Positions 1-64,000 of a stretch of DNA of 64,000 nucleotides are shown one piece after another. Source of the stretch: Oscillospiraceae bacterium (GTDB taxonomy: Bacteria; Bacillota; Clostridia; Oscillospirales; Ruminococcaceae); assembly GCA_022793675.1 (NCBI GenBank), contig JAAWDH010000041.1, positions 62,001 through 126,000 on the forward strand, in the 5' to 3' direction. Under the pieces are notes generated by a model. It was given only the letters and a program-made list of their open reading frames with translations, was not told where the DNA came from and searched no databases. The position numbers were made by a program, and so were the translations under genes. Positions within the stretch are counted from its first letter, which is position 1, and the number at the start of each line of letters is the position of its first letter.

Positions 1-3000
1 ATCCAGGGTAATTTCGTCGCCTTCCGGCCTGCCGTCCTTCAGCAGTTGGACAGTGACAGCAGGTTTGACGCCTGTGTAATCGCTGCCGTCCTCGGCTTTC
101 CATTCCTTCAAAACCGAGATATTGGTGGTCTTGGCTTTATAGTAATGGTTGACAACGACAGCCGAAGTATCGCTTTCAAAGGTACCTGCCCCATTGACAA
201 TTTCTTGAAGTTTGTAGCCTTCAACGTTGCTGTCAGGTTCGGTGATTTCATAAGCCATGCCTGCAGGGATACCGCTGATTGTGAGTTTTTCGCCCGCTTT
301 CAGATAGACGTTGTAAACGCCTTCCCCAACATAAGGACACGGCTTAACAGGCTCGGTAACTTTGCAATCCTCCGCAACTATTTCGTCGCTGCTGCCAAGT
401 TTAACCTGGATAAGGAATTCTGGCGTATCCTCAGGCTTAACGCTGCTGTCCTCGTACCAGACTTGCTTTTCAACAGTCAGGTCGCAGCTCTCTATCTTGT
501 TATGGAAATTAAGGATGCCATCCTCAACTTTTTCCTCGCCCAAGCATACCTCTACCTTATCAATAACTTTCGCGGTTATTGTAAAACCATCCTGTTCGAC
601 CTTAATCACATTTTCCTGAACCATTACTTTGACAGTATACTCCTTCTGGTCGTATATCACGCCAGTAATGGGGGTTTCCTGGTTTTCGCGAACGATAAAG
701 ACGTTCTCTCCTACCTCAAGCACGTTTGCAGGGATTTCAAGGGCCGCTTCAGCGGGCTTGCCGTCTTCAGCAGCAGTGTTTTTCACGCTGGCAATAACTT
801 TGCCCTTTTTCAGCAGTTCAAACGTAAACTCGCCGGCTTTCAAGTCACGCCCGGTAAGGGTTTTGTTAAGGGTCAGCTTCGCGCCTTCGCTATTTACCGA
901 TTCGCCTTCTTTGCCCAGTACCAAGACGCCGTTAGTAGCGATGCCGCCGCCATGAGTGTTTGTCGATTTGTTGCCCGTGATAATAACGCCTTTGGTTCTG
1001 CAAATAGTTTCAGCCTTTTCTTTGCTTTCCTCGATTGGGTTAGCTGTCAAAGCCAAAAGGTTTTTAGCAGAAATAGCGCCGTTATCCTTCAAGGTAACCT
1101 CTGTAAATTCTTTGCCTTTGGCGTCGTTTTTCCAACCTGTCCAGTTAGCTAGGCCGCCGCCAGCCATGCTATTGCTGACGATTGCGCCCGCCTTCCCATC
1201 GTTATCGCGTGTACCTGCGCTGAAAACGTCTGTAGCGGATTCTTTAAAGTCGGATGCATCTTTCCACTGTTCGTAGCTATCAACGCTGTAAGGTTTGTTC
1301 TGCACTTTCATAGAAAAACTCTGCACATAACCTTCTGTCTCGGCAGTGTTTTCATATGCAGCAACACCATCAATGGAAAGCAGTGCTACATGGCCATGGA
1401 CGCAGGCAGCAATACCGCCGCCTAAACCGTTGGCGTAGTTCTTAGTGACTAAAGCGTTTGTTAGGTGAAGGGAGGAACTATTTTCGACATAGATACCGCC
1501 GCCGCCTAAGTCTTCACTTGTGTGGGTCTCATTATCGGTGATGCTGCCTCCAGAAATCGCATTGCCTGCATTATTGCTGGCAATATAAATACCGCCGCCT
1601 TCGCCAAGATTGGCAACGTTTCCGCTGACATCACCGTCGGTCATTACAAACTTGCCGTTATAGACCGTCCAGGATGAGCGGTCCACAGTAGTACCTACAA
1701 ACACGCCGCCGCCTTCGCCAGCGCCGTTTGCGTTTATAGAGCCACCGGACAGGTTAAAGACACCATGCCCAGAAACATAAACGCCGCCACCCTGACCCAA
1801 TGGACGGTCATAAATACAACCCTTGTCTTTGGTTCTATAATAAAGATAATAAGGCCACCAGTCAGCACCCAAGTTGATATTTCCGGACCCGCGATAAATG
1901 GTGTGGTTATTGCTGATTTCGCCGCCGTTCATTGTAAAAGTACCGCTTTTTACATAAACGCCTGCGCCGGAATAATCAGCCGAATCATAACCTGGGGTGG
2001 AGCCGACAGCTGATGGTTGAGTCTGATCATACCACGGCGTACCTTTATAGTTATCAGCGATAGCGCCGCCATCCATTGTGAATGTGCCGCCGTCAACAAC
2101 AATCAAAGAATACTTGTTGCGTTTAACGTCCTTATTGTCCAGCGCGGTATGGCCATTCAGCTCATCACCGTAGCCCTGCAGCTTACCCTCGCCGACAGAA
2201 TCGGTCAGGGTAAATTTTTTCTTAACGGTAAACATCGGGCCAGCAGGCTCGTTGTCGCCATAACTGATGGTATGGCCATTCAGATTCAACTCAGTTTCCT
2301 GATTGATAGAAAGATTGCCTTCGCCGCTGATATCAGCGCCCAAAGAAATGGGGCCGCCTGTGCTAATAGCTGCTTTCAATTCGTCCCAAGTTGTTATATT
2401 GTTAACATCCAGCAGCTGAACCGTTGATGTTACCACGACTTTCCACTCCAGGGTCACCATTTCTGGCTCTGCGGGAGTTTCGGGAGCGGTTTCGTCCGCA
2501 GTATCAGCAGGAGCGGCAGGTTCCGGGTCTGTAACAGGCGCGGTTTCCGCTGGGGCTGCGTCTTCCTTGGGGTCAGGCTCGGTGATTTCCTCGGGCGTAC
2601 CGCCTTGGGTTTCATCGAACAGCATCCGGGGCGAGAAAACAGCTACGCCAGCTGCATCATCGGCCACATCGTGGCTTTCATTAGCAGCGCCGTCTTCGCC
2701 CGCAGGGGCGTCAACGTCGCCTTCGCCCTCAGGAACTGTGTCCGCAGGGGGCGCAGACTCAGAAGGCGCCTCGTTGGATTCCTCAGAAAAAGCTTCGCTG
2801 GATTCCTCAGAAGAAGCTTCGCTGGATTCCTCAGAAGAAGCTTCGCTGGACTCCTCAGAAGAAGCTTCGCTGGACTCCTCAGAAGAAGCATCGCTGGATT
2901 CCTCAGAAGAAGCGTCGCTAGACTCCTCAGAAGAAACGTCGCTGGATTCCTCAGAAGAAACGTCGCTGGATTCTTCAGAAGAAGCTTCACCCGACCCCTC

Positions 3001-3495
3001 AGGCAAAATAGGTGTGCTAGGCTCAAGGGATTCAGTTGTTTCGGGCCTTTCGAAAGTATAGGTTACGACGGCTTCTCCCATTGGGCCTTTCGGCTCGTTG
3101 AAAGTGGCGTTACCCTCTCCGTCAATTTCCATGATAGGAGTACCATCCGCCCAGTTCCCCTCGGCAGCCCAGACGCCGTCAAGCGCCAAACCGCGCCATT
3201 CAGCGTATTTCTCCGCATCAAAAGTCGTATCGCCGTTCAGCAGCGAAGGGCCAAAACCCATAAACTGCTCCTGCAGCGGATAGGACATTTCCATCCCTGC
3301 AAGTTCTTCCGCGCTTGGAAGCGGGACAACAACATCGGCGTCTTCCGGCAAACCGCCAGCCAATCCGCCAATAGCCATTGTGTCATCAAAGCCTTCGTCT
3401 GAAGCGAATGCCGTGATTTGTGAAAAACTCAGGCTTACCGTCATGGCAAGCGCCATCGCAAGGCCGCGCTTGCTGAGGTTTTTCCATTTTTTCAT
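1..3495 (-). CDS. Large secreted surface adhesin, 3' end beyond the left edge
   Basis: The reading frame is open from the ATG at 3495 to base 1 (1165 codons) with no stop, so the C-terminus and any sorting signal are missing. The start has an AAGGA ribosome site 9 bases away; the ATG two codons earlier is too close to it. Residues 1-31 form a signal peptide (MKKW, hydrophobic core, AFA cut site). Residues 169-243 are 8-residue Ser/Glu repeats, followed by a Pro/Ala/Glu-rich stretch to about 350. Residues 360-860 are Gly/Asn-rich with recurring GGGVYV and GGGIYI motifs, typical of a right-handed parallel beta-helix. From 871 there is a Spy0128/FctA-like pilin domain (AKLTLNKTLTGRDL, FTFELLK), then a similar domain near 1003, and the start of a Cna-B domain near 1117 (ISVLKEWKAEDG), all of which commonly form isopeptide bonds. 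This is a cell-surface protein, probably adhesive. Its leader carries c-di-GMP riboswitch elements, which suggests control by sessile/motile signalling. Confidence 0.85.
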   Translation of the reverse strand, partial: MKKWKNLSKRGLAMALAMTVSLSFSQITAFASDEGFDDTMAIGGLAGGLPEDADVVVPLPSAEELAGMEMSYPLQEQFMGFGPSLLNGDTTFDAEKYAEWRGLALDGVWAAEGNWADGTPIMEIDGEGNATFNEPKGPMGEAVVTYTFERPETTESLEPSTPILPEGSGEASSEESSDVSSEESSDVSSEESSDASSEESSDASSEESSEASSEESSEASSEESSEASSEESSEAFSEESNEAPSESAPPADTVPEGEGDVDAPAGEDGAANESHDVADDAAGVAVFSPRMLFDETQGGTPEEITEPDPKEDAAPAETAPVTDPEPAAPADTADETAPETPAEPEMVTLEWKVVVTSTVQLLDVNNITTWDELKAAISTGGPISLGADISGEGNLSINQETELNLNGHTISYGDNEPAGPMFTVKKKFTLTDSVGEGKLQGYGDELNGHTALDNKDVKRNKYSLIVVDGGTFTMDGGAIADNYKGTPWYDQTQPSAVGSTPGYDSADYSGAGVYVKSGTFTMNGGEISNNHTIYRGSGNINLGADWWPYYLYYRTKDKGCIYDRPLGQGGGVYVSGHGVFNLSGGSINANGAGEGGGVFVGTTVDRSSWTVYNGKFVMTDGDVSGNVANLGEGGGIYIASNNAGNAISGGSITDNETHTSEDLGGGGIYVENSSSLHLTNALVTKNYANGLGGGIAACVHGHVALLSIDGVAAYENTAETEGYVQSFSMKVQNKPYSVDSYEQWKDASDFKESATDVFSAGTRDNDGKAGAIVSNSMAGGGLANWTGWKNDAKGKEFTEVTLKDNGAISAKNLLALTANPIEESKEKAETICRTKGVIITGNKSTNTHGGGIATNGVLVLGKEGESVNSEGAKLTLNKTLTGRDLKAGEFTFELLKKGKVIASVKNTAAEDGKPAEAALEIPANVLEVGENVFIVRENQETPITGVIYDQKEYTVKVMVQENVIKVEQDGFTITAKVIDKVEVCLGEEKVEDGILNFHNKIESCDLTVEKQVWYEDSSVKPEDTPEFLIQVKLGSSDEIVAEDCKVTEPVKPCPYVGEGVYNVYLKAGEKLTISGIPAGMAYEITEPDSNVEGYKLQEIVNGAGTFESDTSAVVVNHYYKAKTTNISVLKEWKAEDGSDYTGVKPAVTVQLLKDGRPEGDEITLD
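2769..2988 (-). repeat. 24-bp tandem repeat inside the adhesin gene
   Basis: About nine head-to-tail copies of a 24-bp unit encode SSEESSEA or SSEESSDA/DV. The most 3' units on the coding strand are nearly identical at DNA level, while the outer ones have single substitutions. The period is a multiple of three, so gain or loss of units would change linker length without breaking the frame. Confidence 0.9.
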
Positions 3496-3540
3496 GCTCA
3501 TTCTTCCTTTCTTTGCTAGGATATTCGGATGCAAAGTATC

Positions 3541-3624
3541 CGGCGGCCGGGCTGGCATAGTATCTTCCAACACATTAGCCCCCATAGCTTTGCGTCCCGC
3601 CATTTCTGACGGTTTGCTAATCAA
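3541..3624 (-). promoter_or_regulatory. c-di-GMP-I (GEMM-I) riboswitch, gene-proximal copy
   Basis: Read on the minus strand this has the class I core in order: GCAAACC, a hairpin CCGUCA-GAAA-UGGCGG with a perfect GAAA tetraloop, GGGACGCAAAGCUAUGGGGG, then ACUAUGCCAGCC, matching the tetraloop-receptor side of known clostridial members. The base before CAAACC is G, which fits c-di-GMP rather than the A found in the cAMP-GMP variant. Immediately downstream, CGGAT/ATCCG can form a small hairpin enclosing CUUUGC, which could instead pair with GCAAAG next to the ribosome site; this is a plausible translational switch but inferred. Confidence 0.85.
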
Positions 3625-3631
3625 TTAGCAG

Positions 3632-3718
3632 CTGAACCAGCGCAGCCTAGACGCATAAAACCGCCGGAGTAGCCTCCTTGGCTTTACGTCCCATAACTTC
3701 TCCAGTTCGCCAATTTCC
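3632..3718 (-). promoter_or_regulatory. Probable second c-di-GMP-I-like riboswitch (upstream, tandem)
   Basis: A second copy lies 8 bases upstream of the first in the same leader. It shows GGCGAACU, then GGGACGUAAAGCC followed by AAGGAGGCUAC, and a 3' arm CUAGGCUGCGCUGGUU. The G before CGAAC is again the c-di-GMP type. The GAAA tetraloop hairpin is less regular than in the downstream copy, so this one is either diverged or degraded. The order and spacing of the conserved blocks match GEMM-I. Confidence 0.6.
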
Positions 3719-3895
3719 AATCTGTGCGCCCAGCGCACGCCATGCTTTCTCTCCCTTTGCGGCGCTCCGCCTGCCGGATTGCCCGCGATAAAATTCCTCC
3801 CTTCATAATCCAGTTGTTCATTGCGGCCTTTTTATGTCAAACCCTCACGGGCAGGCATACATAGCAGCAAACTCTGCTAGCCATCCGGCAAAGAT

Positions 3896-3925
3896 AAAAT
3901 ATGTGAAGGCTCCGGTTTTTGTCAA
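3896..3925 (-). promoter_or_regulatory. Sigma-A promoter for the adhesin
   Basis: On the minus strand TTGACA (3920-3925) and TATTTT (3896-3901) are separated by 18 bases. Transcription from about 3889 gives a leader of nearly 400 nt that contains both riboswitch elements. The intervening leader stretch 3719-3889 holds no coding region that I can support. Confidence 0.75.
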
Positions 3926-4119
3926 TACTGCTTCACACTATTCTATATTTAATGATAGCACATTGCCTAACGCTTTGCAACCCCTATTTAGAAAAATCTT
4001 CCTTAAAAATAGGAACGATTTTTCTTTCCCAGCCTAGCGTTTGAAAAATGCAAAGGATATGACACTTTTTGAAAGGAAATGACTTCTGCCTTCTCCGCAC
4101 TGAATGCAGGCCAAAGGGC
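3926..4119. other. Non-coding spacer between divergent promoters
   Basis: AT-rich sequence between the adhesin and ridA promoters. I see no gene and no convincing operator. The short open frame at 3834-4037 has no ribosome site and no recognisable product. Confidence 0.6.
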
Positions 4120-4148
4120 TTGAAAAGATATGGAAGTTGTGGTATTAT
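4120..4148 (+). promoter_or_regulatory. Promoter for ridA
   Basis: TTGAAA (4120-4125), a 17-base spacer and TATTAT (4143-4148), about 78 bases before the ridA start. Confidence 0.7.
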
Positions 4149-4226
4149 ATAGAAAGGGAAAGAAGCTGGGGCTTATTTTTGCAAGGATAACCTCGGCAGC
4201 CTATACAAAGAAAAGGAGAGAGTGTC

Positions 4227-4679
4227 ATGACTGTTGAAGAAAAACTCGCCGAAATGGGGCTTACGCTCCCCACCCCCCCGCCGAAAGGCGGCGTCTACTC
4301 GCCGGCCAAGACCTTCTGCGGCGGCAAGCTGATCTATGTTTCCGGCTGCGGGCCGGCTATCGACGGGCCGGTCACCGGCAAGCTGGGCGCTGAAGTCACG
4401 CTGGAAAAGGGGCAGGAATACGCCCGCAACGCGATGCTCAACGTCCTGGCGGTGCTCAAACGCGAAATCGGCGACCTGGGCCGGGTGAAAAACCTGGTTA
4501 AAATTACCACCTTTGTCGCCAGCACCCCCGACTTCTATGACCAGCCCCAGGTTGCCAACGGCGGCAGCGAGCTGCTGGCCAAGCTTTTCGATGAAGTCCC
4601 CAGCCGTTCGGCCGTCGGCATGGCTGTGCTGCCGGGCAATATCCCGGTAGAGACCGAGGCGCTGTTCGAGATTGAATAA
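4227..4679 (+). CDS. RidA/YjgF-family enamine/imine deaminase-like protein
   Basis: 150 residues, slightly longer than classic RidA (about 130) and closest in pattern to the YjgH/Rv2704-type branch. Family members trim, and many hydrolyse the reactive enamine/imine products of PLP enzymes in the cytoplasm. The region around Arg127 (PSRSAVGMAVLPGNIPVE) matches the conserved RidA block in which the Arg binds the substrate carboxylate, followed by the usual VE. The start ATG follows AAAGGAGAGA. It has its own promoter, and the next gene has a separate one, so it is likely a single-gene unit. The exact substrate cannot be read from sequence. Confidence 0.85.
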   Translation: MTVEEKLAEMGLTLPTPPPKGGVYSPAKTFCGGKLIYVSGCGPAIDGPVTGKLGAEVTLEKGQEYARNAMLNVLAVLKREIGDLGRVKNLVKITTFVASTPDFYDQPQVANGGSELLAKLFDEVPSRSAVGMAVLPGNIPVETEALFEIE

Positions 4680-4701
4680 GCCTTTTGGGCAGTTTCGCTG
4701 A

Positions 4702-4730
4702 TTGACAAAAGGCATCAAATCGGGTATAGT
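4702..4730 (+). promoter_or_regulatory. Promoter for phosphoglucomutase gene
   Basis: TTGACA (4702-4707), a 17-base spacer and TATAGT (4725-4730). Confidence 0.8.
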
Positions 4731-4810
4731 TAAACCAACAGGCAGTTTCTCTGAAAACCGCCGGAGCTGCTCCCGGCAGGCCCCTGCCGGATAAGAAAGG
4801 ATTGTGACTT

Positions 4811-6523
4811 ATGGTAAAGACCAAGTACGAGGAATGGCTGCTCAAAGCAACTGAAGATCCCGATCTGGCCGCTGAACTGCGCGCCGTCGCCGGCAGCGAG
4901 GAGGAGATAAGCGACCGCTTTTACCGGGAGCTGGAATTCGGCACCGGCGGCCTGCGCGGCGTGATCGGCGCGGGCACCAACCGGATGAATATCTACACCA
5001 TCCGCAAAGCTACCCAGGGCATTGCCGATTACATCAATGCCCACTGCCGGGACGGTTCTGTGGCTATCAGCCATGACAGCCGCATCAAATCCGACCTCTT
5101 TGCCCGCGAGGCCGCCAGGGTGCTGGCCGCCAACGGCATCAAGGTCCACATCTACCCCGAACTGATGCCCACCCCCTGCCTGTCTTTCGCTGTCCGCTAC
5201 CTGAAATGCAGCATGGGCGTAATGGTCACCGCCAGCCACAATCCTGCCAAATATAACGGCTATAAGGCATACGGCGCTGACGGCTGCCAAATCACCAACG
5301 AGACTGCCGACGAAGTGCTGCGCAACATCAAGGCTGTCAACGAGTTTGACAACGTCAAGGTCATGGACTTCGATGAAGCCAAAGCAAAGGGGCTGGTTTC
5401 CTTTATCGGCGAAGATGTCTACGAGGCCTACTACGCCTGTGTGCTCAAACAGTCTCTGAACGCCAAGGCAGCGGCTGAAAGCGGCTTCAAAATCGTTTAC
5501 ACCCCCTTAAACGGCACCGGCAACAAGCCTGTCCGCGAGATTTTACGCCGTATTGGTATCGAATCGGTGACGGTCGTGCCGGAACAGGAAAACCCCGACG
5601 GAAACTTCCCCACCTGCCCCTTCCCCAACCCCGAGATCCGCGAAGCGCTGAAGCTGGGCATCGAGCTTTCAGAAAAGACCGGCTCCGACCTGCTGCTGGC
5701 CACCGATCCTGACTGCGACCGCGTGGGCATCTCTGTTCGTTATAACGGCGATTACAAGCTGCTTACCGGCAACGAAGTAGGGGTGCTGCTGTTAAATTAT
5801 ATTGCCTCCCAGCGCATCGAAAAGGGGACAATGCCTCAAAACCCAGTAGCAGTCAAAACCATCGTCACGAATGAGCTGACCACAAGGCTCGCCGAGAAAT
5901 ACGGCATCGAACTGCGGGACGTGCTGACGGGATTCAAGTATATCGGCGAACAGATTGGCCTTTTGGAAGCCAAGGGCGAGGAAGACCGTTTTGTCTTTGG
6001 TTATGAGGAAAGCTACGGCTACTTGGCGGGCACCTATGTCCGCGACAAGGACGCAGTAGTGGCGTCGATGCTGATCTGCGAAATGGCAGCCTTCTATTCC
6101 AAGCAAGGTAAAAGCTTAGTCGATGTACTCAACGGCCTTTATGACACTTACGGCTATCACCTCTGCACCCAAACTTCCTTCGCCTTTGAAGGCGAGCAGG
6201 GTATGGCCAATATGGCGGCAATTATGAAAGAACTGAGCGAAAAACCAGCCAAAGAAATCGGCGGCGTGCCGGTCACCCTGTTCAACGACTACGACGCCAG
6301 GGTCTCGGTAGACTGTGTCACTGGACGCCGGGTGCCGATTGGCCTGCCTCGTTCGTCGGTGCTGATGTACGGCCTGGAAAACGGCTGTAAAGCCGTCATC
6401 CGCCCCTCCGGCACAGAGCCGAAAATCAAGGTTTACTACTTTGTTGTCGACAAGACCGAAGAAGCCGCACGCGCAGCTGAGCAATCGTTGAACGCCGCTT
6501 TCAGAAATTTGTTAAAAATCTGA
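4811..6523 (+). CDS. pgcA: Alpha-phosphoglucomutase / phosphomannomutase
   Basis: 570 residues, the normal length for the firmicute PgcA-type alpha-D-phosphohexomutases that interconvert glucose-1-phosphate and glucose-6-phosphate, feeding sugar-nucleotide and envelope polysaccharide synthesis. The phosphoserine loop TASHNP places the catalytic Ser at 142. The metal-binding loop DPDCDR begins at Asp299. A sugar-binding GYEESYGY block and a C-terminal RPSGTEPKIK phosphate-binding loop are both intact. AAGGA lies 9 bases before the ATG. PgcA versus a phosphomannomutase cannot be separated by eye, so the symbol is tentative. Confidence 0.92.
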   Translation: MVKTKYEEWLLKATEDPDLAAELRAVAGSEEEISDRFYRELEFGTGGLRGVIGAGTNRMNIYTIRKATQGIADYINAHCRDGSVAISHDSRIKSDLFAREAARVLAANGIKVHIYPELMPTPCLSFAVRYLKCSMGVMVTASHNPAKYNGYKAYGADGCQITNETADEVLRNIKAVNEFDNVKVMDFDEAKAKGLVSFIGEDVYEAYYACVLKQSLNAKAAAESGFKIVYTPLNGTGNKPVREILRRIGIESVTVVPEQENPDGNFPTCPFPNPEIREALKLGIELSEKTGSDLLLATDPDCDRVGISVRYNGDYKLLTGNEVGVLLLNYIASQRIEKGTMPQNPVAVKTIVTNELTTRLAEKYGIELRDVLTGFKYIGEQIGLLEAKGEEDRFVFGYEESYGYLAGTYVRDKDAVVASMLICEMAAFYSKQGKSLVDVLNGLYDTYGYHLCTQTSFAFEGEQGMANMAAIMKELSEKPAKEIGGVPVTLFNDYDARVSVDCVTGRRVPIGLPRSSVLMYGLENGCKAVIRPSGTEPKIKVYYFVVDKTEEAARAAEQSLNAAFRNLLKI

Positions 6524-6562
6524 CAGCATTTGTGGATTCTGCCAAATATCTGCCGAATCCCC

Positions 6563-6590
6563 TTGACATTCCCCAAAAATCCTATACAAT
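6563..6590 (+). promoter_or_regulatory. Promoter for pfkA
   Basis: TTGACA (6563-6568), a 16-base spacer and TACAAT (6585-6590), about 50 bases before the start codon. Confidence 0.85.
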
Positions 6591-6639
6591 AATATAGGAG
6601 AGTAAAAAAGAGTACCAATAGAGGGAGGACCATTTCATT

Positions 6640-7626
6640 ATGGCAGAGAAAAGAACTATCGGCGTATTGACCAGCGGCGGCGACGCCCCGGGCATGAACG
6701 CCGCAATCCGCGCCGTTGTCCGCGCCGCTATTAAAAACGGCATGGGCGTTAAAGGTGTTGTCCGCGGCTACAACGGACTGATTCACAATAATTTTATCGA
6801 CTTGGCTATGCGGGATGTCTCGGATATCATCCAGCGCGGCGGCACCATGCTGGGTACCGCCCGCTGTAAAGAGTTTTCCACTGAGGAAGGCGTGCTGCTT
6901 GCGGCCGAGAACTGCCGTAAGACAGGCATCGAAGGCCTTGTGGTCGTCGGCGGCGACGGCTCATTCCGCGGCGCAAGGGATCTGACCAACCTAGGGCATA
7001 TCAACTGTGTGGGTATCCCTGGCACAATCGATAACGATATTGCCTGCACCGAATACACGATTGGCTACAATACGGCAATGAATACCGCGATGGAAATGGT
7101 CGATAAGCTCCGCGATACCTCGCAGTCCCACGACCGCTGCAGTGTCGTCGAAGTTATGGGCCGTCGGGCAGGCTACATTGCCCTAAACGCCGGCATTGCC
7201 GTTGGGGCCTCTTACATTGCCGTCCCAGAGCGCAAATTTGACATGGACGAGATGCTGGGCAAAATCCAAGCTGCCCATTCGATGGGCAAGCAGCACTTCA
7301 TCATTGTCGTCGCTGAAGGCGTCGCAATGGACATTGAGGGCGGCTGCGAAACCATTGCTAAGCGTATCGAGGAGGTCACCGGCATTGAAACCCGTGCCAC
7401 CGTCCTGGGCCACGTCCAGCGCGGCGGCAACCCCACTGTCATCGACCGAGTGGCGGCTACGACCATGGGCCATTACGCCGTCCAGCTACTCACCCAGGGT
7501 ATCGGCAGCCGTGTTGTCGGCCAGCAGCAAGGCAGGGTCGTTGATTTCGATATCAATGAAGCGCTTCAGATGAAAAAGAAGATGGATATGAGCCTCTACA
7601 CAGTAGCAGACGACGTTTCCTTCTAA
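6640..7626 (+). CDS. pfkA: ATP-dependent 6-phosphofructokinase
   Basis: 328 residues, typical bacterial PfkA size; it phosphorylates fructose-6-phosphate in the committed step of glycolysis. The nucleotide loop GGDAPGMN begins at Gly13, GGDGSFRGA follows near residue 103, and GTIDND near 127 carries the catalytic Asp. The Gly of GGDGS at the position often used to predict phosphoryl donor favours ATP over pyrophosphate. A strong GGGAGGA precedes the ATG. The gene has its own promoter and a terminator directly after it. Confidence 0.95.
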   Translation: MAEKRTIGVLTSGGDAPGMNAAIRAVVRAAIKNGMGVKGVVRGYNGLIHNNFIDLAMRDVSDIIQRGGTMLGTARCKEFSTEEGVLLAAENCRKTGIEGLVVVGGDGSFRGARDLTNLGHINCVGIPGTIDNDIACTEYTIGYNTAMNTAMEMVDKLRDTSQSHDRCSVVEVMGRRAGYIALNAGIAVGASYIAVPERKFDMDEMLGKIQAAHSMGKQHFIIVVAEGVAMDIEGGCETIAKRIEEVTGIETRATVLGHVQRGGNPTVIDRVAATTMGHYAVQLLTQGIGSRVVGQQQGRVVDFDINEALQMKKKMDMSLYTVADDVSF

Positions 7627-7648
7627 AATCAGTTGTTTACAGCAATTA

Positions 7649-7683
7649 TGCACCTGTGTAAAAGCAGGTGCATATTGTTTTTA
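7649..7683 (+). terminator. Rho-independent terminator after pfkA
   Basis: TGCACCTG and CAGGTGCA form an 8-bp stem, followed by TATTGTTTTT. Confidence 0.85.
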
Positions 7684-7691
7684 GGCAGCAA

Positions 7692-7721
7692 AAAGGCCGC
7701 AGGACGAACCCTGCAGCCTTT
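7692..7721 (-). terminator. Bidirectional-looking terminator after the 7741-8016 gene
   Basis: AAAGGCcGCAGG pairs with CCTGCaGCCTTT. On the minus strand it ends in CCTTTTTGC. It separates the convergent pfkA and small minus-strand gene. Confidence 0.75.
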
Positions 7722-7740
7722 CTTTGCTTTATAAGGGAGA

Positions 7741-8016
7741 TTAACGGGCAATTTTGTGCTTGACCCGGTCCTCAACCTCGGCGCGCTTGGCGTCGTTAAA
7801 GCGGTCGACCGTCCCGACCAGATAACCGGTGATGCGGCGGATGCGCTCAAAGCCCACCGGAGCCAGCTTATAAGACAGGTCAACGTACTCGCCGTCCACC
7901 TTAATGTCGATGGTCTCGAAGTTCCTCCCGGGGTGCTCCTCCCGCAGATGGGTGACGTAATTCTGAATTTCCTGTTTGTCCAGCGTACCGCCGGTCACTG
8001 TGATCCTGGTTTCCAT
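7741..8016 (-). CDS. Small protein resembling the C-terminal tail of anaerobic ribonucleotide reductase NrdD
   Basis: 91 residues from the ATG at 8016 (a TTG two codons upstream is possible; AAAGGA suits either). The C-terminal half, RRITGYLVGTVDRFNDAKRA, resembles the stretch near the end of NrdD (RVTGYL...WN.GK.AE...R) but lacks the Cys residues and glycyl-radical loop, so it cannot be a reductase on its own. Similar small proteins in Clostridia are often labelled as anaerobic ribonucleotide reductase in databases. The N-terminal half (TVTGGTLDKQEIQNYVTHLR) is unassigned. Its role is unknown. It is monocistronic, with its own promoter and terminator. Confidence 0.6.
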   Translation of the reverse strand: METRITVTGGTLDKQEIQNYVTHLREEHPGRNFETIDIKVDGEYVDLSYKLAPVGFERIRRITGYLVGTVDRFNDAKRAEVEDRVKHKIAR

Positions 8017-8048
8017 GGCCAAGCCGTCCTTTCCTTTTTCTATCCTCT

Positions 8049-8077
8049 ACTATACCATCTATTGGGGCGGTTGTCAA
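8049..8077 (-). promoter_or_regulatory. Promoter for the 7741-8016 gene
   Basis: Minus strand TTGACA (8072-8077), 17-base spacer, TATAGT (8049-8054). Confidence 0.8.
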
Positions 8078-8163
8078 GGGGAAATACAAAATATTGAAAA
8101 GAGTGACACTGACGTTATTCGATGACTTCGACAGCAGAACCATTGGCAGCCAACAAAATTCAA

Positions 8164-8355
8164 TCAGGGCTTTCTTTTTTGCTCTTCAGCCTCCCTTTTC
8201 CTTTGACATGTTTTACACATTCCAAGAGCACGACCTCCATAAGCTAAAGCCTCATCCTCGGTGTCGAAGGGAAGATAGCTGGCATTTTTCTTAGCATACT
8301 GACAGTACCCTTCAATATGGAGTTTATTTGTTTTAGTATTGTACAGGAATTTCAT
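8164..8355 (-). CDS. Small probable zinc-binding protein
   Basis: 63 residues behind a good AAGGAG. His13, Cys18, Cys47 and Cys50 (HIEGYC and CKTC) are spaced as in the small Ada-type zinc modules that also occur in nuclease-like and thermonuclease tails; FDTEDEALAYGGRALGMCKTC is the recurring pattern. The C-terminus is very basic. It lies 24 bases downstream of the choline-binding-repeat gene with no terminator between, so it is probably co-transcribed. I do not know its function. Confidence 0.7.
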   Translation of the reverse strand: MKFLYNTKTNKLHIEGYCQYAKKNASYLPFDTEDEALAYGGRALGMCKTCQRKREAEEQKRKP

Positions 8356-8379
8356 AATATTGCTCCTTTCCTTTCAAAG

Positions 8380-10203
8380 TCAATCCACTACGTTTGTAAC
8401 GTCTTCAGCAGAACCGGTTTCAACCAGAGTATACAACTCCACAAGGCGCGTTTCATTGTTGCACCACTCATAAGTCACATTGCCTTCTTCATCGGTTAGC
8501 TTGAACTTTTTATAACCTTCAGGGAGGGTAACGATGCTTTCAGCGGAGCCAGAAACGATTTGATAATCGCGTCCACTAAAAGTGGTGTTAGATGCACTTA
8601 AGGTCGAAATGCTGTCTTCTTCAAAATCCATCCTGACCTTTGTTATTGAGGAATTTATTATTTGTGCAGTTGCATTTTCAAGATACAGATTAGACTTTAT
8701 AGAGTCTGCTTTCAAAGTAGAATTTTTAACCTCTACAGAGGGAAATGACATATCCTCAATTTGAACGATTGCTCCATCTTGAATAGATACAAGAGCTTTG
8801 TCACCATCTTCCCAATCATTGGCTTTGTACCATGAACCAAACCCTTCAAGAATAATGTTGCGGTTTATAATTAATTGATTTTTAAACGTCATACGCTTTT
8901 CTGTATGTTTGCTTAAAATAGTATCAATATTAGGATCAGCTAGCGCATCGCGGACTTCTTGTTCGCTTTTAACAGTTGCAGTTGTATTAGGCAAGGCACC
9001 TAATTTAATATTAGCACGACCATAACGGATAAGGTCTTCCACAGTAAATCCAAGTAAGGTAGTGCTTTTTCCATCTTCTGATATTTTTAATTGTAATTTA
9101 ATGCGGTCAATACCTATTTCAAAATTTCCAAAGATAACTGTTATAACTCCTGTTTCTTCATTTTTCTCAACTTTCTGTAACGATGCTAATACCCAACCAT
9201 AATCTGATGTTTCATCTTCTGGATAATAATACATACTACCGAAAATTTTTGATATATCTTGAGATAGCCCGCTAACAGATATAGTCATAATCCTCAAACC
9301 ATTTATTTTAATACATTGACTAACATATGTCCGCCCAAGATAGAAAGAATCACCCCAATAATAACCTTCATTAGGTATAAATACAATACCTTCTGCAATT
9401 TCATTATAGGTGCCATTTTCTACATAAAATTCATACTTTTGGCCCGTAGACGAACCGCCGCCTGACGAGCCGCCAGTATTACCACCTGTCGAGCCACCAC
9501 CAGTCGACCCTCCGCCTGCAGAACCGCTGCTGGAGCTGCCTCCGCCGCCGGTCGAGCCGCCGCCGCCAGCTGAGCTGCTGCTTTCAGAAGGCGTTACCGT
9601 TTTCCCTGTCGTATCAAAGGCTTTTTCCGCGGCAGGCTTACGATAGCCGGTCGCTTCGCCGGTTTTTTCCGAGAATTTGTAAGCCTGGCCGTCGATTTCG
9701 ACGGTGCCAGTGACCATCGCGCCGTCATCGTTCAGATAGTAGGTCTTTCCATCGACCTGGATCAAACCGGTCTGCATCTCGCCGGAATCCTGCAGAAAAT
9801 ATTTTTCCTTGCCGACGGTCACCCAGCCTTTTGCCATCGCGCCGGTGGCGGGCGCCATATAGAACCATTCGTCATTCGACTTCACCCAGCCGCTGCTCAT
9901 CGCCCCGCTGGACTTCAGGTGGTACCATTCCCCCTCGATTCTCTGCCAGCCGGTTTTCATCGCGCCGCTGCTGTCCAAATAATACCATTTTCCAGCATCT
10001 TTGACCCATCCGGTCTGCATCGTCCCGTTCTGGTCAAAAAAATACCAGCGCCCGTCGATCTGCTTCCAGCCGGTCTGAAGGACGCCGTTTTCTGACCACT
10101 GCCAGCTGCCGGATTCATCTTTCTGCCAGACCGCCGAAACGCTTGCGGGCACCGAAACTGCTACTGCAACTGCCAGCAATGCTGCCAATAACCTTTTTTT
10201 CAT
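8380..10203 (-). CDS. Secreted cell-wall/choline-binding-repeat protein
   Basis: 607 residues. The frame is open further upstream, but MKKRLLAALLAVAVAVSVPASVSA is a signal peptide with GGGAGG ahead of it, so the ATG at 10203 is the start. After cleavage there are about seven CW/glucan-binding repeats of about 20 residues (GTMQTGWVKDAGKWYYLD type), then a Gly/Ser-rich linker near residues 205-250, then about 350 residues without a clear family assignment. Its end (residues 460-590) has short alternating strands with Asn and Ser turns (FKNQLIINRNIILEGFG), suggesting beta-helix. It should attach non-covalently to wall polymer. Base composition drops sharply after the linker (8400-9450 is AT-rich), which suggests a transferred C-terminal module joined to native repeats. 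Confidence 0.8.
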   Translation of the reverse strand: MKKRLLAALLAVAVAVSVPASVSAVWQKDESGSWQWSENGVLQTGWKQIDGRWYFFDQNGTMQTGWVKDAGKWYYLDSSGAMKTGWQRIEGEWYHLKSSGAMSSGWVKSNDEWFYMAPATGAMAKGWVTVGKEKYFLQDSGEMQTGLIQVDGKTYYLNDDGAMVTGTVEIDGQAYKFSEKTGEATGYRKPAAEKAFDTTGKTVTPSESSSSAGGGGSTGGGGSSSSGSAGGGSTGGGSTGGNTGGSSGGGSSTGQKYEFYVENGTYNEIAEGIVFIPNEGYYWGDSFYLGRTYVSQCIKINGLRIMTISVSGLSQDISKIFGSMYYYPEDETSDYGWVLASLQKVEKNEETGVITVIFGNFEIGIDRIKLQLKISEDGKSTTLLGFTVEDLIRYGRANIKLGALPNTTATVKSEQEVRDALADPNIDTILSKHTEKRMTFKNQLIINRNIILEGFGSWYKANDWEDGDKALVSIQDGAIVQIEDMSFPSVEVKNSTLKADSIKSNLYLENATAQIINSSITKVRMDFEEDSISTLSASNTTFSGRDYQIVSGSAESIVTLPEGYKKFKLTDEEGNVTYEWCNNETRLVELYTLVETGSAEDVTNVVD

Positions 10204-10238
10204 GTCAAAACCTCCCGATTTTCTTTGCTGCATTCCGT

Positions 10239-10382
10239 CCGAAAAGTGTACCTTTCGGTCGATTTCTTTCTGTCCTTCTGGGAAAGACCTTTGAAAGAAT
10301 TCAGCTGCTAAATCAGGAGGTTTCCGTAAATCTGTATACTCTCCACGGACAGAATCTGATGACCGAAAAGTACACCTTTCGG
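10239..10382. repeat. 144-bp element with 36-37 bp inverted ends, each end itself palindromic
   Basis: The left end (10239-10275) and the reverse complement of the right end (10347-10382) share CCGAAARGTGTACYTTTCGG, then TC, a diverged 8-9 bases and CTGTCC: about 30 matches in 36. Each 20-mer is also a hairpin, CCGAAA-N8-TTTCGG, and the right one is extended by TCTGATG/CATCAGA (10355-10392). The loops read GTGTAC and GTACAC, which are complementary. No target-site duplication is visible. It lies between the promoter at 10427-10455 and the start codon, so it is part of the leader RNA. It could be a MITE-like insertion or a structured regulatory RNA. Confidence 0.75.
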
Positions 10383-10426
10383 CAACATCAGAGCGCACTC
10401 ACCCTGCCCGGGAAATCCTTTTATTT

Positions 10427-10455
10427 ATTATACCATAGCTTTTGTGGATTTGCAA
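10427..10455 (-). promoter_or_regulatory. Promoter for the choline-binding-repeat gene
   Basis: Minus strand TTGCAA (10450-10455), 17-base spacer, perfect TATAAT (10427-10432). The predicted leader of about 215 nt includes the whole inverted-end element. Confidence 0.8.
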
Positions 10456-10525
10456 CCAATCTAAATGGTTAATAGTGAAATTTTTTCCTGCTTATTTTTG
10501 TCAATTCTGACGGTGATCTAAACAA

Positions 10526-11434
10526 TCAGCCCCAAAAGCTGCCGCCCGACGATAAAAAGGCGCGCGTGCTGGCAAAAAGTTCCTCAACGGGGCAGCCGGC
10601 GACCGTCCCGCCCAGCGCTTCTTTGAGGCTGCCGCTTTCCATCATCTGTAAAACCTCCGCCCTAGCGTTGGCGGCGGCGCTGGCTGCCGCCCAGTCCGAC
10701 AGCTGCAGCTTATGGGCAATCTGGTCCTCTGTCCGGCGACGCATATATTCCGCCTGCCTGGACATCCGCAGATCCCACCAGTCCGTGCTGTCCTCACCGC
10801 TTGTAGAAAAAGTGATCCTCCCATGGCTGAAGGACTGGGCGTTGGCAATTTCGCCGTCGGCCCCAATGGCGATAGCACGGGAACTTCTGGCGCTGATCCC
10901 TGGGATCATTGCTTCGTTGCGCAGCTGGTCAAAAGTAAACCAAGCGTCAATCCGCGCCATGATCTCCTTGGCATATGCGGGATTTTCCTCCATCCGCTTC
11001 TGGACATCGGGATGGATGACGACCGCAGTCATGCCGCTGGGAACCCCCTGCAGCGCTCGAATTTCCTTTGGGGCGGTAAATCTGCCGTCTATAGAGCCAT
11101 AGAAGGGGTTGGGGCCGCTGGGCCTCCAATTTTCCAGCTCCTTTGCCGCCGCATCTCCCTCCTGGTAAAGCAGGTAATGGGGATAGTCGTTGCGGGTGCG
11201 CCAATAGCTGCTGCTGGCGTCAAAGACATGGTAAACGACATTCCCGTATTTTTCTTTGAGCATTGATTCTAACGAAACCGCGCTGGTCCCCTCAGTTTTT
11301 TCTGCTTCAGATGCAGCGGACGCTCCAGCGGCTTTTATCGCCTTTTCCAGAAAACCGCCTGCCTGCGCGCTGGCAGTTTTTTGAGCCTGCATCCAGGCAG
11401 AATAGGGATTGATGATTCCATTTATTGTATTCAT
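10526..11434 (-). CDS. DUF6033-like protein of unknown function
   Basis: 302 residues from the ATG at 11434, which has GGAGG eight bases upstream; the TTG at 11449 has none. No signal peptide or membrane segment. The N-terminus (MNTINGIINPYSAWMQAQKT) begins like proteins that list Asn-rich short motifs, followed by an Ala-rich helix. The middle (NVVYHVFDASSSYWRTRND) and MTAVVIHPDVQKRMEENPAYAKEIMARID match my recollection of DUF6033. It is the last gene of the LytTR operon, 15 bases after the 111-codon gene. The family assignment is from memory and no activity can be inferred. Confidence 0.65.
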   Translation of the reverse strand: MNTINGIINPYSAWMQAQKTASAQAGGFLEKAIKAAGASAASEAEKTEGTSAVSLESMLKEKYGNVVYHVFDASSSYWRTRNDYPHYLLYQEGDAAAKELENWRPSGPNPFYGSIDGRFTAPKEIRALQGVPSGMTAVVIHPDVQKRMEENPAYAKEIMARIDAWFTFDQLRNEAMIPGISARSSRAIAIGADGEIANAQSFSHGRITFSTSGEDSTDWWDLRMSRQAEYMRRRTEDQIAHKLQLSDWAAASAAANARAEVLQMMESGSLKEALGGTVAGCPVEELFASTRAFLSSGGSFWG

Positions 11435-11449
11435 CTTCAGCACCTCCAA

Positions 11450-11755
11450 CTAACCCAACAGCTGTAACAAGAACGCTGCGCCTACTGCTCCGTCAAGCCC
11501 CAGCTGCTTGCGCTCCCAGAGCATCTTTTGCAGCTCCTCAAGCTTTTCCTGGCGTTCCTGCCGCAGCTCCCAAGCGTCTTTCTCATCCTGTTTCATTACC
11601 TTATCCATCGGCAGCGCCACTGCGTCCTCCCGGACGCTTTTCCGCGCAGCAGCAGCCGTCATCGCCAAGAAGCGGCTGTTGCTTCTGCCGCCCTGTATGG
11701 CGGGAAGGGATACTTTCCCCACCCTACTGGCCTGTTCAATCCGGTTCACCTTCAT
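11450..11755 (-). CDS. Uncharacterised charged protein in the LytTR operon
   Basis: About 100 residues. The ATG at 11755 overlaps the end of the kinase gene by 20 bases; AGGAG is only two bases before it but eight before the GTG two codons on, so the GTG may be the real start. The N-terminal third is basic (RIEQASRVGKVSLPAIQGGR). Residues 55-85 are a Lys/Glu-rich predicted coiled coil (ELRQERQEKLEELQKMLWER), and the end is a short hydrophobic Gly/Ala/Leu tail. I recognise no family. Its tight placement between the kinase and the DUF6033-like gene suggests a shared function. Confidence 0.7.
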   Translation of the reverse strand: MKVNRIEQASRVGKVSLPAIQGGRSNSRFLAMTAAAARKSVREDAVALPMDKVMKQDEKDAWELRQERQEKLEELQKMLWERKQLGLDGAVGAAFLLQLLG

Positions 11756-13091
11756 TGCTCCTTTCTTGCAGCAAAACTGTTGCACAAAACCGCTGGCCCT
11801 CCGTCCGGATGGTCAGCCCGCCCATATACCGTTCAGCCTCCTGCCGCACCAGCAAAAGCCCCAGCCCATGCAGCGCCGAGTCCTTTTTGGTGGAACAGGG
11901 CAGGCCCTGTTCGCCTGGAAGGATTTTCCCATCAAAAGGGTTTTGGGCCTCAATCAGGAAAAAGCGTCCCTTCCGGCAGCCGGAAAGAGTCGCCTCCCGG
12001 CGCTCTGGCGGCAATTTTTCACAAGCTTCCAAAGCGTTTTGCAAAAGGTTATCTAGAATAATCCCTAGGCTAAAGGGATCGTACCCTGCATTGGATGGGA
12101 AATGAACGGCGACTTTTAAAAAGGTCTGCTGACTGGCGGCTTGGCGCTGCCTGCTGCCGACCACCGCATCCAAGACGGCGTTCCCAGTCTGGACTGTCGG
12201 AGACGGAGCTTCCCCCTGTTCCCCGAGCTTTGCCAGGTACTGTTTCAAAGCGCCGTACTCTTCAGCCGCCGCCAGTCCCTGCAGCACCGCAAGATGGCTG
12301 CGGAACTGATGCTGTTCTTGGCGAAGGCTATTGTAGGATTCTTCTGCGCAGGCAAGCCGTTCGGCAATATCCGCCGCCTTAACCCGCTTCAGCTGTTCCT
12401 GCTGCAACGCAACCGCCCGCTGTCTGGCGGCGACAGCAAGCAGGCTGCCGCAGATAAAAAGCCCCGCCATCAGCGGCACCAGCGCCAGGAAAACCGGGTG
12501 TGCGCCGTAAAGCTCATAAACCGCCCCGTCCCGCACCTCAAACAGCAGCTTCGCCACCATATTGCCAAACAGGATCCCCAATGCTGGGACGAGACAAAGC
12601 CCAGCCACCGCACTGGGGCCCAAAGCCAGCGGCCCCTTTGCCAACCTGCGCCTGAAAAGCCATAAAAACAGGACTAGAAAAGCCAGATACCCGCCCAGCA
12701 GCAGCGAAACATTTCCCGCCGCCGCCCGGTAAATAACCGCAGGGTTATCAGGAGGAGGCTGCCGCCCCGCCAGATAAGAAAGGCAGCCCGCCGTCACCGC
12801 AGCAGCGCTCTTGGCGCTGTAAAAAAGCGCTACCGCCAGCATCCCTGCTGCACGGTTAAGCCCCAGCTTTCCAGCCGCCAGCGCCAGCATCAGCAAAACC
12901 AACGGCAGCGAAACCATCCTGCCGCCGCTGATGAAACAGCAAGCCAGGTACCCGCAGCCGGCAGCAAGCAGCCGCCCCACCGTCCTTTTCTCGAAAAAAG
13001 CAGAGACAAACGCCGTGAAGCCTACTCCCGACAGCACCGGCACAAACCCGCTTACCAGCCGGCCGAAAAGTAAAAACTCCCCTTCAGCCAT
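11736..13091 (-). CDS. AgrC-like membrane sensor histidine kinase
   Basis: 451 residues. The N-terminal half (about 1-235) has six to seven hydrophobic segments. A coiled linker leads to HQFRSHLAVL near residue 262, which aligns with the HDxxNHL phosphoacceptor box of the AgrC/CitA-type HPK10 kinases, with Gln in place of the usual Asp. The N-box is ILDNLLQNALEAC and the G-box HGLGLLLVRQ, a GHKL ATPase. It overlaps the upstream response regulator by 8 bases, so the two are translationally coupled. HPK10 kinases usually sense peptides, but no AgrB or AgrD-like gene is present here, so the signal is unknown. Confidence 0.88.
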   Translation of the reverse strand: MAEGEFLLFGRLVSGFVPVLSGVGFTAFVSAFFEKRTVGRLLAAGCGYLACCFISGGRMVSLPLVLLMLALAAGKLGLNRAAGMLAVALFYSAKSAAAVTAGCLSYLAGRQPPPDNPAVIYRAAAGNVSLLLGGYLAFLVLFLWLFRRRLAKGPLALGPSAVAGLCLVPALGILFGNMVAKLLFEVRDGAVYELYGAHPVFLALVPLMAGLFICGSLLAVAARQRAVALQQEQLKRVKAADIAERLACAEESYNSLRQEQHQFRSHLAVLQGLAAAEEYGALKQYLAKLGEQGEAPSPTVQTGNAVLDAVVGSRQRQAASQQTFLKVAVHFPSNAGYDPFSLGIILDNLLQNALEACEKLPPERREATLSGCRKGRFFLIEAQNPFDGKILPGEQGLPCSTKKDSALHGLGLLLVRQEAERYMGGLTIRTEGQRFCATVLLQERSNEGEPD

Positions 13092-13794
13092 TGCCGCCCT
13101 CCCGGCGCAGGAATTCCGTATAGGCTTCTACAAAAGCCGGGTAACGGTGTTTGGCAAGGGGAAGCTTTTCGCCGTTTTTCAGCACAACCTCGCTGTGGCT
13201 GTAGGCCTGGATATGCCATAAGCTCACCAGGTAACCCTTATGGATACGGAAAAACTGCCCCTCAAGCTCGGCTTCCAGCACCTTCAGCCGGGTGTAGCTG
13301 CTAAGCATCTCCCCCTGCATATGTACCACCGCCCGATGGTTGCTCCCCTCGATATAGCGGATATCCCGGATGGGGATGGTACGGCTGAGGCTGCCAAGCC
13401 GCAGCGTTAGCATACGCCCGGCGTCTTTCCCAGCAAGCCGGCTTTGGGCCCTGGCAAAGACTTCGGCAAAACGCCGCTCGTCAATCGGCTTGAGCAGGTA
13501 CTGGAAAGCCCCTACGTCAAAGGCATCGGACACATACTCTGGATGCCCGGTGACAAACACAACCAGCGGCCTTTCCCCGCCGCGCTGCCGCAGCTTCCGC
13601 GCCAGCGCTATCCCGTCCGGCTCGCTGCCAAGGCCGATATCCAAAATCACCAAATCGGCATCAGCGCCTCGCAGCAGGCACTCCGCCGCCGAAGCGCAGC
13701 CTGATACCTGCCAGCCGGGGGCTTGTTCCTTAACCAGCCTTTCCAGGTATTCCCGAACCTCCTTCTCATCTTCACAGATTACTGCTTTTGGCAT
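13084..13794 (-). CDS. LytTR-family response regulator
   Basis: 236 residues from the ATG at 13794, with GAGGGG six bases upstream; two earlier in-frame ATGs lack spacing. A receiver domain has the acidic pair after AVICEDE and the phospho-Asp in LVILDIGLG, and Lys in LLKPID. The C-terminal LytTR DNA-binding domain spans about 135-236 (IPIRDIRYIEGSNHRAVVHM, FFRIHKGYLVSLWHI). The pair forms a two-component system with the overlapping kinase. Targets are unknown. An 11-bp palindrome sits 28 bases upstream of the start. Confidence 0.92.
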   Translation of the reverse strand: MPKAVICEDEKEVREYLERLVKEQAPGWQVSGCASAAECLLRGADADLVILDIGLGSEPDGIALARKLRQRGGERPLVVFVTGHPEYVSDAFDVGAFQYLLKPIDERRFAEVFARAQSRLAGKDAGRMLTLRLGSLSRTIPIRDIRYIEGSNHRAVVHMQGEMLSSYTRLKVLEAELEGQFFRIHKGYLVSLWHIQAYSHSEVVLKNGEKLPLAKHRYPAFVEAYTEFLRREGGNG

Positions 13795-13822
13795 ATCCAT
13801 CCCCTCAATCCTCATTATCAGA

Positions 13823-13852
13823 CGCCATAGCGCCGGTAAAAGCGCTATGGCG
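13823..13852. promoter_or_regulatory. Perfect 11-bp inverted repeat before the LytTR operon
   Basis: CGCCATAGCGC and GCGCTATGGCG flank an 8-base loop. No T tract follows in either direction, so it is unlikely to be a terminator. It may be an operator or a leader hairpin of the response-regulator operon. Confidence 0.6.
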
Positions 13853-13890
13853 CAACTGGACAGTTTTTAATCGTAACTAACCTTCCAAAA

Positions 13891-13983
13891 TACGGGAATA
13901 CGACGCTTTCTGAAGAAAGCTTAGCAAAGACTTTTCATCGCCCGGGTACCCGTCAGTACAACTTTACACGCCTACTGCGTCGG
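13891..13983 (+). repeat. 92-bp dispersed repeat, copy A
   Basis: Begins TACGGGAATACGACGC, contains hairpin GCTTTC-TGAA-GAAAGC, the block TTAGCAAAGACTTTTCATCG, a variable middle and ends CGCCTACTGCGTCGG. The ends CGACGC and GCGTCG are complementary. Lies between the LytTR operon and the NUDIX gene. Confidence 0.9.
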
Positions 13984-14065
13984 TAACACTGACCAGCCGC
14001 GACATCCCATGCAATGTTTTTCATCCACAAGCCGCCGAGCGGAGCCAGGCGGCAAACGCGAACTG

Positions 14066-14608
14066 TCAGCGGACACAGCCCGCCCGCCGAGCGGGGCCAG
14101 CTTCATGCAGCAGCCGGTCAAAATTTTGACGGTAAGGGGCCAGGTGGGCCGCCGTCGAAGGGGCAAGTTCCCCTGTGGCAATCATCTGGTCAAAGCGCGT
14201 TCCCGACACCCAGGCAACATCGCAGGTTTCGCCGGGCTGAAGACGAATTTCCGCCAGCTCTGCATCGCGATAAAGCATATAATCGTGGCAAAGGTAGGGT
14301 GGGGAAACCGTCTCCCCTACCAGCATAAGCTCTTCCGGACGGGCGGTAAGGCCGGTTTCCTCAAAAAGCTCGCGGGCGGCAGCTTCTTTAAGGGACTCGC
14401 CAGCCTTGACATGGCCGCCGGTATTTTCCCAGAGATTGGGGGCAAAGCGTTTTTCTGGAGAACGACGGGTGAGCAGGATTTCTTGGCTGCTGTTGACCAC
14501 CCATACCCCGACAACCTGCAAAAACTCCCCTGGCTGCGGCGTAACGCCGTGTTCGCAGGTTTTGCCCAGCAGGCGGCCCTGTTCGTCGTAAAGGTCGTGA
14601 AGTTCCAT
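14066..14608 (-). CDS. NUDIX hydrolase
   Basis: 180 residues. The NUDIX box is complete, Gly65 to Leu87: GHVKAGE, seven residues, then RELFEETGL, exactly GX5EX7REUXEEXGU. The opening ELHDLYDEQGRLLGKT resembles the IDI/Nudix branch that acts on isoprenoid-like or unknown pyrophosphates, but substrate cannot be assigned. It follows the alpha/beta hydrolase by 15 bases and rlmD further upstream, so the three form one operon. The last 15 residues are basic and extend past the normal fold. Confidence 0.9.
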   Translation of the reverse strand: MELHDLYDEQGRLLGKTCEHGVTPQPGEFLQVVGVWVVNSSQEILLTRRSPEKRFAPNLWENTGGHVKAGESLKEAAARELFEETGLTARPEELMLVGETVSPPYLCHDYMLYRDAELAEIRLQPGETCDVAWVSGTRFDQMIATGELAPSTAAHLAPYRQNFDRLLHEAGPARRAGCVR

Positions 14609-14623
14609 GATTTTTCCTCCAAT

Positions 14624-15376
14624 CTATCGTTTCAGCGCTGATACTTGACGGATCATTTGACAAAATTCCTGCCGAAGCAGCTGCCTATCCGCCGGCGAAT
14701 AATAAAAATGGCCGGATGTTTGCAGCGTCTTTACAGACACGCGAGCATTCCCCTCGAAAAATTTACCGGATTGAGGCGAAACCATTTCGTCCTGTAAAGA
14801 CAGGTAGACTTGCGACGGAACAGCGAGCTGTTTGGCAAGCGGCCGGACACTTTTCACTTCCGAAAATAATTCCAAGTAGCGCGGGGCCCAGCCAAAATAA
14901 CGCAAAAGGTTTTTCTCCAGTTTAATGCTGCAGGCGCGCTGGGCCGCCAGCATCCGTTCATCGTTAGGCTGGATATTCCCCAAAAAGACTGACCAGGTAG
15001 TTTTTAATAACATGGGCGTGAGATGGATTTTAAGGGGCGTGTTGAGCAGAAAAAGTGCGGCAACTTGGTTCTCTGCCGCCTCCTGCATCGCAAAAAGCGT
15101 CCCCATCGAATGCGCTGCAATTACTACCTGGCTGTAAGAGGACAGCAACAGACGCAGCGCATCGTGTACCTGCCGCTTCCACCTGGCCATAGAAGCCGCC
15201 GAAAAATCCCGCACGCCTCTGCCGTGCCCCAAAAGCAGCATATTGTGGACCGACCAATCAGGCGGGACAAGCGGGATAAGAGGGGCAAAATGCGCCGGCG
15301 TTCCCAGAATGCCATGGACAAACAAAATGGCGGTATCTGCGCCTTTGACATAGCGGATATAAGGATTATCAGGCAT
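14624..15376 (-). CDS. Alpha/beta hydrolase
   Basis: 250 residues from the ATG at 15376, which overlaps the rlmD stop by 8 bases (the frame is open further upstream inside rlmD, but that is only a shadow). The oxyanion loop HGILG is at 21, the nucleophile elbow AHSMG puts Ser at 90, and DEMVSP and SGHFYYS supply the acid and His. A His51-Gly-Arg-Gly loop is typical of carboxylesterase/lysophospholipase-type members. Cytoplasmic; the substrate is unknown. Confidence 0.85.
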   Translation of the reverse strand: MPDNPYIRYVKGADTAILFVHGILGTPAHFAPLIPLVPPDWSVHNMLLLGHGRGVRDFSAASMARWKRQVHDALRLLLSSYSQVVIAAHSMGTLFAMQEAAENQVAALFLLNTPLKIHLTPMLLKTTWSVFLGNIQPNDERMLAAQRACSIKLEKNLLRYFGWAPRYLELFSEVKSVRPLAKQLAVPSQVYLSLQDEMVSPQSGKFFEGNARVSVKTLQTSGHFYYSPADRQLLRQEFCQMIRQVSALKR

Positions 15377-16631
15377 AGGGGGCTTTCCCTTTCTTTTGCA
15401 GCAGTACGGCGCATTCGATGTGATGCGTCCAGGGGAACATATCCACCGGCTGCATCTTTTTGACCTGGTAACCGCCGCGAACCAACGCCTGCAAATCCCT
15501 CGCCAAGGTTTCGGGATTGCAGGAAATGTAGACGATTTTTTCCGGCGACAGTTTAATAGCTGCCTCCAAAAACTTCCGGCTGCTTCCAGCACGGGGCGGA
15601 TCCATCAGCAGCAAGTCGGCGCTGCCGCCGTCATCGGCAAATTTTTGCAGATAGTCCCCCGCATCGGCACAGACAAAATGGATGTTGCTAATCTGGTTCA
15701 GCTTTGCGTTTTGCTGGGCGTCCCGCACTGCCGCTGGGTTATTTTCAATGCCCAGTACCTCCCCTGCCTGCCCTGCGGCGATCAGCCCGATAGTGCCGAT
15801 ACCGCAGTAGGCGTCGATAACCCGCTCGCCGCCCTGAAGGTCGGCAAAACCCATTGCTTTATTATAGAGAAGGGCGGCCCCTTTGGCGTTGACTTGGTAA
15901 AAAGAACGGGGGGAGATGCGGAAAACCAGCCCGCAAAGCCTGTCCTCAATATAGCCGCGTCCAAAAAGGGTTTCCTCATGGCCCGTGATGGTCAGTTCGA
16001 TGTCGGAATCGTTGACGGCATAAACCAGCGTGGTGATTTCAGGATGCGCTTTCAGCAAAGCTTTGGCGAAATTCGCCTTATGGGGAAATGCCGGCGACGC
16101 CCCTACCAGCACAACCATCAGCTCGCCGGTGCCTTCCGCCTTCCTCACGAGCAGATGGCGGAAAAAGCCCCGGTCAGATGCGGCATCATAGGGGGTGAGC
16201 TTAAAAGCGGGAAGCAGCCTGCGCACCGTCGCGGCAATTTTAGCGGCGGCGGGATCTTCCAGCATACAGCTGTCGGTGACGGCGATCCGCCTTTCCTTGG
16301 CCTGCCAGACGCCAGAAACGGTTTTGCCGCCGCGAGTACAGCCAAAAGCCACCTGCATCTTATTGCGGTAATGGGTCGGATCATCCATTCCAAGGATAAA
16401 TGGGAGACGACCGTAACGCCCCAGCATTTTTTGCAGCTGGGACTGTTTCCAGCGCAGCTGGTCAATGTAAGGGAGGTTCTGCATTTGGCAGCCGCCGCAT
16501 TTTTTATAAATGCCGCAGGGCGGCGTCCAAGCTTTCTTTTCCGGCTCGGCTGGATGAGCTGGACGAGATTTTTTAAGGGCTTCATAAAAGGGGAGGCCGT
16601 CATTTTTCGACGGACGCGGAGATCTGGGCAT
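15369..16631 (-). CDS. rlmD: 23S rRNA (uracil-C5)-methyltransferase, RlmD/RumA type
   Basis: 420 residues from the ATG at 16631 (AAAGGA nine bases upstream). Cys39, Cys45 and Cys48 in CGIYKKCGGC supply the iron-sulfur cluster. The SAM site is around VIDAYCGIGTIGL, and LLMDPPRAGSS and YISCNPETLARDL are the conserved blocks, the last with the catalytic Cys. No N-terminal TRAM domain is visible: the protein starts almost directly at the cluster, as in the shorter firmicute RlmCD-like forms. The precise uracil methylated (U747 or U1939) cannot be decided from sequence. Confidence 0.9.
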   Translation of the reverse strand: MPRSPRPSKNDGLPFYEALKKSRPAHPAEPEKKAWTPPCGIYKKCGGCQMQNLPYIDQLRWKQSQLQKMLGRYGRLPFILGMDDPTHYRNKMQVAFGCTRGGKTVSGVWQAKERRIAVTDSCMLEDPAAAKIAATVRRLLPAFKLTPYDAASDRGFFRHLLVRKAEGTGELMVVLVGASPAFPHKANFAKALLKAHPEITTLVYAVNDSDIELTITGHEETLFGRGYIEDRLCGLVFRISPRSFYQVNAKGAALLYNKAMGFADLQGGERVIDAYCGIGTIGLIAAGQAGEVLGIENNPAAVRDAQQNAKLNQISNIHFVCADAGDYLQKFADDGGSADLLLMDPPRAGSSRKFLEAAIKLSPEKIVYISCNPETLARDLQALVRGGYQVKKMQPVDMFPWTHHIECAVLLQKKGKAPYA

Positions 16632-16643
16632 ATTCAAAAATCC

Positions 16644-16702
16644 TTTCCAAAGATTGCCAAAATAAAAAGTTTTACTCGATTTTTTAAAAAAATCGCGGAT
16701 CC
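16644..16702 (+). repeat. AT-rich dispersed repeat, copy 1
   Basis: Matches the reverse complement of 62041-62099 over about 58 bases: CTTTCC, GATTGCCAA, AAAAAGTTTTAC, then CGATTTTTTAAAAAAATCG, which is a near-perfect hairpin. A GC-rich inverted repeat (CGGCC/GGCCG, about 16710-16723) follows. It abuts the ribosome site of rlmD. Confidence 0.75.
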
Positions 16703-16738
16703 TGGCTTTCGGCCCGCAGGCCGCGCCCCCCCTTGTAC

Positions 16739-17839
16739 CTATTCGCAGGCAAAATGCTTCAGGCTATAACAGAGCAGGGCTTGGTCGTAATCGTCGAGAT
16801 TGACGAGGCTTTCCAGGGGGCCTTCCAGCAAAGTAGGGTCGACGAGGGTAACAGTGCTGTAATGCAGTGCTAAAAAAGGGGCCATAACACTGGCATATTC
16901 GTCGCGTATAACCAGCAGCCGCGGAGCCTTTTTCAGGCCGGTAGTGATGGTGACAACCGGCGCAGGCTCGCCTAAGAAGAGAGCGTAAGGATCACTGCCG
17001 CCCAGCAGCTCCCGGTAATAGAGGCCGTCATGGAGCTGGGAACCTTCGTCATAACGATAGGTCTCGACGGTTGGAGCAAGGGTGCTGCTGGAGGCGGAAT
17101 AAATGTCAATGGTATCCGGGGAAGGACCGGCATAGAGGGTTTTATGATAGAGGGAGCCGCGGAAGTTATGGGAAGCGTGCTGAATATTGAAGCGTTCGGC
17201 AGCAAGCGGGACAAAACCCATCTGCTCGCCGCAGGCGCTGTAGCCAAAATAGGCCCCCAGCGTTGTCCAACGGTGATCGGAACGATAATAAAGGGGTTTA
17301 TTGTGGTTGGCAGCCAAAAGGCTGTAACAATCAATGGTCCCCAACCGTTCAGAAACGCTTTCGTAGACCCTATCCAACAGCGCCTTCTGGGAAAGTTCGG
17401 TAATAGAGGCCGGCAGCAAGTCGCGGTCGATGCCGACTGAAGTAGGGATCAGCATCAGCGAAACTGGACCGGAAAAACTCTTGGCGAAGGTTTCGGCCTC
17501 TGCCAGCGATTGGGCAAGGCGGGCTTCGGAAACGCTGCCAAACTGCTCGGCCATCTGCCCGTCAAGGATGTAGACGCCGTTTACCTCCCGGCGGCCGGAA
17601 AAGATAGCAAAGTTCGTGCGCAAGGCAAGGAAACTGCTGCGCAGCGGAAAATGGTCCTGTAAATAGCTTTCAGCTTGAGCAGCAGGGTTTTCCCCCGGCG
17701 GCAGCGTGAATTGTGGAAAATCGGCCAGCACCCGGTTCTCTGCCATGGAAAAGCTGTTTTTGGGCAGAAAAAGAAGCCCTGAAAGCCCTACGGTTAAAAT
17801 CAGGCTGAAGACCCATATGGTGCATTTTTTCCCATTCAT
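16739..17839 (-). CDS. DHHW/AlgX-like protein with altered catalytic residues
   Basis: 366 residues from the ATG at 17839 behind GGAGGG. A single N-terminal membrane anchor (residues 5-25) carries an extracytoplasmic SGNH/AlgX-like domain, normally the partner that transfers an acyl group from an MBOAT protein to polysaccharide. PLYYRSDHRWTTLGAYFGY at Asp188 is the family motif, but the second His of DHHW is Arg190. At LLVIRDEYASVMAPFL the position of the nucleophilic Ser (usual KDSYA/GDSFA) is Glu314. The fold appears complete and the frame intact, so this looks like a catalytically altered member rather than a pseudogene. Starts 13 bases after the end of the MBOAT gene. Confidence 0.82.
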   Translation of the reverse strand: MNGKKCTIWVFSLILTVGLSGLLFLPKNSFSMAENRVLADFPQFTLPPGENPAAQAESYLQDHFPLRSSFLALRTNFAIFSGRREVNGVYILDGQMAEQFGSVSEARLAQSLAEAETFAKSFSGPVSLMLIPTSVGIDRDLLPASITELSQKALLDRVYESVSERLGTIDCYSLLAANHNKPLYYRSDHRWTTLGAYFGYSACGEQMGFVPLAAERFNIQHASHNFRGSLYHKTLYAGPSPDTIDIYSASSSTLAPTVETYRYDEGSQLHDGLYYRELLGGSDPYALFLGEPAPVVTITTGLKKAPRLLVIRDEYASVMAPFLALHYSTVTLVDPTLLEGPLESLVNLDDYDQALLCYSLKHFACE

Positions 17840-17852
17840 AGCATCCCTCCTT

Positions 17853-19205
17853 TCAGCCAAGCAGCAGCGGCGCTGCCGGCGCCCCAACCAGGAAAGCGGT
17901 ACATAGCAGCATCAGCACCGCCGCAGCGATAGGCCGCAGTATCTCCATCAGCCGCGGCGATTTGCTTTGCAGCCAGCGCCCCAGGCGCTTTATACCGCCC
18001 AGCGCCTCTGCCCAAGCAAGAACCAGCGCAAACCAGCAGCAGCTTGCCAGCGAAAGCGCCTGCCGCAGCCCGCCGCCGTTTTTCCCAAACAACGCGCCAA
18101 ACATTTCCCAAAGGCCCGCAGCGTCCTTGCTGCTGAGGAGCGCCCACCCCAATAGAACCAACAGCAGCGTAACGCCTCTGCGCAGAGCGGGCGGGGCCTT
18201 CTCCAACGCTTTCCCCCAAAGGCAGCGTTCCCCTGCCAGCAGCAGCCCATGACAACCCCCCCAGGCCAGGGCTGTCCAATGGAACCCGTAGCAAAGTCCA
18301 GCGATACAGCCAGCCAAAACCAGGAAAAAAGCTTTCAGGGGGGCCTTCTGATTAAAAGGCAGGTTGGTTTTAAGGAAGCTGTAAAGGGAGCCCTGCCACC
18401 TGCGCCAAAAATCCCGCAGCGATAATGCCGTATAGGGCAGTTCAAAGCTCTCCGGCAGTGAAAAGCCCAGCAGCTTGCCCAGGCCTACGGCCATGTCGCA
18501 GAGGCTGGAAAGCTCAAAATAAAGGGCTAGACCGAAAATAGCGATCCCCAGCCAAGCCGCCGCAGCGCCCGGCCTAGGCAGCGCTTCCAGCTGCCGCCAG
18601 GCTCCCGAAAGGCTATCCGCCAGCAACAGCTTTTTGGCAAGCCCCATCGTAAAACGCCAGACGCCGTCAGCCTGCCCCGTAAGCCCCAGCGGGCGGCGGG
18701 CAAGCTCATGGCGGACTTCCTGGCTGCGCAGCGCCGGGCCGGCCGGCATTTTAGGGAACATTGCGGCAAAAACCGAATAGGCGATGAAGCTTGTCTGCGC
18801 CCGGGATTCCCCACGGAAAATATCGGTAAGGTAGCCGACAGCCTGTACCGTGTACAGCGAAAAACCCAGCACCGCCGGCAGCGGCGACGGCCAGCAGGGA
18901 AAAGCAAGCCTTTCTGATAAAAAAGGGGCCAGCTTATAAAATCCCCAGGGCAGCAGGTTGCCGAAAATGCCGGCAGCCAACAGCAATTTCCGGCGCAGCG
19001 GGCGTTCCTGCCGTTCCAACGAAAGGCCGAAGAAATAGTTGAAAGGCAGGCTGAAAATAAGCGCCAGCAAGAGCGTTGGGTCGCACCAGCCGTAAAGCAG
19101 CAGGCTTGACGCGAACAGCACGGCATTTTTCCGCTTCATCGGCGCTTGCTGATGGATAAAAAGCGTAATTGGCAGGAAAATGTAAATAAAGGTAATTCCC
19201 AGCAT
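17853..19205 (-). CDS. MBOAT (AlgI/DltB-type) membrane O-acyltransferase homologue with altered active site
   Basis: 450 residues with about ten hydrophobic segments, the normal MBOAT layout. The cytoplasmic helix motif LRDFWRRWQGSL has Gln271 where AlgI and DltB have His (RRWH). The catalytic GLWHG motif reads GLCYGFHWTALAWGG, placing Tyr306 at the essential His. The later Gly-Gly-Cys-His-Gly is intact. Family members move acetyl or D-alanyl groups across the membrane with a DHHW/AlgX partner, which is encoded directly downstream. With both His lost, ordinary acyl transfer is doubtful. GAAGGAAAGGA precedes the start. Whether the gene is part of the comEC operon is unclear, as 71 bases separate it from rnmV. 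Confidence 0.85.
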   Translation of the reverse strand: MLGITFIYIFLPITLFIHQQAPMKRKNAVLFASSLLLYGWCDPTLLLALIFSLPFNYFFGLSLERQERPLRRKLLLAAGIFGNLLPWGFYKLAPFLSERLAFPCWPSPLPAVLGFSLYTVQAVGYLTDIFRGESRAQTSFIAYSVFAAMFPKMPAGPALRSQEVRHELARRPLGLTGQADGVWRFTMGLAKKLLLADSLSGAWRQLEALPRPGAAAAWLGIAIFGLALYFELSSLCDMAVGLGKLLGFSLPESFELPYTALSLRDFWRRWQGSLYSFLKTNLPFNQKAPLKAFFLVLAGCIAGLCYGFHWTALAWGGCHGLLLAGERCLWGKALEKAPPALRRGVTLLLVLLGWALLSSKDAAGLWEMFGALFGKNGGGLRQALSLASCCWFALVLAWAEALGGIKRLGRWLQSKSPRLMEILRPIAAAVLMLLCTAFLVGAPAAPLLLG

Positions 19206-19276
19206 AACAGTCCTTTCCTTCTAAGGCTCCGCCGTTGAGTATCCTGGTTCTTTAGAGAGATGAGACAAATTGCCTG

Positions 19277-19864
19277 CTATGGAAACAAACGCGCCAAAAA
19301 TTCGCCGAAGCTTTCACGATCATACAGCGTGTTGAGCACCGGCAGCAGGGCTTTTGTAGTCATTAGCTCCGGAAAGCCCAGCGCTTTCAGCAAGACTCCA
19401 CGTCTGCCGGCTGCCCCATCTGCGCCGCTCAAACCCCAGCTAAAAAGGTCGGCTTTGGTGACCGGCGTCCGGCGCACAGCCGTTTCGCCCGGCAATACCC
19501 CTGCCCGACGCAGGCAGGCGCAGAGGGTATCGGAGTCGATGCCTTCCACCCCCAGCTTTCCTTCCTTGGAAGGGGCAGCTTTGCGGCGCTCCTTGCCGTA
19601 AATATCGGGGATGTAGACGTCGACGAGCCGGCCGCCTTGGATGGCGGAATGGAGGAAATGGCGGATTTTAAACCCGGCGGCATCGGAATCGGTGAGGATG
19701 ATAAGGCCGCTTTTTTGGGCCAGCAGCCGCAGCATATCAAGCTTTTCCTTATCTTTAAAGATCCCAAAGCCGCCAGTTTCCAGAATCACGCCGTCCACCA
19801 CCTCGGCCAAACGCTGCCGATCGTACTTCCCTTCCACTACGACGGCCTCTTCCAGCCGGATCAT
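19277..19864 (-). CDS. rnmV: Ribonuclease M5
   Basis: 195 residues: an N-terminal TOPRIM domain with VVVEGKYD (catalytic Glu), ETGGFGIF and LTDSDAAG (the DxD motif), followed by the RNase M5-specific C-terminal domain. RNase M5 trims 5S rRNA precursors with ribosomal protein L18 as cofactor. The start overlaps the holA stop by 4 bases (ATGA), so it is translationally coupled to holA. Confidence 0.9.
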   Translation of the reverse strand: MIRLEEAVVVEGKYDRQRLAEVVDGVILETGGFGIFKDKEKLDMLRLLAQKSGLIILTDSDAAGFKIRHFLHSAIQGGRLVDVYIPDIYGKERRKAAPSKEGKLGVEGIDSDTLCACLRRAGVLPGETAVRRTPVTKADLFSWGLSGADGAAGRRGVLLKALGFPELMTTKALLPVLNTLYDRESFGEFLARLFP

Positions 19865-20907
19865 CGCCCTTCCTCCTTTAAGTCAAGGATTTGGGCAACA
19901 GTCTGCTCCAGGACAATTTTGGGATCAGCCCGGCTGGACTTCAGCGCCAGGTCGGCGTCCGCCAGCGTCTCCAAACAGCCCCGCAGGGTGCGGGCGGAAT
20001 AGGGGGCCACATCCCGGAAGGCGTTTTTCACTAAGAATTCCCTGCCGCGGTAGGGGAACAGCGCCAGCAGGTCCTTCGCATCTTTTCCGGCCAGCAGCGC
20101 GGCTTTCGCGCGGTAGAGGTCGACAAAAGCGCTGCTGATTGCCGAAAGGATGACGGTCGGCTCCTGCCGCTGGGCAAACAGCTCGTCTAACAGCAGGAAA
20201 GCTTTCGTCCGCCCCTTCTGGAGCATCGCGCGGGAAAGGTCGTAAATTGACGCGTCAAGGCTTTTATGGGTGACTGCTTCGACGTCGGCTAACGTGATTT
20301 CCCCAGACTGACGGTAGGCAATCAGCTTATCGCTTTCTGCCATTAAAGTTTTTAAGGCCATGCCGCAGCGGTCAACCATCGCGCCTGCAGTATAGGAAGA
20401 CATTTCGCACCCGGCTTTCTGGAATTTTTGGCGCAGCAAACGGGTAAGGTCGCTGCGGGTTTTGGGCTGGCAGGCTACGACAGCCCCAACGCGGGCAACC
20501 TGGTCCATCAGCTTTTGCAGCTTGGCGGACTTTTTAGGGTTTAGGTCGAAAGCGGTGACAAATAGGACCAGCACCGTGGAAGGGTTGGGGTCGGCCAGGA
20601 TCTGCTGCAGCGTGTCGCTGTCGGACTTGGATAATTTTTCCAGGTTGGGGTTGTGTACAACAACGCATTTATATGCCGCCATCAGCGGCAGGCTCTCGGC
20701 CTCGGAACGGACGGCTGCCATGTCCAGCGAAGCGCCGTCAAAACGGCGAAGGTTGAAGTTTTCAGTCCCTTTTTTTACAGCTTTTTCCAGGATACGCTGC
20801 AAGCAGACCTCCGCCAGATAAGTTTCTTTGCCGTAAATCAGGTAAGCTGGCAGCAGTTCCCCCTCCCGCAGCGTATGCAGCAGTTCGGCATCATCATAAA
20901 AAGGCAT
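19861..20907 (-). CDS. holA: DNA polymerase III delta subunit
   Basis: 348 residues from the ATG at 20907, behind AAAGGAG; the earlier ATG lies before that site. PAYLIYGKETYLAEVCLQRI at the N-terminus and the RSDLTRLLRQKFQKAG region are the firmicute HolA (YqeN) pattern. It opens the beta clamp within the clamp loader. Its 5' end overlaps the end of comEC, a comEC-holA order common in Firmicutes. Confidence 0.9.
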   Translation of the reverse strand: MPFYDDAELLHTLREGELLPAYLIYGKETYLAEVCLQRILEKAVKKGTENFNLRRFDGASLDMAAVRSEAESLPLMAAYKCVVVHNPNLEKLSKSDSDTLQQILADPNPSTVLVLFVTAFDLNPKKSAKLQKLMDQVARVGAVVACQPKTRSDLTRLLRQKFQKAGCEMSSYTAGAMVDRCGMALKTLMAESDKLIAYRQSGEITLADVEAVTHKSLDASIYDLSRAMLQKGRTKAFLLLDELFAQRQEPTVILSAISSAFVDLYRAKAALLAGKDAKDLLALFPYRGREFLVKNAFRDVAPYSARTLRGCLETLADADLALKSSRADPKIVLEQTVAQILDLKEEGR

Positions 20908-22978
20908 ATCCCTGCTCCTTTCCATCCCCCTGCCCAGGCCGCCAGCGTAAATCTGGCCCAGCCCGCAGAGAAAGCGCCATCAAGGAAGCGCTTTTTGGGG
21001 TTTTGTCTTCTTCAGCCTTCAAGTCGCAAAACAGGCGGTAAGCGGATTCGTAAGGCGCAGGGTTTTTCTGGTAGTCTAGGCAGAGCTGCCCGTCGGTAAG
21101 CCCAACAAGCAGCACCGCCTGCCCGCCGCCAGTGCGCAGAAGGCATTCATATTCAGAAAAGAGCAGCCAGCGGGAAGGAGCTAAGAGCAGCATTTCCTCC
21201 ACCTCTGCTGAAGCAAAAGCCTGCAGCATCCGGCTGCTTTCAGGGGTAACAACTTTTTCAGCGCCTAAAATGGTCAGCAGGCTGTAAGCGCCGCCGGTGT
21301 AGCAAAGCCGGTCGGCTGGAATGATAACGCCCGAAATTCTCGTGACGCCAGCAGCAAGCAGTTCGTCTGCCAGCACCCGCCCTTCATAGGCGCTTCCGCC
21401 GCAGCCAATCACAACGGCATCCGTGCCTTTTTGCAGCACAATGCTGCTGCCAGAGGAAGCGACGTATTGGGAAACAGAAAGGGAATCCCCTCTGCTATAG
21501 GCGGCAAAGAAAGCGCCCCATACTGTGACAACGACTGAAAGGGCACAGGCGGCAATTTTTGAGGCCGCTTTGCCTTTCAAGGCAATGGGGATCAGCAGTA
21601 GGATGCCGACACAGACCGCACAGGGGATAAGGGCCTCTGTGCGCAGCGGCAGCACTGGGCCTTTGGCCCCAAGCTCAACGGCCGTCTGGACTAAAAGAAG
21701 GAGTTTTTCACAGACAAACCCCGCCGGGCCGAAACCTAGTCCAGCCAACAACCCGCAGCCTAAAAGCACCGGCATCAGCGGCAGGATCAACAGGTTGACA
21801 ACTGGGGCAAACAAGGGGGTGTAGCCAAAAAACAACACGGATACAGGCAGGGTTACGATAGGCACTGCCGCAGCTGTAGCGGCAGCAGAAACCAGTCCGC
21901 GCAGCTGCGAACGCTCCCGCAACTTGAACAGCTGGGCCGCGGCATCGGTAAACGCCGGAGCTGCCGCTGTGACAGCCAGCACCGACAGTACCGACATCAG
22001 AAAGCCCATCCGGCAGACCAGCCTAGGGTTTATGACGGTCAGCAGCAGCACAACGCCGCCTAATGCGTTGACAGGGGTGCTGTCACGGAAGGCCAGCTCG
22101 GCAGCCGCAGCCATCGACGCCATCAGCAGCGCCCGCAATGCGGACGGTCCGCTGCCAGTAAGCAGGACGAATAAAAGCATTGTCAAAAGCCCGCCGACTA
22201 GGGCGCGCCGGCGGCCGGCAAGAGGAGTAAGCAGGGAAGCGGCCATACCGCAAAGCAGCGAAAGGTGCAGCCCAGACACGCAGAGGATATGGGCGGCCCC
22301 CGCCCGCTGGAAACTGCCGTACAGCCTTTGGGGGATCGCATCGCTGTCGCCAGTAAGCATTGCCTCCATCAGTCCGGCGGCATCCCGGCCCATTGTACGG
22401 CGGAGGCTGCGCTGAAGGCGCTGCAGAACATCTTCCCGCAGCTTCCCCCACCAGGGCTGCGGCGAGGTAACAGCCAATGTGGCGGAATCGGCGCGGAGGA
22501 CAAGCTCTGCCCCGCGTGCCAACTGGGGAAGGGCCGGCAGCCGGTCTGCCGCCTTCGCGCTGATTTCGACCTGTTCGCCCTCATAAAGCAGCAGATCCTG
22601 GTCGCCAGTCAGCAGAACGCCCGCTGTGAACGTCCGGCCGCCAAGGCTGATGCGGGCGTTTTGGATGACCCAGCCGGAGGAAGCGCTGCCTTCGCCGACC
22701 CGTCCGGAAAGGACGACGTCCTGCCCGGCGGCCAGCTCCCAACGCGCGGCCAGCTGGTTTTGCAGGAAGATGCTGACGATACAGGCCGCTAAGGACATCA
22801 GCCCTGCAAGCAGCAAAAAACCGCCCTTCCTTTTCCAGAAAAGCCATCCGCCTGCTGCTGCCAGCAGCAGCGTGTGCAGCAATAGGACCCACATCTGCCT
22901 AGGACTTAAAAAGCAGCACAAAAACAGCCCGCCAGCAAACGAAAATCCTGACACGGCCAATGGCTGGCGCACCCGCAT
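20894..22978 (-). CDS. comEC: ComEC/Rec2-family DNA uptake channel with a degenerate nuclease domain
   Basis: 694 residues with membrane segments at the N-terminus, an OB-like DUF4131 region (about 60-180) and the polytopic competence domain (about 200-480; HILCVSGLHLSLL is characteristic). The C-terminal region sits where the metallo-beta-lactamase domain lies, but the THPHADHIGG motif reads IIPADRLCYTGG and the DGG motif reads IGCGG, so metal ligands are absent. ComEC imports single-stranded DNA during competence. This copy would keep the channel but lack the putative nuclease. The frame is intact and the start has GGGGAG upstream. First gene of the comEC-holA-rnmV operon. Confidence 0.85.
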   Translation of the reverse strand: MRVRQPLAVSGFSFAGGLFLCCFLSPRQMWVLLLHTLLLAAAGGWLFWKRKGGFLLLAGLMSLAACIVSIFLQNQLAARWELAAGQDVVLSGRVGEGSASSGWVIQNARISLGGRTFTAGVLLTGDQDLLLYEGEQVEISAKAADRLPALPQLARGAELVLRADSATLAVTSPQPWWGKLREDVLQRLQRSLRRTMGRDAAGLMEAMLTGDSDAIPQRLYGSFQRAGAAHILCVSGLHLSLLCGMAASLLTPLAGRRRALVGGLLTMLLFVLLTGSGPSALRALLMASMAAAAELAFRDSTPVNALGGVVLLLTVINPRLVCRMGFLMSVLSVLAVTAAAPAFTDAAAQLFKLRERSQLRGLVSAAATAAAVPIVTLPVSVLFFGYTPLFAPVVNLLILPLMPVLLGCGLLAGLGFGPAGFVCEKLLLLVQTAVELGAKGPVLPLRTEALIPCAVCVGILLLIPIALKGKAASKIAACALSVVVTVWGAFFAAYSRGDSLSVSQYVASSGSSIVLQKGTDAVVIGCGGSAYEGRVLADELLAAGVTRISGVIIPADRLCYTGGAYSLLTILGAEKVVTPESSRMLQAFASAEVEEMLLLAPSRWLLFSEYECLLRTGGGQAVLLVGLTDGQLCLDYQKNPAPYESAYRLFCDLKAEEDKTPKSASLMALSLRAGPDLRWRPGQGDGKEQGYAFL

Positions 22979-23016
22979 GGTTCTTCTCCCCTTCTTCGTA
23001 AACCTTTTCTGCTTCT

Positions 23017-23045
23017 ATTGTAACAGTTTTTTAAGCAGCTTGCAA
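23017..23045 (-). promoter_or_regulatory. Promoter for the comEC-holA-rnmV operon
   Basis: Minus strand TTGCAA (23040-23045), 17-base spacer, TACAAT (23017-23022). Confidence 0.75.
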
Positions 23046-23105
23046 GAACAAAACGGGATTTTTCGGGTTTTAACAGTTATTTCATGAAAAAATCGGCAAA
23101 ACCCT

Positions 23106-23134
23106 TTGACATTTGCCGCGGAGTGTGCTATAAT
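23106..23134 (+). promoter_or_regulatory. Consensus promoter for tRNA-Ser
   Basis: Perfect TTGACA (23106-23111), 17-base spacer and perfect TATAAT (23129-23134). Confidence 0.92.
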
Positions 23135-23179
23135 AATTCAGGTTTAAGTGGTGCAAAGCTGTTGCCAGCTATAAATAAT

Positions 23180-23264
23180 GGAGAGTTGTCCGAGTGGTCG
23201 AAGGTGCAGCACTCGAAATGCTGTGTCCCGAAAGGGACCTAGGGTTCGAATCCCTAACTCTCCG
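23180..23264 (+). tRNA. tRNA-Ser (anticodon CGA)
   Basis: Acceptor stem GGAGAGT/ACTCTCC, D arm from GTCCGAG, anticodon stem CAGCA/TGCTG with loop CTCGAAA (anticodon CGA, reads UCG), a long class II variable arm GTCCCGAAAGGGAC, T arm AGGGTTCGAATCCCT and discriminator G. The 3' CCA is not encoded. All stems pair, so the gene appears functional. It is the only RNA gene of this type in the window. Confidence 0.95.
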
Positions 23265-23288
23265 TTTGCGGTATATCGCCGCAGATGA

Positions 23289-23327
23289 TGCGCGTATTCA
23301 CGAATGTGGATACGCGCTATTTTTTAT
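23289..23327 (+). terminator. Terminator after tRNA-Ser
   Basis: GCGCGTATTC and GGATACGCGC form the stem, followed by TATTTTTTAT. Confidence 0.85.
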
Positions 23328-23348
23328 AGACAGCGCCTTATGGTTTTA

Positions 23349-23376
23349 GGCCCGCAAGACTATATGCTTGCGGGCC
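23349..23376 (-). terminator. Hairpin downstream of the chitinase-like gene
   Basis: GGCCCGCAAG pairs with CTTGCGGGCC, a perfect 10-bp stem. There is no T tract on either side, so termination is only presumed from position after the gene. Confidence 0.5.
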
Positions 23377-23430
23377 CGTCGCCATTTATTGCCTAGCCTT
23401 GTTTAACAATTCAGGGTGTAAAAGAAGAAT

Positions 23431-24570
23431 TTAACGGCTGTCGTCCGGTTTCAGTACCGCGTAAATGCTCCCCAGCAGTTCCCCTTCTCTATCGTGCGCA
23501 AGCGCCCACGCCCCAACTCCGGCCAGCTTTTGCTCTTTTGCCAGCTCTGCCTTTTCTGCTGCCGACGCTGGGTCTTCATAGCTGAGCAAAAAATCCCTGC
23601 CGACGAGATAGGGTACCTTGCCGTCAGGATGCCGCGCCTGCTTGCCTTTCCCGATATAACCCCGCTTTACCTGATCGTAGCTGACCGATTTGGCACTGCG
23701 GTATGTATCATAAAGCCCTGATGCGCCTTCATAGACATAGCCGTAAAACGGCATTCCCAGCACCAGCTTTTCTGCTGCAACACCCGCCGCAAGCCAATTC
23801 TCCACACCGCCTTTTACGCTGAGCTTATACTGCGGCGAGGCCTCGCTTGGCTGATAAAGCGGCGCGTTCAGGTCGGCATACCTGTCCCATGGCCCGTGAA
23901 GGTCATAAGCCATCAAAAATATATAGTTGGTATATTCAGCTGCTTTTTGGGGCTGGATTTTTTTCAGGTATTCGCCGCTGACTCCAGCCGCCATTGTTAA
24001 GAGATAGGACCGCCCGTCCCTCTCGCCCTGTTCGTCCAGCTTTTCCCGCAGCGTTTTCAGCAGCAGTGTCAGGTTCTCTTTATCCTGCGGACGCTCCTTG
24101 TTTCCAGCTTTGCCGCCGGATACCGGGTATTCCCAGTCCAGGTCAACGCCGTCAAAACCATGCTTTACAATAAAATCGACGCAGCTCTCCGCAAAAACCG
24201 CGCGGCTTTTTTCAGTTGCCGCAGCATCGGAAAAACGCGCCGACCCGTCCCAGCCGCCCACAGAAATCAGCGTTTTCAGCGCAGGGTTGGCTTTCTTCAG
24301 CGCCCGCAAGCCCTCAAAATTTTTCAGGTCCTGGGTCTGGTCGGTCAAAGCGATACGGTTATCGGCGCCGATTTCTGCAAAGGCATAATGCAGATGGGTG
24401 AGCTTGTCCGCCGGCACTTTATCCGGCGTATAGCCGCTGTAGGCCGACCAACCGGTGTAATACCCAACCAGCAGCGGTTCTGCCGCAGGGGCTTTGGACG
24501 CCGGAACCGCTGGAGAAAACGCCAAAACCGCCGCGGCCAATCCGGCTGCGGCCTGTAAAAAAAGTTTCAT
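23431..24570 (-). CDS. Secreted GH18 chitinase-family glycoside hydrolase
   Basis: 379 residues from the ATG at 24570; the longer frame lacks a signal. The first 28 residues are a signal peptide (KLFLQAAAGLAAAVLAF). The GH18 barrel follows: LLVGYYTGWSAY, KLTHLHYAFAEI, SVGGWDGSARF, and the catalytic DGVDLDWEYP with Glu147 as acid. LVLGMPFYGYVYEG and GVGAWALAHD complete it. No binding module is fused. It hydrolyses chitin or other N-acetylglucosamine polymers outside the cell, though GH18 also includes peptidoglycan and glycoprotein N-glycan enzymes. Own promoter at 24635-24663. Confidence 0.92.
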   Translation of the reverse strand: MKLFLQAAAGLAAAVLAFSPAVPASKAPAAEPLLVGYYTGWSAYSGYTPDKVPADKLTHLHYAFAEIGADNRIALTDQTQDLKNFEGLRALKKANPALKTLISVGGWDGSARFSDAAATEKSRAVFAESCVDFIVKHGFDGVDLDWEYPVSGGKAGNKERPQDKENLTLLLKTLREKLDEQGERDGRSYLLTMAAGVSGEYLKKIQPQKAAEYTNYIFLMAYDLHGPWDRYADLNAPLYQPSEASPQYKLSVKGGVENWLAAGVAAEKLVLGMPFYGYVYEGASGLYDTYRSAKSVSYDQVKRGYIGKGKQARHPDGKVPYLVGRDFLLSYEDPASAAEKAELAKEQKLAGVGAWALAHDREGELLGSIYAVLKPDDSR

Positions 24571-24634
24571 TGTTCGTGATTCCTTTCTCTGTATTGAATA
24601 ATATAATGACAGGCTGTATAGACTGTCCATTTCT

Positions 24635-24663
24635 ATGATACTATAAACTCTTTGTATTTTCAA
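24635..24663 (-). promoter_or_regulatory. Promoter for the GH18 gene
   Basis: Minus strand TTGAAA (24658-24663), 17-base spacer, TATCAT (24635-24640). Confidence 0.65.
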
Positions 24664-24775
24664 GCCGCAATATTTGGAAATTCCCCCTCCGGCCGCTGGG
24701 GAAAAGGAACTTTAAAAAGACAACTGGTAAAATTGCGCTTTTTTCTCCGACTTGCTAGCCAGCCTGCAAAAAGTG

Positions 24776-24784
24776 TGGTATACT
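24776..24784 (+). promoter_or_regulatory. Extended -10 promoter for the MATE gene
   Basis: TGGTATACT, an extended -10 element with no good -35 box. The same TGGTATACTGGAA string recurs before the gene at 44535. Confidence 0.55.
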
Positions 24785-24841
24785 GGAAATAACTTCATTG
24801 TCAACCAATAGGTTGCCAGAGAAGAAAGGATGGATTAGACC

Positions 24842-26257
24842 GTGGCTGCTGGGACTGCATGGATAAAAAGGATTTTCAGCTGCGAAGGGATGATGAGGAA
24901 GCACGCGCTTTCCGGCCCCCTCCCTACCGACCGCGAAGCCTACCGCACAACCCTGCGGATTGCTTGGCCTTCGATTGTCGAATCGGTGCTGGTAGCGCTG
25001 ATTTCAGCTGTGGACACGATGATGGTGGGCAGCATCGGCCCGCAGGCGATTACGGCCGTAGGCATCACCAACCAGCCAAGGCTGATCCTGATTGCGGCAA
25101 TCATGTCTTTGAACGTGGGCGTCACCGCCGTAGTGGCCCGACGCCGCGGCGCAGAGGATGCAGACGGTTCCAACCGCTGCCTGAAGCAGAGCTTAATGCT
25201 CAGCGCCGGAGCTTCCCTTCTGCTATGCGCCATTGGGATGCTGTTTGCCGAACCGCTGATGCTTTTTGCCGGCGCGCAGCCCGAAATCTTGGAAGAGGCG
25301 TCGGGATATTTCCGGCTGATCGTCTTTGGTACCTTTTTCAGCAACATCGGTCTGACCATCAATGCCGCCCAGCGCGGCGTTGGCAACACCCGCATTTCGA
25401 TGACCACCAACCTGGCGGCCAACGGCGTCAACGTCCTGTTCAATTTCCTGCTGATCAACGGTATCGGCTTTTTCCCGCGACTTGGCGTCTACGGCGCAGG
25501 CATCGCCACCGCGTTGGGCAACATCACCGCAATGCTGATGGCATTGCGGTCGGTATTCAGGCGCGACCTTTACCTAAACATCACCGCCCGCCATCCCTGG
25601 AAATTCGACAAGTCCACCATGTCTGCGGTTTTTTCGGTCAGCAGCAGCGCCTTAGTCGAGCAGGTGTTCATGCGGGTGGGCTTTTTTACCTATGTCAAAA
25701 CTGTCGCTTCGCTGGGGACAATCCCCTTCGCCGCCCATCAGATTTGTATGAACCTGATTAACTTTTCCTTTGCGGTCGGCGATGGCTTCAGCATCGCCTC
25801 CTCCTCGCTGGTCGGCCAGAGTCTCGGCGCAAAACGCCCTGACCTCGCCCAGCTTTACGTTTACATCGCCCAACGCATCGCCGCCTTTTTTGCAGCGGCG
25901 CTGTTCGTCTTCTTTCTGGCGGCAAGAGCGCCGCTGCTGCGGCTGTATACCGAAGACCTGGCGGTCATCGAACTGGGCAAATCCATCATGGTCCTGCTGG
26001 CGCTGTCCGTCCCAGCCCAAATCTCCCAAGTCATCATCACCGGCTGCCTGCGGGGCGCGGGCGACTCCAAATATGTTGCCCGGACTTCGTTTATCAGCAT
26101 CGCCCTAATCCGCCCCATCCTGAGCTGGGCGCTTTGCTATCCGGCGGGGCTTGGGGTCATCGGCGCTTGGATCGGGCTTTTGCTGGACCAGACGCTGCGG
26201 CTGCTGCTCAATTACCTGCGGTTCTCCACTGGGAAATGGACGCAGATTCAGCTGTAA
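24842..26257 (+). CDS. MATE-family multidrug/cation efflux pump
   Basis: Up to 471 residues with twelve hydrophobic segments in two homologous halves (VDTMMVGSIGPQAITAVGI in the first). MATE pumps export cationic drugs or metabolites using sodium or protons. The start is uncertain: the GTG at 24842 has AAAGGA about ten bases upstream; an internal MMRKHALSGPL start has only a weak GAAGGG. The gene is followed, 22 bases later, by the HAD phosphatase gene, so they are probably co-transcribed. Confidence 0.88.
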   Translation: MAAGTAWIKRIFSCEGMMRKHALSGPLPTDREAYRTTLRIAWPSIVESVLVALISAVDTMMVGSIGPQAITAVGITNQPRLILIAAIMSLNVGVTAVVARRRGAEDADGSNRCLKQSLMLSAGASLLLCAIGMLFAEPLMLFAGAQPEILEEASGYFRLIVFGTFFSNIGLTINAAQRGVGNTRISMTTNLAANGVNVLFNFLLINGIGFFPRLGVYGAGIATALGNITAMLMALRSVFRRDLYLNITARHPWKFDKSTMSAVFSVSSSALVEQVFMRVGFFTYVKTVASLGTIPFAAHQICMNLINFSFAVGDGFSIASSSLVGQSLGAKRPDLAQLYVYIAQRIAAFFAAALFVFFLAARAPLLRLYTEDLAVIELGKSIMVLLALSVPAQISQVIITGCLRGAGDSKYVARTSFISIALIRPILSWALCYPAGLGVIGAWIGLLLDQTLRLLLNYLRFSTGKWTQIQL

Positions 26258-26279
26258 AGACAGAAAGGGGATTTTATTA

Positions 26280-26900
26280 ATGACATACCGGCACTTTTTC
26301 TGGGATTTCGACGGTACGCTTTTTGACACCTACCCTGCGATTGTCGCAGCTTTCCAGGCGGCCTTGCAGGAGTTTGGTATTAAAGGCGACCCTGACGAAA
26401 TCTACAAGCTGATGATGACCACCATCACCTACGCTGTAGACGCCTACAGTGAACGCTATGGCCTTGGGCCGGCTTTCAAAAGGCGTTTCCGGCAGCTGGA
26501 GCGCCCCTTTGAGCAGGCCATGGCTGCGCCCTACCCAAGCCTGCGGGCAGTCTGCCGGGAAATTGCCGGGCGGGGCGGGAAGAATTATCTTTACACCCAC
26601 CGCGACACAGAGGCGATCCTTTACCTGAAACGCTATGGCGTGGATATGTATTTTGCAGATTATGTTACAAGCGAGGACCATTTCCCGGCAAAGCCTGCCC
26701 CCGACGCCCTGCTGGCGCTGATGGCGCGAAATGGCGTCAGCCCTAAGGATGCCGTTATGATCGGTGACCGTTCTATCGACATCCTAGCCGGAAAAAATGC
26801 TGGGATGGCCGGCTGCTATTTTGACCCCCAGCACATCAAGCTGGTGACAGAAGGGGATTTTACGGTCCACGCCCTGACCGAATTGGTAGATTATCTTTAA
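26280..26900 (+). CDS. HAD-superfamily hydrolase (Gph/PGMB-like phosphatase)
   Basis: 206 residues from the ATG at 26280 behind AAAGGGG. Motif I is FFWDFDGTLFDT with the nucleophilic Asp10, motif II is the Thr of YLYTHR, motif III the Lys of FPAKPAPDAL and motif IV MIGDRSID. An alpha-helical type-1 cap lies between. This is a small-molecule phosphatase or phosphoglucomutase-like HAD; substrate is unknown. It ends before a strong shared terminator. Confidence 0.88.
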   Translation: MTYRHFFWDFDGTLFDTYPAIVAAFQAALQEFGIKGDPDEIYKLMMTTITYAVDAYSERYGLGPAFKRRFRQLERPFEQAMAAPYPSLRAVCREIAGRGGKNYLYTHRDTEAILYLKRYGVDMYFADYVTSEDHFPAKPAPDALLALMARNGVSPKDAVMIGDRSIDILAGKNAGMAGCYFDPQHIKLVTEGDFTVHALTELVDYL

Positions 26901-26907
26901 AAATAGG

Positions 26908-26947
26908 CGGCCCCCCGCAGGTTAGAACTTGCAGGGGGCCGTTTTTT
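26908..26947 (+). terminator. Strong bidirectional terminator
   Basis: GGCCCCCCGCAGG and CTTGCAGGGGGCC form the stem, with GTTTTTTATT on the plus side and an A/T run on the other. Serves the HAD gene and the convergent SPASM maturase. Confidence 0.9.
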
Positions 26948-28310
26948 ATTCCGCAGCTAACGCTGCTTTGATCATAATTGCGCACTCAAGCCGCTTGCGC
27001 TCCATCTCGCAGCTTAGGCCGTGGGGTTTGAGCACATCGCCGGCATACTGGAGGTTGTTGGCGTTGCAGCCGCCCGAACAGTAGAATTTTGCCCAGCAGG
27101 ACTGGCACTCGGTTTTGCCGTAGATGTTGGCTTTGGCAAAATATTCCTTGCGCGCCAAATCGAAGCTGCCGTCGTAAAGCGACCCCATTTTCCACTCCTC
27201 CATCCCCACAAACTGGTGGCAGGGGTAGATATCGCCGTCGGGGGTAATTGCAACGTATTCGTTGCCGCAGCCGCAGCCCCGCAGCCGCTTGATGGCGCAT
27301 GGGCCTTGGTCCAGGTCAATCATAAAATGGAAGAAGTTGAAGAATTTTCCTTTTTTGCGATAGGCGATTATTTTTTCCGCCAGCCGTTCATATTCGGCAA
27401 ACACCTGCGGCAGGTCCGCCTCGGTCAGCGCATAATCGTTTGACGGGTCGGTCACCACCGGTTCAATTGACATCTGGTCAAACCCCAGGTCATCGTAAAA
27501 ATGCAGCACATCCTCTGCGAAGTCTAGGTTTTTTTTGGTAAACGTACCGCGGACATAGTATTGCTGCCCGTTGCGCTTTTTGACCAGCTGCTGGAATTTG
27601 GGCACGATAATATCATAGGAGCCTGAGCCATTGACACAGGGGCGGAAGTAATCGTTGACCGCCGGGCGGCCATCCAGTGACAACACGACGTTGGACATCT
27701 CGGCGTTAATAAAGTCCATCTTGTCCTCAGTGAGCAGCATCCCATTGGTGGTGATTGTAAAGCGGAAGTTCTTACCATGCAGCTTTTCCTGCTCGCGGGC
27801 ATAAGCGACAATCTGTTTGACGACTTCAAAGTTCATCAGCGGCTCGCCGCCGAAAAAATCCAGCTCCAAATTGCGGCGGCTGCCGGAATGTTCAATTAGG
27901 AAATCGATGGCGCGTTTGCCTGTTTCAAAGCTCATCAGTTTGCGCCCGCCGCCGTATTCGCCGGTTGATGCAAAGCAATATTTGCAGCGCAGGTTGCAGT
28001 CGTGGGCAATATGGAGGCACATCGCCTTGACGGGGCTCGAAACCATCCGGTCGGCGAACTGGGCGTAGTCGTCCTCGGAATATAGCAGGCCGTTTTGATA
28101 CATTTCGTACAGTTCCCCGTAGGCTTCTGCCAGCTCCTCTGCGGAAAACTCTTCCGAGAGTTTCTCCAGCACCTCAGCCGGGCATACAGCCTCAAGCGGC
28201 GGCGACAGCTCGTCCAGCAGCTGGTAAGCTGCATCGTCGACCACCGAAACGCCGCCGCTGTGCACATCCAGCACGATATTGAAACCGCCTAGCTTATATT
28301 TATGTATCAT
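26946..28310 (-). CDS. scfB: SCIFF ranthipeptide maturase (radical SAM/SPASM)
   Basis: 454 residues from the ATG at 28310 (AAGGA nine bases upstream; the ATG three codons earlier directly abuts it). The N-terminal part (MIHKYKLGGFNIVLDVHSGG) is the precursor-binding RRE-like region. Cys105, Cys109 and Cys112 (CNLRCKYC) bind the radical SAM cluster, and ELDFFGGEPL is typical. The SPASM domain has CAIKRLRGCGCGNEY, IYPCHQF, CQSCWAKFYCSGGC and a final Cys. These enzymes install thioether bonds on the SCIFF peptide encoded upstream. Unusually a terminator and a dispersed repeat lie between peptide and enzyme. Confidence 0.94.
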   Translation of the reverse strand: MIHKYKLGGFNIVLDVHSGGVSVVDDAAYQLLDELSPPLEAVCPAEVLEKLSEEFSAEELAEAYGELYEMYQNGLLYSEDDYAQFADRMVSSPVKAMCLHIAHDCNLRCKYCFASTGEYGGGRKLMSFETGKRAIDFLIEHSGSRRNLELDFFGGEPLMNFEVVKQIVAYAREQEKLHGKNFRFTITTNGMLLTEDKMDFINAEMSNVVLSLDGRPAVNDYFRPCVNGSGSYDIIVPKFQQLVKKRNGQQYYVRGTFTKKNLDFAEDVLHFYDDLGFDQMSIEPVVTDPSNDYALTEADLPQVFAEYERLAEKIIAYRKKGKFFNFFHFMIDLDQGPCAIKRLRGCGCGNEYVAITPDGDIYPCHQFVGMEEWKMGSLYDGSFDLARKEYFAKANIYGKTECQSCWAKFYCSGGCNANNLQYAGDVLKPHGLSCEMERKRLECAIMIKAALAAE

Positions 28311-28332
28311 CTTTATCATTCCTTCTTTTTTT

Positions 28333-28414
28333 GACGCTTTCTGAAGAAAGCTTGGCAAAGACTTTTCATCGCCCGGGCGCTCGTCTGCGCAGCCGTAACC
28401 GCCTACTGCGTCGG
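28333..28414 (+). repeat. 92-bp dispersed repeat, copy B
   Basis: GACGCTTTCTGAAGAAAGC, TTGGCAAAGACTTTTCATCG and the end CGCCTACTGCGTCGG are conserved; the leading TACGGGAGTA part is missing. It lies in the 5' region of the SCIFF maturase, in the opposite orientation. Confidence 0.9.
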
Positions 28415-28430
28415 AGCCTCGGCGCACCGT

Positions 28431-28461
28431 AAAACCCCGCCGGGCTTTGGGCCTGGCGGGG
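28431..28461 (-). terminator. Terminator between SCIFF peptide and maturase
   Basis: On the minus strand CCCCGCC pairs with GGCGGGG around CAGGCCCAAAGCCC, followed by TTTTACGG. It should limit read-through from the peptide into the enzyme gene. Confidence 0.8.
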
Positions 28462-28481
28462 CCTTCATGGTGAAAGAAAAC

Positions 28482-28628
28482 TTATTTCTCCTCGTGCTCG
28501 CATTTCTGGTTGGCAACGGTGCAGGAGGTCTTGCAGGCCGACTGGCAGCTGGCCTGGCATTCGCCGCAGCCGCCTTTGGCGCAGGACTCTTTCAGGTTTG
28601 CGCTATTGAGGGTTTTCACGTGCTTCAT
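28482..28628 (-). CDS. scfA: SCIFF (six cysteines in forty-five) ranthipeptide precursor
   Basis: 48 residues from the ATG at 28628. The leader MKHVKTLNSANLKES and the core CGECQASCQSACKTSCTVAN are the highly conserved SCIFF sequence of class Clostridia. The usual six Cys are at 21, 24, 28, 32, 36 and 43; a seventh is at Cys16, where most members I recall have Ala. The maturase forms thioether bridges from these Cys to downstream residues. Ranthipeptides have been linked to quorum-type signalling in some clostridia. Last gene of the yajC-TIGR04086-scfA unit, closed by a terminator. Confidence 0.95.
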   Translation of the reverse strand: MKHVKTLNSANLKESCAKGGCGECQASCQSACKTSCTVANQKCEHEEK

Positions 28629-28671
28629 ATTCAACACTCCTTTTGTCATGGATTTGTATCTCAAACCGGCG

Positions 28672-29088
28672 TCACCGCCCTTTGCGGTCCGCCTTCTGGA
28701 CACCCAGTATACCGCCGATCATCGCCGCCGTCAGGAAAACCGCCGCTTTCATACAGTCGGACAGCCCCGGCAGGCGCGAGCCAAGCGCCATCGCCGCTAA
28801 TAGCTGCGCAATAAACAGCAGACCGCCGGCTGCCGCGCCGCAAAGAAGGCCCTTTTGGCCATACCGCCGGGCCGTCACCCAGCCAGCCGCCAAAGACCCT
28901 ATCGCCGCGCTGAGCAGCATGAGGATTTGAAGCGCCCCCAGCGGCAGCCCCATCGCCGACACAAGCCATGCCGACAAAAGCAACATCGCCGCCAGCACCA
29001 AGGCCCCCGCCGCCCAGCCCACGGCAAAATGGACCGGCACTGGCAGCGGCTTTTCAGCGGCAGTTTTCCGCGCTTTTATTTTTGCCAC
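28672..29088 (-). CDS. TIGR04086-family membrane protein
   Basis: 138 residues with four membrane helices (about 20-45, 50-72, 80-103 and 112-132) and a basic N-terminus. The family is defined by its regular position between yajC and the SCIFF peptide in Clostridia. Role unknown; export or immunity for the modified peptide is possible but unproven. It is 69 bases after yajC and 43 before scfA. Confidence 0.85.
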   Translation of the reverse strand: MAKIKARKTAAEKPLPVPVHFAVGWAAGALVLAAMLLLSAWLVSAMGLPLGALQILMLLSAAIGSLAAGWVTARRYGQKGLLCGAAAGGLLFIAQLLAAMALGSRLPGLSDCMKAAVFLTAAMIGGILGVQKADRKGR

Positions 29089-29157
29089 AACAACCCACCC
29101 CTTTAGAAAAGTTTTTCTTAAGGGAAGTATATGCCGCTTTAAAAGGGATTAGACGGT

Positions 29158-29493
29158 TTAGACTTCGTCGTGGACTGTTTCGCAGGACTCGATTGCCCAG
29201 CGCTTGATGCGGATTTTGCTCCGGTCGCTGCCGGTCTCGATCACCAGCGTGTCCTCCCGCAGGGAAACCACCCGGCCGATCACGCCGCCGCGGGTAATGA
29301 CCTCATCCCCGACCTGCAGGCTGTTGCGCATTTCCTGGACTTTTTTCTCTTTTTTGCGCTGGGGGCGGATCAGCATAAAATACATGATGACCAGCACCAG
29401 TACCAGCGGAAGCATCTGGATCAAAATAACCATAAAACCAGATGCGCCTTCCGCGCCTGTGGTAAGCAGGCTGGAAGCAAGGTTGAAATTCAT
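29158..29493 (-). CDS. yajC: Preprotein translocase accessory subunit YajC
   Basis: 111 residues from the ATG at 29493, behind TTGGAGG. One membrane helix (about 20-42) and then the typical RPQRKKEKKVQEMRNSL and GDEVITRGGVIGRVV. YajC associates with SecDF. It is the first gene of the SCIFF-containing operon, the usual clostridial context. Confidence 0.93.
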   Translation of the reverse strand: MNFNLASSLLTTGAEGASGFMVILIQMLPLVLVLVIMYFMLIRPQRKKEKKVQEMRNSLQVGDEVITRGGVIGRVVSLREDTLVIETGSDRSKIRIKRWAIESCETVHDEV

Positions 29494-29533
29494 TGATAAT
29501 CCTCCAATCGGTTTGCTATCTGCAATATAACCT

Positions 29534-29562
29534 ATTATACACGATAGCTGGCGTTTGTGCAA
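29534..29562 (-). promoter_or_regulatory. Promoter for yajC-TIGR04086-scfA
   Basis: Minus strand TTGCAC (29557-29562), 17-base spacer, TATAAT (29534-29539). Confidence 0.8.
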
Positions 29563-29640
29563 GAGGAAAGTACGGATTTTTTGTAAATTCAATGACAATA
29601 GGCGGAAAATTCAAAACGATAAGTATAAATATTTTAAAAT

Positions 29641-31857
29641 TTACGTTTGGTTATGATGAGAGGCTCGGTATTGCCCCGGCGTCATCCCATACTCCCGCTT
29701 AAAGGCCTTATGGAAGGTGCTGAAGCTTAAAAAGCCGACTTGGGTGCTGATTTCTTGGGCAGTCAGCGAAGTTGTTTTCAAAAGCTCGGCGGCTTTCGCC
29801 ATCCGCACCTGCTGCAAATAACTGGCGGGGCTGTAGCCGGTGCGTTCCTTAAAAAGGCTGAAAAGGTATTTTTCGGACAGACCGAAAGCGCTGGCCATCG
29901 TCCCGGCGCAGCAGTCCGGATCGGCGTAATGCTCGGAAAGGTAGCACAAAAACGCTTCGCCTTGGCTGTCCTTCTGGCTCATCTGTTGGGCAGAAGCCGC
30001 CTCCGCCGCCTGGCGGCAGGCTTCCTGTAACGCTGTCAGGCATTTTTCCGGCGAGCCGTAGAGCTGGTATTTGGGCAGTTCAAGCGGCGGCTCTTCCGGC
30101 GCGGCCTCCTGCCAGGCTAACATTAAGATCCCTCTCAGCATGAAATAGCGCTGCTCCGAATCGATCCCCAGCGTCCCGCTTTCCCAAATAAAAGCATTGG
30201 CAATCTCAGCCGCCCGCTCAGCCTCCCCGGCCAACAGGCGGGTATAGAAATCTTGGAGTTCCCGCATCCAAGGCCGCTTAGCGCCCGGGCCGCCCAGTTC
30301 CGCGGGCAGCACCTCGGACTGCGGCGGGGGCATTTCCTGGGTGCAGAAATGGAGGTAGCTGCTCCGGGCTTTGATAAAGGCTTCCCGTACCTCGTCCAGC
30401 CGGCCGCAGAAGCCGCCCACAGCCAGCAGTACCGTTACCTGCAAGGCGCTGTCTTCCCGCACCAGCTCGGACAGCGCTTTTTCCCCTTCCTTCCTGCCGC
30501 CGGGGCAGGGCCAAACCAGCCCGAAGGCCCCATCTTCCAATAAATGCAGCAGGGCCCCTTCTGGCAGCCTGCTGCGCAGCAAGTTCGCCGCCAGCAGCCG
30601 CACAACCTCCACGCCGCCGGAAGCGTCTTCGTCGGCCGCTACCCGGATCTGCCCGTAACAGACTAGGAAATGTTCGGGGAAGGTGGGGAAGGTTTCCCGG
30701 ATTTCGACCGCCTGTTCTTCAGTAAGGCCGCTGCTGTGGAAAAGGCGGTCAAGCAAATTGGCGCGGCTGGCCTCGCGGTAGCTGTCCAGCATCCGCGAAG
30801 TGTCGTCCCGCTCCAGCTTCAGGTTTTCCAAAAGCGTTAAGATTTTGGCGTATTCATCCTGGCTGGAGCTTTTAAGCAGCCCTTTTTCCGTCAGCTCGGC
30901 CAGCAGCCTGCGCATCGGCTGGCTTTGCCGGTAGGAGGCCCAGAAAGTCGTCAGCAGCACCACGAGGATTACCGCCAGCAGCGATTGGATCAGCCGGCTG
31001 TAAATCGGCCCGGTCACATCGTCGAAGTAGGCTTTCGGGATCCGCACCGAAACGCAGAGCGTCCCAGCCGGGCTGGTCATCGACAGCACCACGTCGTCCT
31101 CGGCGGGAAGGCTGCCGCTGCGGGCAGAATAGGACATTAAGGCCGAGCCGTCCCGGTCGGCGAGGTCAAGGCTGCCGTATTCCTGTAACGTGCCTGCCTG
31201 TAAAAGTTCCAGCACAGGTTCTTGGCGGATAAAGACAAAGGCCACGCCCCGGGGCGGCGACAGCGTCGCGTCGGAAAAGGTGCTTAAGGGGATGGCGTAG
31301 CAGAAGGCGGTCTTCTGCGGCTGGATCTGCCCGCGGGAACGGATGCTGCCGCAGGCATGGAAACGCATCGAAAGGGAGAAAGGGTCGGCTTCATAATAAC
31401 TGAGCAGCGTTTCTGGGGACATATCTGTAAAAGTATAGGCTTCCAGGAAGCTTTCGGTGCTTAGGAAGCTTTGCTTGGCGGTAACGACTAAGCTGTTGCG
31501 GAAAAAGCAGACGGCAATATCCGCCACCAGGCTGTTGCCGCCGGCAATATAGGCCAGCTGCTCGCGGGTTTTGTTGATGGTTACCACATTTTTAGCGGCA
31601 GGCACGCCTTCAATCATGCTGGCCTCGGAGAAATAGCCGCTGATATTGCTGGTCAGGCTGTTTTGCAGGCTGTTAAGCTGGCTGGTAATCATATCCAGCC
31701 CCGACGCCATAACTGCGCGGCGGTGCTCGGCTTCCTGCTCGCGGAACGCCCTGTCCACCTGGCGGATCACTGGGATCAGCGCCAGCGCCAGCACGGCCAC
31801 CACCGCCAGATGGGCGGCAAGGGTCTGCCAGAATATATTCAAATGCCTTCTGATCAA
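29641..31857 (-). CDS. Membrane-anchored AraC-family regulator with extracellular sensor
   Basis: 738 residues: membrane helix at 12-30, a Cache-like extracellular domain to about 285, a second helix near 288-310, a cytoplasmic linker region, and the two AraC helix-turn-helix motifs in the last 100 residues (SEKYLFSLFKERTGYSP, LTAQEISTQVGFLSFSTFHKAFKREYG). This one-component design is common beside LplBC-A type importers in Clostridia and Paenibacillus, where it senses the transported sugar or its binding protein. It is divergent from such an importer here, so it probably activates it. Confidence 0.9.
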   Translation of the reverse strand: MIRRHLNIFWQTLAAHLAVVAVLALALIPVIRQVDRAFREQEAEHRRAVMASGLDMITSQLNSLQNSLTSNISGYFSEASMIEGVPAAKNVVTINKTREQLAYIAGGNSLVADIAVCFFRNSLVVTAKQSFLSTESFLEAYTFTDMSPETLLSYYEADPFSLSMRFHACGSIRSRGQIQPQKTAFCYAIPLSTFSDATLSPPRGVAFVFIRQEPVLELLQAGTLQEYGSLDLADRDGSALMSYSARSGSLPAEDDVVLSMTSPAGTLCVSVRIPKAYFDDVTGPIYSRLIQSLLAVILVVLLTTFWASYRQSQPMRRLLAELTEKGLLKSSSQDEYAKILTLLENLKLERDDTSRMLDSYREASRANLLDRLFHSSGLTEEQAVEIRETFPTFPEHFLVCYGQIRVAADEDASGGVEVVRLLAANLLRSRLPEGALLHLLEDGAFGLVWPCPGGRKEGEKALSELVREDSALQVTVLLAVGGFCGRLDEVREAFIKARSSYLHFCTQEMPPPQSEVLPAELGGPGAKRPWMRELQDFYTRLLAGEAERAAEIANAFIWESGTLGIDSEQRYFMLRGILMLAWQEAAPEEPPLELPKYQLYGSPEKCLTALQEACRQAAEAASAQQMSQKDSQGEAFLCYLSEHYADPDCCAGTMASAFGLSEKYLFSLFKERTGYSPASYLQQVRMAKAAELLKTTSLTAQEISTQVGFLSFSTFHKAFKREYGMTPGQYRASHHNQT

Positions 31858-31928
31858 CGGAGCATCCCTCCTCTTTTCAGCCGTACGTCTTTAAGAAATT
31901 TATTAGGAAGATTTTTGCCCATGTCATA

Positions 31929-31957
31929 ATTATAAACAGAATAGCCAAAAAAGTCAA
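31929..31957 (-). promoter_or_regulatory. Promoter for the AraC regulator, with a facing -35 box
   Basis: Minus strand TTGACT (31952-31957), 17-base spacer, TATAAT (31929-31934). A plus-strand TTGACA at 31965-31970 faces it, giving GTCAA-N7-TTGAC, an inverted repeat that may be an operator. Confidence 0.75.
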
Positions 31958-31970
31958 GCTTAGATTGACA

Positions 31971-32203
31971 ACTATAGCTGCTTTCCCAAATAGAAGCTGA
32001 CTATTTTCCAGGCATCGAACCATTTTCCAATGGGAAGTCCTTACTTTTTGCCTATGATTCGACTGATTTCTAATTTATTTTTGGTGAGTTTTCTGTTAAA
32101 CTTCAGATAGCACAAAAATCCGACGCAATCTGCCGCCGGCCCGCCGCTATTCCAGCAAGGCCCGGCCCCCGCAGAAAATCTTATCCAAAAAGGAGACAGC
32201 AAT
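31971..32203 (+). other. Leader region of the sugar importer
   Basis: No gene. A plus-strand -35 (31965-31970) is not followed by a good -10 at the normal distance, which would suit a promoter that needs an activator. An AAGGAG precedes the permease start. Confidence 0.5.
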
Positions 32204-33151
32204 ATGAAACAGCAGGCACTTCCCCGGCGGGGCTATTTCAAAAACCTTGCCGCCCGCCTGAAGCGGAACTGGCAGATGTATGTCTTCCTGATCCTGCCGC
32301 TGGCCTATCTGATTATTTTCAAGTATATCCCGATGGTCGGCGTCCAAATCGCCTTCCGCCGCTATACGCCCGCAGGCGGGATCTGGGGCAGCCAGTGGGT
32401 AGGGATGGCGAACTTCCTTAAGTTTTTCCAGTCCTACCAGTTCAGTCGGGTGCTGGGCAACACCATCAAGCTTTCCCTCTACGCGCTGGCAGCTGGCTTC
32501 CCGCTGCCGATCCTGCTGGCGCTGTGCATGAACGCCCTGCGCAACAAGCATTATCAGTCTTTTATCCAGAACATCACCTATATGCCGCATTTTATTTCAA
32601 CGGTAGTAATGGTGGGCATTATTTTACAGATCCTCAACCCCCGTATCGGCATCTTCGGCAACATCTATACATCGCTGACCGGCAAAGTAGCCCCCGACCT
32701 GATGGCAAACCCGGCGGCGTTCGGGCACCTATATGTTTGGACGGGCATCTGGCAGAATTGCGGCTGGGACACGGTCATCTATGTGGCGGCGCTGTCCGGC
32801 GTCGACCCGGAGCTGCACGAGGCCGCCGTCATTGACGGCGCGAGCCGCTTCAAACGGCTGTGGAGCGTCGATTTCCCGTTCATCATCCCGACGATTGCGA
32901 TTACCTTTATCCTGCGGTGCGGGTCGCTGGTCGGCATTGGTTTTGACAAGATTTACCTGATGCAGAATGACCTGAACCTGCGGGCCAGCGAGGTTATCTC
33001 CACCTATGTTTACAAAGTAGGCCTTGCCGCTGGCGGCGGCGACTTTTCCTACGGCGCGGCCATTGGGCTGTTTAATTCGGTGATTAACTTGATTCTGATT
33101 GTGCTGGTCAACTGGCTCTCCGGCCGGGTCAGCGACAACAGCCTGTGGTAA
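32204..33151 (+). CDS. Sugar ABC transporter permease, LplB type
   Basis: 315 residues with six membrane helices. The conserved cytoplasmic EAA loop is HEAAVIDGASRFKRLWSVDF. The N-terminal KRNWQMYVFLILPLAYLIIFKYIPM is typical of LplB/YtcP proteins, which import complex oligosaccharides. First gene of the importer operon; the second permease begins 13 bases after it. Confidence 0.92.
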   Translation: MKQQALPRRGYFKNLAARLKRNWQMYVFLILPLAYLIIFKYIPMVGVQIAFRRYTPAGGIWGSQWVGMANFLKFFQSYQFSRVLGNTIKLSLYALAAGFPLPILLALCMNALRNKHYQSFIQNITYMPHFISTVVMVGIILQILNPRIGIFGNIYTSLTGKVAPDLMANPAAFGHLYVWTGIWQNCGWDTVIYVAALSGVDPELHEAAVIDGASRFKRLWSVDFPFIIPTIAITFILRCGSLVGIGFDKIYLMQNDLNLRASEVISTYVYKVGLAAGGGDFSYGAAIGLFNSVINLILIVLVNWLSGRVSDNSLW

Positions 33152-33164
33152 GGGGGGATGCAGG

Positions 33165-34094
33165 ATGACATTGGCAGTTTCACGGCAGGACGAAGGGGTC
33201 CGCAACAAGATCCGCACTTCTGCCAGCGACAAGCGTTTTTACTTCACCGTCAACTTGATTTTAGGGCTGGTGACGCTGATTGTGCTGGTGCCGCTGATTT
33301 TCATCGTCATGGCGTCCTTCTCGGCGCCGGAGGCGGTCAATTCGGGCAAGGTGCTGCTCTGGCCGGTCGATTTTACGCTGGACGGCTACAAAGCGGTTTT
33401 CAAGCATAAGCTGCTGGGGGTTTCTTACCTGAATACTTTTTTCTACACGATTGCCGGCACGGCGGTCAACATCTCCATGACGATGATCGCCGCCTATCCG
33501 CTGGCGAGGAAGGATCTGCCGTTCAAGGGCGTCATCCTTTTCCTGTTCACCTTCACGATGCTGTTTTCAGGCGGCACCATCCCCACCTACATCCTGATGG
33601 GGCAGCTGCACATGATCAATACCCGCTGGGTGATGATTATCCCCGGGGCCATCAGCGTCTACAACATGATTATTGCCCGCACCTTTTTGCAGAACATTCC
33701 CGGCGAGCTGGAAGAGGCGGCCACCATTGACGGCTGCAGCGATTTCCAATACTTTTTCCGCATCGCCCTGCCGCTCTCCGGCACGGTAATTGCGGTGCTG
33801 ACCCTCTACTACGCCGTGGCGCATTGGAATGATTATTTTACAGCGTTCCTTTACCTGAGCAAGCGGGAATACTACCCGCTGCAGATTGTGCTGCGCGAGG
33901 TGCTGATTGCCAACTCTGTTTCGGCCAACGATATTGCCGATATGGACGCCGAAACGATGCTGGCCCGCCAGGGCATGAAGGATCTGCTGAAATATGGGCT
34001 GATTATTGTTTCCAGCGCCCCGATCCTAGCCCTTTATCCTTTCGTCCGTAAGTATTTCTTAAAGGGCGTCATGATTGGCGCGCTTAAGGGATAG
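33165..34094 (+). CDS. Sugar ABC transporter permease, LplC type
   Basis: 309 residues from the ATG at 33165 behind GGGGGG. Six membrane helices; the EAA loop is LEEAATIDGCSDFQYFFRIALPL. It would pair with the LplB-type permease. No ATPase is encoded here, as is usual for this class, which relies on a shared MsmK/MsmX-like ATPase elsewhere. Confidence 0.92.
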   Translation: MTLAVSRQDEGVRNKIRTSASDKRFYFTVNLILGLVTLIVLVPLIFIVMASFSAPEAVNSGKVLLWPVDFTLDGYKAVFKHKLLGVSYLNTFFYTIAGTAVNISMTMIAAYPLARKDLPFKGVILFLFTFTMLFSGGTIPTYILMGQLHMINTRWVMIIPGAISVYNMIIARTFLQNIPGELEEAATIDGCSDFQYFFRIALPLSGTVIAVLTLYYAVAHWNDYFTAFLYLSKREYYPLQIVLREVLIANSVSANDIADMDAETMLARQGMKDLLKYGLIIVSSAPILALYPFVRKYFLKGVMIGALKG

Positions 34095-34142
34095 ATTGTC
34101 CGTCCGGCGGCTCCGGCCGCCCAACCAAAGGAGGAAAACCCT

Positions 34143-35813
34143 ATGAAAAAACGAATTCTTGCTGCGCTCGTATTAGCTGCAATGGCCGCGTCGGCAATGG
34201 CGTCCTGCAATAACAATAACGGCGGCTCGTCCGCCGGCGGCAGCACCCCCGCTTCCCAGGGCAGCAGCCAGTCCGGCGGTCCCTCTGCCGGCAGCACCCT
34301 AAGCCCTGTGGGTGAATACCCCCTTTCGAGCGAGACCCAGCCGCTGTCTATCCTGATGGCCCCTTATTACACGGTTGAGGATTACGACACCAACGCCCTG
34401 ACCCTGCTGGCTGAGGAAGCGCTGAACGTGGAATTTGAATTTGTCTTCCTGCCTTCGACCGACCCGGACGACAAGCTGGCCATTATGATTTCCTCCGGCG
34501 AGGAGCTGCCCGACGTTGTCAACCACAGCATGAATATGGCGACTTGCTACCGCTATGCCCAGGCCGGCGCTTTCCTGCCTCTGAATGATTATTATGAGAC
34601 AAGCTCGGTTTACGCCAAAAAGAACGCCGACGACCACCCGGAATTCGGCATCATGGAAGCAATCACCAGCCCTGACGGCAATATTTATACCCTTTATGGG
34701 TTCACAAAGAATAACCATGATGAGATGATGTACAAGCTGTGGATCAACCGCACCTGGCTGAAGGATTTGGAGCTGGAGATGCCGACGACGACCGCGGAGT
34801 TTGAGGCTGTGCTGGAAGCCTTTAAGACCCGCGACCCCAACAGCAACGGCGTCGCCGACGAAATCCCGCTGGCGGGCGCGACCGGCTGGAGCGAAGACCC
34901 CACCATCAACCTGATGAACGCCTTTGTGTTTGAGACCGGCAAAACCGACCGGCTGATCATCGGCCCTGACGGCAAGCTTTCTACGACCTATTTACAGCCC
35001 AACTACAAAGAAGGCCTCAAGTATATGCACGGGTTAGTGGAAAAGGGGCTGCTTGACCCTGTCACCTTTACCCAGGACGACAGCCAGCTGCGCGCGATGG
35101 TTGACGACCAGGAAATCGCCAAGGTTGGGGTATTTGCCTTCTCCTCCATTACCCTGCTGGACGTCAATACCAGCAAATGGATTGACGATTACGCGCCGAT
35201 GCCCCCGCTGACCGGCCCTGATGGGACGCGCAATTCCTCTGTTACCCTGATTACAGCCGCGCCGCAGTGGCATGTAACCAAAAACGCCCGCAATCCTGAA
35301 CTGGCCTTCCGCGTCGGCGACTGGTTCGCGAACCCCGAGCTGTGGAACACCGAGCGCTATGGCGTCGAAGGGACCGATTGGGAAAAGAACCCTGAGGACC
35401 CCACCGGTCTGGTTGTCAACGAAATCCACAACATCTGGGCCACCGACCAGAACAGCCATTGGCACACCAGCCATCCTAAATATTACTATGACGAGATGAC
35501 CACCTTCATCCCCGGCTATGAGGAAGACCATTGGCGCAACCGCATCCGCACCGCGATTGCCGAATACGCCAAGGCACGCCCCGACGACAGCGAGATCATC
35601 GGCAACCTGGTTTACACTGATGAAGAGCTGGATCAGATCAGCGAAATTAGCTCCACCCTCTCCACTTACGTCAAGGAATGCAAGACCCGCTTCATCACCG
35701 GCGATATGGATATCGACGGCGAATGGGACGCCTTCCAGAAGGAGCTGCAGAACATCGGCGTTGAAAAGCTGCTGGAAGTCTCCCAAAACGCCTGGGACCG
35801 TATGCACCAGTAA
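34143..35813 (+). CDS. Sugar-binding lipoprotein, LplA type
   Basis: 556 residues, a typical length for LplA-type solute-binding proteins. A lipoprotein signal ends at the lipobox MASC (Cys22), followed by Asn and Gly/Ser-rich linker. Body motifs such as LWINRTWLKDLELEMPTT and DPNSNGVADEIPLAG are characteristic of this family, the latter a possible calcium loop. It captures the oligosaccharide for the two permeases upstream. The sugar is not predictable, though the downstream sugar-acid genes hint at a uronate-containing glycan. Confidence 0.92.
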   Translation: MKKRILAALVLAAMAASAMASCNNNNGGSSAGGSTPASQGSSQSGGPSAGSTLSPVGEYPLSSETQPLSILMAPYYTVEDYDTNALTLLAEEALNVEFEFVFLPSTDPDDKLAIMISSGEELPDVVNHSMNMATCYRYAQAGAFLPLNDYYETSSVYAKKNADDHPEFGIMEAITSPDGNIYTLYGFTKNNHDEMMYKLWINRTWLKDLELEMPTTTAEFEAVLEAFKTRDPNSNGVADEIPLAGATGWSEDPTINLMNAFVFETGKTDRLIIGPDGKLSTTYLQPNYKEGLKYMHGLVEKGLLDPVTFTQDDSQLRAMVDDQEIAKVGVFAFSSITLLDVNTSKWIDDYAPMPPLTGPDGTRNSSVTLITAAPQWHVTKNARNPELAFRVGDWFANPELWNTERYGVEGTDWEKNPEDPTGLVVNEIHNIWATDQNSHWHTSHPKYYYDEMTTFIPGYEEDHWRNRIRTAIAEYAKARPDDSEIIGNLVYTDEELDQISEISSTLSTYVKECKTRFITGDMDIDGEWDAFQKELQNIGVEKLLEVSQNAWDRMHQ

Positions 35814-35881
35814 GAATAGGCGCAAACCAGTCGGGGCGGGCCGCGGCTTGCCCCGGTTGCCGGCTATAGGAGTGATTTGAA

Positions 35882-36673
35882 ATGAAATTCCCGTTAAACC
35901 ATGACCTGCACTGCCACAGCGTCCTTTCCGAGTGTTCGTCCGATCCCGAAATGACGGTAGAACGGATCCTTCGCCATGCCGAGGAACACGGCTACAGCGT
36001 CCAGTGCATCACCGACCACCTCTGGGACGCAGCCGTCCCTGGCGCCAGCAAATGGTACGCCCCGCAGGATATTGCCCATGTCAAGCAGTCCCTTCCCCTT
36101 CCCAAGTCGGATAGTGTTAAGCTTGTTTTCGGCTGCGAGACGGAGTATGTAGGCGGCAGCGGCGTTGCGATTGCCCCTGAACACTATGATGAGTTTGATT
36201 TTATTGTCATCCCGCCCAACCATTTCCATATGGTCGGCCTGACCCGCCCGCGGGAGGTAGATACTGAGGAAAAAGCGGCGGAACTGTTCACGGCCCGTTT
36301 AGAGGAGCTGTCCGCGCTGGATCTGCCTTGGAAAAAGGTGGGGATTGCCCATCTGACCTGTGGCTTGACCTTCCGCGAAGGGGATTATATGAAGGTTTTC
36401 CGGATCATGGACGAGGAGCGCCTGAAAGCGGCCTTCAAACGTTTCGCTGAAAACGGCGCTGGCATCGAACTGAACTCCGGCAGCATCGGCGGTACCGACT
36501 GGCGCGGCCATATCGACGACGAGCTTCGCCTTTACCGGATTGCCCGCGACATGGGCTGCAAATTCTATTGCGCCACTGACGCCCACCACCCCGCCGAGCT
36601 GGAAACCGAAAGCCTTCGTGAAATTGCCGACCGTCTCGAGCTGACTGACAAGGAGCTTTTCCCGCTGCCTTGA
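35882..36673 (+). CDS. PHP-domain metal-dependent phosphoesterase, paralogue 1
   Basis: 263 residues. HDLHCHSVLSECSSDPEMT supplies the first HxH motif at residues 9-11, TDHLWD the next ligands, FGCETEY a metal-binding Glu, and YCATDAHHP the last. PHP proteins of this size include histidinol phosphatases and small-molecule phosphodiesterases; the substrate here is unknown, but its place in the sugar importer operon suggests a sugar phosphate. A near-copy follows at 36850. Confidence 0.82.
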   Translation: MKFPLNHDLHCHSVLSECSSDPEMTVERILRHAEEHGYSVQCITDHLWDAAVPGASKWYAPQDIAHVKQSLPLPKSDSVKLVFGCETEYVGGSGVAIAPEHYDEFDFIVIPPNHFHMVGLTRPREVDTEEKAAELFTARLEELSALDLPWKKVGIAHLTCGLTFREGDYMKVFRIMDEERLKAAFKRFAENGAGIELNSGSIGGTDWRGHIDDELRLYRIARDMGCKFYCATDAHHPAELETESLREIADRLELTDKELFPLP

Positions 36674-36690
36674 GGTACGGAAGTACAGGG

Positions 36691-36792
36691 GATACGGGAG
36701 TACGGGAGTACGACGCTTTCTGAAGAAAGCTTAGCAAAGACTTTTCATCGCCAAGGTACGTGCCAGCATAAATTTACACGCCTACTGCGTCG
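36691..36792 (+). repeat. 92-bp dispersed repeat, copy C
   Basis: Preceded by TACGGGAG repeated in tandem, then the full unit CGACGC...CATCGCC, a diverged middle and CGCCTACTGCGTCGA. It separates the two PHP paralogues in the same orientation as the genes. Confidence 0.9.
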
Positions 36793-36849
36793 ATAACTCC
36801 GTAACAGGATTGTCTGCCAGTGCAGGCGGTTCGCGGGAGGAGGAGTTTT

Positions 36850-37656
36850 TTGAAATTTGCTGTTAATCATGACTTTCATTGTCATACTTTTTTGTCCAGC
36901 TGCTCGGCCGACCCGGAAATGACGTCGGAGCGTATCCTACGCCATGCTGAGGAAGCGGGCTATGAAGCAGTTTGCCTGACAAACCATCTGTGGGACGCCG
37001 ACGTTCCGGGTGCGAATGCCTATTATGCGCCGCAGGACATCGCCCATGTCAAAAAGGCGCTGCCGCTGCCCCATTCAGATAAGGTGCGGCTGGTTTTTGG
37101 TTGTGAAACAGAATTTTTGGGCGGGGACAAGCTGGCGCTGACGCCGAAACATTTTGAAGAGTTCGGATTTATCCTGACGCCTGTCAACCATTTCAATATG
37201 CTGGATTTTACCCGCCCGGCTTCAGTCAACACAGTGGACGGCGTAGCCGAGCTGTTCACGGCGCGTTTGGAGGAACTTTGCAAGCTGGATTTGCCTTGGG
37301 AAAAGGTGGGGATCCCCCACTTGACCTGTATCCTCACTTTTAAAGATGGGGATTATCTGTCGGTGTTCCAGCGGATGGATGAACAGCGTCTGCGCCCGGT
37401 GTTCCGCTTTTTTGCACAGAAGGGCGCGGGCATTGAGTTGAACGCTGGGACGCTGCGGGCAGAGGGCTGGGAACGCCATAAAGAAGCGGTGCTGCGCCTT
37501 TACCAAATTGCCCGTGACGAGGGATGCAAATTTTATTGCGGTTCCGATGCCCACCACCCCGATGCACTGAACGCGGCGGCGTTGCTGCGGCAGGTAGCTG
37601 ACGTGCTGGAACTCACTGATGCGCAGCGCTATCGGCTGCCAAATTCGTCGTTTTAG
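36850..37656 (+). CDS. PHP-domain metal-dependent phosphoesterase, paralogue 2
   Basis: 268 residues, beginning at the TTG at 36850 with GGAGGAGG upstream; the start aligns exactly with that of paralogue 1 (MKFAVNHDFHCH versus MKFPLNHDLHCH). All PHP metal ligands are kept (HCHT, TNHLWD with Asn for Asp, FGCETEF, YCGSDAHHP). Amino-acid identity with the upstream gene is roughly half, so the duplication is not recent. The Asp-to-Asn change in TDH/TNH could alter metal loading. Confidence 0.82.
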   Translation: MKFAVNHDFHCHTFLSSCSADPEMTSERILRHAEEAGYEAVCLTNHLWDADVPGANAYYAPQDIAHVKKALPLPHSDKVRLVFGCETEFLGGDKLALTPKHFEEFGFILTPVNHFNMLDFTRPASVNTVDGVAELFTARLEELCKLDLPWEKVGIPHLTCILTFKDGDYLSVFQRMDEQRLRPVFRFFAQKGAGIELNAGTLRAEGWERHKEAVLRLYQIARDEGCKFYCGSDAHHPDALNAAALLRQVADVLELTDAQRYRLPNSSF

Positions 37657-37667
37657 CAAAATCTTGC

Positions 37668-37696
37668 TTGACATGGCGCTGCTAATTTGCTATACT
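37668..37696 (+). promoter_or_regulatory. Promoter for the 37732-39070 pair
   Basis: TTGACA (37668-37673), 17-base spacer, TATACT (37691-37696). Confidence 0.85.
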
Positions 37697-37731
37697 AATA
37701 TACGCGAATATGCCGAAAGGAGAGGGGCAGC

Positions 37732-38262
37732 ATGATCCCGCCCAGCCAGCATTCCCAATTATTTTATGATGCCGCCCCTTTGGCAGCACTGCCTTTACTG
37801 GGCCTGCCGATGTTGGGGCTTTCCCTGTCAAATGGGAGAAAACAGCTGCCGCTGCTCTGTGCCCCAGCAGCAGCTTTTCTGCTTTGCGGGCTGTTTTCCG
37901 GCCTGCTGGAAGAAGCCGCTGCCCCATTCTGGCAAATCCTTTCAACCGTTACAGCCTTTGCCGTTGGCTGGTGCTTAACAGCGCCTGTTCTCAAGGCGAG
38001 GGTTTTTGCAGGTATCGGTGCGCTGTTTTTGCTTTTGCCCAACCTGAAAATCTTATCGCTTTTGGCAATGCTGCCAAGCGTGCTGTTGGCTGTCGGCCTG
38101 CACAAGCTCCAGCAGGACCGCAGCCAGGAAAGTAGCGCTTTGCTGCTGACGGCGGCGCTTCTATGCATGACCGGCGCGGGGATTATCGCCAACGTTCCGT
38201 TGCCGCCGGCAGCGCTGGCCTTCGGAGCCGCTTATGCCTGCGCTAACCGGACAAGACAATAA
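37732..38262 (+). CDS. Small hydrophobic membrane protein, unknown function
   Basis: 176 residues with five or six predicted membrane helices (first near 17-35) and hardly any soluble loop; the C-terminus ends in RTRQ. GGAGAGGGG precedes the ATG. I recognise no family. It is 16 bases ahead of the nucleoside phosphorylase gene, and they share one promoter. Confidence 0.7.
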   Translation: MIPPSQHSQLFYDAAPLAALPLLGLPMLGLSLSNGRKQLPLLCAPAAAFLLCGLFSGLLEEAAAPFWQILSTVTAFAVGWCLTAPVLKARVFAGIGALFLLLPNLKILSLLAMLPSVLLAVGLHKLQQDRSQESSALLLTAALLCMTGAGIIANVPLPPAALAFGAAYACANRTRQ

Positions 38263-38278
38263 ATTTCAGGAGAATATT

Positions 38279-39070
38279 ATGACGACAAAAATAAAACAAA
38301 TACTGAATAATATGTATCGGTACAACGCTGAACATATTGCAGCGATGACTTTTGGATTTTCAGAGGACACTGTATACGATGCGCTGATCGTCGCCCCGTC
38401 ATACTCTCCGTATAAGCTGAACGCCGACAGTCGCTTTACCATCAAAGAAACCGGCGGACAAAGCTACTGCACCGGCTATGAGGCAGAAAGGGACGGGCAG
38501 AAAATTGCCTGGATTAAGACCGCCGCCGGCGGCTGCAACCTGCTCGACTACCTGCTGATCTGCGGCGAGCTGCAATTCAAACAGCTGATTTTCATCGGCG
38601 CGGCGGGAGCGCTGAAACCGGATTTCCGCATTGGCGAAATCTGCACGCCGTCCTACTCGGTAGCAGGGACGCTGGCCAACACCTACCTAAAAGACAGCCT
38701 GCGCGATTATGTCCCCTTTGAAAAAATATACCCCGACGCAGAATATACAGATAGTATTATCCAGTTGGCGGCAGCGAATCAAATTGCCATCCGCCGCGCG
38801 TCGGTCTTCTGCACCGATTCGATTGCGATGGAGTACACCCACCTTGACGAAATCCGTGCACTGGGTACCGACCTGATCGAGATGGAAACGTCGGCTTTTT
38901 ACGCCGTAGCCCAGCTGATGGAAGTACCCGCGGCAGCGCTGTTAGTGATTTCCGACAATTCCGCCGCCGGCATACCGCTGGTGGGCAGAAGCGAGGAAGA
39001 CCAGAAGGCTTACGACTACGCCCGCAAAACGCTGCTGATTGACCTTATCGACAAAATTACCAGCAAATAA
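38279..39070 (+). CDS. Nucleoside/nucleotide phosphorylase (PNP/UDP family)
   Basis: 263 residues from the ATG at 38279 (AGGAG six bases before it). LIFIGAAGALKPDFRIGEI is the family GxGG-like motif, and DLIEMETSAFYAVAQL is the substrate-binding MET motif with the ribose-binding Glu. SDNSAAGIPL replaces the usual SDxxxG, near the catalytic Asp. It could act in purine salvage or on 5'-methylthioadenosine-like substrates; the exact specificity is not clear. Confidence 0.85.
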   Translation: MTTKIKQILNNMYRYNAEHIAAMTFGFSEDTVYDALIVAPSYSPYKLNADSRFTIKETGGQSYCTGYEAERDGQKIAWIKTAAGGCNLLDYLLICGELQFKQLIFIGAAGALKPDFRIGEICTPSYSVAGTLANTYLKDSLRDYVPFEKIYPDAEYTDSIIQLAAANQIAIRRASVFCTDSIAMEYTHLDEIRALGTDLIEMETSAFYAVAQLMEVPAAALLVISDNSAAGIPLVGRSEEDQKAYDYARKTLLIDLIDKITSK

Positions 39071-39107
39071 ACGCAGCCCGCGCTGGAAATCCCAGCGCGG
39101 GCTGCGT
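39071..39107 (+). terminator. Hairpin after the phosphorylase gene
   Basis: ACGCAGCCCGCGCTGG and CCAGCGCGGGCTGCGT form a perfect long stem; no T run follows on the plus strand, but TTTATTTG follows on the minus. Confidence 0.7.
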
Positions 39108-39115
39108 ATTGCGTT

Positions 39116-39219
39116 CCGACGCAGTAGGCGTGCAAGTCTGTGCTGACGTGTACCCGGGCGATGAAAAGTCTTTGCTAAGCTTTCTTCAGAAAGCGTCGTA
39201 CTCCCGTACTCCCGTATCC
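39116..39219 (-). repeat. 92-bp dispersed repeat, copy D (inverted)
   Basis: The reverse complement reads TACGGGAGTACGGGAGTACG followed by the full unit and CGCCTACTGCGTCGGAACG. It lies between the convergent phosphorylase and DUF1015 genes. Confidence 0.9.
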
Positions 39220-39228
39220 CCCGTAACC

Positions 39229-40524
39229 TTAGCGTATCTCCCGGCACTCCAGATAATAACGTTTATCCCAGGCTTCGCCCATCGAAAAAGTCTTGCGGGG
39301 CAGCGCGCCCTCCACCGCTACCGTCCTAAACAGCTCCGACTTTTCCATCGCCGGCAGCAGGATGCCCGCCGCGCCCTCGCTGCAAAGCTTCTCCAGCACA
39401 TCGCTGCCATGGATATAATCAATACTTCCGCCGTACTTTTCAAGAAAGCTGTCGAGGAAAACCTGGACGCTTCCCACCGTCAAGCTGTGGGAAGGGCTGT
39501 GGATGATAATTTTTTTCGCTTTACCATCCATCAGCAGAGTAAAGGACTGCTTTTTGGACACTTTTTTCTTGGCGTCAGCCTTTGGCGCTTTCGGAGCGAT
39601 CGCTGCCCAAGCGGTCAACTCCTTCAAAAACAGCTTGTGGTCTATACCGAATAACGCCCGATGCACCGGTTCAAAGGCCAGCGACTCATCGTGAAGGTTG
39701 CAGACTTCCACAAGCATCCACCGCGCCGGGTGGCAGGCGATTTCCTCTGGGCTAAGGGCCGGCTTGATCGCCTCCCAGCAGGCTTTGGCGGCAGCAGCAG
39801 AATGGTTGCCGTCCCCAACCGCAAAAAGGATTGGAGATTTGCGGCTGGTCCCTACACGCTTGTTAAAAGCCGCCGAGTCGGCAAGCTTCGCCAGTGCGGC
39901 GCTGACGCCCTCCCGGTACCGGCTCCCGTCCGCCTGCCAGCCGGCCAGATGGCCGCCGCCCATCATCAGGTCAAAATCATAGCAGCAGGGCATTTCCGCC
40001 TTGCGTTCAGCGAATGGTTCCACCACTGTGCAGTCCGGATCGTCGACAAGCAGCATAATATGGGGCATTTCCAAAAAAGCGCCTTCGCGGATTTTCACCC
40101 GCGGCGGGATCCGGTCAAGCACTGTCCCTTCGGTAGCGCGGGTGAGGCTGCGGCTGTTTGGCTTGTAATCATAGCATTCCAGGTCGAGCACCCCTAAAAG
40201 CCCTTTGCGCACCTGTCCGCTGCGGAGTGTGCGTTCCAAGTAAATAAAGCTGTCGGGACAGCGGTCAAAAATGCCGCCCTCCAGATACCAGCGCGTCGTT
40301 TCCTGGATGGATGCTACTTTCTGTCCAAAGTCCAGCTCCTCCAACAGCGCTTCGGGGAAAATCATATGGTAGGCGCTGGGGTGCCCTTCAGCAAGGGCCG
40401 CCGTTTCCTGCCAATAATCAGGCTGGGCGGTGAACTGGTCGCAGGCCACGACGCTGAAACGCGGCCTTAGGTTTTCCTTAGGGATTAGGATATCCCCTGG
40501 ATAAAAACCGATATTTTTTTTCAT
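39229..40524 (-). CDS. DUF1015-family protein (SerK-like)
   Basis: 431 residues; DUF1015 members are usually 400-430. FAVGDGNHSAAAAK is the conserved ADGHHR-like motif and PARWMLVEVCNLHDE another. In archaea a related protein is a free-serine kinase (SerK), but the bacterial members are mostly uncharacterised. GAAAGGGAG precedes the ATG. It has its own promoter and appears monocistronic. Confidence 0.8.
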   Translation of the reverse strand: MKKNIGFYPGDILIPKENLRPRFSVVACDQFTAQPDYWQETAALAEGHPSAYHMIFPEALLEELDFGQKVASIQETTRWYLEGGIFDRCPDSFIYLERTLRSGQVRKGLLGVLDLECYDYKPNSRSLTRATEGTVLDRIPPRVKIREGAFLEMPHIMLLVDDPDCTVVEPFAERKAEMPCCYDFDLMMGGGHLAGWQADGSRYREGVSAALAKLADSAAFNKRVGTSRKSPILFAVGDGNHSAAAAKACWEAIKPALSPEEIACHPARWMLVEVCNLHDESLAFEPVHRALFGIDHKLFLKELTAWAAIAPKAPKADAKKKVSKKQSFTLLMDGKAKKIIIHSPSHSLTVGSVQVFLDSFLEKYGGSIDYIHGSDVLEKLCSEGAAGILLPAMEKSELFRTVAVEGALPRKTFSMGEAWDKRYYLECREIR

Positions 40525-40569
40525 GTACAGACTCCCTTTCGATGGTACAAGATATAACTTCTATAAGAT

Positions 40570-40598
40570 ATTATAGCATATTCCCTTGTCGATTGCAA
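40570..40598 (-). promoter_or_regulatory. Promoter for the DUF1015 gene
   Basis: Minus strand TTGCAA (40593-40598), 17-base spacer, TATAAT (40570-40575). Confidence 0.8.
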
Positions 40599-40663
40599 AC
40601 CCATCCGCAGCCAACAGCGGCAAACTGACTAAAATTGGCCCCCTCCTTGCAGGGTGCATTCTT

Positions 40664-41038
40664 CTAACCTGTCTTCATTTGTAAAATCATACTCGTTTCC
40701 CATAAGCAATACATATTAGAGCTGTCGGCAATAATCAACAGCTCGTCTAGGTCATGAGGATGACGCAGAACCTGCCCTTTTTGCCCATTGGCCGAGGGCG
40801 AAAAGTCAATAAAAAGCTGGGAAGTGCCGCCGTTGTTTACACAGTCGGAAAAATGAAGCAGGCACAAATTGCCCTTTTTATCTATCATCTGTTGGGCGGA
40901 CAATAAAAAATAGGGATATTCTTCTGCATCCAAACCCAAGAATGGCAGAGCAACCGTCTCTTCACGATACTGCCTATTTCATAATAAGCCTCTTTTAAGC
41001 CATCAACATATTGCTGAGCAGGATTTATAATATTTGCC
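40664..41038 (-). pseudogene. Decayed SUKH (SMI1/KNR4)-like gene fragment
   Basis: The longer open part, ending at 40664, encodes LCLLHFSDCVNNGGTSQLFIDF and GQKGQVLRHPHDLDELLIIAD, the strand pattern seen at the end of SUKH/SMI1-KNR4 domains (GGxxxxIDFxPxxxGxxGQV). An in-frame TGA at 40979-40981 blocks the frame upstream, while the adjacent frame reads NPAQQYVDGLKEAYYEIG and then has no sense, so a frameshift near 40970 best explains it. No start codon or ribosome site fits. SUKH proteins are often toxin immunity factors. It sits directly after the LRR gene. Confidence 0.55.
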
Positions 41039-41076
41039 TACTGATTGCCAGAATAAGCGGCGGCAAATACCTGTAC

Positions 41077-42543
41077 TCATTCGTCAAAATAAGAGGCAGA
41101 CGCAAACTGCACAATACCGTTTTTCTCGGCGCGATAGGCCATCTGCGGCAGCAGGCTTGGAATATCGCAGCCTTCAGCCAGCGAAGTGTCGACATAAATC
41201 GTTGACAGCTTTTTCATCGTCCCCAGGGTTTCTGCGCCCTGAAGCCCCGGCAGCCCCCAAATTTCCAAGCCCCAGCCCTTATAGCCGGCAAGCCCTGTCA
41301 GGTCGGTGACCTTGGTGTCGGCAATTTCCAGCGACCCCAGTTTTTTTAGGCCCTTGATCAGCGGCAGCGCATCATTGCCGATCAGCGTACCGTTTAACAT
41401 CAGCGTATTCAGCCGCGTAAGCCCTGCAATCGGCGTCAGATCGGAAATAGGGTTGCCGTTTAAGCTTAAAAAGCGCAGGTTGTCAAGGCCGGCAAAAGGC
41501 GTGAGGTCGGATATGTAATTGCCCCGCATCGCCAGCGACCGCAGCCGTTCCCGCCCGGGGATGGAAAGCAGGAAATCGGCGCTGTGCAGCCCCTTGCCCA
41601 CTGCGCTGTACTCCCTCAAGGGTTTCGGCTGCGTTTCGCCGTCAAGGCCAGGCTGTTCAAACGCCGGCTGTTCACCGGCGGGCAGGATAAAATCTAACGG
41701 CGTAAAGGCGGGATTTACCCTCTTAATGATACTCGGCCAGTCAAAGGGAGGAGGCGGGCGGCGTTCAATCACTTTGACGTTTCTGTCCAGGCAAGATGCC
41801 ATATAAGACATTGGCCAAGCATTGCCCATCTTGGGGGCGGCATATTGGGGGCGCACCGCCAAAACGCTGCAGCCGCCGGCTTCGTTTAGGGCGGCAAAGC
41901 AGACCTGGCCGCTTTCGGCATCCCAGAAATTCCCATACCCCAGCGCTGCTTTGCGAGGGTCAAACAGCACCGCAGGCTCGACGCCCAAACTTTTCAGGAA
42001 AGCGTTGCCGTCCCCATAGAAATCATGGGGATAGCGCTGGCTTTCGGCAATCTCCGCCATCAGGACAAGCTTTAAAAAATTGGTGGTATTGGTCAGCTTC
42101 AGCCAAGGCTTTTCAATTTCCGCCGCTTTGGCAAGCCAGACCGTCGGGTCGTCCGCTGCAAGGTCGCTTTGGCGGATACCAGCATACCAGCAGGGCGTCT
42201 TTCCTCCGGCGGCCAGCAAAAAGCATTGCAGCTTTTCGCCGCCCTGCCTGTTCGTCTTAGGTGAAAAAGACGGCCCCACGAACAAAGGCGGCAGCCGCAG
42301 AACGGGCAGCTCATGAGCCCGCATCAGCGAAATGTGCCGCTCTGCCGGCCAGAGGAAATCCATCGCCCCATAGCTCTCCCGCAGTACCTCCGGCAGGTTT
42401 TTCGGAAGTATTCTGGCATCTTCAGGCTCGATAACCTCCGCTTCCGTGTCTTCGTCTTCGGCCCTCTCGCGTTCCCGCAGCGCCTTGATAATCTGCGGCG
42501 CTGTCAAGTGGTACCAGACGATGCTGGCGGCTTCCTTAGTCAT
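41077..42543 (-). CDS. Cytoplasmic leucine-rich-repeat protein with a SUKH-like N-terminal part
   Basis: 488 residues, no signal peptide or membrane segment. Residues about 45-165 (LPKNLPEVLRESYGAMDFLW, CWYAGIRQSDLAADDPTVWLAKA, LTNTTNFLKLVLMAEIAES) follow the SUKH pattern, an inference by eye. Residues about 350-440 hold internalin-type repeats (LRSLAMRGNYISDLTPFAGLDN, LRFLSLNGNPISDLTPIAGL). The middle and end are unassigned. Its ATG overlaps the SufB-like stop (ATGA), so it is translationally coupled to sufCB. A protein-protein binding role is likely, perhaps immunity. Confidence 0.65.
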   Translation of the reverse strand: MTKEAASIVWYHLTAPQIIKALRERERAEDEDTEAEVIEPEDARILPKNLPEVLRESYGAMDFLWPAERHISLMRAHELPVLRLPPLFVGPSFSPKTNRQGGEKLQCFLLAAGGKTPCWYAGIRQSDLAADDPTVWLAKAAEIEKPWLKLTNTTNFLKLVLMAEIAESQRYPHDFYGDGNAFLKSLGVEPAVLFDPRKAALGYGNFWDAESGQVCFAALNEAGGCSVLAVRPQYAAPKMGNAWPMSYMASCLDRNVKVIERRPPPPFDWPSIIKRVNPAFTPLDFILPAGEQPAFEQPGLDGETQPKPLREYSAVGKGLHSADFLLSIPGRERLRSLAMRGNYISDLTPFAGLDNLRFLSLNGNPISDLTPIAGLTRLNTLMLNGTLIGNDALPLIKGLKKLGSLEIADTKVTDLTGLAGYKGWGLEIWGLPGLQGAETLGTMKKLSTIYVDTSLAEGCDIPSLLPQMAYRAEKNGIVQFASASYFDE

Positions 42544-43457
42544 TTCAAGAACCCGGCGATGATCCGCTCCTCAGCCTCTTCTTCCGAAAGCCCCAACGTG
42601 CGCAGTTTTAGAATCTGTTCGCCGGCAATTTTACCGATAGCCGCCTCATGGATCAGCTGGGCGTCACCATGATTGGCGGTAAGCTCGGGGGCGGCGCTGA
42701 CCCTGCCCTCGCCGGCAATAATCGCATCGCATTCCGAATGGCCAGTGCAGCGGGTGTTGCCGATAATCCGGGAACGGTATTCCTGATAGGAACGGCCCTT
42801 GGCTACCGACCGGGAAATCAGGTCGACGCCGGAATCCTCGCCGTTGAGTTCAACCTCAAAATCGGTTTTGGCCTGCTCGTCGCCGTCCGTCATCAGCCGC
42901 TCCCTGATAACCAGTTTCGCCCTAGCGGCAAGCCGCCCTTTGGTAACGCGGCGGGTGCGGTCGACGCCGCCCAGCTGGGTGGTGTCCATTTCCAGCACGG
43001 CGTCTTCGGCAAGCTCCACCTCTGTCACCGGATCGATAACCCTAGCGCCTGCGCCGCGCCCGACGCCGATATGCTTTTCAAGATAGCGCACCTGCGCGCC
43101 TTTGCCGACAAAGAAGCGGTGGATGCCGTTGTGGCGGGCCTCGCTGTCTTCCTCATTGTGGACGCCGCAGCCGGCGACAATCGTAACGTCCGCCCCTTCG
43201 CCAATATAAAAATCATTATAGACTAGGTCGTCAAGGTCGCCGTGGGTGACGCAGGCAGGGATATAGACGGTTTCGCCCTTCGCGCCGGGTTTGACGTGGA
43301 TTTCAAGCCCTGGCAGGCCTGTTTTGGAACGGATCTCAACTTGCTCGGTGGACTGACGCCCGGCGCATTCCCCGTCCTCGCGGATGTTAAAAGCGCCGTC
43401 AAAGCCGCCCTTCCAGTCTGACACCATATCCAAAAGCTTTTTGGTAATGTTATTCAT
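42540..43457 (-). CDS. SufB/SufD-family scaffold protein
   Basis: 305 residues from the ATG at 43457 behind AAGGAGG. This is shorter than SufB (about 470) but matches the beta-helix core: DDLVYNDFYIGEGADVTIVAGCGVHN, EDAVLEMDTTQLGGVDRTRR and TRCTGHSECDAII. Cys and His in these blocks are candidates for cluster assembly. It pairs with the SufC-like ATPase upstream by two bases, as in the minimal two-gene SUF/SMS systems of anaerobes. Confidence 0.87.
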   Translation of the reverse strand: MNNITKKLLDMVSDWKGGFDGAFNIREDGECAGRQSTEQVEIRSKTGLPGLEIHVKPGAKGETVYIPACVTHGDLDDLVYNDFYIGEGADVTIVAGCGVHNEEDSEARHNGIHRFFVGKGAQVRYLEKHIGVGRGAGARVIDPVTEVELAEDAVLEMDTTQLGGVDRTRRVTKGRLAARAKLVIRERLMTDGDEQAKTDFEVELNGEDSGVDLISRSVAKGRSYQEYRSRIIGNTRCTGHSECDAIIAGEGRVSAAPELTANHGDAQLIHEAAIGKIAGEQILKLRTLGLSEEEAEERIIAGFLK

Positions 43458-43459
43458 GT

Positions 43460-44191
43460 TCAAGCCTCCTTCCGGATGGACGCCGCCGGGCAGCTGGGGC
43501 AGCTGCCGCCTTCTGAAAGCAGGGTAGGCAGGATTTCGCTGCCAGGGCCTTGGGCAGTGACCCGGCCGTCGGCCACGACGACGATTTCGTCGGCAATTTC
43601 TAAGATGCGTTCCTGGTGGGAAATGACTAACAGCGACCCGGAGAGCTTTTCGCGCAGCTCCTTGAAAACGTCGATAAGGCTGGTAAAGCTCCACAGGTCA
43701 ATCCCCGCCTCCGGCTCGTCAAAAATGGAAAGGCGGGTGCCGCGGGCCAGCACTGAAGCAATTTCGATGCGTTTGATTTCGCCGCCGGAAAGGCTGCCGT
43801 CCACCTCACGGTCGATGTATTCGCGGGCGCAAAGCCCCACCCGGCTTAAAATGCCGCAGAGGCTGTCCTCCGAAAGGGCGCTCCCTGCCGCCAGCCCAAT
43901 AAGGTCTCGGACAGTAAGGCCCTTAAAGCGCACCGGCTGCTGAAAGGCATAGCTGACGCCTGCCTTGGCCCGCTCGGTCACGTCAAGGTTTGTAATATCC
44001 CGCCCATCGAACAGAATACGCCCTGACGTCGGAATTTCCAGCCCGGCGATAATCTTGGCCAGCGTCGTCTTGCCGCCGCCGTTGGGGCCGGTGACGACCA
44101 CCAATTTCCCCGCTGGCACAGCTAGGTCGACCCCTTTGAGGATCCCTTCGCCGTCCGGCAAATCCCAGGTAATATTTTCCAGTTTGAGCAT
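43460..44191 (-). CDS. sufC: SufC-like iron-sulfur cluster ABC ATPase
   Basis: 243 residues from the ATG at 44191, with AGGAGG seven bases upstream. Walker A is GPNGGGKTT, the signature SLSGGEIKRIEIASV, Walker B LSIFDEPEAGID, and ISHQ supplies the H-loop, all characteristic of SufC rather than of importers. It drives cluster assembly on the SufB-like scaffold downstream. No SufS, SufU or SufE lies nearby. Confidence 0.92.
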   Translation of the reverse strand: MLKLENITWDLPDGEGILKGVDLAVPAGKLVVVTGPNGGGKTTLAKIIAGLEIPTSGRILFDGRDITNLDVTERAKAGVSYAFQQPVRFKGLTVRDLIGLAAGSALSEDSLCGILSRVGLCAREYIDREVDGSLSGGEIKRIEIASVLARGTRLSIFDEPEAGIDLWSFTSLIDVFKELREKLSGSLLVISHQERILEIADEIVVVADGRVTAQGPGSEILPTLLSEGGSCPSCPAASIRKEA

Positions 44192-44484
44192 ACTTTCCCT
44201 CCTGGACAAAAGTCCCCGCCGGCAGCGCAGCCAAAAGGGCAGGACGCCGGCTGTTTATAAAAATTTGTAAAATTTACATACGCCGGCAGGCTACCGCCTG
44301 CCAAAAACAGTATACCACAACCCAGCCGCGTTTTACAGGGGAAAGCGTACATTTTTACGAAAAGAACAGTTTTTATGAGAAATCTTTCCTGCTTTCAGAT
44401 AGAGTGTTTGCCAGCCAATCGGAAAAAATCGTGATTTTTGCAATAACTATCATTGGTTTTTCAATGGGAATTTGCCCCAAAGGC

Positions 44485-44493
44485 TGGTATACT
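44485..44493 (+). promoter_or_regulatory. Extended -10 promoter of the sugar-acid gene cluster
   Basis: TGGTATACT, the same extended -10 element as before the MATE gene. No good -35 box is visible. Confidence 0.5.
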
Positions 44494-44534
44494 GGAAGTG
44501 GCAAGAAAAACTGCCGTTAGAAAGGAAGGTCATC

Positions 44535-45299
44535 ATGCAGATCGGCGCACAGCTTTACACCTTGCGGACCTATCTCCAGACCGAGGAGGACATCCGCATT
44601 TCTTTGAAAAAAGTAGCCGATATGGGCTACAAGATTGTCCAGGTTTCCGGTATGGGCAAAATCGACCCCCATCTGCTGCGGGATATCTGCGACGGGCTGG
44701 GGCTGAAAATCGTCCTTACCCATAATCCCGCCGAACGGATCTTATGGGACACCGACAACCTGATTAAGGAGCATGAAATCTTGGGCTGTGAGTATATCGG
44801 CCTGGGCGGGATGCCGGAAAAATACCGCTCTGATTTCTGGATTGGCCAGTTCGGCAAGGACTTTTTAACCCCCGCCAAGAAGATAGCCGATGCTGGCAAA
44901 CATTTTATGTACCACAACCATGATTTTGAGTTTGAACGCCAGCCAAACGGCCGGCTGCTGATTGAAATGCTTTTGGAACAGCTGCCGCCCGAATTGATGG
45001 GGATTACGTTGGATACTTATTGGGTACAGGCCGGCGGCGCGGATGTCTGCCAGTGGCTGGAAATCCTCAAGGACCGCATCCCCTGCGTCCATTTCAAGGA
45101 TATGGCCGTCAAAAACCGCGTCCAGCTGATGGCTGCCGTCGGCGAGGGCAATTTGAATTTCCCTGGCATCATCAAAAAGCTGAACGACCTGGGCACTGCC
45201 AAATACGCCCTCGTCGAACAGGACGTCTGCCCCCGCGACCCCTTCGACTGCCTCCGCGTCAGCCGTGAAAACCTGCTGCGCTATGGCTGTACCGATTAA
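44535..45299 (+). CDS. Xylose-isomerase-like TIM-barrel sugar (phosphate) isomerase/epimerase 1
   Basis: 254 residues from the ATG at 44535, behind AAAGGAAGG. The barrel shows IGAQLYTLR, metal and substrate residues in MYHNHDFEFE, ITLDTYWVQAGGAD, CVHFKDM and ALVEQD, i.e. the Glu, Asp, His and Glu ligands of the AP-endonuclease-2/IolE family. Such proteins isomerise or epimerise keto sugars, and are usually paired with a Gfo/Idh/MocA dehydrogenase, here 57 bases downstream. Confidence 0.88.
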   Translation: MQIGAQLYTLRTYLQTEEDIRISLKKVADMGYKIVQVSGMGKIDPHLLRDICDGLGLKIVLTHNPAERILWDTDNLIKEHEILGCEYIGLGGMPEKYRSDFWIGQFGKDFLTPAKKIADAGKHFMYHNHDFEFERQPNGRLLIEMLLEQLPPELMGITLDTYWVQAGGADVCQWLEILKDRIPCVHFKDMAVKNRVQLMAAVGEGNLNFPGIIKKLNDLGTAKYALVEQDVCPRDPFDCLRVSRENLLRYGCTD

Positions 45300-45356
45300 A
45301 GGCCGCCTTTAGGGGCTTGTTATACTTCAACACATCTGGGAGAGGAGCGTTTTATT

Positions 45357-46529
45357 ATGGAAATCGTAAAAATGGGCATTATCGGCGTGGGAAATATGGG
45401 CTCGACCCATTCCCTTTCTATCATCGAAGGCAGGGTGCCGGGGATGACGCTGACGGCGGTAGCCGACCGTGACGCCGCCCGTCGGGATTGGGCAAAAGAA
45501 AAGCTGCCTGACTCGGTAAAAATTTTTGAAGAAGGCGATGACCTGATCGAGAGCGGCCTTTGCGACGCCGTCATTGTCGCGACACCGCACTACCAGCACC
45601 CGGTGCTGGCCATCAAGGCAATGGGCAAAGGCCTGCACGTTATGTGTGAAAAACCCGCCGGCGTGTTTACAAAAGCTGTGCGGGAGATGAACGAGGTCGC
45701 CGCCAAGTCGGACGTCACCTTTGCAATGATGTTCAACCAACGCACCAATTGCGTTTTCCGCAAGATGAAGGAGATGGTCTCCAGCGGCAAATACGGCCAG
45801 ATCAAGCGGGTCAACTGGATCATTACCGACTGGTACCGCGCCCAGTCCTACTACGACTCTGGGGCTTGGCGGGCCACCTGGGCCGGCGAGGGCGGCGGCG
45901 TGCTGTTAAACCAGTGCCCCCACAACCTTGACCTGCTGCAGTGGATCTGCGGGATGCCGGACAAGGTGACGGCTTTCTGCCACGAGGGTAAATGGCATCA
46001 TATTGAGGTTGAGGACGACGTTACTGCTTACTTGGAATATCCGAACGGCGCAACCGGCGTTTTTGTCACCACAACCGGCGACGCCCCCGGCACCAACCGT
46101 TTCGAGGTGACGTTGGAAAAGGCCAAAATTGTCTGTGAAAATAAAAAGGGTGAAGAGGGTTTTACACTGTCAGTCTATGAGCTGGAAGTCAGCGAACGCG
46201 AGCACTGCTTCAGCACCCCGTATGGCTTCATGCCGCCCAAAGGGGACTGGGTGTCGGTGGAGACCGACGGGGAAAACCCCCAGCATATCGGCGTCCTGGC
46301 CGCTTTTGCCGACCATATCCTCCACGGCGGCCCGCTGGTGGCAAAGGGCGAGGAGGGCATCAACGGCCTGACCCTCTCCAACGCGATGCACCTGTCGAGC
46401 TGGCTGGGCAAGACCGTCACGCTGCCCATTGATGAGGATCTGTTCCTTGAAAAGCTGCAGGAAAAGGTGGCCTCCTCTAAAGTCAAGGTTGGCGGGAGCG
46501 TCCATTTTGACACGCAAGGCACTTACTGA
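45357..46529 (+). CDS. Gfo/Idh/MocA-family oxidoreductase 1
   Basis: 390 residues. The N-terminal Rossmann motif is GIIGVGNMGSTHS; VMCEKPAGVFTKAV carries the catalytic Lys; GEGGGVLLNQCPHNLDLLQWICGMP is the substrate side with the conserved His/Asp. NAD(P)-dependent oxidation of a sugar, sugar phosphate or inositol. GAGAGGAG precedes it. It is the second of four alternating isomerase/dehydrogenase genes. Confidence 0.9.
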   Translation: MEIVKMGIIGVGNMGSTHSLSIIEGRVPGMTLTAVADRDAARRDWAKEKLPDSVKIFEEGDDLIESGLCDAVIVATPHYQHPVLAIKAMGKGLHVMCEKPAGVFTKAVREMNEVAAKSDVTFAMMFNQRTNCVFRKMKEMVSSGKYGQIKRVNWIITDWYRAQSYYDSGAWRATWAGEGGGVLLNQCPHNLDLLQWICGMPDKVTAFCHEGKWHHIEVEDDVTAYLEYPNGATGVFVTTTGDAPGTNRFEVTLEKAKIVCENKKGEEGFTLSVYELEVSEREHCFSTPYGFMPPKGDWVSVETDGENPQHIGVLAAFADHILHGGPLVAKGEEGINGLTLSNAMHLSSWLGKTVTLPIDEDLFLEKLQEKVASSKVKVGGSVHFDTQGTY

Positions 46530-46603
46530 ACCTGCTATGCTGTGCCGTCCGCCTGGGATTTCCGGGCGGGCGGCTGCGGCGTCCTAGAAAGGAGTTTTCG
46601 CTT

Positions 46604-47455
46604 ATGTTTGCTGAAATCCAGCTTTCCGGCTTTTCGGACGAGATTGACGAGAATTTTGACCGGCAGATGGCGGTTATCCCGAAGCTTTCGATGCGTTATA
46701 TTGAAATCCGCGGGGTAGACGGCAAGAACATTGCCGATTTGACGGATGAGGAGCTGCAAGCCGTCCGGGAAAAGCTTGACAAAGCCGGCGTGTCGGTTTC
46801 CTCCATTGGCTCCCCGATTGGTAAGATTGATATTACCGACGATTTTGCCCCCCACCTGGAAAAATTCCGCCGTGTGATGGAGATGGCAAAGGTATTGGGG
46901 ACCCGGTATATCCGGATGTTCAGCTTCTTTATGCCCCAAGGCGGAGATCCGGCGGACTACCGCGGCGAGGTGCTGCGCCGCTTGCGGGTCATGATTGAAG
47001 AAGCGGAGAAGGAAGGGCTTATCCTGCTCCATGAAAATGAGAAGGGGATTTACGGCGACACTGCGCTGCGCTGCGCCGACCTGATGAAGGAGCTTTACGG
47101 CGAGCATTTCAAGGCGGTGTTTGACTTTGCCAATTTTATCCAGTGCGGCGTCGACCCCAAGGATGCTTACGAGCTGATGCGCCCTTACGTGGCTTATATC
47201 CACATCAAAGACGCGCGGATGGCGGACGGCAGCGTGGCGCCGCCCGGCATGGGCGACGGCAGCCTGCCGCTTTTACTGGGCAAATTCAAGGCAAGCGGTT
47301 ACAAAGGGTTCTTGTCGCTGGAACCGCATTTGACCAATTTTACGGGCCTTGGCAGCCTGGAAAAAGAGGCGCAGGAACGCCATACCGCCCTCACGGGCGA
47401 GGAAGCGTTTACCCTGGCCCATGACGAGCTAGAAAAAATCCTGGAAACGCTGTAA
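46604..47455 (+). CDS. Xylose-isomerase-like TIM-barrel sugar isomerase/epimerase 2
   Basis: 283 residues. ADEIQLSGFSDE-type opening, ILLHENEKGIYGDT, AVFDFANFIQCG, YIHIKDAR and LSLEPHL hold the metal ligands. It is a different branch from the 44535 gene (the Glu-rich HENEKG loop recalls 3-dehydroshikimate-dehydratase-like and IolE-like proteins). Strong AGAAAGGAG. 44 bases ahead of the next dehydrogenase. Confidence 0.87.
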   Translation: MFAEIQLSGFSDEIDENFDRQMAVIPKLSMRYIEIRGVDGKNIADLTDEELQAVREKLDKAGVSVSSIGSPIGKIDITDDFAPHLEKFRRVMEMAKVLGTRYIRMFSFFMPQGGDPADYRGEVLRRLRVMIEEAEKEGLILLHENEKGIYGDTALRCADLMKELYGEHFKAVFDFANFIQCGVDPKDAYELMRPYVAYIHIKDARMADGSVAPPGMGDGSLPLLLGKFKASGYKGFLSLEPHLTNFTGLGSLEKEAQERHTALTGEEAFTLAHDELEKILETL

Positions 47456-47499
47456 CAGCGCAATATTTGCCGGTTAGAGCGGCAGAATGGAGCATAGCA

Positions 47500-48507
47500 A
47501 TGAAAAAAGCAGCGATTGTCGGCTGCGGCGGGATTGCCGCCGTCCATGCCGGCGTTTTGGACCACTTTGAAGGCGCAGATCTTATCGCCTGCGCCGATAT
47601 CAAGCCGGAGCGGGCAAAAGCAATGGCAGAGAAGTATGGGCTTCACGCCTATGAGAGCCTGACGGAGATGCTGGACCAGGAACAGGTCGAGGTGCTGCAT
47701 ATCTGCACCCCGCATTACCTCCATGTACCGATGGCCGCCGAGGCCCACCGCCGGGGCATCCATGTTTTTACTGAAAAGCCGCCGGCCATCAGCCGGGAAC
47801 AGCAGAAGGAATTGGCGGCGCTGGCGGAAGACGGCGGCGCGAGGATCGGCGTCTGTTTCCAGAACCGCTATATTGACGCGGCGCTGAAGCTCAAGTCGCT
47901 GGTAGAAGACGGCGAGTTCGGCAAAATTTTGGGCATCCGCGGCTTTGTTACCTGGTACCGCGACGAGGCCTATTACGTTGAAAGCGGCTGGCGGGGAAAA
48001 CTCGCCACAGAGGGCGGCGGCGCGCTGATCAACCAATCCATCCACACGATGGATTTGATGAATTTCTTCATGGGCAGGCCCCGCTCGGTGGAGGCAATCT
48101 GCCAGAACCGCCATTTGAAGGGGGTTATCGAGGTCGAAGATACCGTCGACGCGCTGATAGACTACAGCGGCGTGCCTGGCGTCTTTTTTGCCACGACCGC
48201 CTACGGCGTCAACAGCCCGGTGCTGATTGAAATCAGCGGCGAAAAGATGACCGCGCGTATGGAGGAAACCGAAGTTACCATCCGCCGCCCCGGCAAACCC
48301 GCCGAGCATTTGGACTTCAACCGGGCGTCGGTGCTGGGCAAAGGCTACTGGGGCGCGGGCCACGACGCCTGCATCCGGGACTTCTATGGCGCGGTAGAGG
48401 AAGGCCGCCCCTTCAAAAATGACGTTGCCAGTATTAAAAATACCCTTGATTTGATGCTTTCCGTTTACGAATCTGCGGCGGCAGACGGCGCTCCTGTTAT
48501 GCTGTGA
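47500..48507 (+). CDS. Gfo/Idh/MocA-family oxidoreductase 2
   Basis: 335 residues from the ATG at 47500 (TGGAG eight bases upstream). AIVGCGGIAAVHAG is the Rossmann loop, HVFTEKPPAI has the catalytic Lys, and EGGGALINQSIHTMDLMNFFMGRP the second conserved block. It shares architecture with dehydrogenase 1 but diverges in the substrate loop (TWYRDEAYYVESGWRG versus DWYRAQSYYDSGAW), so it probably acts on a related substrate. Followed by a dispersed repeat. Confidence 0.88.
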   Translation: MKKAAIVGCGGIAAVHAGVLDHFEGADLIACADIKPERAKAMAEKYGLHAYESLTEMLDQEQVEVLHICTPHYLHVPMAAEAHRRGIHVFTEKPPAISREQQKELAALAEDGGARIGVCFQNRYIDAALKLKSLVEDGEFGKILGIRGFVTWYRDEAYYVESGWRGKLATEGGGALINQSIHTMDLMNFFMGRPRSVEAICQNRHLKGVIEVEDTVDALIDYSGVPGVFFATTAYGVNSPVLIEISGEKMTARMEETEVTIRRPGKPAEHLDFNRASVLGKGYWGAGHDACIRDFYGAVEEGRPFKNDVASIKNTLDLMLSVYESAAADGAPVML

Positions 48508-48510
48508 GGG

Positions 48511-48611
48511 TACGGGAGTACGGGGGTACGACGCTTTCTGAAGAAAGCTTGGCAAAGACTTTTAATCGCCAGGGTCATCGTCAGCACATACTTAGCCGCC
48601 TACTGCGTCGG
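48511..48611 (+). repeat. 92-bp dispersed repeat, copy E
   Basis: TACGGGAGTACGGGGGTACG leads into the unit, with TTTAATCGCC instead of TTTCATCGCC; ends CGCCTACTGCGTCGG. Between dehydrogenase 2 and the mannonate dehydratase gene, same orientation as the genes. Confidence 0.9.
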
Positions 48612-48640
48612 AACCCGGCGAATGAGAAAGGTTGATTTTG

Positions 48641-49684
48641 ATGAAGCTATCGTTTCGTTGGTATGGGGCGGACGACCCTGTAACATTGGAAAAAATCCGT
48701 CAGATCCCGACCATGCACTCGATTGTCACGGCCATCTACGACGTGCCGGTGGGCGAGGTCTGGCCGGAGGAAAAAATCGCGGCGCTGAAAAAGGCCGTCG
48801 AGGATGCCGGGCTGCATTTCGAGGTCATTGAAAGCGTCCCCGTCCACGAGGACATCAAGCTTGGCCGGCCTGCCCGCGGCCGCTATATTGAGGCTTACTG
48901 CGAGAATATCCGGCGGCTGGGCAGAGCGGGCGTCAAATGTATCTGCTACAATTTCATGCCGGTGTTCGACTGGACGCGCACCCAGCTGGACAGACAGTTG
49001 CCTGATGGTTCCAAGGCGTTGGTTTACTATGTAGAGCAGCTGAAAAAGATGGATCCGCTGACCGGCGAGCTATCGCTGCCTGGCTGGGACAGCTCTTATA
49101 AAAAAGAAGACCTGCAAAAGCTTTTTGACGCTTATAAAGAGGTGGACGAGGAAAAGCTGTGGGAAAATTTGAGTTACTTTTTAAAGGCAGTTATCCCAGT
49201 TGCCGAGGAAGCGGGCATTCGCATGGCTATCCACCCCGACGACCCGCCCTACCCGATTTTCGGCCTGCCGCGGGTGATTACCTGCGAGGAAAACCTCGAC
49301 CGTTTCTTAAAAATTGTCGACAGCCCTGCCAATTCCCTTACCCTCTGCACCGGCTCGCTGGGCTGCGCCAAATTTAACAACATCCCCGCGCTGGTCGACA
49401 AATACGCCGCGATGGACCGCATCGGCTTTATGCACGTACGCAACGTGCTGCTGCTGGAAGATGGGAGCTTTGAGGAATCGGCGCACTATTCCGGCTGCGG
49501 GTCGTTGGATATCTTTGCTATTATGCAAGCGCTGCACCGCCGTCATTTTAAAGGTTACCTGCGGCCTGACCATGGCCGGATGATTTGGGGCGAGCAAGGC
49601 CGGCCGGGCTACGGCCTTTACGACCGCGCGCTGGGCGCATCCTACATTACCGGCCTCTGGGAAGCGCTTTCGAGGATGGAATAA
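48641..49684 (+). CDS. uxuA: Mannonate dehydratase
   Basis: 347 residues from the ATG at 48641 behind [22 protein letters not shown] is a hallmark of Uxu[19 protein letters not shown] and [10 protein letters not shown] supply metal ligands, and [18 protein letters not shown] and [12 protein letters not shown] complete the active site. Converts D-mannonate to 2-keto-3-deoxygluconate, in breakdown of glucuronate. It is a TIM barrel related to the isomerases upstream, and the next gene is its usual partner. Confidence 0.93.
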
Positions 49685-49762
49685 TAAGGTTTCGTATGGC
49701 GTGAAACTCTATAAATCTCTTGGTGCTTCAGACAGAATATTCAGCAAAGGAGAAAACTGATC

Positions 49763-50611
49763 ATGAACCTGCCATTTGCTCTTGATTTGAGCGGCAAAAC
49801 GGTAGTCGTTACCGGCGCAGGCGGTGTGCTTTGCAGCTGCTTCGCCGAAGCCGCCGCCCGCTGCGGCGCAAAAACCGCCCTGCTCGACCTGAACCTGGAA
49901 GCCGCCGAACGCTGCGCCGCCGCTATCCGCGAAGCTGGCTTTGAAGCGAAAGCCTATCAGGTTAACGTACTGGAAAAAACGACGGTTGAAGCCGCTAGGG
50001 AAGCCATTCTCCAAGATTTTGGCCCCTGCGACATCTTAATTAACGGGGCGGGCGGCAACAACCCCCGTGCTAACACAACGAAGGACTACTATTTGCCCGA
50101 CGACCCCGACGACAGCGTCGTCACCTTTTTTGACCTTGACCCCAAAGGGGTGGAGTTTGTCTTCAACCTGAATTTCTTAGGCACGCTGCTGCCGACCCAG
50201 GTTTTCGCCAGGGATATGGTAGGCAGGGAGGGGGCGGCAATTATCAACATTTCGTCGATGAACGCCTTTACCCCGTTGACCCGCATCCCCGCATATTCCG
50301 GCGCAAAAGCGGCGGTCAGCAACTTCACCCAATGGCTGGCAACCCATTTCTCCAAAGCCGGGATCCGGGTAAACGCCATCGCGCCCGGCTTTTTCCTAAC
50401 CAACCAGAACAGGGGCCTGATGGTCAACCCTGACGGTTCCCCCTCTGCCCGTGCAGAAAAAATCCTTGCTGGCACCCCGATGGGCCGTTTTGGCGAGCCG
50501 GAAGAACTGCTGGGGGCGCTGGAGTTCCTGATGAACGACAAAGCTTCCAGCTTTGTCAACGGTGTCGTCATACCGGTCGACGGCGGATTTAACGCCTACT
50601 CTGGCGTGTAA
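49763..50611 (+). CDS. Short-chain dehydrogenase, probable fructuronate reductase (UxuB-type SDR)
   Basis: 282 residues. The Rossmann motif is VVVTGAGGVLCS, and the catalytic tetrad includes Asn in INGAGG context, Ser of NISSMNAF, and YSGAK. The long insertion after GGNNPRAN (TTKDYYLPDDP) is the feature of YjmF-type D-mannonate oxidoreductases. Position after uxuA supports the same pathway: D-fructuronate to D-mannonate. Substrate is inferred from context. Confidence 0.85.
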   Translation: MNLPFALDLSGKTVVVTGAGGVLCSCFAEAAARCGAKTALLDLNLEAAERCAAAIREAGFEAKAYQVNVLEKTTVEAAREAILQDFGPCDILINGAGGNNPRANTTKDYYLPDDPDDSVVTFFDLDPKGVEFVFNLNFLGTLLPTQVFARDMVGREGAAIINISSMNAFTPLTRIPAYSGAKAAVSNFTQWLATHFSKAGIRVNAIAPGFFLTNQNRGLMVNPDGSPSARAEKILAGTPMGRFGEPEELLGALEFLMNDKASSFVNGVVIPVDGGFNAYSGV

Positions 50612-50630
50612 CACGAAAGGTGGCTGAATT

Positions 50631-51293
50631 ATGCGCTTCCTTAGCTTTTTCAGCGGCTTTCCCAGCCGTCGTTTCCCGCCCGGCATAGCCGAGCGCCTGA
50701 AAAGGGAACTGGCCCGGCGCGACAGCCTTGTCTTCATCAGCGCCTGGCCGGCAGATTACACGAGAAACGACAGCGATTCTGATGGTATGCACAATATGTT
50801 TGTAGAATTTGGCATACCCTTTGCCCAACACTGCGTCATCGACAACCGGACAGAAGCGCCTCGCGCCGTGCGGTTGGTCCAAAACGCATCCTGCCTGTTT
50901 TTGATGGGCGGCCATCCTGGATACCAGCTCCAGCTGATACGAAAAAAGGGGCTGGAAGCTGCAATCCGCGGCGCTGATTCGGCAGTGCTGGGTGTCAGCG
51001 CCGGCGCTATCAATATGGCGAAGCACTCGCTGGATACCAAGGAGTCCCCTGTTCCCTACGACGGGCTAGGTTTAGCTGATATCACCGTCAAGCCGCATTT
51101 TGAGCCTGAAAACCAATCTGTGCTGTCCACTTTACGACAGGTTTCCATGGATCTGCCTATCTGTGCGATGGAAGACGACAGCGCCATTTTCTTGACAGGC
51201 AATGATATTTCATACTTAGGGAAAATCCACTGGATTGACAAAGGTAGTATTTGTTCTCTTTCGCAGAAAGACCTGCTGATAATACCATCGTGA
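50631..51293 (+). CDS. Peptidase S51 (dipeptidase E-like) / class I glutamine amidotransferase-fold protein
   Basis: 220 residues. FLMGGHPGYQLQLI and VLGVSAGAINMAK follow the S51 pattern, with the nucleophile Ser in GVSAGA and a His in VKPHFEPEN; the family contains Ser-Asp-dipeptidases and cyanophycinases. It is 19 bases after the dehydrogenase gene, and a strong terminator follows. The link to sugar-acid breakdown is not evident. Confidence 0.8.
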   Translation: MRFLSFFSGFPSRRFPPGIAERLKRELARRDSLVFISAWPADYTRNDSDSDGMHNMFVEFGIPFAQHCVIDNRTEAPRAVRLVQNASCLFLMGGHPGYQLQLIRKKGLEAAIRGADSAVLGVSAGAINMAKHSLDTKESPVPYDGLGLADITVKPHFEPENQSVLSTLRQVSMDLPICAMEDDSAIFLTGNDISYLGKIHWIDKGSICSLSQKDLLIIPS

Positions 51294-51333
51294 AAAAGCC
51301 CCCGCTCTGCTCAAAACAGGGCGGGGGCTTTTA
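51294..51333 (+). terminator. Bidirectional terminator
   Basis: AAAAGCCCCCGC and GCGGGGGCTTTT form the stem with A/T runs on both sides; serves the S51 gene and the convergent BlaR1-like gene. Confidence 0.9.
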
Positions 51334-51348
51334 AATTTTCAGAAAGGC

Positions 51349-53511
51349 TTATGGCTTATCATCTGCAAAGACAATAGAAACGCTGCCCGTTACATTTCCC
51401 AAAACGCCGTCCGGAGCCCGAAGGTATAGCCGGTAGGTTCCGGATTCTGTCATTGGAGGCCCAACAGTAAAATCCGCGGCGCATTTCAACGGTTCCTTCG
51501 GCTGCCGCAGGTTGTCCACAGACCAATAGGCTGCTTCCTTCTGCCCAGCCTTGGTGAAAAAAACTTGCATCCTTTTGCCTGTTTCCGCTGAAATGTCATA
51601 CCAGATTTGATCCCCCTCAGACAGCGTGTATTCTCCCAGAAAAATAGTTTCGCCGGCTGCTACCGTTTTCAGGCTGATAGGGATCATCTCCAGATTATCC
51701 TCGCCATATAGATCGTCTTCCTCGCCAAACAGCTCGGTTATCTCCGCTTTGGTCAGATAGGAGACGCCAATAATTTTATTGTCCTCGTTGCGGACAATTT
51801 TGATGTGAACGACCCCTTTGGGATTTACATCCAGCGTGTAGAAGGCTTTGTTAGGCCGGATATCCAAAAAGATATTGACCAGCTGGCCCTGATAATAATA
51901 GTCCTTTCCGTCCATGGTAACGCCAACCGCTTCATATTCCGCCTGCTGCGCTTCCGCCCACTCCTTTTCCTTCTTCTGGGTCAGTTCGTTGAATTCGTCA
52001 TAGCAACCCAATGCATTAAACAGTACCGATTGGAAAGGCGTGTTCTCATCCTCAAGGGCTCTGTTCAGCCAGACTTTCAGCGTATCCTCACCCATATGCA
52101 TAGCCAGCGCAGAAAAGTAAGCGATGCTGCCGTCTGCGTAAGTCTTCTCGGCGTAACGCTGGATGAAGGCGCAGTCTTCATCCAACAGGCCGACCGCAAC
52201 GCCCCAAAACGCAATCCGATTATCCGTATAAATCTTGTCCAGCCATTTGCCTTGGGCCTTCTCGTCCAAATTGCCGAAAATGATTTGGAACACTGGAAGG
52301 CTGTTCTTTTCGTAATAATACGCCGCCTGGGCGTCAAGGTCATCTTTTAGGATGGAGTTTTTGCTGTTTGAAGACTCCCCCTGCCCATGGGTAAGGCCTG
52401 CTGCATTCGGATCCGCAGAGCTCGGCCAATTTGAGCTGGGTAAGCTTGGGTTTGGCCAGCCGTAAGCGCCGGCTGCCGCTGCCCCCAGCGTCAGCGCCGC
52501 CGTCAATAGAAACGCAAGAGCGGCTGTAAATTTAGAGGATTTCTTAAACGACATAATTGCACCTAACCTTTCCTTTAAAAGCGCTGCGTTGGCATTCAAG
52601 GCCACCGGCATCCCGCCCGAATAGCCCCCCGCCGCCCGCAGCAGCATTTCGCCGTAAGCCCGCCGTTCCTGCGGGCTTAACATTTTTAGCACCTTTTCAT
52701 CGCAAGCCAGCTCGCAGGCCCTATCCATCTCCTTTGCCATCAGCCAGACAAGCGGGTTAAACCAATGCAGGCAGAGGGTAAACTGCGTCAGCCATTTGCA
52801 GAATATGTCTCCGCGCTGGTAGTGCGCCAACTCGTGCAGCACCGTATAGCGGAAATCTTCTGGGGAAAGCTCCGCCGTCGGCAGCACAATTTTGGGGCGC
52901 GCAGCCCCTACCAGCATCGGTGAAGCGACCATCGGGTTGACCCAAAGCTCAAAAGGCCGACGGACGCCTACCTGCGCCCCCAGCTCAGCCAGCTTATCCA
53001 GCAGCGCCGGGTCAAAGACCTCATATTTGCCTGCTTTCACACAGGCCCAAAAGCTGCGATAGGCTGTAATCCGCTGGATTAACAGCACGGCAGCCACCCC
53101 CAGCCAGACTGCCCAGAGGTATTGCCCCGCATATCCCCTTACTTTCCCCCAGCCCTCGCGAAGCCCTGCATCCGGCAGCGGCGCAGCGGGCGCTTCAGGC
53201 GCATTGGGCGGGGACAGCTGGTTTTCCCCTTCAGCTGGGATGTCAGGCTGCCCAAATGGAAGCGGCGCTTTTGGGGCGGCAGGAGCAACAGGCGCTGCCG
53301 CCCCTGTCTCCAGCCGCTCAAACACTGTCCCTATTAGGTTCTGTCCAAAGCTGAACGGCAGCAGCAGCCTGGCAATAACCAGCAGCCAGATGCCATGCTG
53401 CCATCCCTTACTCAGCTTTTCCCTGAAAAGCGGCCTGCAAAGCAGCAGCGGCAGTATCAGCAGGGAACCAGAAAGGGACAACGATAAAACCATTTTGAAC
53501 GCTCCGTTCAT
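51349..53511 (-). CDS. BlaR1/MecR1-like membrane metallopeptidase (M56)
   Basis: 720 residues. Three or four N-terminal helices and a Pro/Ala-rich loop precede the M56 zinc site HELAH at His226-His230, with ELACDEKVL supplying the third ligand. A further helix (about residue 325) leads to an extracellular region of almost 400 residues. That region is not the beta-lactamase-like sensor of BlaR1: no SxxK or KTG is seen; instead it ends in beta-strand-rich sequence (GTYRLYLRAPDGVLGN). It probably detects another wall or envelope stress and cleaves the repressor encoded upstream. The start overlaps the repressor stop (ATGA). Confidence 0.85.
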   Translation of the reverse strand: MNGAFKMVLSLSLSGSLLILPLLLCRPLFREKLSKGWQHGIWLLVIARLLLPFSFGQNLIGTVFERLETGAAAPVAPAAPKAPLPFGQPDIPAEGENQLSPPNAPEAPAAPLPDAGLREGWGKVRGYAGQYLWAVWLGVAAVLLIQRITAYRSFWACVKAGKYEVFDPALLDKLAELGAQVGVRRPFELWVNPMVASPMLVGAARPKIVLPTAELSPEDFRYTVLHELAHYQRGDIFCKWLTQFTLCLHWFNPLVWLMAKEMDRACELACDEKVLKMLSPQERRAYGEMLLRAAGGYSGGMPVALNANAALLKERLGAIMSFKKSSKFTAALAFLLTAALTLGAAAAGAYGWPNPSLPSSNWPSSADPNAAGLTHGQGESSNSKNSILKDDLDAQAAYYYEKNSLPVFQIIFGNLDEKAQGKWLDKIYTDNRIAFWGVAVGLLDEDCAFIQRYAEKTYADGSIAYFSALAMHMGEDTLKVWLNRALEDENTPFQSVLFNALGCYDEFNELTQKKEKEWAEAQQAEYEAVGVTMDGKDYYYQGQLVNIFLDIRPNKAFYTLDVNPKGVVHIKIVRNEDNKIIGVSYLTKAEITELFGEEDDLYGEDNLEMIPISLKTVAAGETIFLGEYTLSEGDQIWYDISAETGKRMQVFFTKAGQKEAAYWSVDNLRQPKEPLKCAADFTVGPPMTESGTYRLYLRAPDGVLGNVTGSVSIVFADDKP

Positions 53512-53888
53512 GGCCTATCACCGCCGCTTTCCCAAAAACGCTGCAGCGCCTCGCAGTCTTCCGGCGGCAGCATCCCTTGCTGGATCAACGTCGCAACTAG
53601 CCCTTTGGCGCTGCCGGCATAAAGCTTGTTGAGCAGCACCTGCGTCTGGGCCGCCTGATACTCCGCCTCAGAGACAATGGCAAGGTATTCGTTGCGGCGG
53701 CCAATTTTACCGGTGCGCAGCAGCCCCTTCTCAACAAGCCGGGAGAGCAGGGTAATAATCGTGTTTTTCTGCCATCCGCACCCCTTCTTCGCCAACGCCT
53801 CGACAATCTGGGCATACAAAGCCTTGCCGCCGGCGGCCCAGATAATCTGCATCAGCGTCAGCTCAGAATCTGAAACCTGTGGAACCAT
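53508..53888 (-). CDS. BlaI/MecI-family transcriptional repressor
   Basis: 126 residues. The winged helix has LTLMQIIWAAGGKALYAQIV and NTIITLLSRLVEKGLLRTGKIGRRNEYLAIVSEAEY, the family core; the C-terminal helices serve dimerisation. BlaI-type repressors are inactivated when their M56 partner is triggered. Operator-like TACAATTTGTC and GACAATGTGT lie in its own promoter. AAGGAGG precedes the start. Confidence 0.92.
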   Translation of the reverse strand: MVPQVSDSELTLMQIIWAAGGKALYAQIVEALAKKGCGWQKNTIITLLSRLVEKGLLRTGKIGRRNEYLAIVSEAEYQAAQTQVLLNKLYAGSAKGLVATLIQQGMLPPEDCEALQRFWESGGDRP

Positions 53889-53905
53889 AGCGATACCTCC
53901 TTAGA

Positions 53906-53956
53906 TGACAAATTGTAGTCTAAAGATAGGATAACACATTGTCGTCCATATGTCAA
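53906..53956 (-). promoter_or_regulatory. Promoter and BlaI-type operators of the repressor operon
   Basis: Minus strand TTGACA (53951-53956), 17-base spacer, TATCCT (53928-53933). Two dyads near the TACA-TGTA consensus are seen: GACAATGTGT in the spacer and CTACAATTTGTC at about 53907-53918 just after the start of transcription. This fits autoregulation. Confidence 0.75.
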
Positions 53957-54005
53957 GAGGTTTTCCCAATTTTTTTAGAGACTTAAAAGGGCTGGCAGCC
54001 GGCAG

Positions 54006-54698
<693 letters not shown>

Positions 54699-54899
54699 TT
54701 ATAACCAGATTCTGTCCAAATCTGTCTTCTATATTATGACTGATGTTGACCAGAAACGGCAATATTTTTCTAAAAATAAGGGTGGAAAATTTTTACACCA
54801 TTAAGCTCTTAAATCTTATGAAAAAACGCAAATTTATGAATTTATTTTGCTATAGCGGGATAAATCTGCGGGGATTATGCAGGAAATCATCAATATTCA

Positions 54900-54950
54900 T
54901 GCAATTTTTTGCAAAAAAAGCTTGACAGCTCTTTGAAATGGTGCTACTAT
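54900..54950 (+). promoter_or_regulatory. Promoter of the opp operon, in an otherwise gene-free stretch
   Basis: TTGACA (54922-54927), 17-base spacer, TACTAT (54945-54950). TGCAA-TTTT-TTGCA at 54900-54913 and the A/T run before the -35 could be an operator or UP element. The remaining gap 54657-55039 has no gene. Confidence 0.75.
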
Positions 54951-55039
54951 TATTACCAGTGATATTATCAGATGAAGCCTGCCGGGCGGCAACCGCCGCC
55001 TAGCGGCTAATCCCAACCCAAACCACAAGGAGGATTCCT

Positions 55040-56746
55040 ATGAAAAAGATCCTTGCGGCCCTGCTGGCCGGCTGTATGGCGGCAGTGAGCCTCGCCGCCT
55101 GCAACACTTATACTGACAACAGTTCCAGCAGCGCCCCCAGCTCCCAGGGCGGAAGCTCTTCAGAAAACAGCGGTTCTGAGTCTTCTTCTGCACCAGCTGA
55201 ACCGATGTCTTTCACCTTCATCGGCGGCAACCCCGTAACCCTGAACCCGATCCTCTCCCAGAGCACCGACGATGGCAACTCGTTCTATCTGCTGCAATCC
55301 AGCCTGTTCCGTTATTACGACGACCAGGTACAGAATGAGCTGTGTGAAAGCTACGATATTTCTGATGACGAGCTGACCTACACCTTCCATCTGCGGGATG
55401 CGGTCTGGTCAGACGGCGAGCCGATTACGGCAGAGCAGTTCGCTTACGCAATCCAATGCTACACCAGCCCTGACATGGGCTCCCCAGCGGCGTCAAACTT
55501 CGATAACGTCGTCGGCGCCATCGACTTCAACGAGGGCAATGGTTCCTGGGAAGAGGTCGGCGTCAAGGCGCTGGACGAAAAGACGCTGGAAATTACGCTG
55601 ATCCAGCCGGAGCAAAGCTTTATCCTCGGCATGGCCACCAGTCCCCCATACCCGCTGCGGCAGGATTTCGTCGAAGCCCAGGGCGAAAAGCTGGGTTCCT
55701 CGCCGGAAGCGATGCAGTTCTCCGGGCCGTATGTGCTGGACGATTGGAAGCTGGACAGCTCGCTGACCTTCAAAAAGAATGAAAACTACTGGAACGCTGA
55801 AAACGCTTTCCCAGTGGAGACGATTACGCTGCTGAAGGTGGACGACGCGAATACCTCCTATTCGATGTTTGAGAGCGGCGAGGTTGACGCATTGGCCGGC
55901 GTTTCCGCCCAATATTACGATGCACTGAAAGAATACGTCACCACCCAAAGCGGCGGCGAAGGCCTTATGTACCTGTGGATCAACCAGAACGGCCTGACAA
56001 GCGAGTCCAGCAGGGTGTTGGCGAACAATAATTTCCGCTTGGCGCTGAACTACGCACTGGACAGGGAATCGACCATAGCAGCTCTAAGCCCCACCCAGAT
56101 TCCTTACAGCCGTTTGCTGCAGCCTATCTATCCCGGCAGCAGCGCCGATAAGATCTATACAGAGGAATATCCGGTCGAGTCTGCGCCGCTGGGCGGCGAT
56201 GCGGAAAAAGCCAAGGAGTATTTGGCGAAGGCGCTGGAAGAGCTGGAAATTTCCGACGTTTCCGAGCTGCCGCAGATCACTTTCGTCACCTGGGACGCCG
56301 ACCGCCAGAAAGTTTTCTGTGAGTCGCTGATCGACCAGTGGAAGCAGGTCCTGGGGATCACGTCAATCCAGCTGAACCAGTACCCTATCGGCACGGCCAT
56401 CGGCAATTATATGACAAACCAGTATGATATTTTTGCCATCAGCATCTCGGCGGGCATCACCCCAGTAAGCTGCCTGGAAAACTTTGTCACCGGCGGCGAC
56501 TACAACACCGGCATCTGGGCCAGCGAGGAATACGACGCGCTGGTCAAGCAGATTAAGACGGAGAAGGATGACGCCAAGCGCTGCGAAATGATCCAGCAGG
56601 CGGAGCAGATCTTAGTGTCCGACAGCAGCGTCGTCCCCTTCTATGCGCTGAGCACCACCTATGCCACCCAGCCTTACGTCAAGGGTTTCGGCATCGGCAC
56701 GTTAGGGTCGGGCTTCCAGTTTGACCATCTGACAGTTGAAAAATAA
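55040..56746 (+). CDS. Oligopeptide-binding lipoprotein (SBP_bac_5, OppA type)
   Basis: 568 residues. A lipoprotein signal with lipobox LAAC (Cys21) is followed by a Ser/Gly-rich linker and then the family pattern: NPVTLNPILSQ, YTFHLRDAVWSDGEPITAEQF and TLLKVDDANTSYSMFESGEVDAL. It supplies peptides to the permeases and ATPases that follow. AAGGAGG before the ATG. The peptide specificity is unknown. Confidence 0.92.
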   Translation: MKKILAALLAGCMAAVSLAACNTYTDNSSSSAPSSQGGSSSENSGSESSSAPAEPMSFTFIGGNPVTLNPILSQSTDDGNSFYLLQSSLFRYYDDQVQNELCESYDISDDELTYTFHLRDAVWSDGEPITAEQFAYAIQCYTSPDMGSPAASNFDNVVGAIDFNEGNGSWEEVGVKALDEKTLEITLIQPEQSFILGMATSPPYPLRQDFVEAQGEKLGSSPEAMQFSGPYVLDDWKLDSSLTFKKNENYWNAENAFPVETITLLKVDDANTSYSMFESGEVDALAGVSAQYYDALKEYVTTQSGGEGLMYLWINQNGLTSESSRVLANNNFRLALNYALDRESTIAALSPTQIPYSRLLQPIYPGSSADKIYTEEYPVESAPLGGDAEKAKEYLAKALEELEISDVSELPQITFVTWDADRQKVFCESLIDQWKQVLGITSIQLNQYPIGTAIGNYMTNQYDIFAISISAGITPVSCLENFVTGGDYNTGIWASEEYDALVKQIKTEKDDAKRCEMIQQAEQILVSDSSVVPFYALSTTYATQPYVKGFGIGTLGSGFQFDHLTVEK

Positions 56747-56818
56747 ACTAGCAGCGGCTTTTGGGGCGCGGGTGCTTCGGCGTCTGCGCCCTTTGCCGCT
56801 GCAAAGGAAGAGGTGGGT

Positions 56819-57739
56819 ATGGGAAGGTACATTTTGAAAAGGCTGGCTATTTCGGTGGTGACGGTCTGGCTGATCGCAACCTGCAGCTTTTTCCTGCTGC
56901 ACGCGCTGCCAGGCAATCCCTTTGCCTCGACGCAGGTCCTGCCGGCGGATGTGATTGAACAGCTGATGAAATATTACGGGCTGGACCAGCCGCTGTGGGA
57001 CCAGTACCTGAAATTTATGGAGAACCTGCTGCATGGGGACTTTGGCTATTCGCTGAAATACGCCGGGCAGTCGGTCAATGGGATTATTATGAGCACCTTC
57101 CCAGTCTCGGCGCAGCTAGGGCTGCAGGCCTACTTCCTGTCGCTGCCGCTGGGGGTGTTGTTTGGCATCATTGCGGCCCGCAGGCGAGGGAAAGCGGTTG
57201 ATTATGCGCTGGTGGGCTTTTCGGTGCTGGGGGTCTCGGTGCCGGTATTCATTGTTGCTTCGCTGTTCCAGTATGTGTTTGCAGTAAAGCTTGGCTGGCT
57301 GCCGGTGGCGCAGTGGAAAAGCTTTTCCCACACGGTGCTGCCGACGCTGACGCTGGCGCTTGGGAGCATTGCCGGGCGGACCCGCACGATGCGCACGCTG
57401 ATGCTGGAGGTCACAGCAGAGGATTATGTCAAAACGGCCAAAGCCAAGGGGCTTTCCAGCGCCAAGATTGTCTGGAGCCACCAGATCCGCAATGCAATCA
57501 TCCCGATGATCCCAAACCTGGGGATGGAGATTGTCGGCATCCTGATGGGGTCGTTTGTAGTGGAGCAGATTTTTGCGATACCCGGCATTGGGGCGCATTT
57601 TGTTAAGTCAGTCACAAGCCTGGACTATACGATGACGCTGGGGCTGACGGTATTTTTCGGTATTTTTGTCGTTGGGGCGAATTTTATTTTCGATTTGGTT
57701 TATGGTTTGGTAGATCCCCGGATCAGGGTTGTAAAGTGA
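56819..57739 (+). CDS. Oligopeptide ABC transporter permease, OppB type
   Basis: 306 residues from the ATG at 56819. Six membrane helices; RYILKRLAISVVTVWLIAT is the typical OppB opening, and DYVKTAKAKGLSSAKIVWSH the cytoplasmic EAA-type loop. Part of the SBP-B-C-D-F operon. Confidence 0.93.
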   Translation: MGRYILKRLAISVVTVWLIATCSFFLLHALPGNPFASTQVLPADVIEQLMKYYGLDQPLWDQYLKFMENLLHGDFGYSLKYAGQSVNGIIMSTFPVSAQLGLQAYFLSLPLGVLFGIIAARRRGKAVDYALVGFSVLGVSVPVFIVASLFQYVFAVKLGWLPVAQWKSFSHTVLPTLTLALGSIAGRTRTMRTLMLEVTAEDYVKTAKAKGLSSAKIVWSHQIRNAIIPMIPNLGMEIVGILMGSFVVEQIFAIPGIGAHFVKSVTSLDYTMTLGLTVFFGIFVVGANFIFDLVYGLVDPRIRVVK

Positions 57740-57748
57740 GGTGGGCAG

Positions 57749-58687
57749 ATGACTGAAACAACAAAAGGCGCGGCGGCAGGGCTGACAAACGAGGATTTCC
57801 AGCCTGTTTTATCGGAAAAATCCGCCGATGTGATTGTCCGGCCCAGCGTCAGCTATTGGGCGGACGTCTTACGCCGGCTGAAAAGCGACAAGGTTGCAAT
57901 GATAAGCTTTGGGGTGATTTTTGTGATTGCCTTATTTGCCATTTTTGCGCCGATGTTCTCCCCTTACGATTATGAGACGACAAACCTGAAGGCGACAAAC
58001 CTCGCCCCCTGCGCCGAGCACTGGTTCGGCACCGACCAGCTGGGACGGGACTTATGGGCCAGGGTCTGGGTCGGGGCGCGGGTGTCGCTGTTTATCGGCC
58101 TAGGCGGCGCGATTGCCCCGCAGCTAGCCGGGATCTTAATCGGCGGCGTGTCGGGCTATTTCGGCGGCTGGGTCGATATGGTGATTATGCGGATAATCGA
58201 TATTGGGGTATGTATCCCGGAACTGGTTTACATTACGCTGATGATGCTGTTTATGGGGTCGGGGCCAATGGCGATTATCCTGACCATCGGCATGGTCGGC
58301 TGGATGGGCTCGGCGCGGTTCATCCGCGGGCGGGTCATGCAGTTCAAAAACCGCGAGTTCGTGCTGGCGGCCAAAACGCAGGGGGCTTCGCCGCTGCGTC
58401 AGATTTTCCGCTACATCCTGCCGAATATCCTAGGGCAGCAGGTCGTTAGCATTACAGCGGCGATCCCTGGCGCGATTTTTATGGAGGCCTACCTAAGCTT
58501 CATTGGGCTGGGCATCAAGTCCCCAATGACATCCTGGGGGCAGCTTTCCCAGGTGGGGGCGTCCTTTTACCGGGTGCATCCCTATCAGCTGTTCATCCCG
58601 GGGGCCCTTATCAGCGTGACCATTTTGGCGTTTTACCTATTCGGCAACTGCCTTAGGGACGCGCTGGACCCCCATCTGCGCGACTGA
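57749..58687 (+). CDS. Oligopeptide ABC transporter permease, OppC type
   Basis: 312 residues. A soluble N-terminal stretch of about 45 residues, then six helices. EHWFGTDQLGRDLWARVWVG is the OppC signature and EFVLAAKTQGASPLRQIF the EAA loop. Ten bases after OppB. Confidence 0.93.
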   Translation: MTETTKGAAAGLTNEDFQPVLSEKSADVIVRPSVSYWADVLRRLKSDKVAMISFGVIFVIALFAIFAPMFSPYDYETTNLKATNLAPCAEHWFGTDQLGRDLWARVWVGARVSLFIGLGGAIAPQLAGILIGGVSGYFGGWVDMVIMRIIDIGVCIPELVYITLMMLFMGSGPMAIILTIGMVGWMGSARFIRGRVMQFKNREFVLAAKTQGASPLRQIFRYILPNILGQQVVSITAAIPGAIFMEAYLSFIGLGIKSPMTSWGQLSQVGASFYRVHPYQLFIPGALISVTILAFYLFGNCLRDALDPHLRD

Positions 58688-58707
58688 CGCAGGAAAGGAT
58701 GTGCAAT

Positions 58708-59751
58708 ATGAGCGAAAGAATCCTTGAGGTCCGCGACCTGGCGGTCTCTTTTGACACCTATGCCGGCGAAGTACAGGCTGTGCGCGGCATCCATTTCCAC
58801 CTCGACCGGGGAGAAACGCTGGCAATCGTCGGCGAATCAGGCTGCGGCAAAAGCGTTACTGTACAGACGATCATGAAGCTGCTGCCCTCGCCGCCGGCGC
58901 GTATCAAGTCTGGGAGTATCCTTTACCAGGGGGAAGAACTGGTGGGCAAGAGCGATAAAGAGATGGAAAATTACCGCGGCAAGGAGTTTTCTATGATTTT
59001 CCAGGACTCGATGACCAGCCTAAACCCAACGATGCGGGTAGGGAAACAGCTATGCGAGGGTATCCGCAAACATCAGCGTATCGGCGCCGAAGAAGCGAAG
59101 GCCGTTGCAGTCAATATGCTGCGGGAAGTGGGGCTTCCAAACCCCGAAAAAGCTTTCCGGCAGTATCCCCATACCCTATCTGGCGGGATGCGGCAGCGGG
59201 TGATGATTGCGATGGCCATTGCCTGCAGCCCGAAAATCCTCTTTGCCGACGAGCCGACCACCGCGCTGGATGTGACCATGCAGGCGCAAATCCTCGACCT
59301 GATGAACCAATTAAAAGCGGATACCGGAGCCGCAATTATCCTGATTACCCATGACCTCGGCGTTGTGGCGCAGATGGCCGACCGCATTTCGGTGATGTAC
59401 GCCGGCGAGATTGTCGAGTCCGGGACGGCGGCGGAGGTCTTTTATAACCCCTGCCACCCCTACACCTGGGGGCTTTTGGGGTCTATGCCCAGCATCGCCG
59501 GCAGCAGCCGCCAAGCAAAAGAGGAGCTGCTAAGCATCCCAGGCACGCCGCCCGACCTATTTGCGCCGCCGGCAGGGTGCGCCTTTGCCGCACGGTGCAG
59601 CTACTGCATGAAAGCCTGCCTGAAGGCTGACCCGCCGGAGTTTACGGCCGACGACGGGCATATGGCGCGCTGCTGGCTTTTAGACGGGCGGGCAGCGCCG
59701 GTCACACCGCCGGTGGGCAGGAAAGCGCCGGCTGGAAAGGAGGGGGCCTGA
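58708..59751 (+). CDS. Oligopeptide ABC transporter ATPase, OppD type
   Basis: 347 residues from the ATG at 58708 (AAAGGA eight bases upstream). Walker A GESGCGKS, signature LSGGMRQRV, Walker B ILFADEPTTALD and a C-terminal oligopeptide-transport domain with CAFAARCSYCMKAC, whose Cys are typical of the iron-sulfur region in OppD/DppD proteins. Its stop shares a base with the next start. Confidence 0.93.
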   Translation: MSERILEVRDLAVSFDTYAGEVQAVRGIHFHLDRGETLAIVGESGCGKSVTVQTIMKLLPSPPARIKSGSILYQGEELVGKSDKEMENYRGKEFSMIFQDSMTSLNPTMRVGKQLCEGIRKHQRIGAEEAKAVAVNMLREVGLPNPEKAFRQYPHTLSGGMRQRVMIAMAIACSPKILFADEPTTALDVTMQAQILDLMNQLKADTGAAIILITHDLGVVAQMADRISVMYAGEIVESGTAAEVFYNPCHPYTWGLLGSMPSIAGSSRQAKEELLSIPGTPPDLFAPPAGCAFAARCSYCMKACLKADPPEFTADDGHMARCWLLDGRAAPVTPPVGRKAPAGKEGA

Positions 59752-60707
59752 TGGCAGCACCGCTAATCCAGGTGGAGAACCTGAAAAAATATTTTCCTGC
59801 CGGCAGGAAGCAGCTTCTCAAGGCAGTGGACGACGTAAGTTTTTCGATTGGCAGAGGGACGACCCTCGGCCTAGTAGGAGAATCGGGCTGCGGCAAGACC
59901 ACCATTGGCCGGACAATCCTAGGGATCTATGAGCCGGACGGCGGGCGGGTGCTTTATGACGGCGCCGACCTGGCGAAACTGAACAAGGCACAGAAAAAAG
60001 CGATGACCCGGAAAATGCAGATGGTGTTCCAAGACCCCTATGCTTCGCTGAACCCGTTTTTTACGGTGGGCGAGATTATTGAGGAAGGGCTGCTGATCCA
60101 TAAGCTTTACCCTGATAAGGCCCAGCGCCGGGAACGGGTATACGGGCTGCTGGAGCTGGTGGGCCTAAACCGCGAGCACGCAAACCGTTTCCCGCATGAG
60201 TTTTCAGGCGGCCAGCGGCAGCGGGTAGGGATTGCCCGGGCGCTGGCGCTGGAACCGGAGTTTTTGGTTTGCGACGAGGCGATTTCGGCGCTGGACGTTT
60301 CCATCCAGGCTCAGGTAGTCAATATGCTGATGCAGTTCCAGCGGGAAATGTCGCTGACCTACCTATTTATTACCCATGACCTTTCAATGGTACGGCATAT
60401 CGCCGACCAGACGGCGGTCATGTATATGGGGAAAATGGTGGAATATGCCGATACAGGCGAGCTCTACAGCCGCCCGGCCCATCCCTACACAATAGGGCTT
60501 CTGTCGGCGGTTCCAGCAGCAGACCCTGACTATCAGAAAAGCCACCAACGGATTCACCTGCAAGGCGAAGTACCCAGCCCAATCAATCCTAAGCCTGGCT
60601 GCCGTTTCTGCGGCCGCTGCAGCAAAGCCCTTCCCCGCTGCGCCGAGGAAGAGCCGGTTTTAAAGAACCTGGGCGGCGGGCATTTTGCCGCCTGCCATCT
60701 CCTTTAA
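59751..60707 (+). CDS. Oligopeptide ABC transporter ATPase, OppF type
   Basis: 318 residues. Walker A GESGCGKTT, signature FSGGQRQRVGIARAL, Walker B FLVCDEAISALD, and the C-terminal GCRFCGRCSKALPRC motif. Translationally coupled to OppD through TGATG. It would form a heterodimer with OppD. Confidence 0.93.
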   Translation: MAAPLIQVENLKKYFPAGRKQLLKAVDDVSFSIGRGTTLGLVGESGCGKTTIGRTILGIYEPDGGRVLYDGADLAKLNKAQKKAMTRKMQMVFQDPYASLNPFFTVGEIIEEGLLIHKLYPDKAQRRERVYGLLELVGLNREHANRFPHEFSGGQRQRVGIARALALEPEFLVCDEAISALDVSIQAQVVNMLMQFQREMSLTYLFITHDLSMVRHIADQTAVMYMGKMVEYADTGELYSRPAHPYTIGLLSAVPAADPDYQKSHQRIHLQGEVPSPINPKPGCRFCGRCSKALPRCAEEEPVLKNLGGGHFAACHLL

Positions 60708-60741
60708 CAGGCGCATTAAGAATCACGAACCGAGGATGAAC

Positions 60742-61926
60742 ATGGATTTTGATTTTGAAACCCTTGTAGACCGGAGCGGCCAAGGAAGCCTGAGGGATAG
60801 CATGACCCTTCCCCAGATCCAGTTGGCGGGCCTCACCCCTTTTTCCGCCGCCGAGATGGATTTTCCTACCGCCCCTTGTATTATCAAGGCCTGCCTTGAA
60901 CGGGTGCAGAAAGGGATTTTCGGGTTTGCTTTATGTGACAAGCCTTATCAGGACGCCGTTCTGCGCTGGATGTCGCTGATGCGGGGCTGGCAGGCCGAGC
61001 GGGACTGGATTGTCCCAGCTTATGGTACGATTTTTTCGTTGTCCATTGCTATCCGGGCCTTCACAAAGCCCGGCGGCGGTGTTTTGATCCAGCGCCCAGT
61101 CTATGACCGCTATGACCAAGCAATCCTGCGCAATAAGCGGGTCCCAGTCAACAGTCCGCTGCAGCTGCGGCCGGACGGCAGCTATGCGATGGATTTTGCC
61201 GACCTGGAACAGAAAATGGCCAAGCCGGATGTTTCGCTGATGGTGCTGTGCAACCCGCAAAACCCCGTCGGGCGTGTCTGGCGGCGGGAGGAGCTGCAGC
61301 AGCTGGCAGAGCTGGCGGGAAAATATCAGGTAACGGTGTTCAGCGACGAAATTTTTGCTGAGTTTTGTTTCCTTCCCCAGCCGGTTACCCCTTTCGCTTC
61401 GCTGCCGGAGGCGAAAAACAGTGCGATTACCTGTACAGGATTGGGGAAAGCTTTTAATTTTACAGGTGTAAACCATGCGAATAACCTGATCCCAGATGAG
61501 GAAAAGCGGGCAATTTTTATAGAACAGCGCAACCGTGACCATTACGGCAGCATCGACCCGCTGGCCTATACGTCGGTACTGGCTGCCTACCATAGCGACG
61601 GCAGCTGGAACCGGGCTGTCAATGGACTGCTTCTCAAAAACGGCGGCCTAATCCAAGAATTTTTCCGGAAGCAGATGCCCGCTGTACGGACTGCGCCGCA
61701 GGAAGGCGCTTTTACATTGTGGATTGACTGGCGCGGACTGGGGCTTTCTGACGACGAAATTTTCCGCTTTTTGGAAGAAGACGCGCTGATCCAAACCAAC
61801 CGCGGCCGGGAATACGGCGACGAGGGGCTGGGGTTCTGCCGGATGAATATCGCCACTCCAACCGCTGAAATCGAAAAGGCGCTTGTCCGGCTGAAAGCAG
61901 CAGCCAAAAAACGCGGGTTAATATGA
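60742..61926 (+). CDS. PatB/MalY-type PLP C-S lyase or aminotransferase
   Basis: 394 residues from the ATG at 60742 (GAGG six bases upstream). AEMDFPTAP near residue 38 and PVYDRY are family marks, NPQNPVGRVW is the cofactor-binding loop, FSDEIFAEF holds the Asp, and Lys236 in GLGKAFNFTG binds PLP. PatB/MalY proteins are cystathionine beta-lyases that release homocysteine or H2S-type products from sulfur amino acids. It follows oppF by 34 bases, so it is likely co-transcribed with peptide import; a role on imported sulfur-containing peptides is an inference. Confidence 0.87.
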   Translation: MDFDFETLVDRSGQGSLRDSMTLPQIQLAGLTPFSAAEMDFPTAPCIIKACLERVQKGIFGFALCDKPYQDAVLRWMSLMRGWQAERDWIVPAYGTIFSLSIAIRAFTKPGGGVLIQRPVYDRYDQAILRNKRVPVNSPLQLRPDGSYAMDFADLEQKMAKPDVSLMVLCNPQNPVGRVWRREELQQLAELAGKYQVTVFSDEIFAEFCFLPQPVTPFASLPEAKNSAITCTGLGKAFNFTGVNHANNLIPDEEKRAIFIEQRNRDHYGSIDPLAYTSVLAAYHSDGSWNRAVNGLLLKNGGLIQEFFRKQMPAVRTAPQEGAFTLWIDWRGLGLSDDEIFRFLEEDALIQTNRGREYGDEGLGFCRMNIATPTAEIEKALVRLKAAAKKRGLI

Positions 61927-61941
61927 GGGGAAATTAGAATC

Positions 61942-61967
61942 GAGGCGGCCATATACATGGCCGCCTC
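61942..61967 (+). terminator. Hairpin after the PatB-type gene
   Basis: GAGGCGGCC and GGCCGCCTC pair around ATATACAT; no clear T run. Another perfect stem, CGCCCTC-TGCG-GAGGGCG, follows at 62003-62020. Confidence 0.65.
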
Positions 61968-62040
61968 AGTCTGTCGCAAAATGGTTTTTGGGAAGGAGAT
62001 TCCGCCCTCTGCGGAGGGCGACCAGAGCCGCTTTTAGTAG

Positions 62041-62099
62041 GAAAGCCCGATTTTTTGAAAAAAACCGCGTAAAACTTTTTTCCTTGGCAATCCTAGGAA
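62041..62099 (-). repeat. AT-rich dispersed repeat, copy 2 (inverted)
   Basis: The reverse complement shares with 16644-16702 the blocks TTTCC, GATTGCCAA, AAAAAGTTTTAC and CGGTTTTTTTCAAAAAATCG, the last again a hairpin with slightly different sequence. Sits between the opp operon and the VanZ-family gene. Confidence 0.75.
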
Positions 62100-62146
62100 A
62101 GTAAATTTTTTGACAAGATAAGGGGAGTTTACCCTGGAGCTGCAAT

Positions 62147-63541
62147 TTACCGCCTGACAGCGCCGCAATAGGCGTTCCAATACCTCGACGTCCCGTCTTC
62201 CTGCAAACAAGCGCCGCCAAACAGGTAGCACGGCTGGTCAAACCCTTTGCTGTCCGTCATATAAACAAGCGAACACTCCTCTACATACAGTTGATCGCCT
62301 TGGGAAAATGTTATGTACTGTCTGAAATTCCCAGCGCTGATTTGCTCAAAAGCCTCTTTCGGCGATAAAATCGGCTCCGTTGTTATTTCCTTAGTCGGCC
62401 GAATGCTGCAAACCAACCGGCAGATACTGCCATCGTCGGCAAATTCTGCCGTACAGTACCCACTGTAACGGACGCCGCTTTCATCTATCGGCGCATTTTC
62501 AACGGCCCATTGGAAAAAACTTCCGCCAGGGATTGTCATCGAAACCTGGCCGGGCAGCAAGCCGTGGCTATCCAGCCAACCCTCCAGCATCTCGCGTTTG
62601 GTGGAAATCTCGCTGGCGCTAAGCCTCCCGCCTGGCCGGCTAGGCTTCCAATAGCGCCAGCTGCCGTCCATGCCGTCATACCAAAAGCGCGCTTCCCCAC
62701 TGGCGTCAGAAACAGAAAAGCTGCTTCTCCCAGCAGGCGGGGCTTCAAACTGTATCCCGGTAAGCGCTGACACCCAAGAGAGCACGGCCCTTCCCCGCTC
62801 TTCATCGCCAGCTAACGTGTACCGATAAACAGGCGCAGGTTCGGCCTCTTCCGCCAAAGGCATCGCTAGTTCAACGGCAACGCTTGACATATCCTGTTTG
62901 ACAATGGGGCTTATTGGCAGGTTGCCATAAGGCTGCAAAATATAAACGGCAAACGCCGTCCCTATCTCAGCGGCGAATACTGCCGGGACAGCCAGCGCCT
63001 GCAACAATAAATCCAAGCGCAGTTTCCTTTGCTCAAACAGGTCAAGGCAGAGCCGAACAAGGAAATACCCCAGAAGGCTGCCCGCCAGGCCATGGAGCAG
63101 GTCGTCCACGTCAGGGTCGCCCCGCCTAGCCATCAGCTGCCAGGTTTCCGTTGCCAACACCGTGCCAGCAAACGCCAGCAGCGCCAGCCGGCATTTTCGG
63201 AAACGTTCTGCTGCAAAAGGCAGCAAAACCCCCAGCGGCACAAACGCCAGCACTTTTTGGAAAATCCCTTTCAGCAGCAGCGGGTCCCACATGACCCACG
63301 CCTCCCGCCAGCAGCGGAATAGTGAAAAATTTGCTTTGTCTGGTATGCTTAAATAGATTAGGTACATCAGCACGGCGAGCCATAGGACAAGCATTGTCCA
63401 ACTGATCGCCTGCCCAAAAGACAGCTGCAGCCCTTTGAATGATCCGTGGGCAACTGCGTAGCCCAACGCCACAAGCCACCCAGCCCCCAGCATTACTGTC
63501 CCATGCCAAAAAATAACGGAGACCGTCCATTCCCAGCCCAT
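62147..63541 (-). CDS. VanZ-family membrane protein with a long C-terminal domain
   Basis: 464 residues from the ATG at 63541, behind GGAGGGGG. About five membrane helices in residues 1-200 with the VanZ pattern (NFSLFRC, LAFVPLGVLLPF, DPDVDDLLHGLAGSLLGYF). Residues 210-464 are extracytoplasmic after a further helix, and carry no family I recognise (GYDGMDGSWRYWKPSRPGG-like aromatic repeats). VanZ is linked to teicoplanin resistance, but the family is broad and function here is unknown. Confidence 0.8.
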   Translation of the reverse strand: MGWEWTVSVIFWHGTVMLGAGWLVALGYAVAHGSFKGLQLSFGQAISWTMLVLWLAVLMYLIYLSIPDKANFSLFRCWREAWVMWDPLLLKGIFQKVLAFVPLGVLLPFAAERFRKCRLALLAFAGTVLATETWQLMARRGDPDVDDLLHGLAGSLLGYFLVRLCLDLFEQRKLRLDLLLQALAVPAVFAAEIGTAFAVYILQPYGNLPISPIVKQDMSSVAVELAMPLAEEAEPAPVYRYTLAGDEERGRAVLSWVSALTGIQFEAPPAGRSSFSVSDASGEARFWYDGMDGSWRYWKPSRPGGRLSASEISTKREMLEGWLDSHGLLPGQVSMTIPGGSFFQWAVENAPIDESGVRYSGYCTAEFADDGSICRLVCSIRPTKEITTEPILSPKEAFEQISAGNFRQYITFSQGDQLYVEECSLVYMTDSKGFDQPCYLFGGACLQEDGTSRYWNAYCGAVRR

Positions 63542-63568
63542 CAAAACCCCCTCCACTTTCAGAATAGC

Positions 63569-63604
63569 AAATAAAAGCTGCCCGGCCGTCAGACAGCCGG
63601 GCAG
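63569..63604 (-). terminator. Terminator of the ilvE gene
   Basis: CTGCCCGGC and GCCGGGCAG pair, followed on the minus strand by CTTTTATTTGC. Confidence 0.85.
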
Positions 63605-63622
63605 ACAGCAAGAAGCCAAAGA

Positions 63623-64000
63623 TTAGCAAACTTTGACAATCCAATTGAAGGGATCCGGACGCTTGCCCCACTGGATGCCGGTAAGCTCGTCATAGAGCTT
63701 CTGGGACAGCTCGCCAATCTTCCCGCCCGACAGCACCATATCCTTTTCCTGATAGCGCAGAAGGCCGACAGGCGAGATGACCGCCGCTGTACCGGAACCG
63801 AACATCTCGGTGAATTCCCCCTTGTCATAAGCCGCCGACAGCTCTTCGACCGACAGCCGGCGCTCAGACACTTTATATCCCCAATGCTTGAGGATCTCAA
63901 TGACCGATTTACGGGTAATGCCGGGAAGGATGCTGCCCTGCAGGGCAGGGGTGACGATCTCGTCGCCAAGGACAAAGAAGACGTTCATTGCCCCAACCTC
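63623..64000 (-). CDS. ilvE: Branched-chain amino acid aminotransferase, C-terminal part
   Basis: Only the last 125 residues are in the window; the frame continues past the right edge. EVGAMNVFFVLGDEIVTPAL, GSILPGITRKSVIEI and EMFGSGTAAVISPVG are the signature blocks of the IlvE fold IV class II (BCAT) enzymes, which make or degrade valine, leucine and isoleucine. The last residues end WIVKVC, a typical end. The N-terminal part and start cannot be seen. Confidence 0.93.
   Translation of the reverse strand, partial: EVGAMNVFFVLGDEIVTPALQGSILPGITRKSVIEILKHWGYKVSERRLSVEELSAAYDKGEFTEMFGSGTAAVISPVGLLRYQEKDMVLSGGKIGELSQKLYDELTGIQWGKRPDPFNWIVKVC

Follow-up and report, generated by a model that had tools for sequence, protein, structure and literature searches.

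Head-to-tail GEMM-I aptamers with a putative shared expression platform ahead of clostridial surface-protein genes

The leader of an LPXTG surface-protein gene

Analysis of a 64,000-nucleotide window from an Oscillospiraceae genome revealed, on the minus strand, a gene for an LPXTG-anchored surface protein preceded by two abutting GEMM-I-type aptamers, a compact hairpin and a Shine-Dalgarno sequence (Table 1). Counted from its second ATG, the gene has 1655 codons, and its product contains FctA, DUF7601, SpaA and two Cna_B domains and an LPXTG-type anchor. The original prediction of tandem GEMM-I-type aptamers ahead of a surface protein is borne out by one intact and one eroded copy and by the anchored product. 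Of the giant beta-helix adhesin that it named, the large LPXTG surface protein stands; the beta-helix has no Pfam match, although GGG/GGA-rich rungs do repeat. Upstream of the leader on the same strand, positions 8383-13815 encode a choline-binding-repeat surface protein and a pair consisting of a GHKL kinase and a LytTR regulator.

Table 1. Features of the leader and the gene that it precedes (window coordinates)
Feature	Position	Strand	Basis or remark
LPXTG surface-protein gene	1..3495, continuing past the window to C8:60528	minus	start taken as the second ATG, 3493-3495
Shine-Dalgarno AAAGGA	3505..3510	minus	sequence; 9 nt 5' of the second ATG
GCAAAG, core mimic ahead of the Shine-Dalgarno, S2 partner	3511..3516	minus	RNAalifold pairing
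Platform hairpin S1, CGGAU-ACUUUGC-AUCCG	3526..3542	minus	in all 5 genome leaders and about 100 relatives
Platform strand CUUUGCAUCC	3527..3536	minus	9/10 complementary to the aptamer core; CUUUGC complementary to pre-SD GCAAAG
Proximal GEMM-I aptamer, intact	3539..3628	minus	RF01051 match, 66.9 bits, E 6e-11
Conserved core GGACGCAAAG of the proximal aptamer, putative first partner of the platform strand	3588..3597	minus	
Weak inter-copy hairpin GCUAA-UUGA-UUAGC, includes A3618	3616..3629	minus	-2.2 kcal/mol; some relatives only
Eroded upstream GEMM-I copy with discriminator G3711 and core GGACGUAAAG at 3682-3691	3629..3721	minus	lineage covariance model
Putative core-masking hairpin in the eroded copy (3680-3690 with 3650-3665)	3650..3690	minus	minimum-energy fold
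Promoter-like site TTGACA / CATATT or TATTTT	3896..3925	minus	consensus scan only, 10/12 matches

The proximal copy scores well above the RF01051 gathering cut-off of 35 bits and has, by alignment and sequence, the G21-C46 pair, a GNRA tetraloop on P1b and C3543 at the position of Vc2 C92. The GAAA tetraloop and the GGGACGCAAAGC motif cited earlier for a c-di-GMP-I-like aptamer are both present. In the RF01051 alignment, however, model position 11, equivalent to Vc2 G20, is occupied by A3618 (context UUAGCAAACC) rather than by the c-di-GMP-selecting G, and A is the base that characterizes GEMM-Ib at this position. The expectation of a G in each copy therefore held for the eroded upstream copy and failed for the proximal one, which, because of this replacement, we class as a GEMM-I aptamer of unproven ligand. 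The suggestion that the upstream copy may have another ligand shifts on the same point to the proximal copy, on which the altered discriminator sits.

The upstream copy gave no match in the RF01051 search proposed as a check, even at E<=10. A lineage-specific covariance model (R1), built from 24 related aptamers and run with filters off so that every position was scored, placed it at 20.4 bits (E 4e-5), with the next-best place in the searched kilobase at 5 bits. It is the weakest copy seen with this model, the other listed copies scoring 31-94 bits. Its P1b (tetraloop) helix is broken, C46 is replaced by U and its core is locked into a different hairpin, so that by its sequence it is an eroded GEMM-I homolog falling short of the RF01051 cut-off, in agreement with the earlier suspicion of decay. 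The hairpin that may mask its core has a z-score of -2.1 and was equalled in stability by 6 of 200 shuffles, which is suggestive only. We also considered whether the eroded copy, through UCCGGCGG, pairs at long range with CCGCCGGA of the proximal copy, and dropped the idea because the ensemble probability is 0.

Two further details of the predicted layout were revised. The copies are 0 nt apart instead of 8, and the hairpin between them, supposed to trade places with pairing to the ribosome site, is weak and found in only part of the relatives. The strand that appears to trade places lies instead 3' of the proximal copy, at 3527-3536, and its partners are either the aptamer core or the pre-Shine-Dalgarno GCAAAG. 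Because the upstream copy is eroded and its core self-masked, and the last copy and platform are intact, control in the window probably rests on the A20 aptamer alone, as a one-copy switch, unless regulation has been lost.

Related leaders and the order of their discriminator bases

A search of the 2.73 Mb host genome with RF01051 found ten aptamers in five leaders, all of which are tandem once the eroded copy of the window is counted: a triplet on contig C3 and doublets on C8 (the window), C18, C30 and C56. All five end in CGGAW-ACUUUGC-DUCCG, followed by 8-11 nt, GCAAAGAAAGG and the start codon, and since the aptamer alone served as the query, the search did not impose this platform. In copy order, the base at position 20 is G,A,A for the C3 triplet, G,U for the C56 doublet, G (eroded),A for the window and G,G for both remaining doublets. 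The other four host leaders (L011, L012, L013 and L014 on contigs C3, C30, C18 and C56, respectively) are packed arrays with the same platform ahead of LPXTG-type or similar surface genes.

A pattern search for the platform in about 85,000 species genomes returned 104 stretches, almost all from Oscillospiraceae or Lachnospiraceae and many from mouse gut; five that lack an aptamer (L081, L089, L126, L145 and L174) look like chance matches. At nearly all of these loci, two to five aptamers are packed upstream with linkers of about 0-10 nt, followed by one shared platform and a gene for a secreted surface protein, and no terminator or second platform was found between the packed copies. Of the downstream genes covered over a sufficient length, nearly all begin with a signal peptide, mostly KRGLALFLALVMCLSML..AFA, and the genes checked carry LPXTG anchors (NF033073) and SLH, MucBP, Cna_B, thioester or VWA domains.

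The bases at position 20 are ordered along the arrays. Among the 83 arrays with at least two copies, G stands in the first copy of 82, and the last copy carries A (49 arrays), G (24), C (nine) or U (one). Grouping at 72% identity gave 24 groups, 17 running from G to A, three from G to C and four from G to G, with none reversed. In 30 aligned leaders the fold of the last copy is kept, with 94.4% of cells in standard pairs compared to 79.4% after shuffling; 19 of its 27 pairs have changed on both sides, a signal destroyed by sliding the partners. G21 and C92 are invariant whatever the base at position 20, with one row (L132) that may have U at 92. By these alignments the last copies are not decaying, and the change is essentially confined to the discriminator. 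The inter-copy hairpin was rejected as a general reason for A20: it is found in only part of the arrays, N20 is unpaired in many A20 and in nearly all C20 junctions, and the four copies of L144 read G,G,G,A despite having the same flank.

Several individual leaders depart from the common pattern. L255 (L255:90-420), outside the 83-array set, has A20 and then G20 in copies about 150 nt apart, and a different clostridial leader (L225:364-865) has three widely spaced GEMM-I copies with A, A and G, the reverse order. L154 resembles a form of L151 in which recombination of copy 2 with copy 3 would have removed one copy and thereby turned the last copy from A20 to G20. Last copies with C20 occur in L083, L094, L097, L113, L138, L165 and L171 with pockets that are otherwise intact; we are not aware of a ligand for GEMM-I aptamers with C20.

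As a control, other tandem GEMM-I leaders of the same family that lack the platform, found through Rfam, have long spacers and end in G20, and several have terminator-like sequence after each copy. A20 as such is not rare in clostridial GEMM-I, as it occurs in 13 of about 105 other aptamers (about 12%; spurious rows set aside by eye). A model of the last aptamer plus platform splits the family sample into platform-type leaders (the host genome, G063, G299, G182 and a variant in G083) and others. Since only the host genome exceeds 74 bits with this model among 391 genomes of the class, the design is patchy, and it was not found in the same-genus relatives searched.

A candidate shared platform, its ligand and rival readings

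The platform strand has two pairing options. As CUUUGC-N-UCC, it pairs at nine of ten positions with the core GGAC-GCAAAG in most first, middle and last copies. Alternatively, it is predicted to pair with CGGA at the aptamer end and with the pre-Shine-Dalgarno GCAAAG, a hexamer that the core also contains, giving an H-type pseudoknot of classical geometry (S1 of 5 bp, loop 1 of 1 nt, an invariant S2 of 6 bp and loop 3 of 5-14 nt). RNAalifold chose the CUUUGC-GCAAAG pairing in 30 of 30 leaders, the presence of GCAAAG having been part of the search pattern. Because S2 and most of S1 are invariant, and the pattern itself required both, the pseudoknot cannot be confirmed from covariation. L255, detected by its aptamer, has kept both CUUUGC and the pre-Shine-Dalgarno GCAAAG and has lost the S1 hairpin.

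For the proximal aptamer and platform of the window, the unconstrained fold is the anti-aptamer form at -37.0 kcal/mol; the aptamer plus S1 has -32.3 kcal/mol, being 4.7 kcal/mol costlier with ligand, tertiary contacts and S2 not counted. Of 99 leaders folded without constraint, only 35 form the anti-aptamer helix, and in one third of shuffled leaders the platform strand finds nine of ten pairs somewhere. The base N of the platform is G in 12 of 19 leaders with an extra core base and in 5 of 79 otherwise (p 3e-7, which sequence relatedness may explain), and this G would tune the anti-aptamer helix. An anti-Shine-Dalgarno in the platform loop was rejected, the accessibility of the Shine-Dalgarno (0.756) differing too little from that with shuffled loops (0.801). 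A strand against the core is likewise not a general GEMM-I device, as exact complements of at least 9 bases to an aptamer's own core were found outside this platform in only two of about 110 aptamers (L066 and L246). Terminator-like stems of L066, L240 and L246 contain an aptamer-core complement, an anti-aptamer use outside this platform.

At the level of sequence, we regard as established the anatomy, its repetition ahead of about 100 surface genes, the conserved fold of last copies and the ordered way in which the discriminator changes. What they do together is a proposal in which our confidence is evenly divided: that several head-to-tail GEMM-I aptamers share one expression platform, forming a translational riboswitch that works by anti-aptamer strand exchange. 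The platform strand would act as the anti-aptamer strand. As long as a copy is unbound, the strand would pair with the core of that copy (GGACGCAAAG in the proximal aptamer of the window); once the copies are occupied and their cores buried, it would pair with the core mimic ahead of the Shine-Dalgarno and, together with hairpin S1, close the pseudoknot. With the same core present in all copies, a single unbound one could be enough to retain the strand; release would come only at full occupancy, and output should therefore follow joint occupancy in a steep, all-or-none manner.

We somewhat favor a sign in which the ligand-bound form turns translation off, since the apo form showed no convincing anti-Shine-Dalgarno: the unbound form would leave the ribosome site open and the bound form would crowd it. 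Class I switches of C. difficile likewise turn their genes off (PMC11477304). Bound as on is the less probable sign by our estimate, yet RNAalifold on the 30 leaders additionally joins the GG of the Shine-Dalgarno to C92-C93, which would favor it (apo off, bound on). The ligand would most likely be c-di-GMP, with A20 or C20 last copies as lower- or different-affinity sites that may set a second threshold or input. In its fullest version, which we put forward only tentatively, two to five GEMM-I aptamers with position-dependent ligands, c-di-GMP first and another cyclic dinucleotide last, would compete for one anti-aptamer strand as a multi-input device reading joint occupancy.

Rival readings differ mainly in what they assign to the last copy. 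We consider it unlikely that the arrays are two-input gates, with c-di-GMP as the ligand of G20 copies and 3',3'-cGAMP as that of A20 copies, as in GEMM-Ib, leaving only the cGAMP-type copy intact in the window. The G,G,G,A series of L144 on one flank and the confinement of the change to the discriminator, with C92 and the fold kept, would fit such a division, as would the cGAMP preference that A20 marks in Geobacter and Desulfobacca (PMC9481103, PMC6456294). In Desulfobacca, however, c-di-GMP affinity was only slightly reduced in the A20 variant (PMC9481103), and against this reading there are also the frequency of A20 elsewhere in clostridial GEMM-I and the nine C and one U last copies, which cGAMP does not explain. 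A source of cGAMP was not apparent either. The guanine-recognition position of GGDEF domains is Asp in ordinary cyclases and Ser in Hypr enzymes, and the Hypr route was rejected when no Ser/Thr variant was found among about 30 GGDEF domains of 12 array genomes. In the window genome, the sole full-length GGDEF has Asn and no SMODS cyclase was found. This GGDEF (L068; G000:C18:9978-10424, minus strand) belongs to a protein that also has receiver and HD-GYP-like motifs and carries its Asn in GHAFGNEVL, where all other GGDEF domains examined in array-bearing genomes have Asp.

Less probable still is that the last copy has become independent of a ligand and serves only as a support for fold and platform, the first, G20-fixed copy being the sensor. 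Ghost aptamers of this kind are known from singlet glycine riboswitches, and a discriminator fixed in first copies and free in last ones is what such a role would leave; against it, the pocket residues G21, C46 and C92 of the last copies are conserved, N20 excepted, and in the window the first copy is the eroded one and the last is intact. We also find it very unlikely that these are ordinary tandem c-di-GMP-I riboswitches, each acting alone, with platform details of no special meaning. This is the commonest tandem class, with 347 doublets and 12 triplets, entered as multiple-platform (PMC9481103), yet here the linkers are short with no terminator or platform between copies, one platform is conserved across two bacterial families, and the order of discriminators is non-random. 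Just as unlikely is a window leader that is a decaying relic with no regulation left. Its upstream copy, the weakest seen, and the same-genus relatives searched, which lack this leader type, might suggest this, but the proximal copy and platform of the window reach 123.1 bits, the highest leader-model score at any place searched. The shared platform with strand exchange remains the reading that we prefer.

Significance and comparison with known systems

As far as the literature searched shows, packed c-di-GMP-I copies with one platform and ordered discriminator bases are undescribed. One survey enters c-di-GMP-I tandems as multiple-platform (PMC9481103), and a 2025 survey treats them as complete units, adjacent aptamers being typical of glycine riboswitches (PMC12452182); against these complete, independently acting units, the roughly 100 leaders described here pack up to five aptamers per platform. 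They offer a natural test bed for the wiring of several RNA sensors to one output, apparently in an undescribed way, and for whether clostridial A20 and C20 aptamers read a messenger other than c-di-GMP. They also sketch a set of LPXTG and SLH surface proteins, encoded by gut commensals that often come from mice, as a regulon under putative second-messenger control.

Comparison with known systems places the leader closest to c-di-GMP-I riboswitches (RF01051), with which it shares the fold of the proximal copy, the tetraloop, the G21-C46 pair, C92 and a position in the 5' leader of a surface-protein gene. In contrast to that class, the intact copy of the window has an A discriminator, and its platform would exchange the aptamer core for a pre-Shine-Dalgarno copy of it. 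Like the Bc3-5 triplet of B. thuringiensis, the arrays place several c-di-GMP-I aptamers before one gene, but in Bc3-5 every aptamer comes with a separate terminator and works as an ON switch in its own right (PMC4759541), whereas here packed copies share one platform. The GEMM-Ib aptamers of Geobacter and Desulfobacca (PMC6456294, PMC9481103) have the same replacement of G by A at position 20; the present arrays differ in that no Hypr cyclase was found in the 12 array genomes, in starting with G20 and in ending in some cases with C or U. In C. difficile, adhesins of another member of the Clostridia are under second-messenger control, but there the two c-di-GMP-controlled adhesins have class II ON switches, class I being transcriptional OFF switches (PMC11477304), whereas the leaders here are GEMM-I. 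Tandem glycine riboswitches resemble these arrays in having adjacent homologous aptamers on one platform and eroded, or ghost, copies, of which the window has one, and the arrays differ from them in belonging to another aptamer class, in reaching five copies and in varying the discriminator by position.
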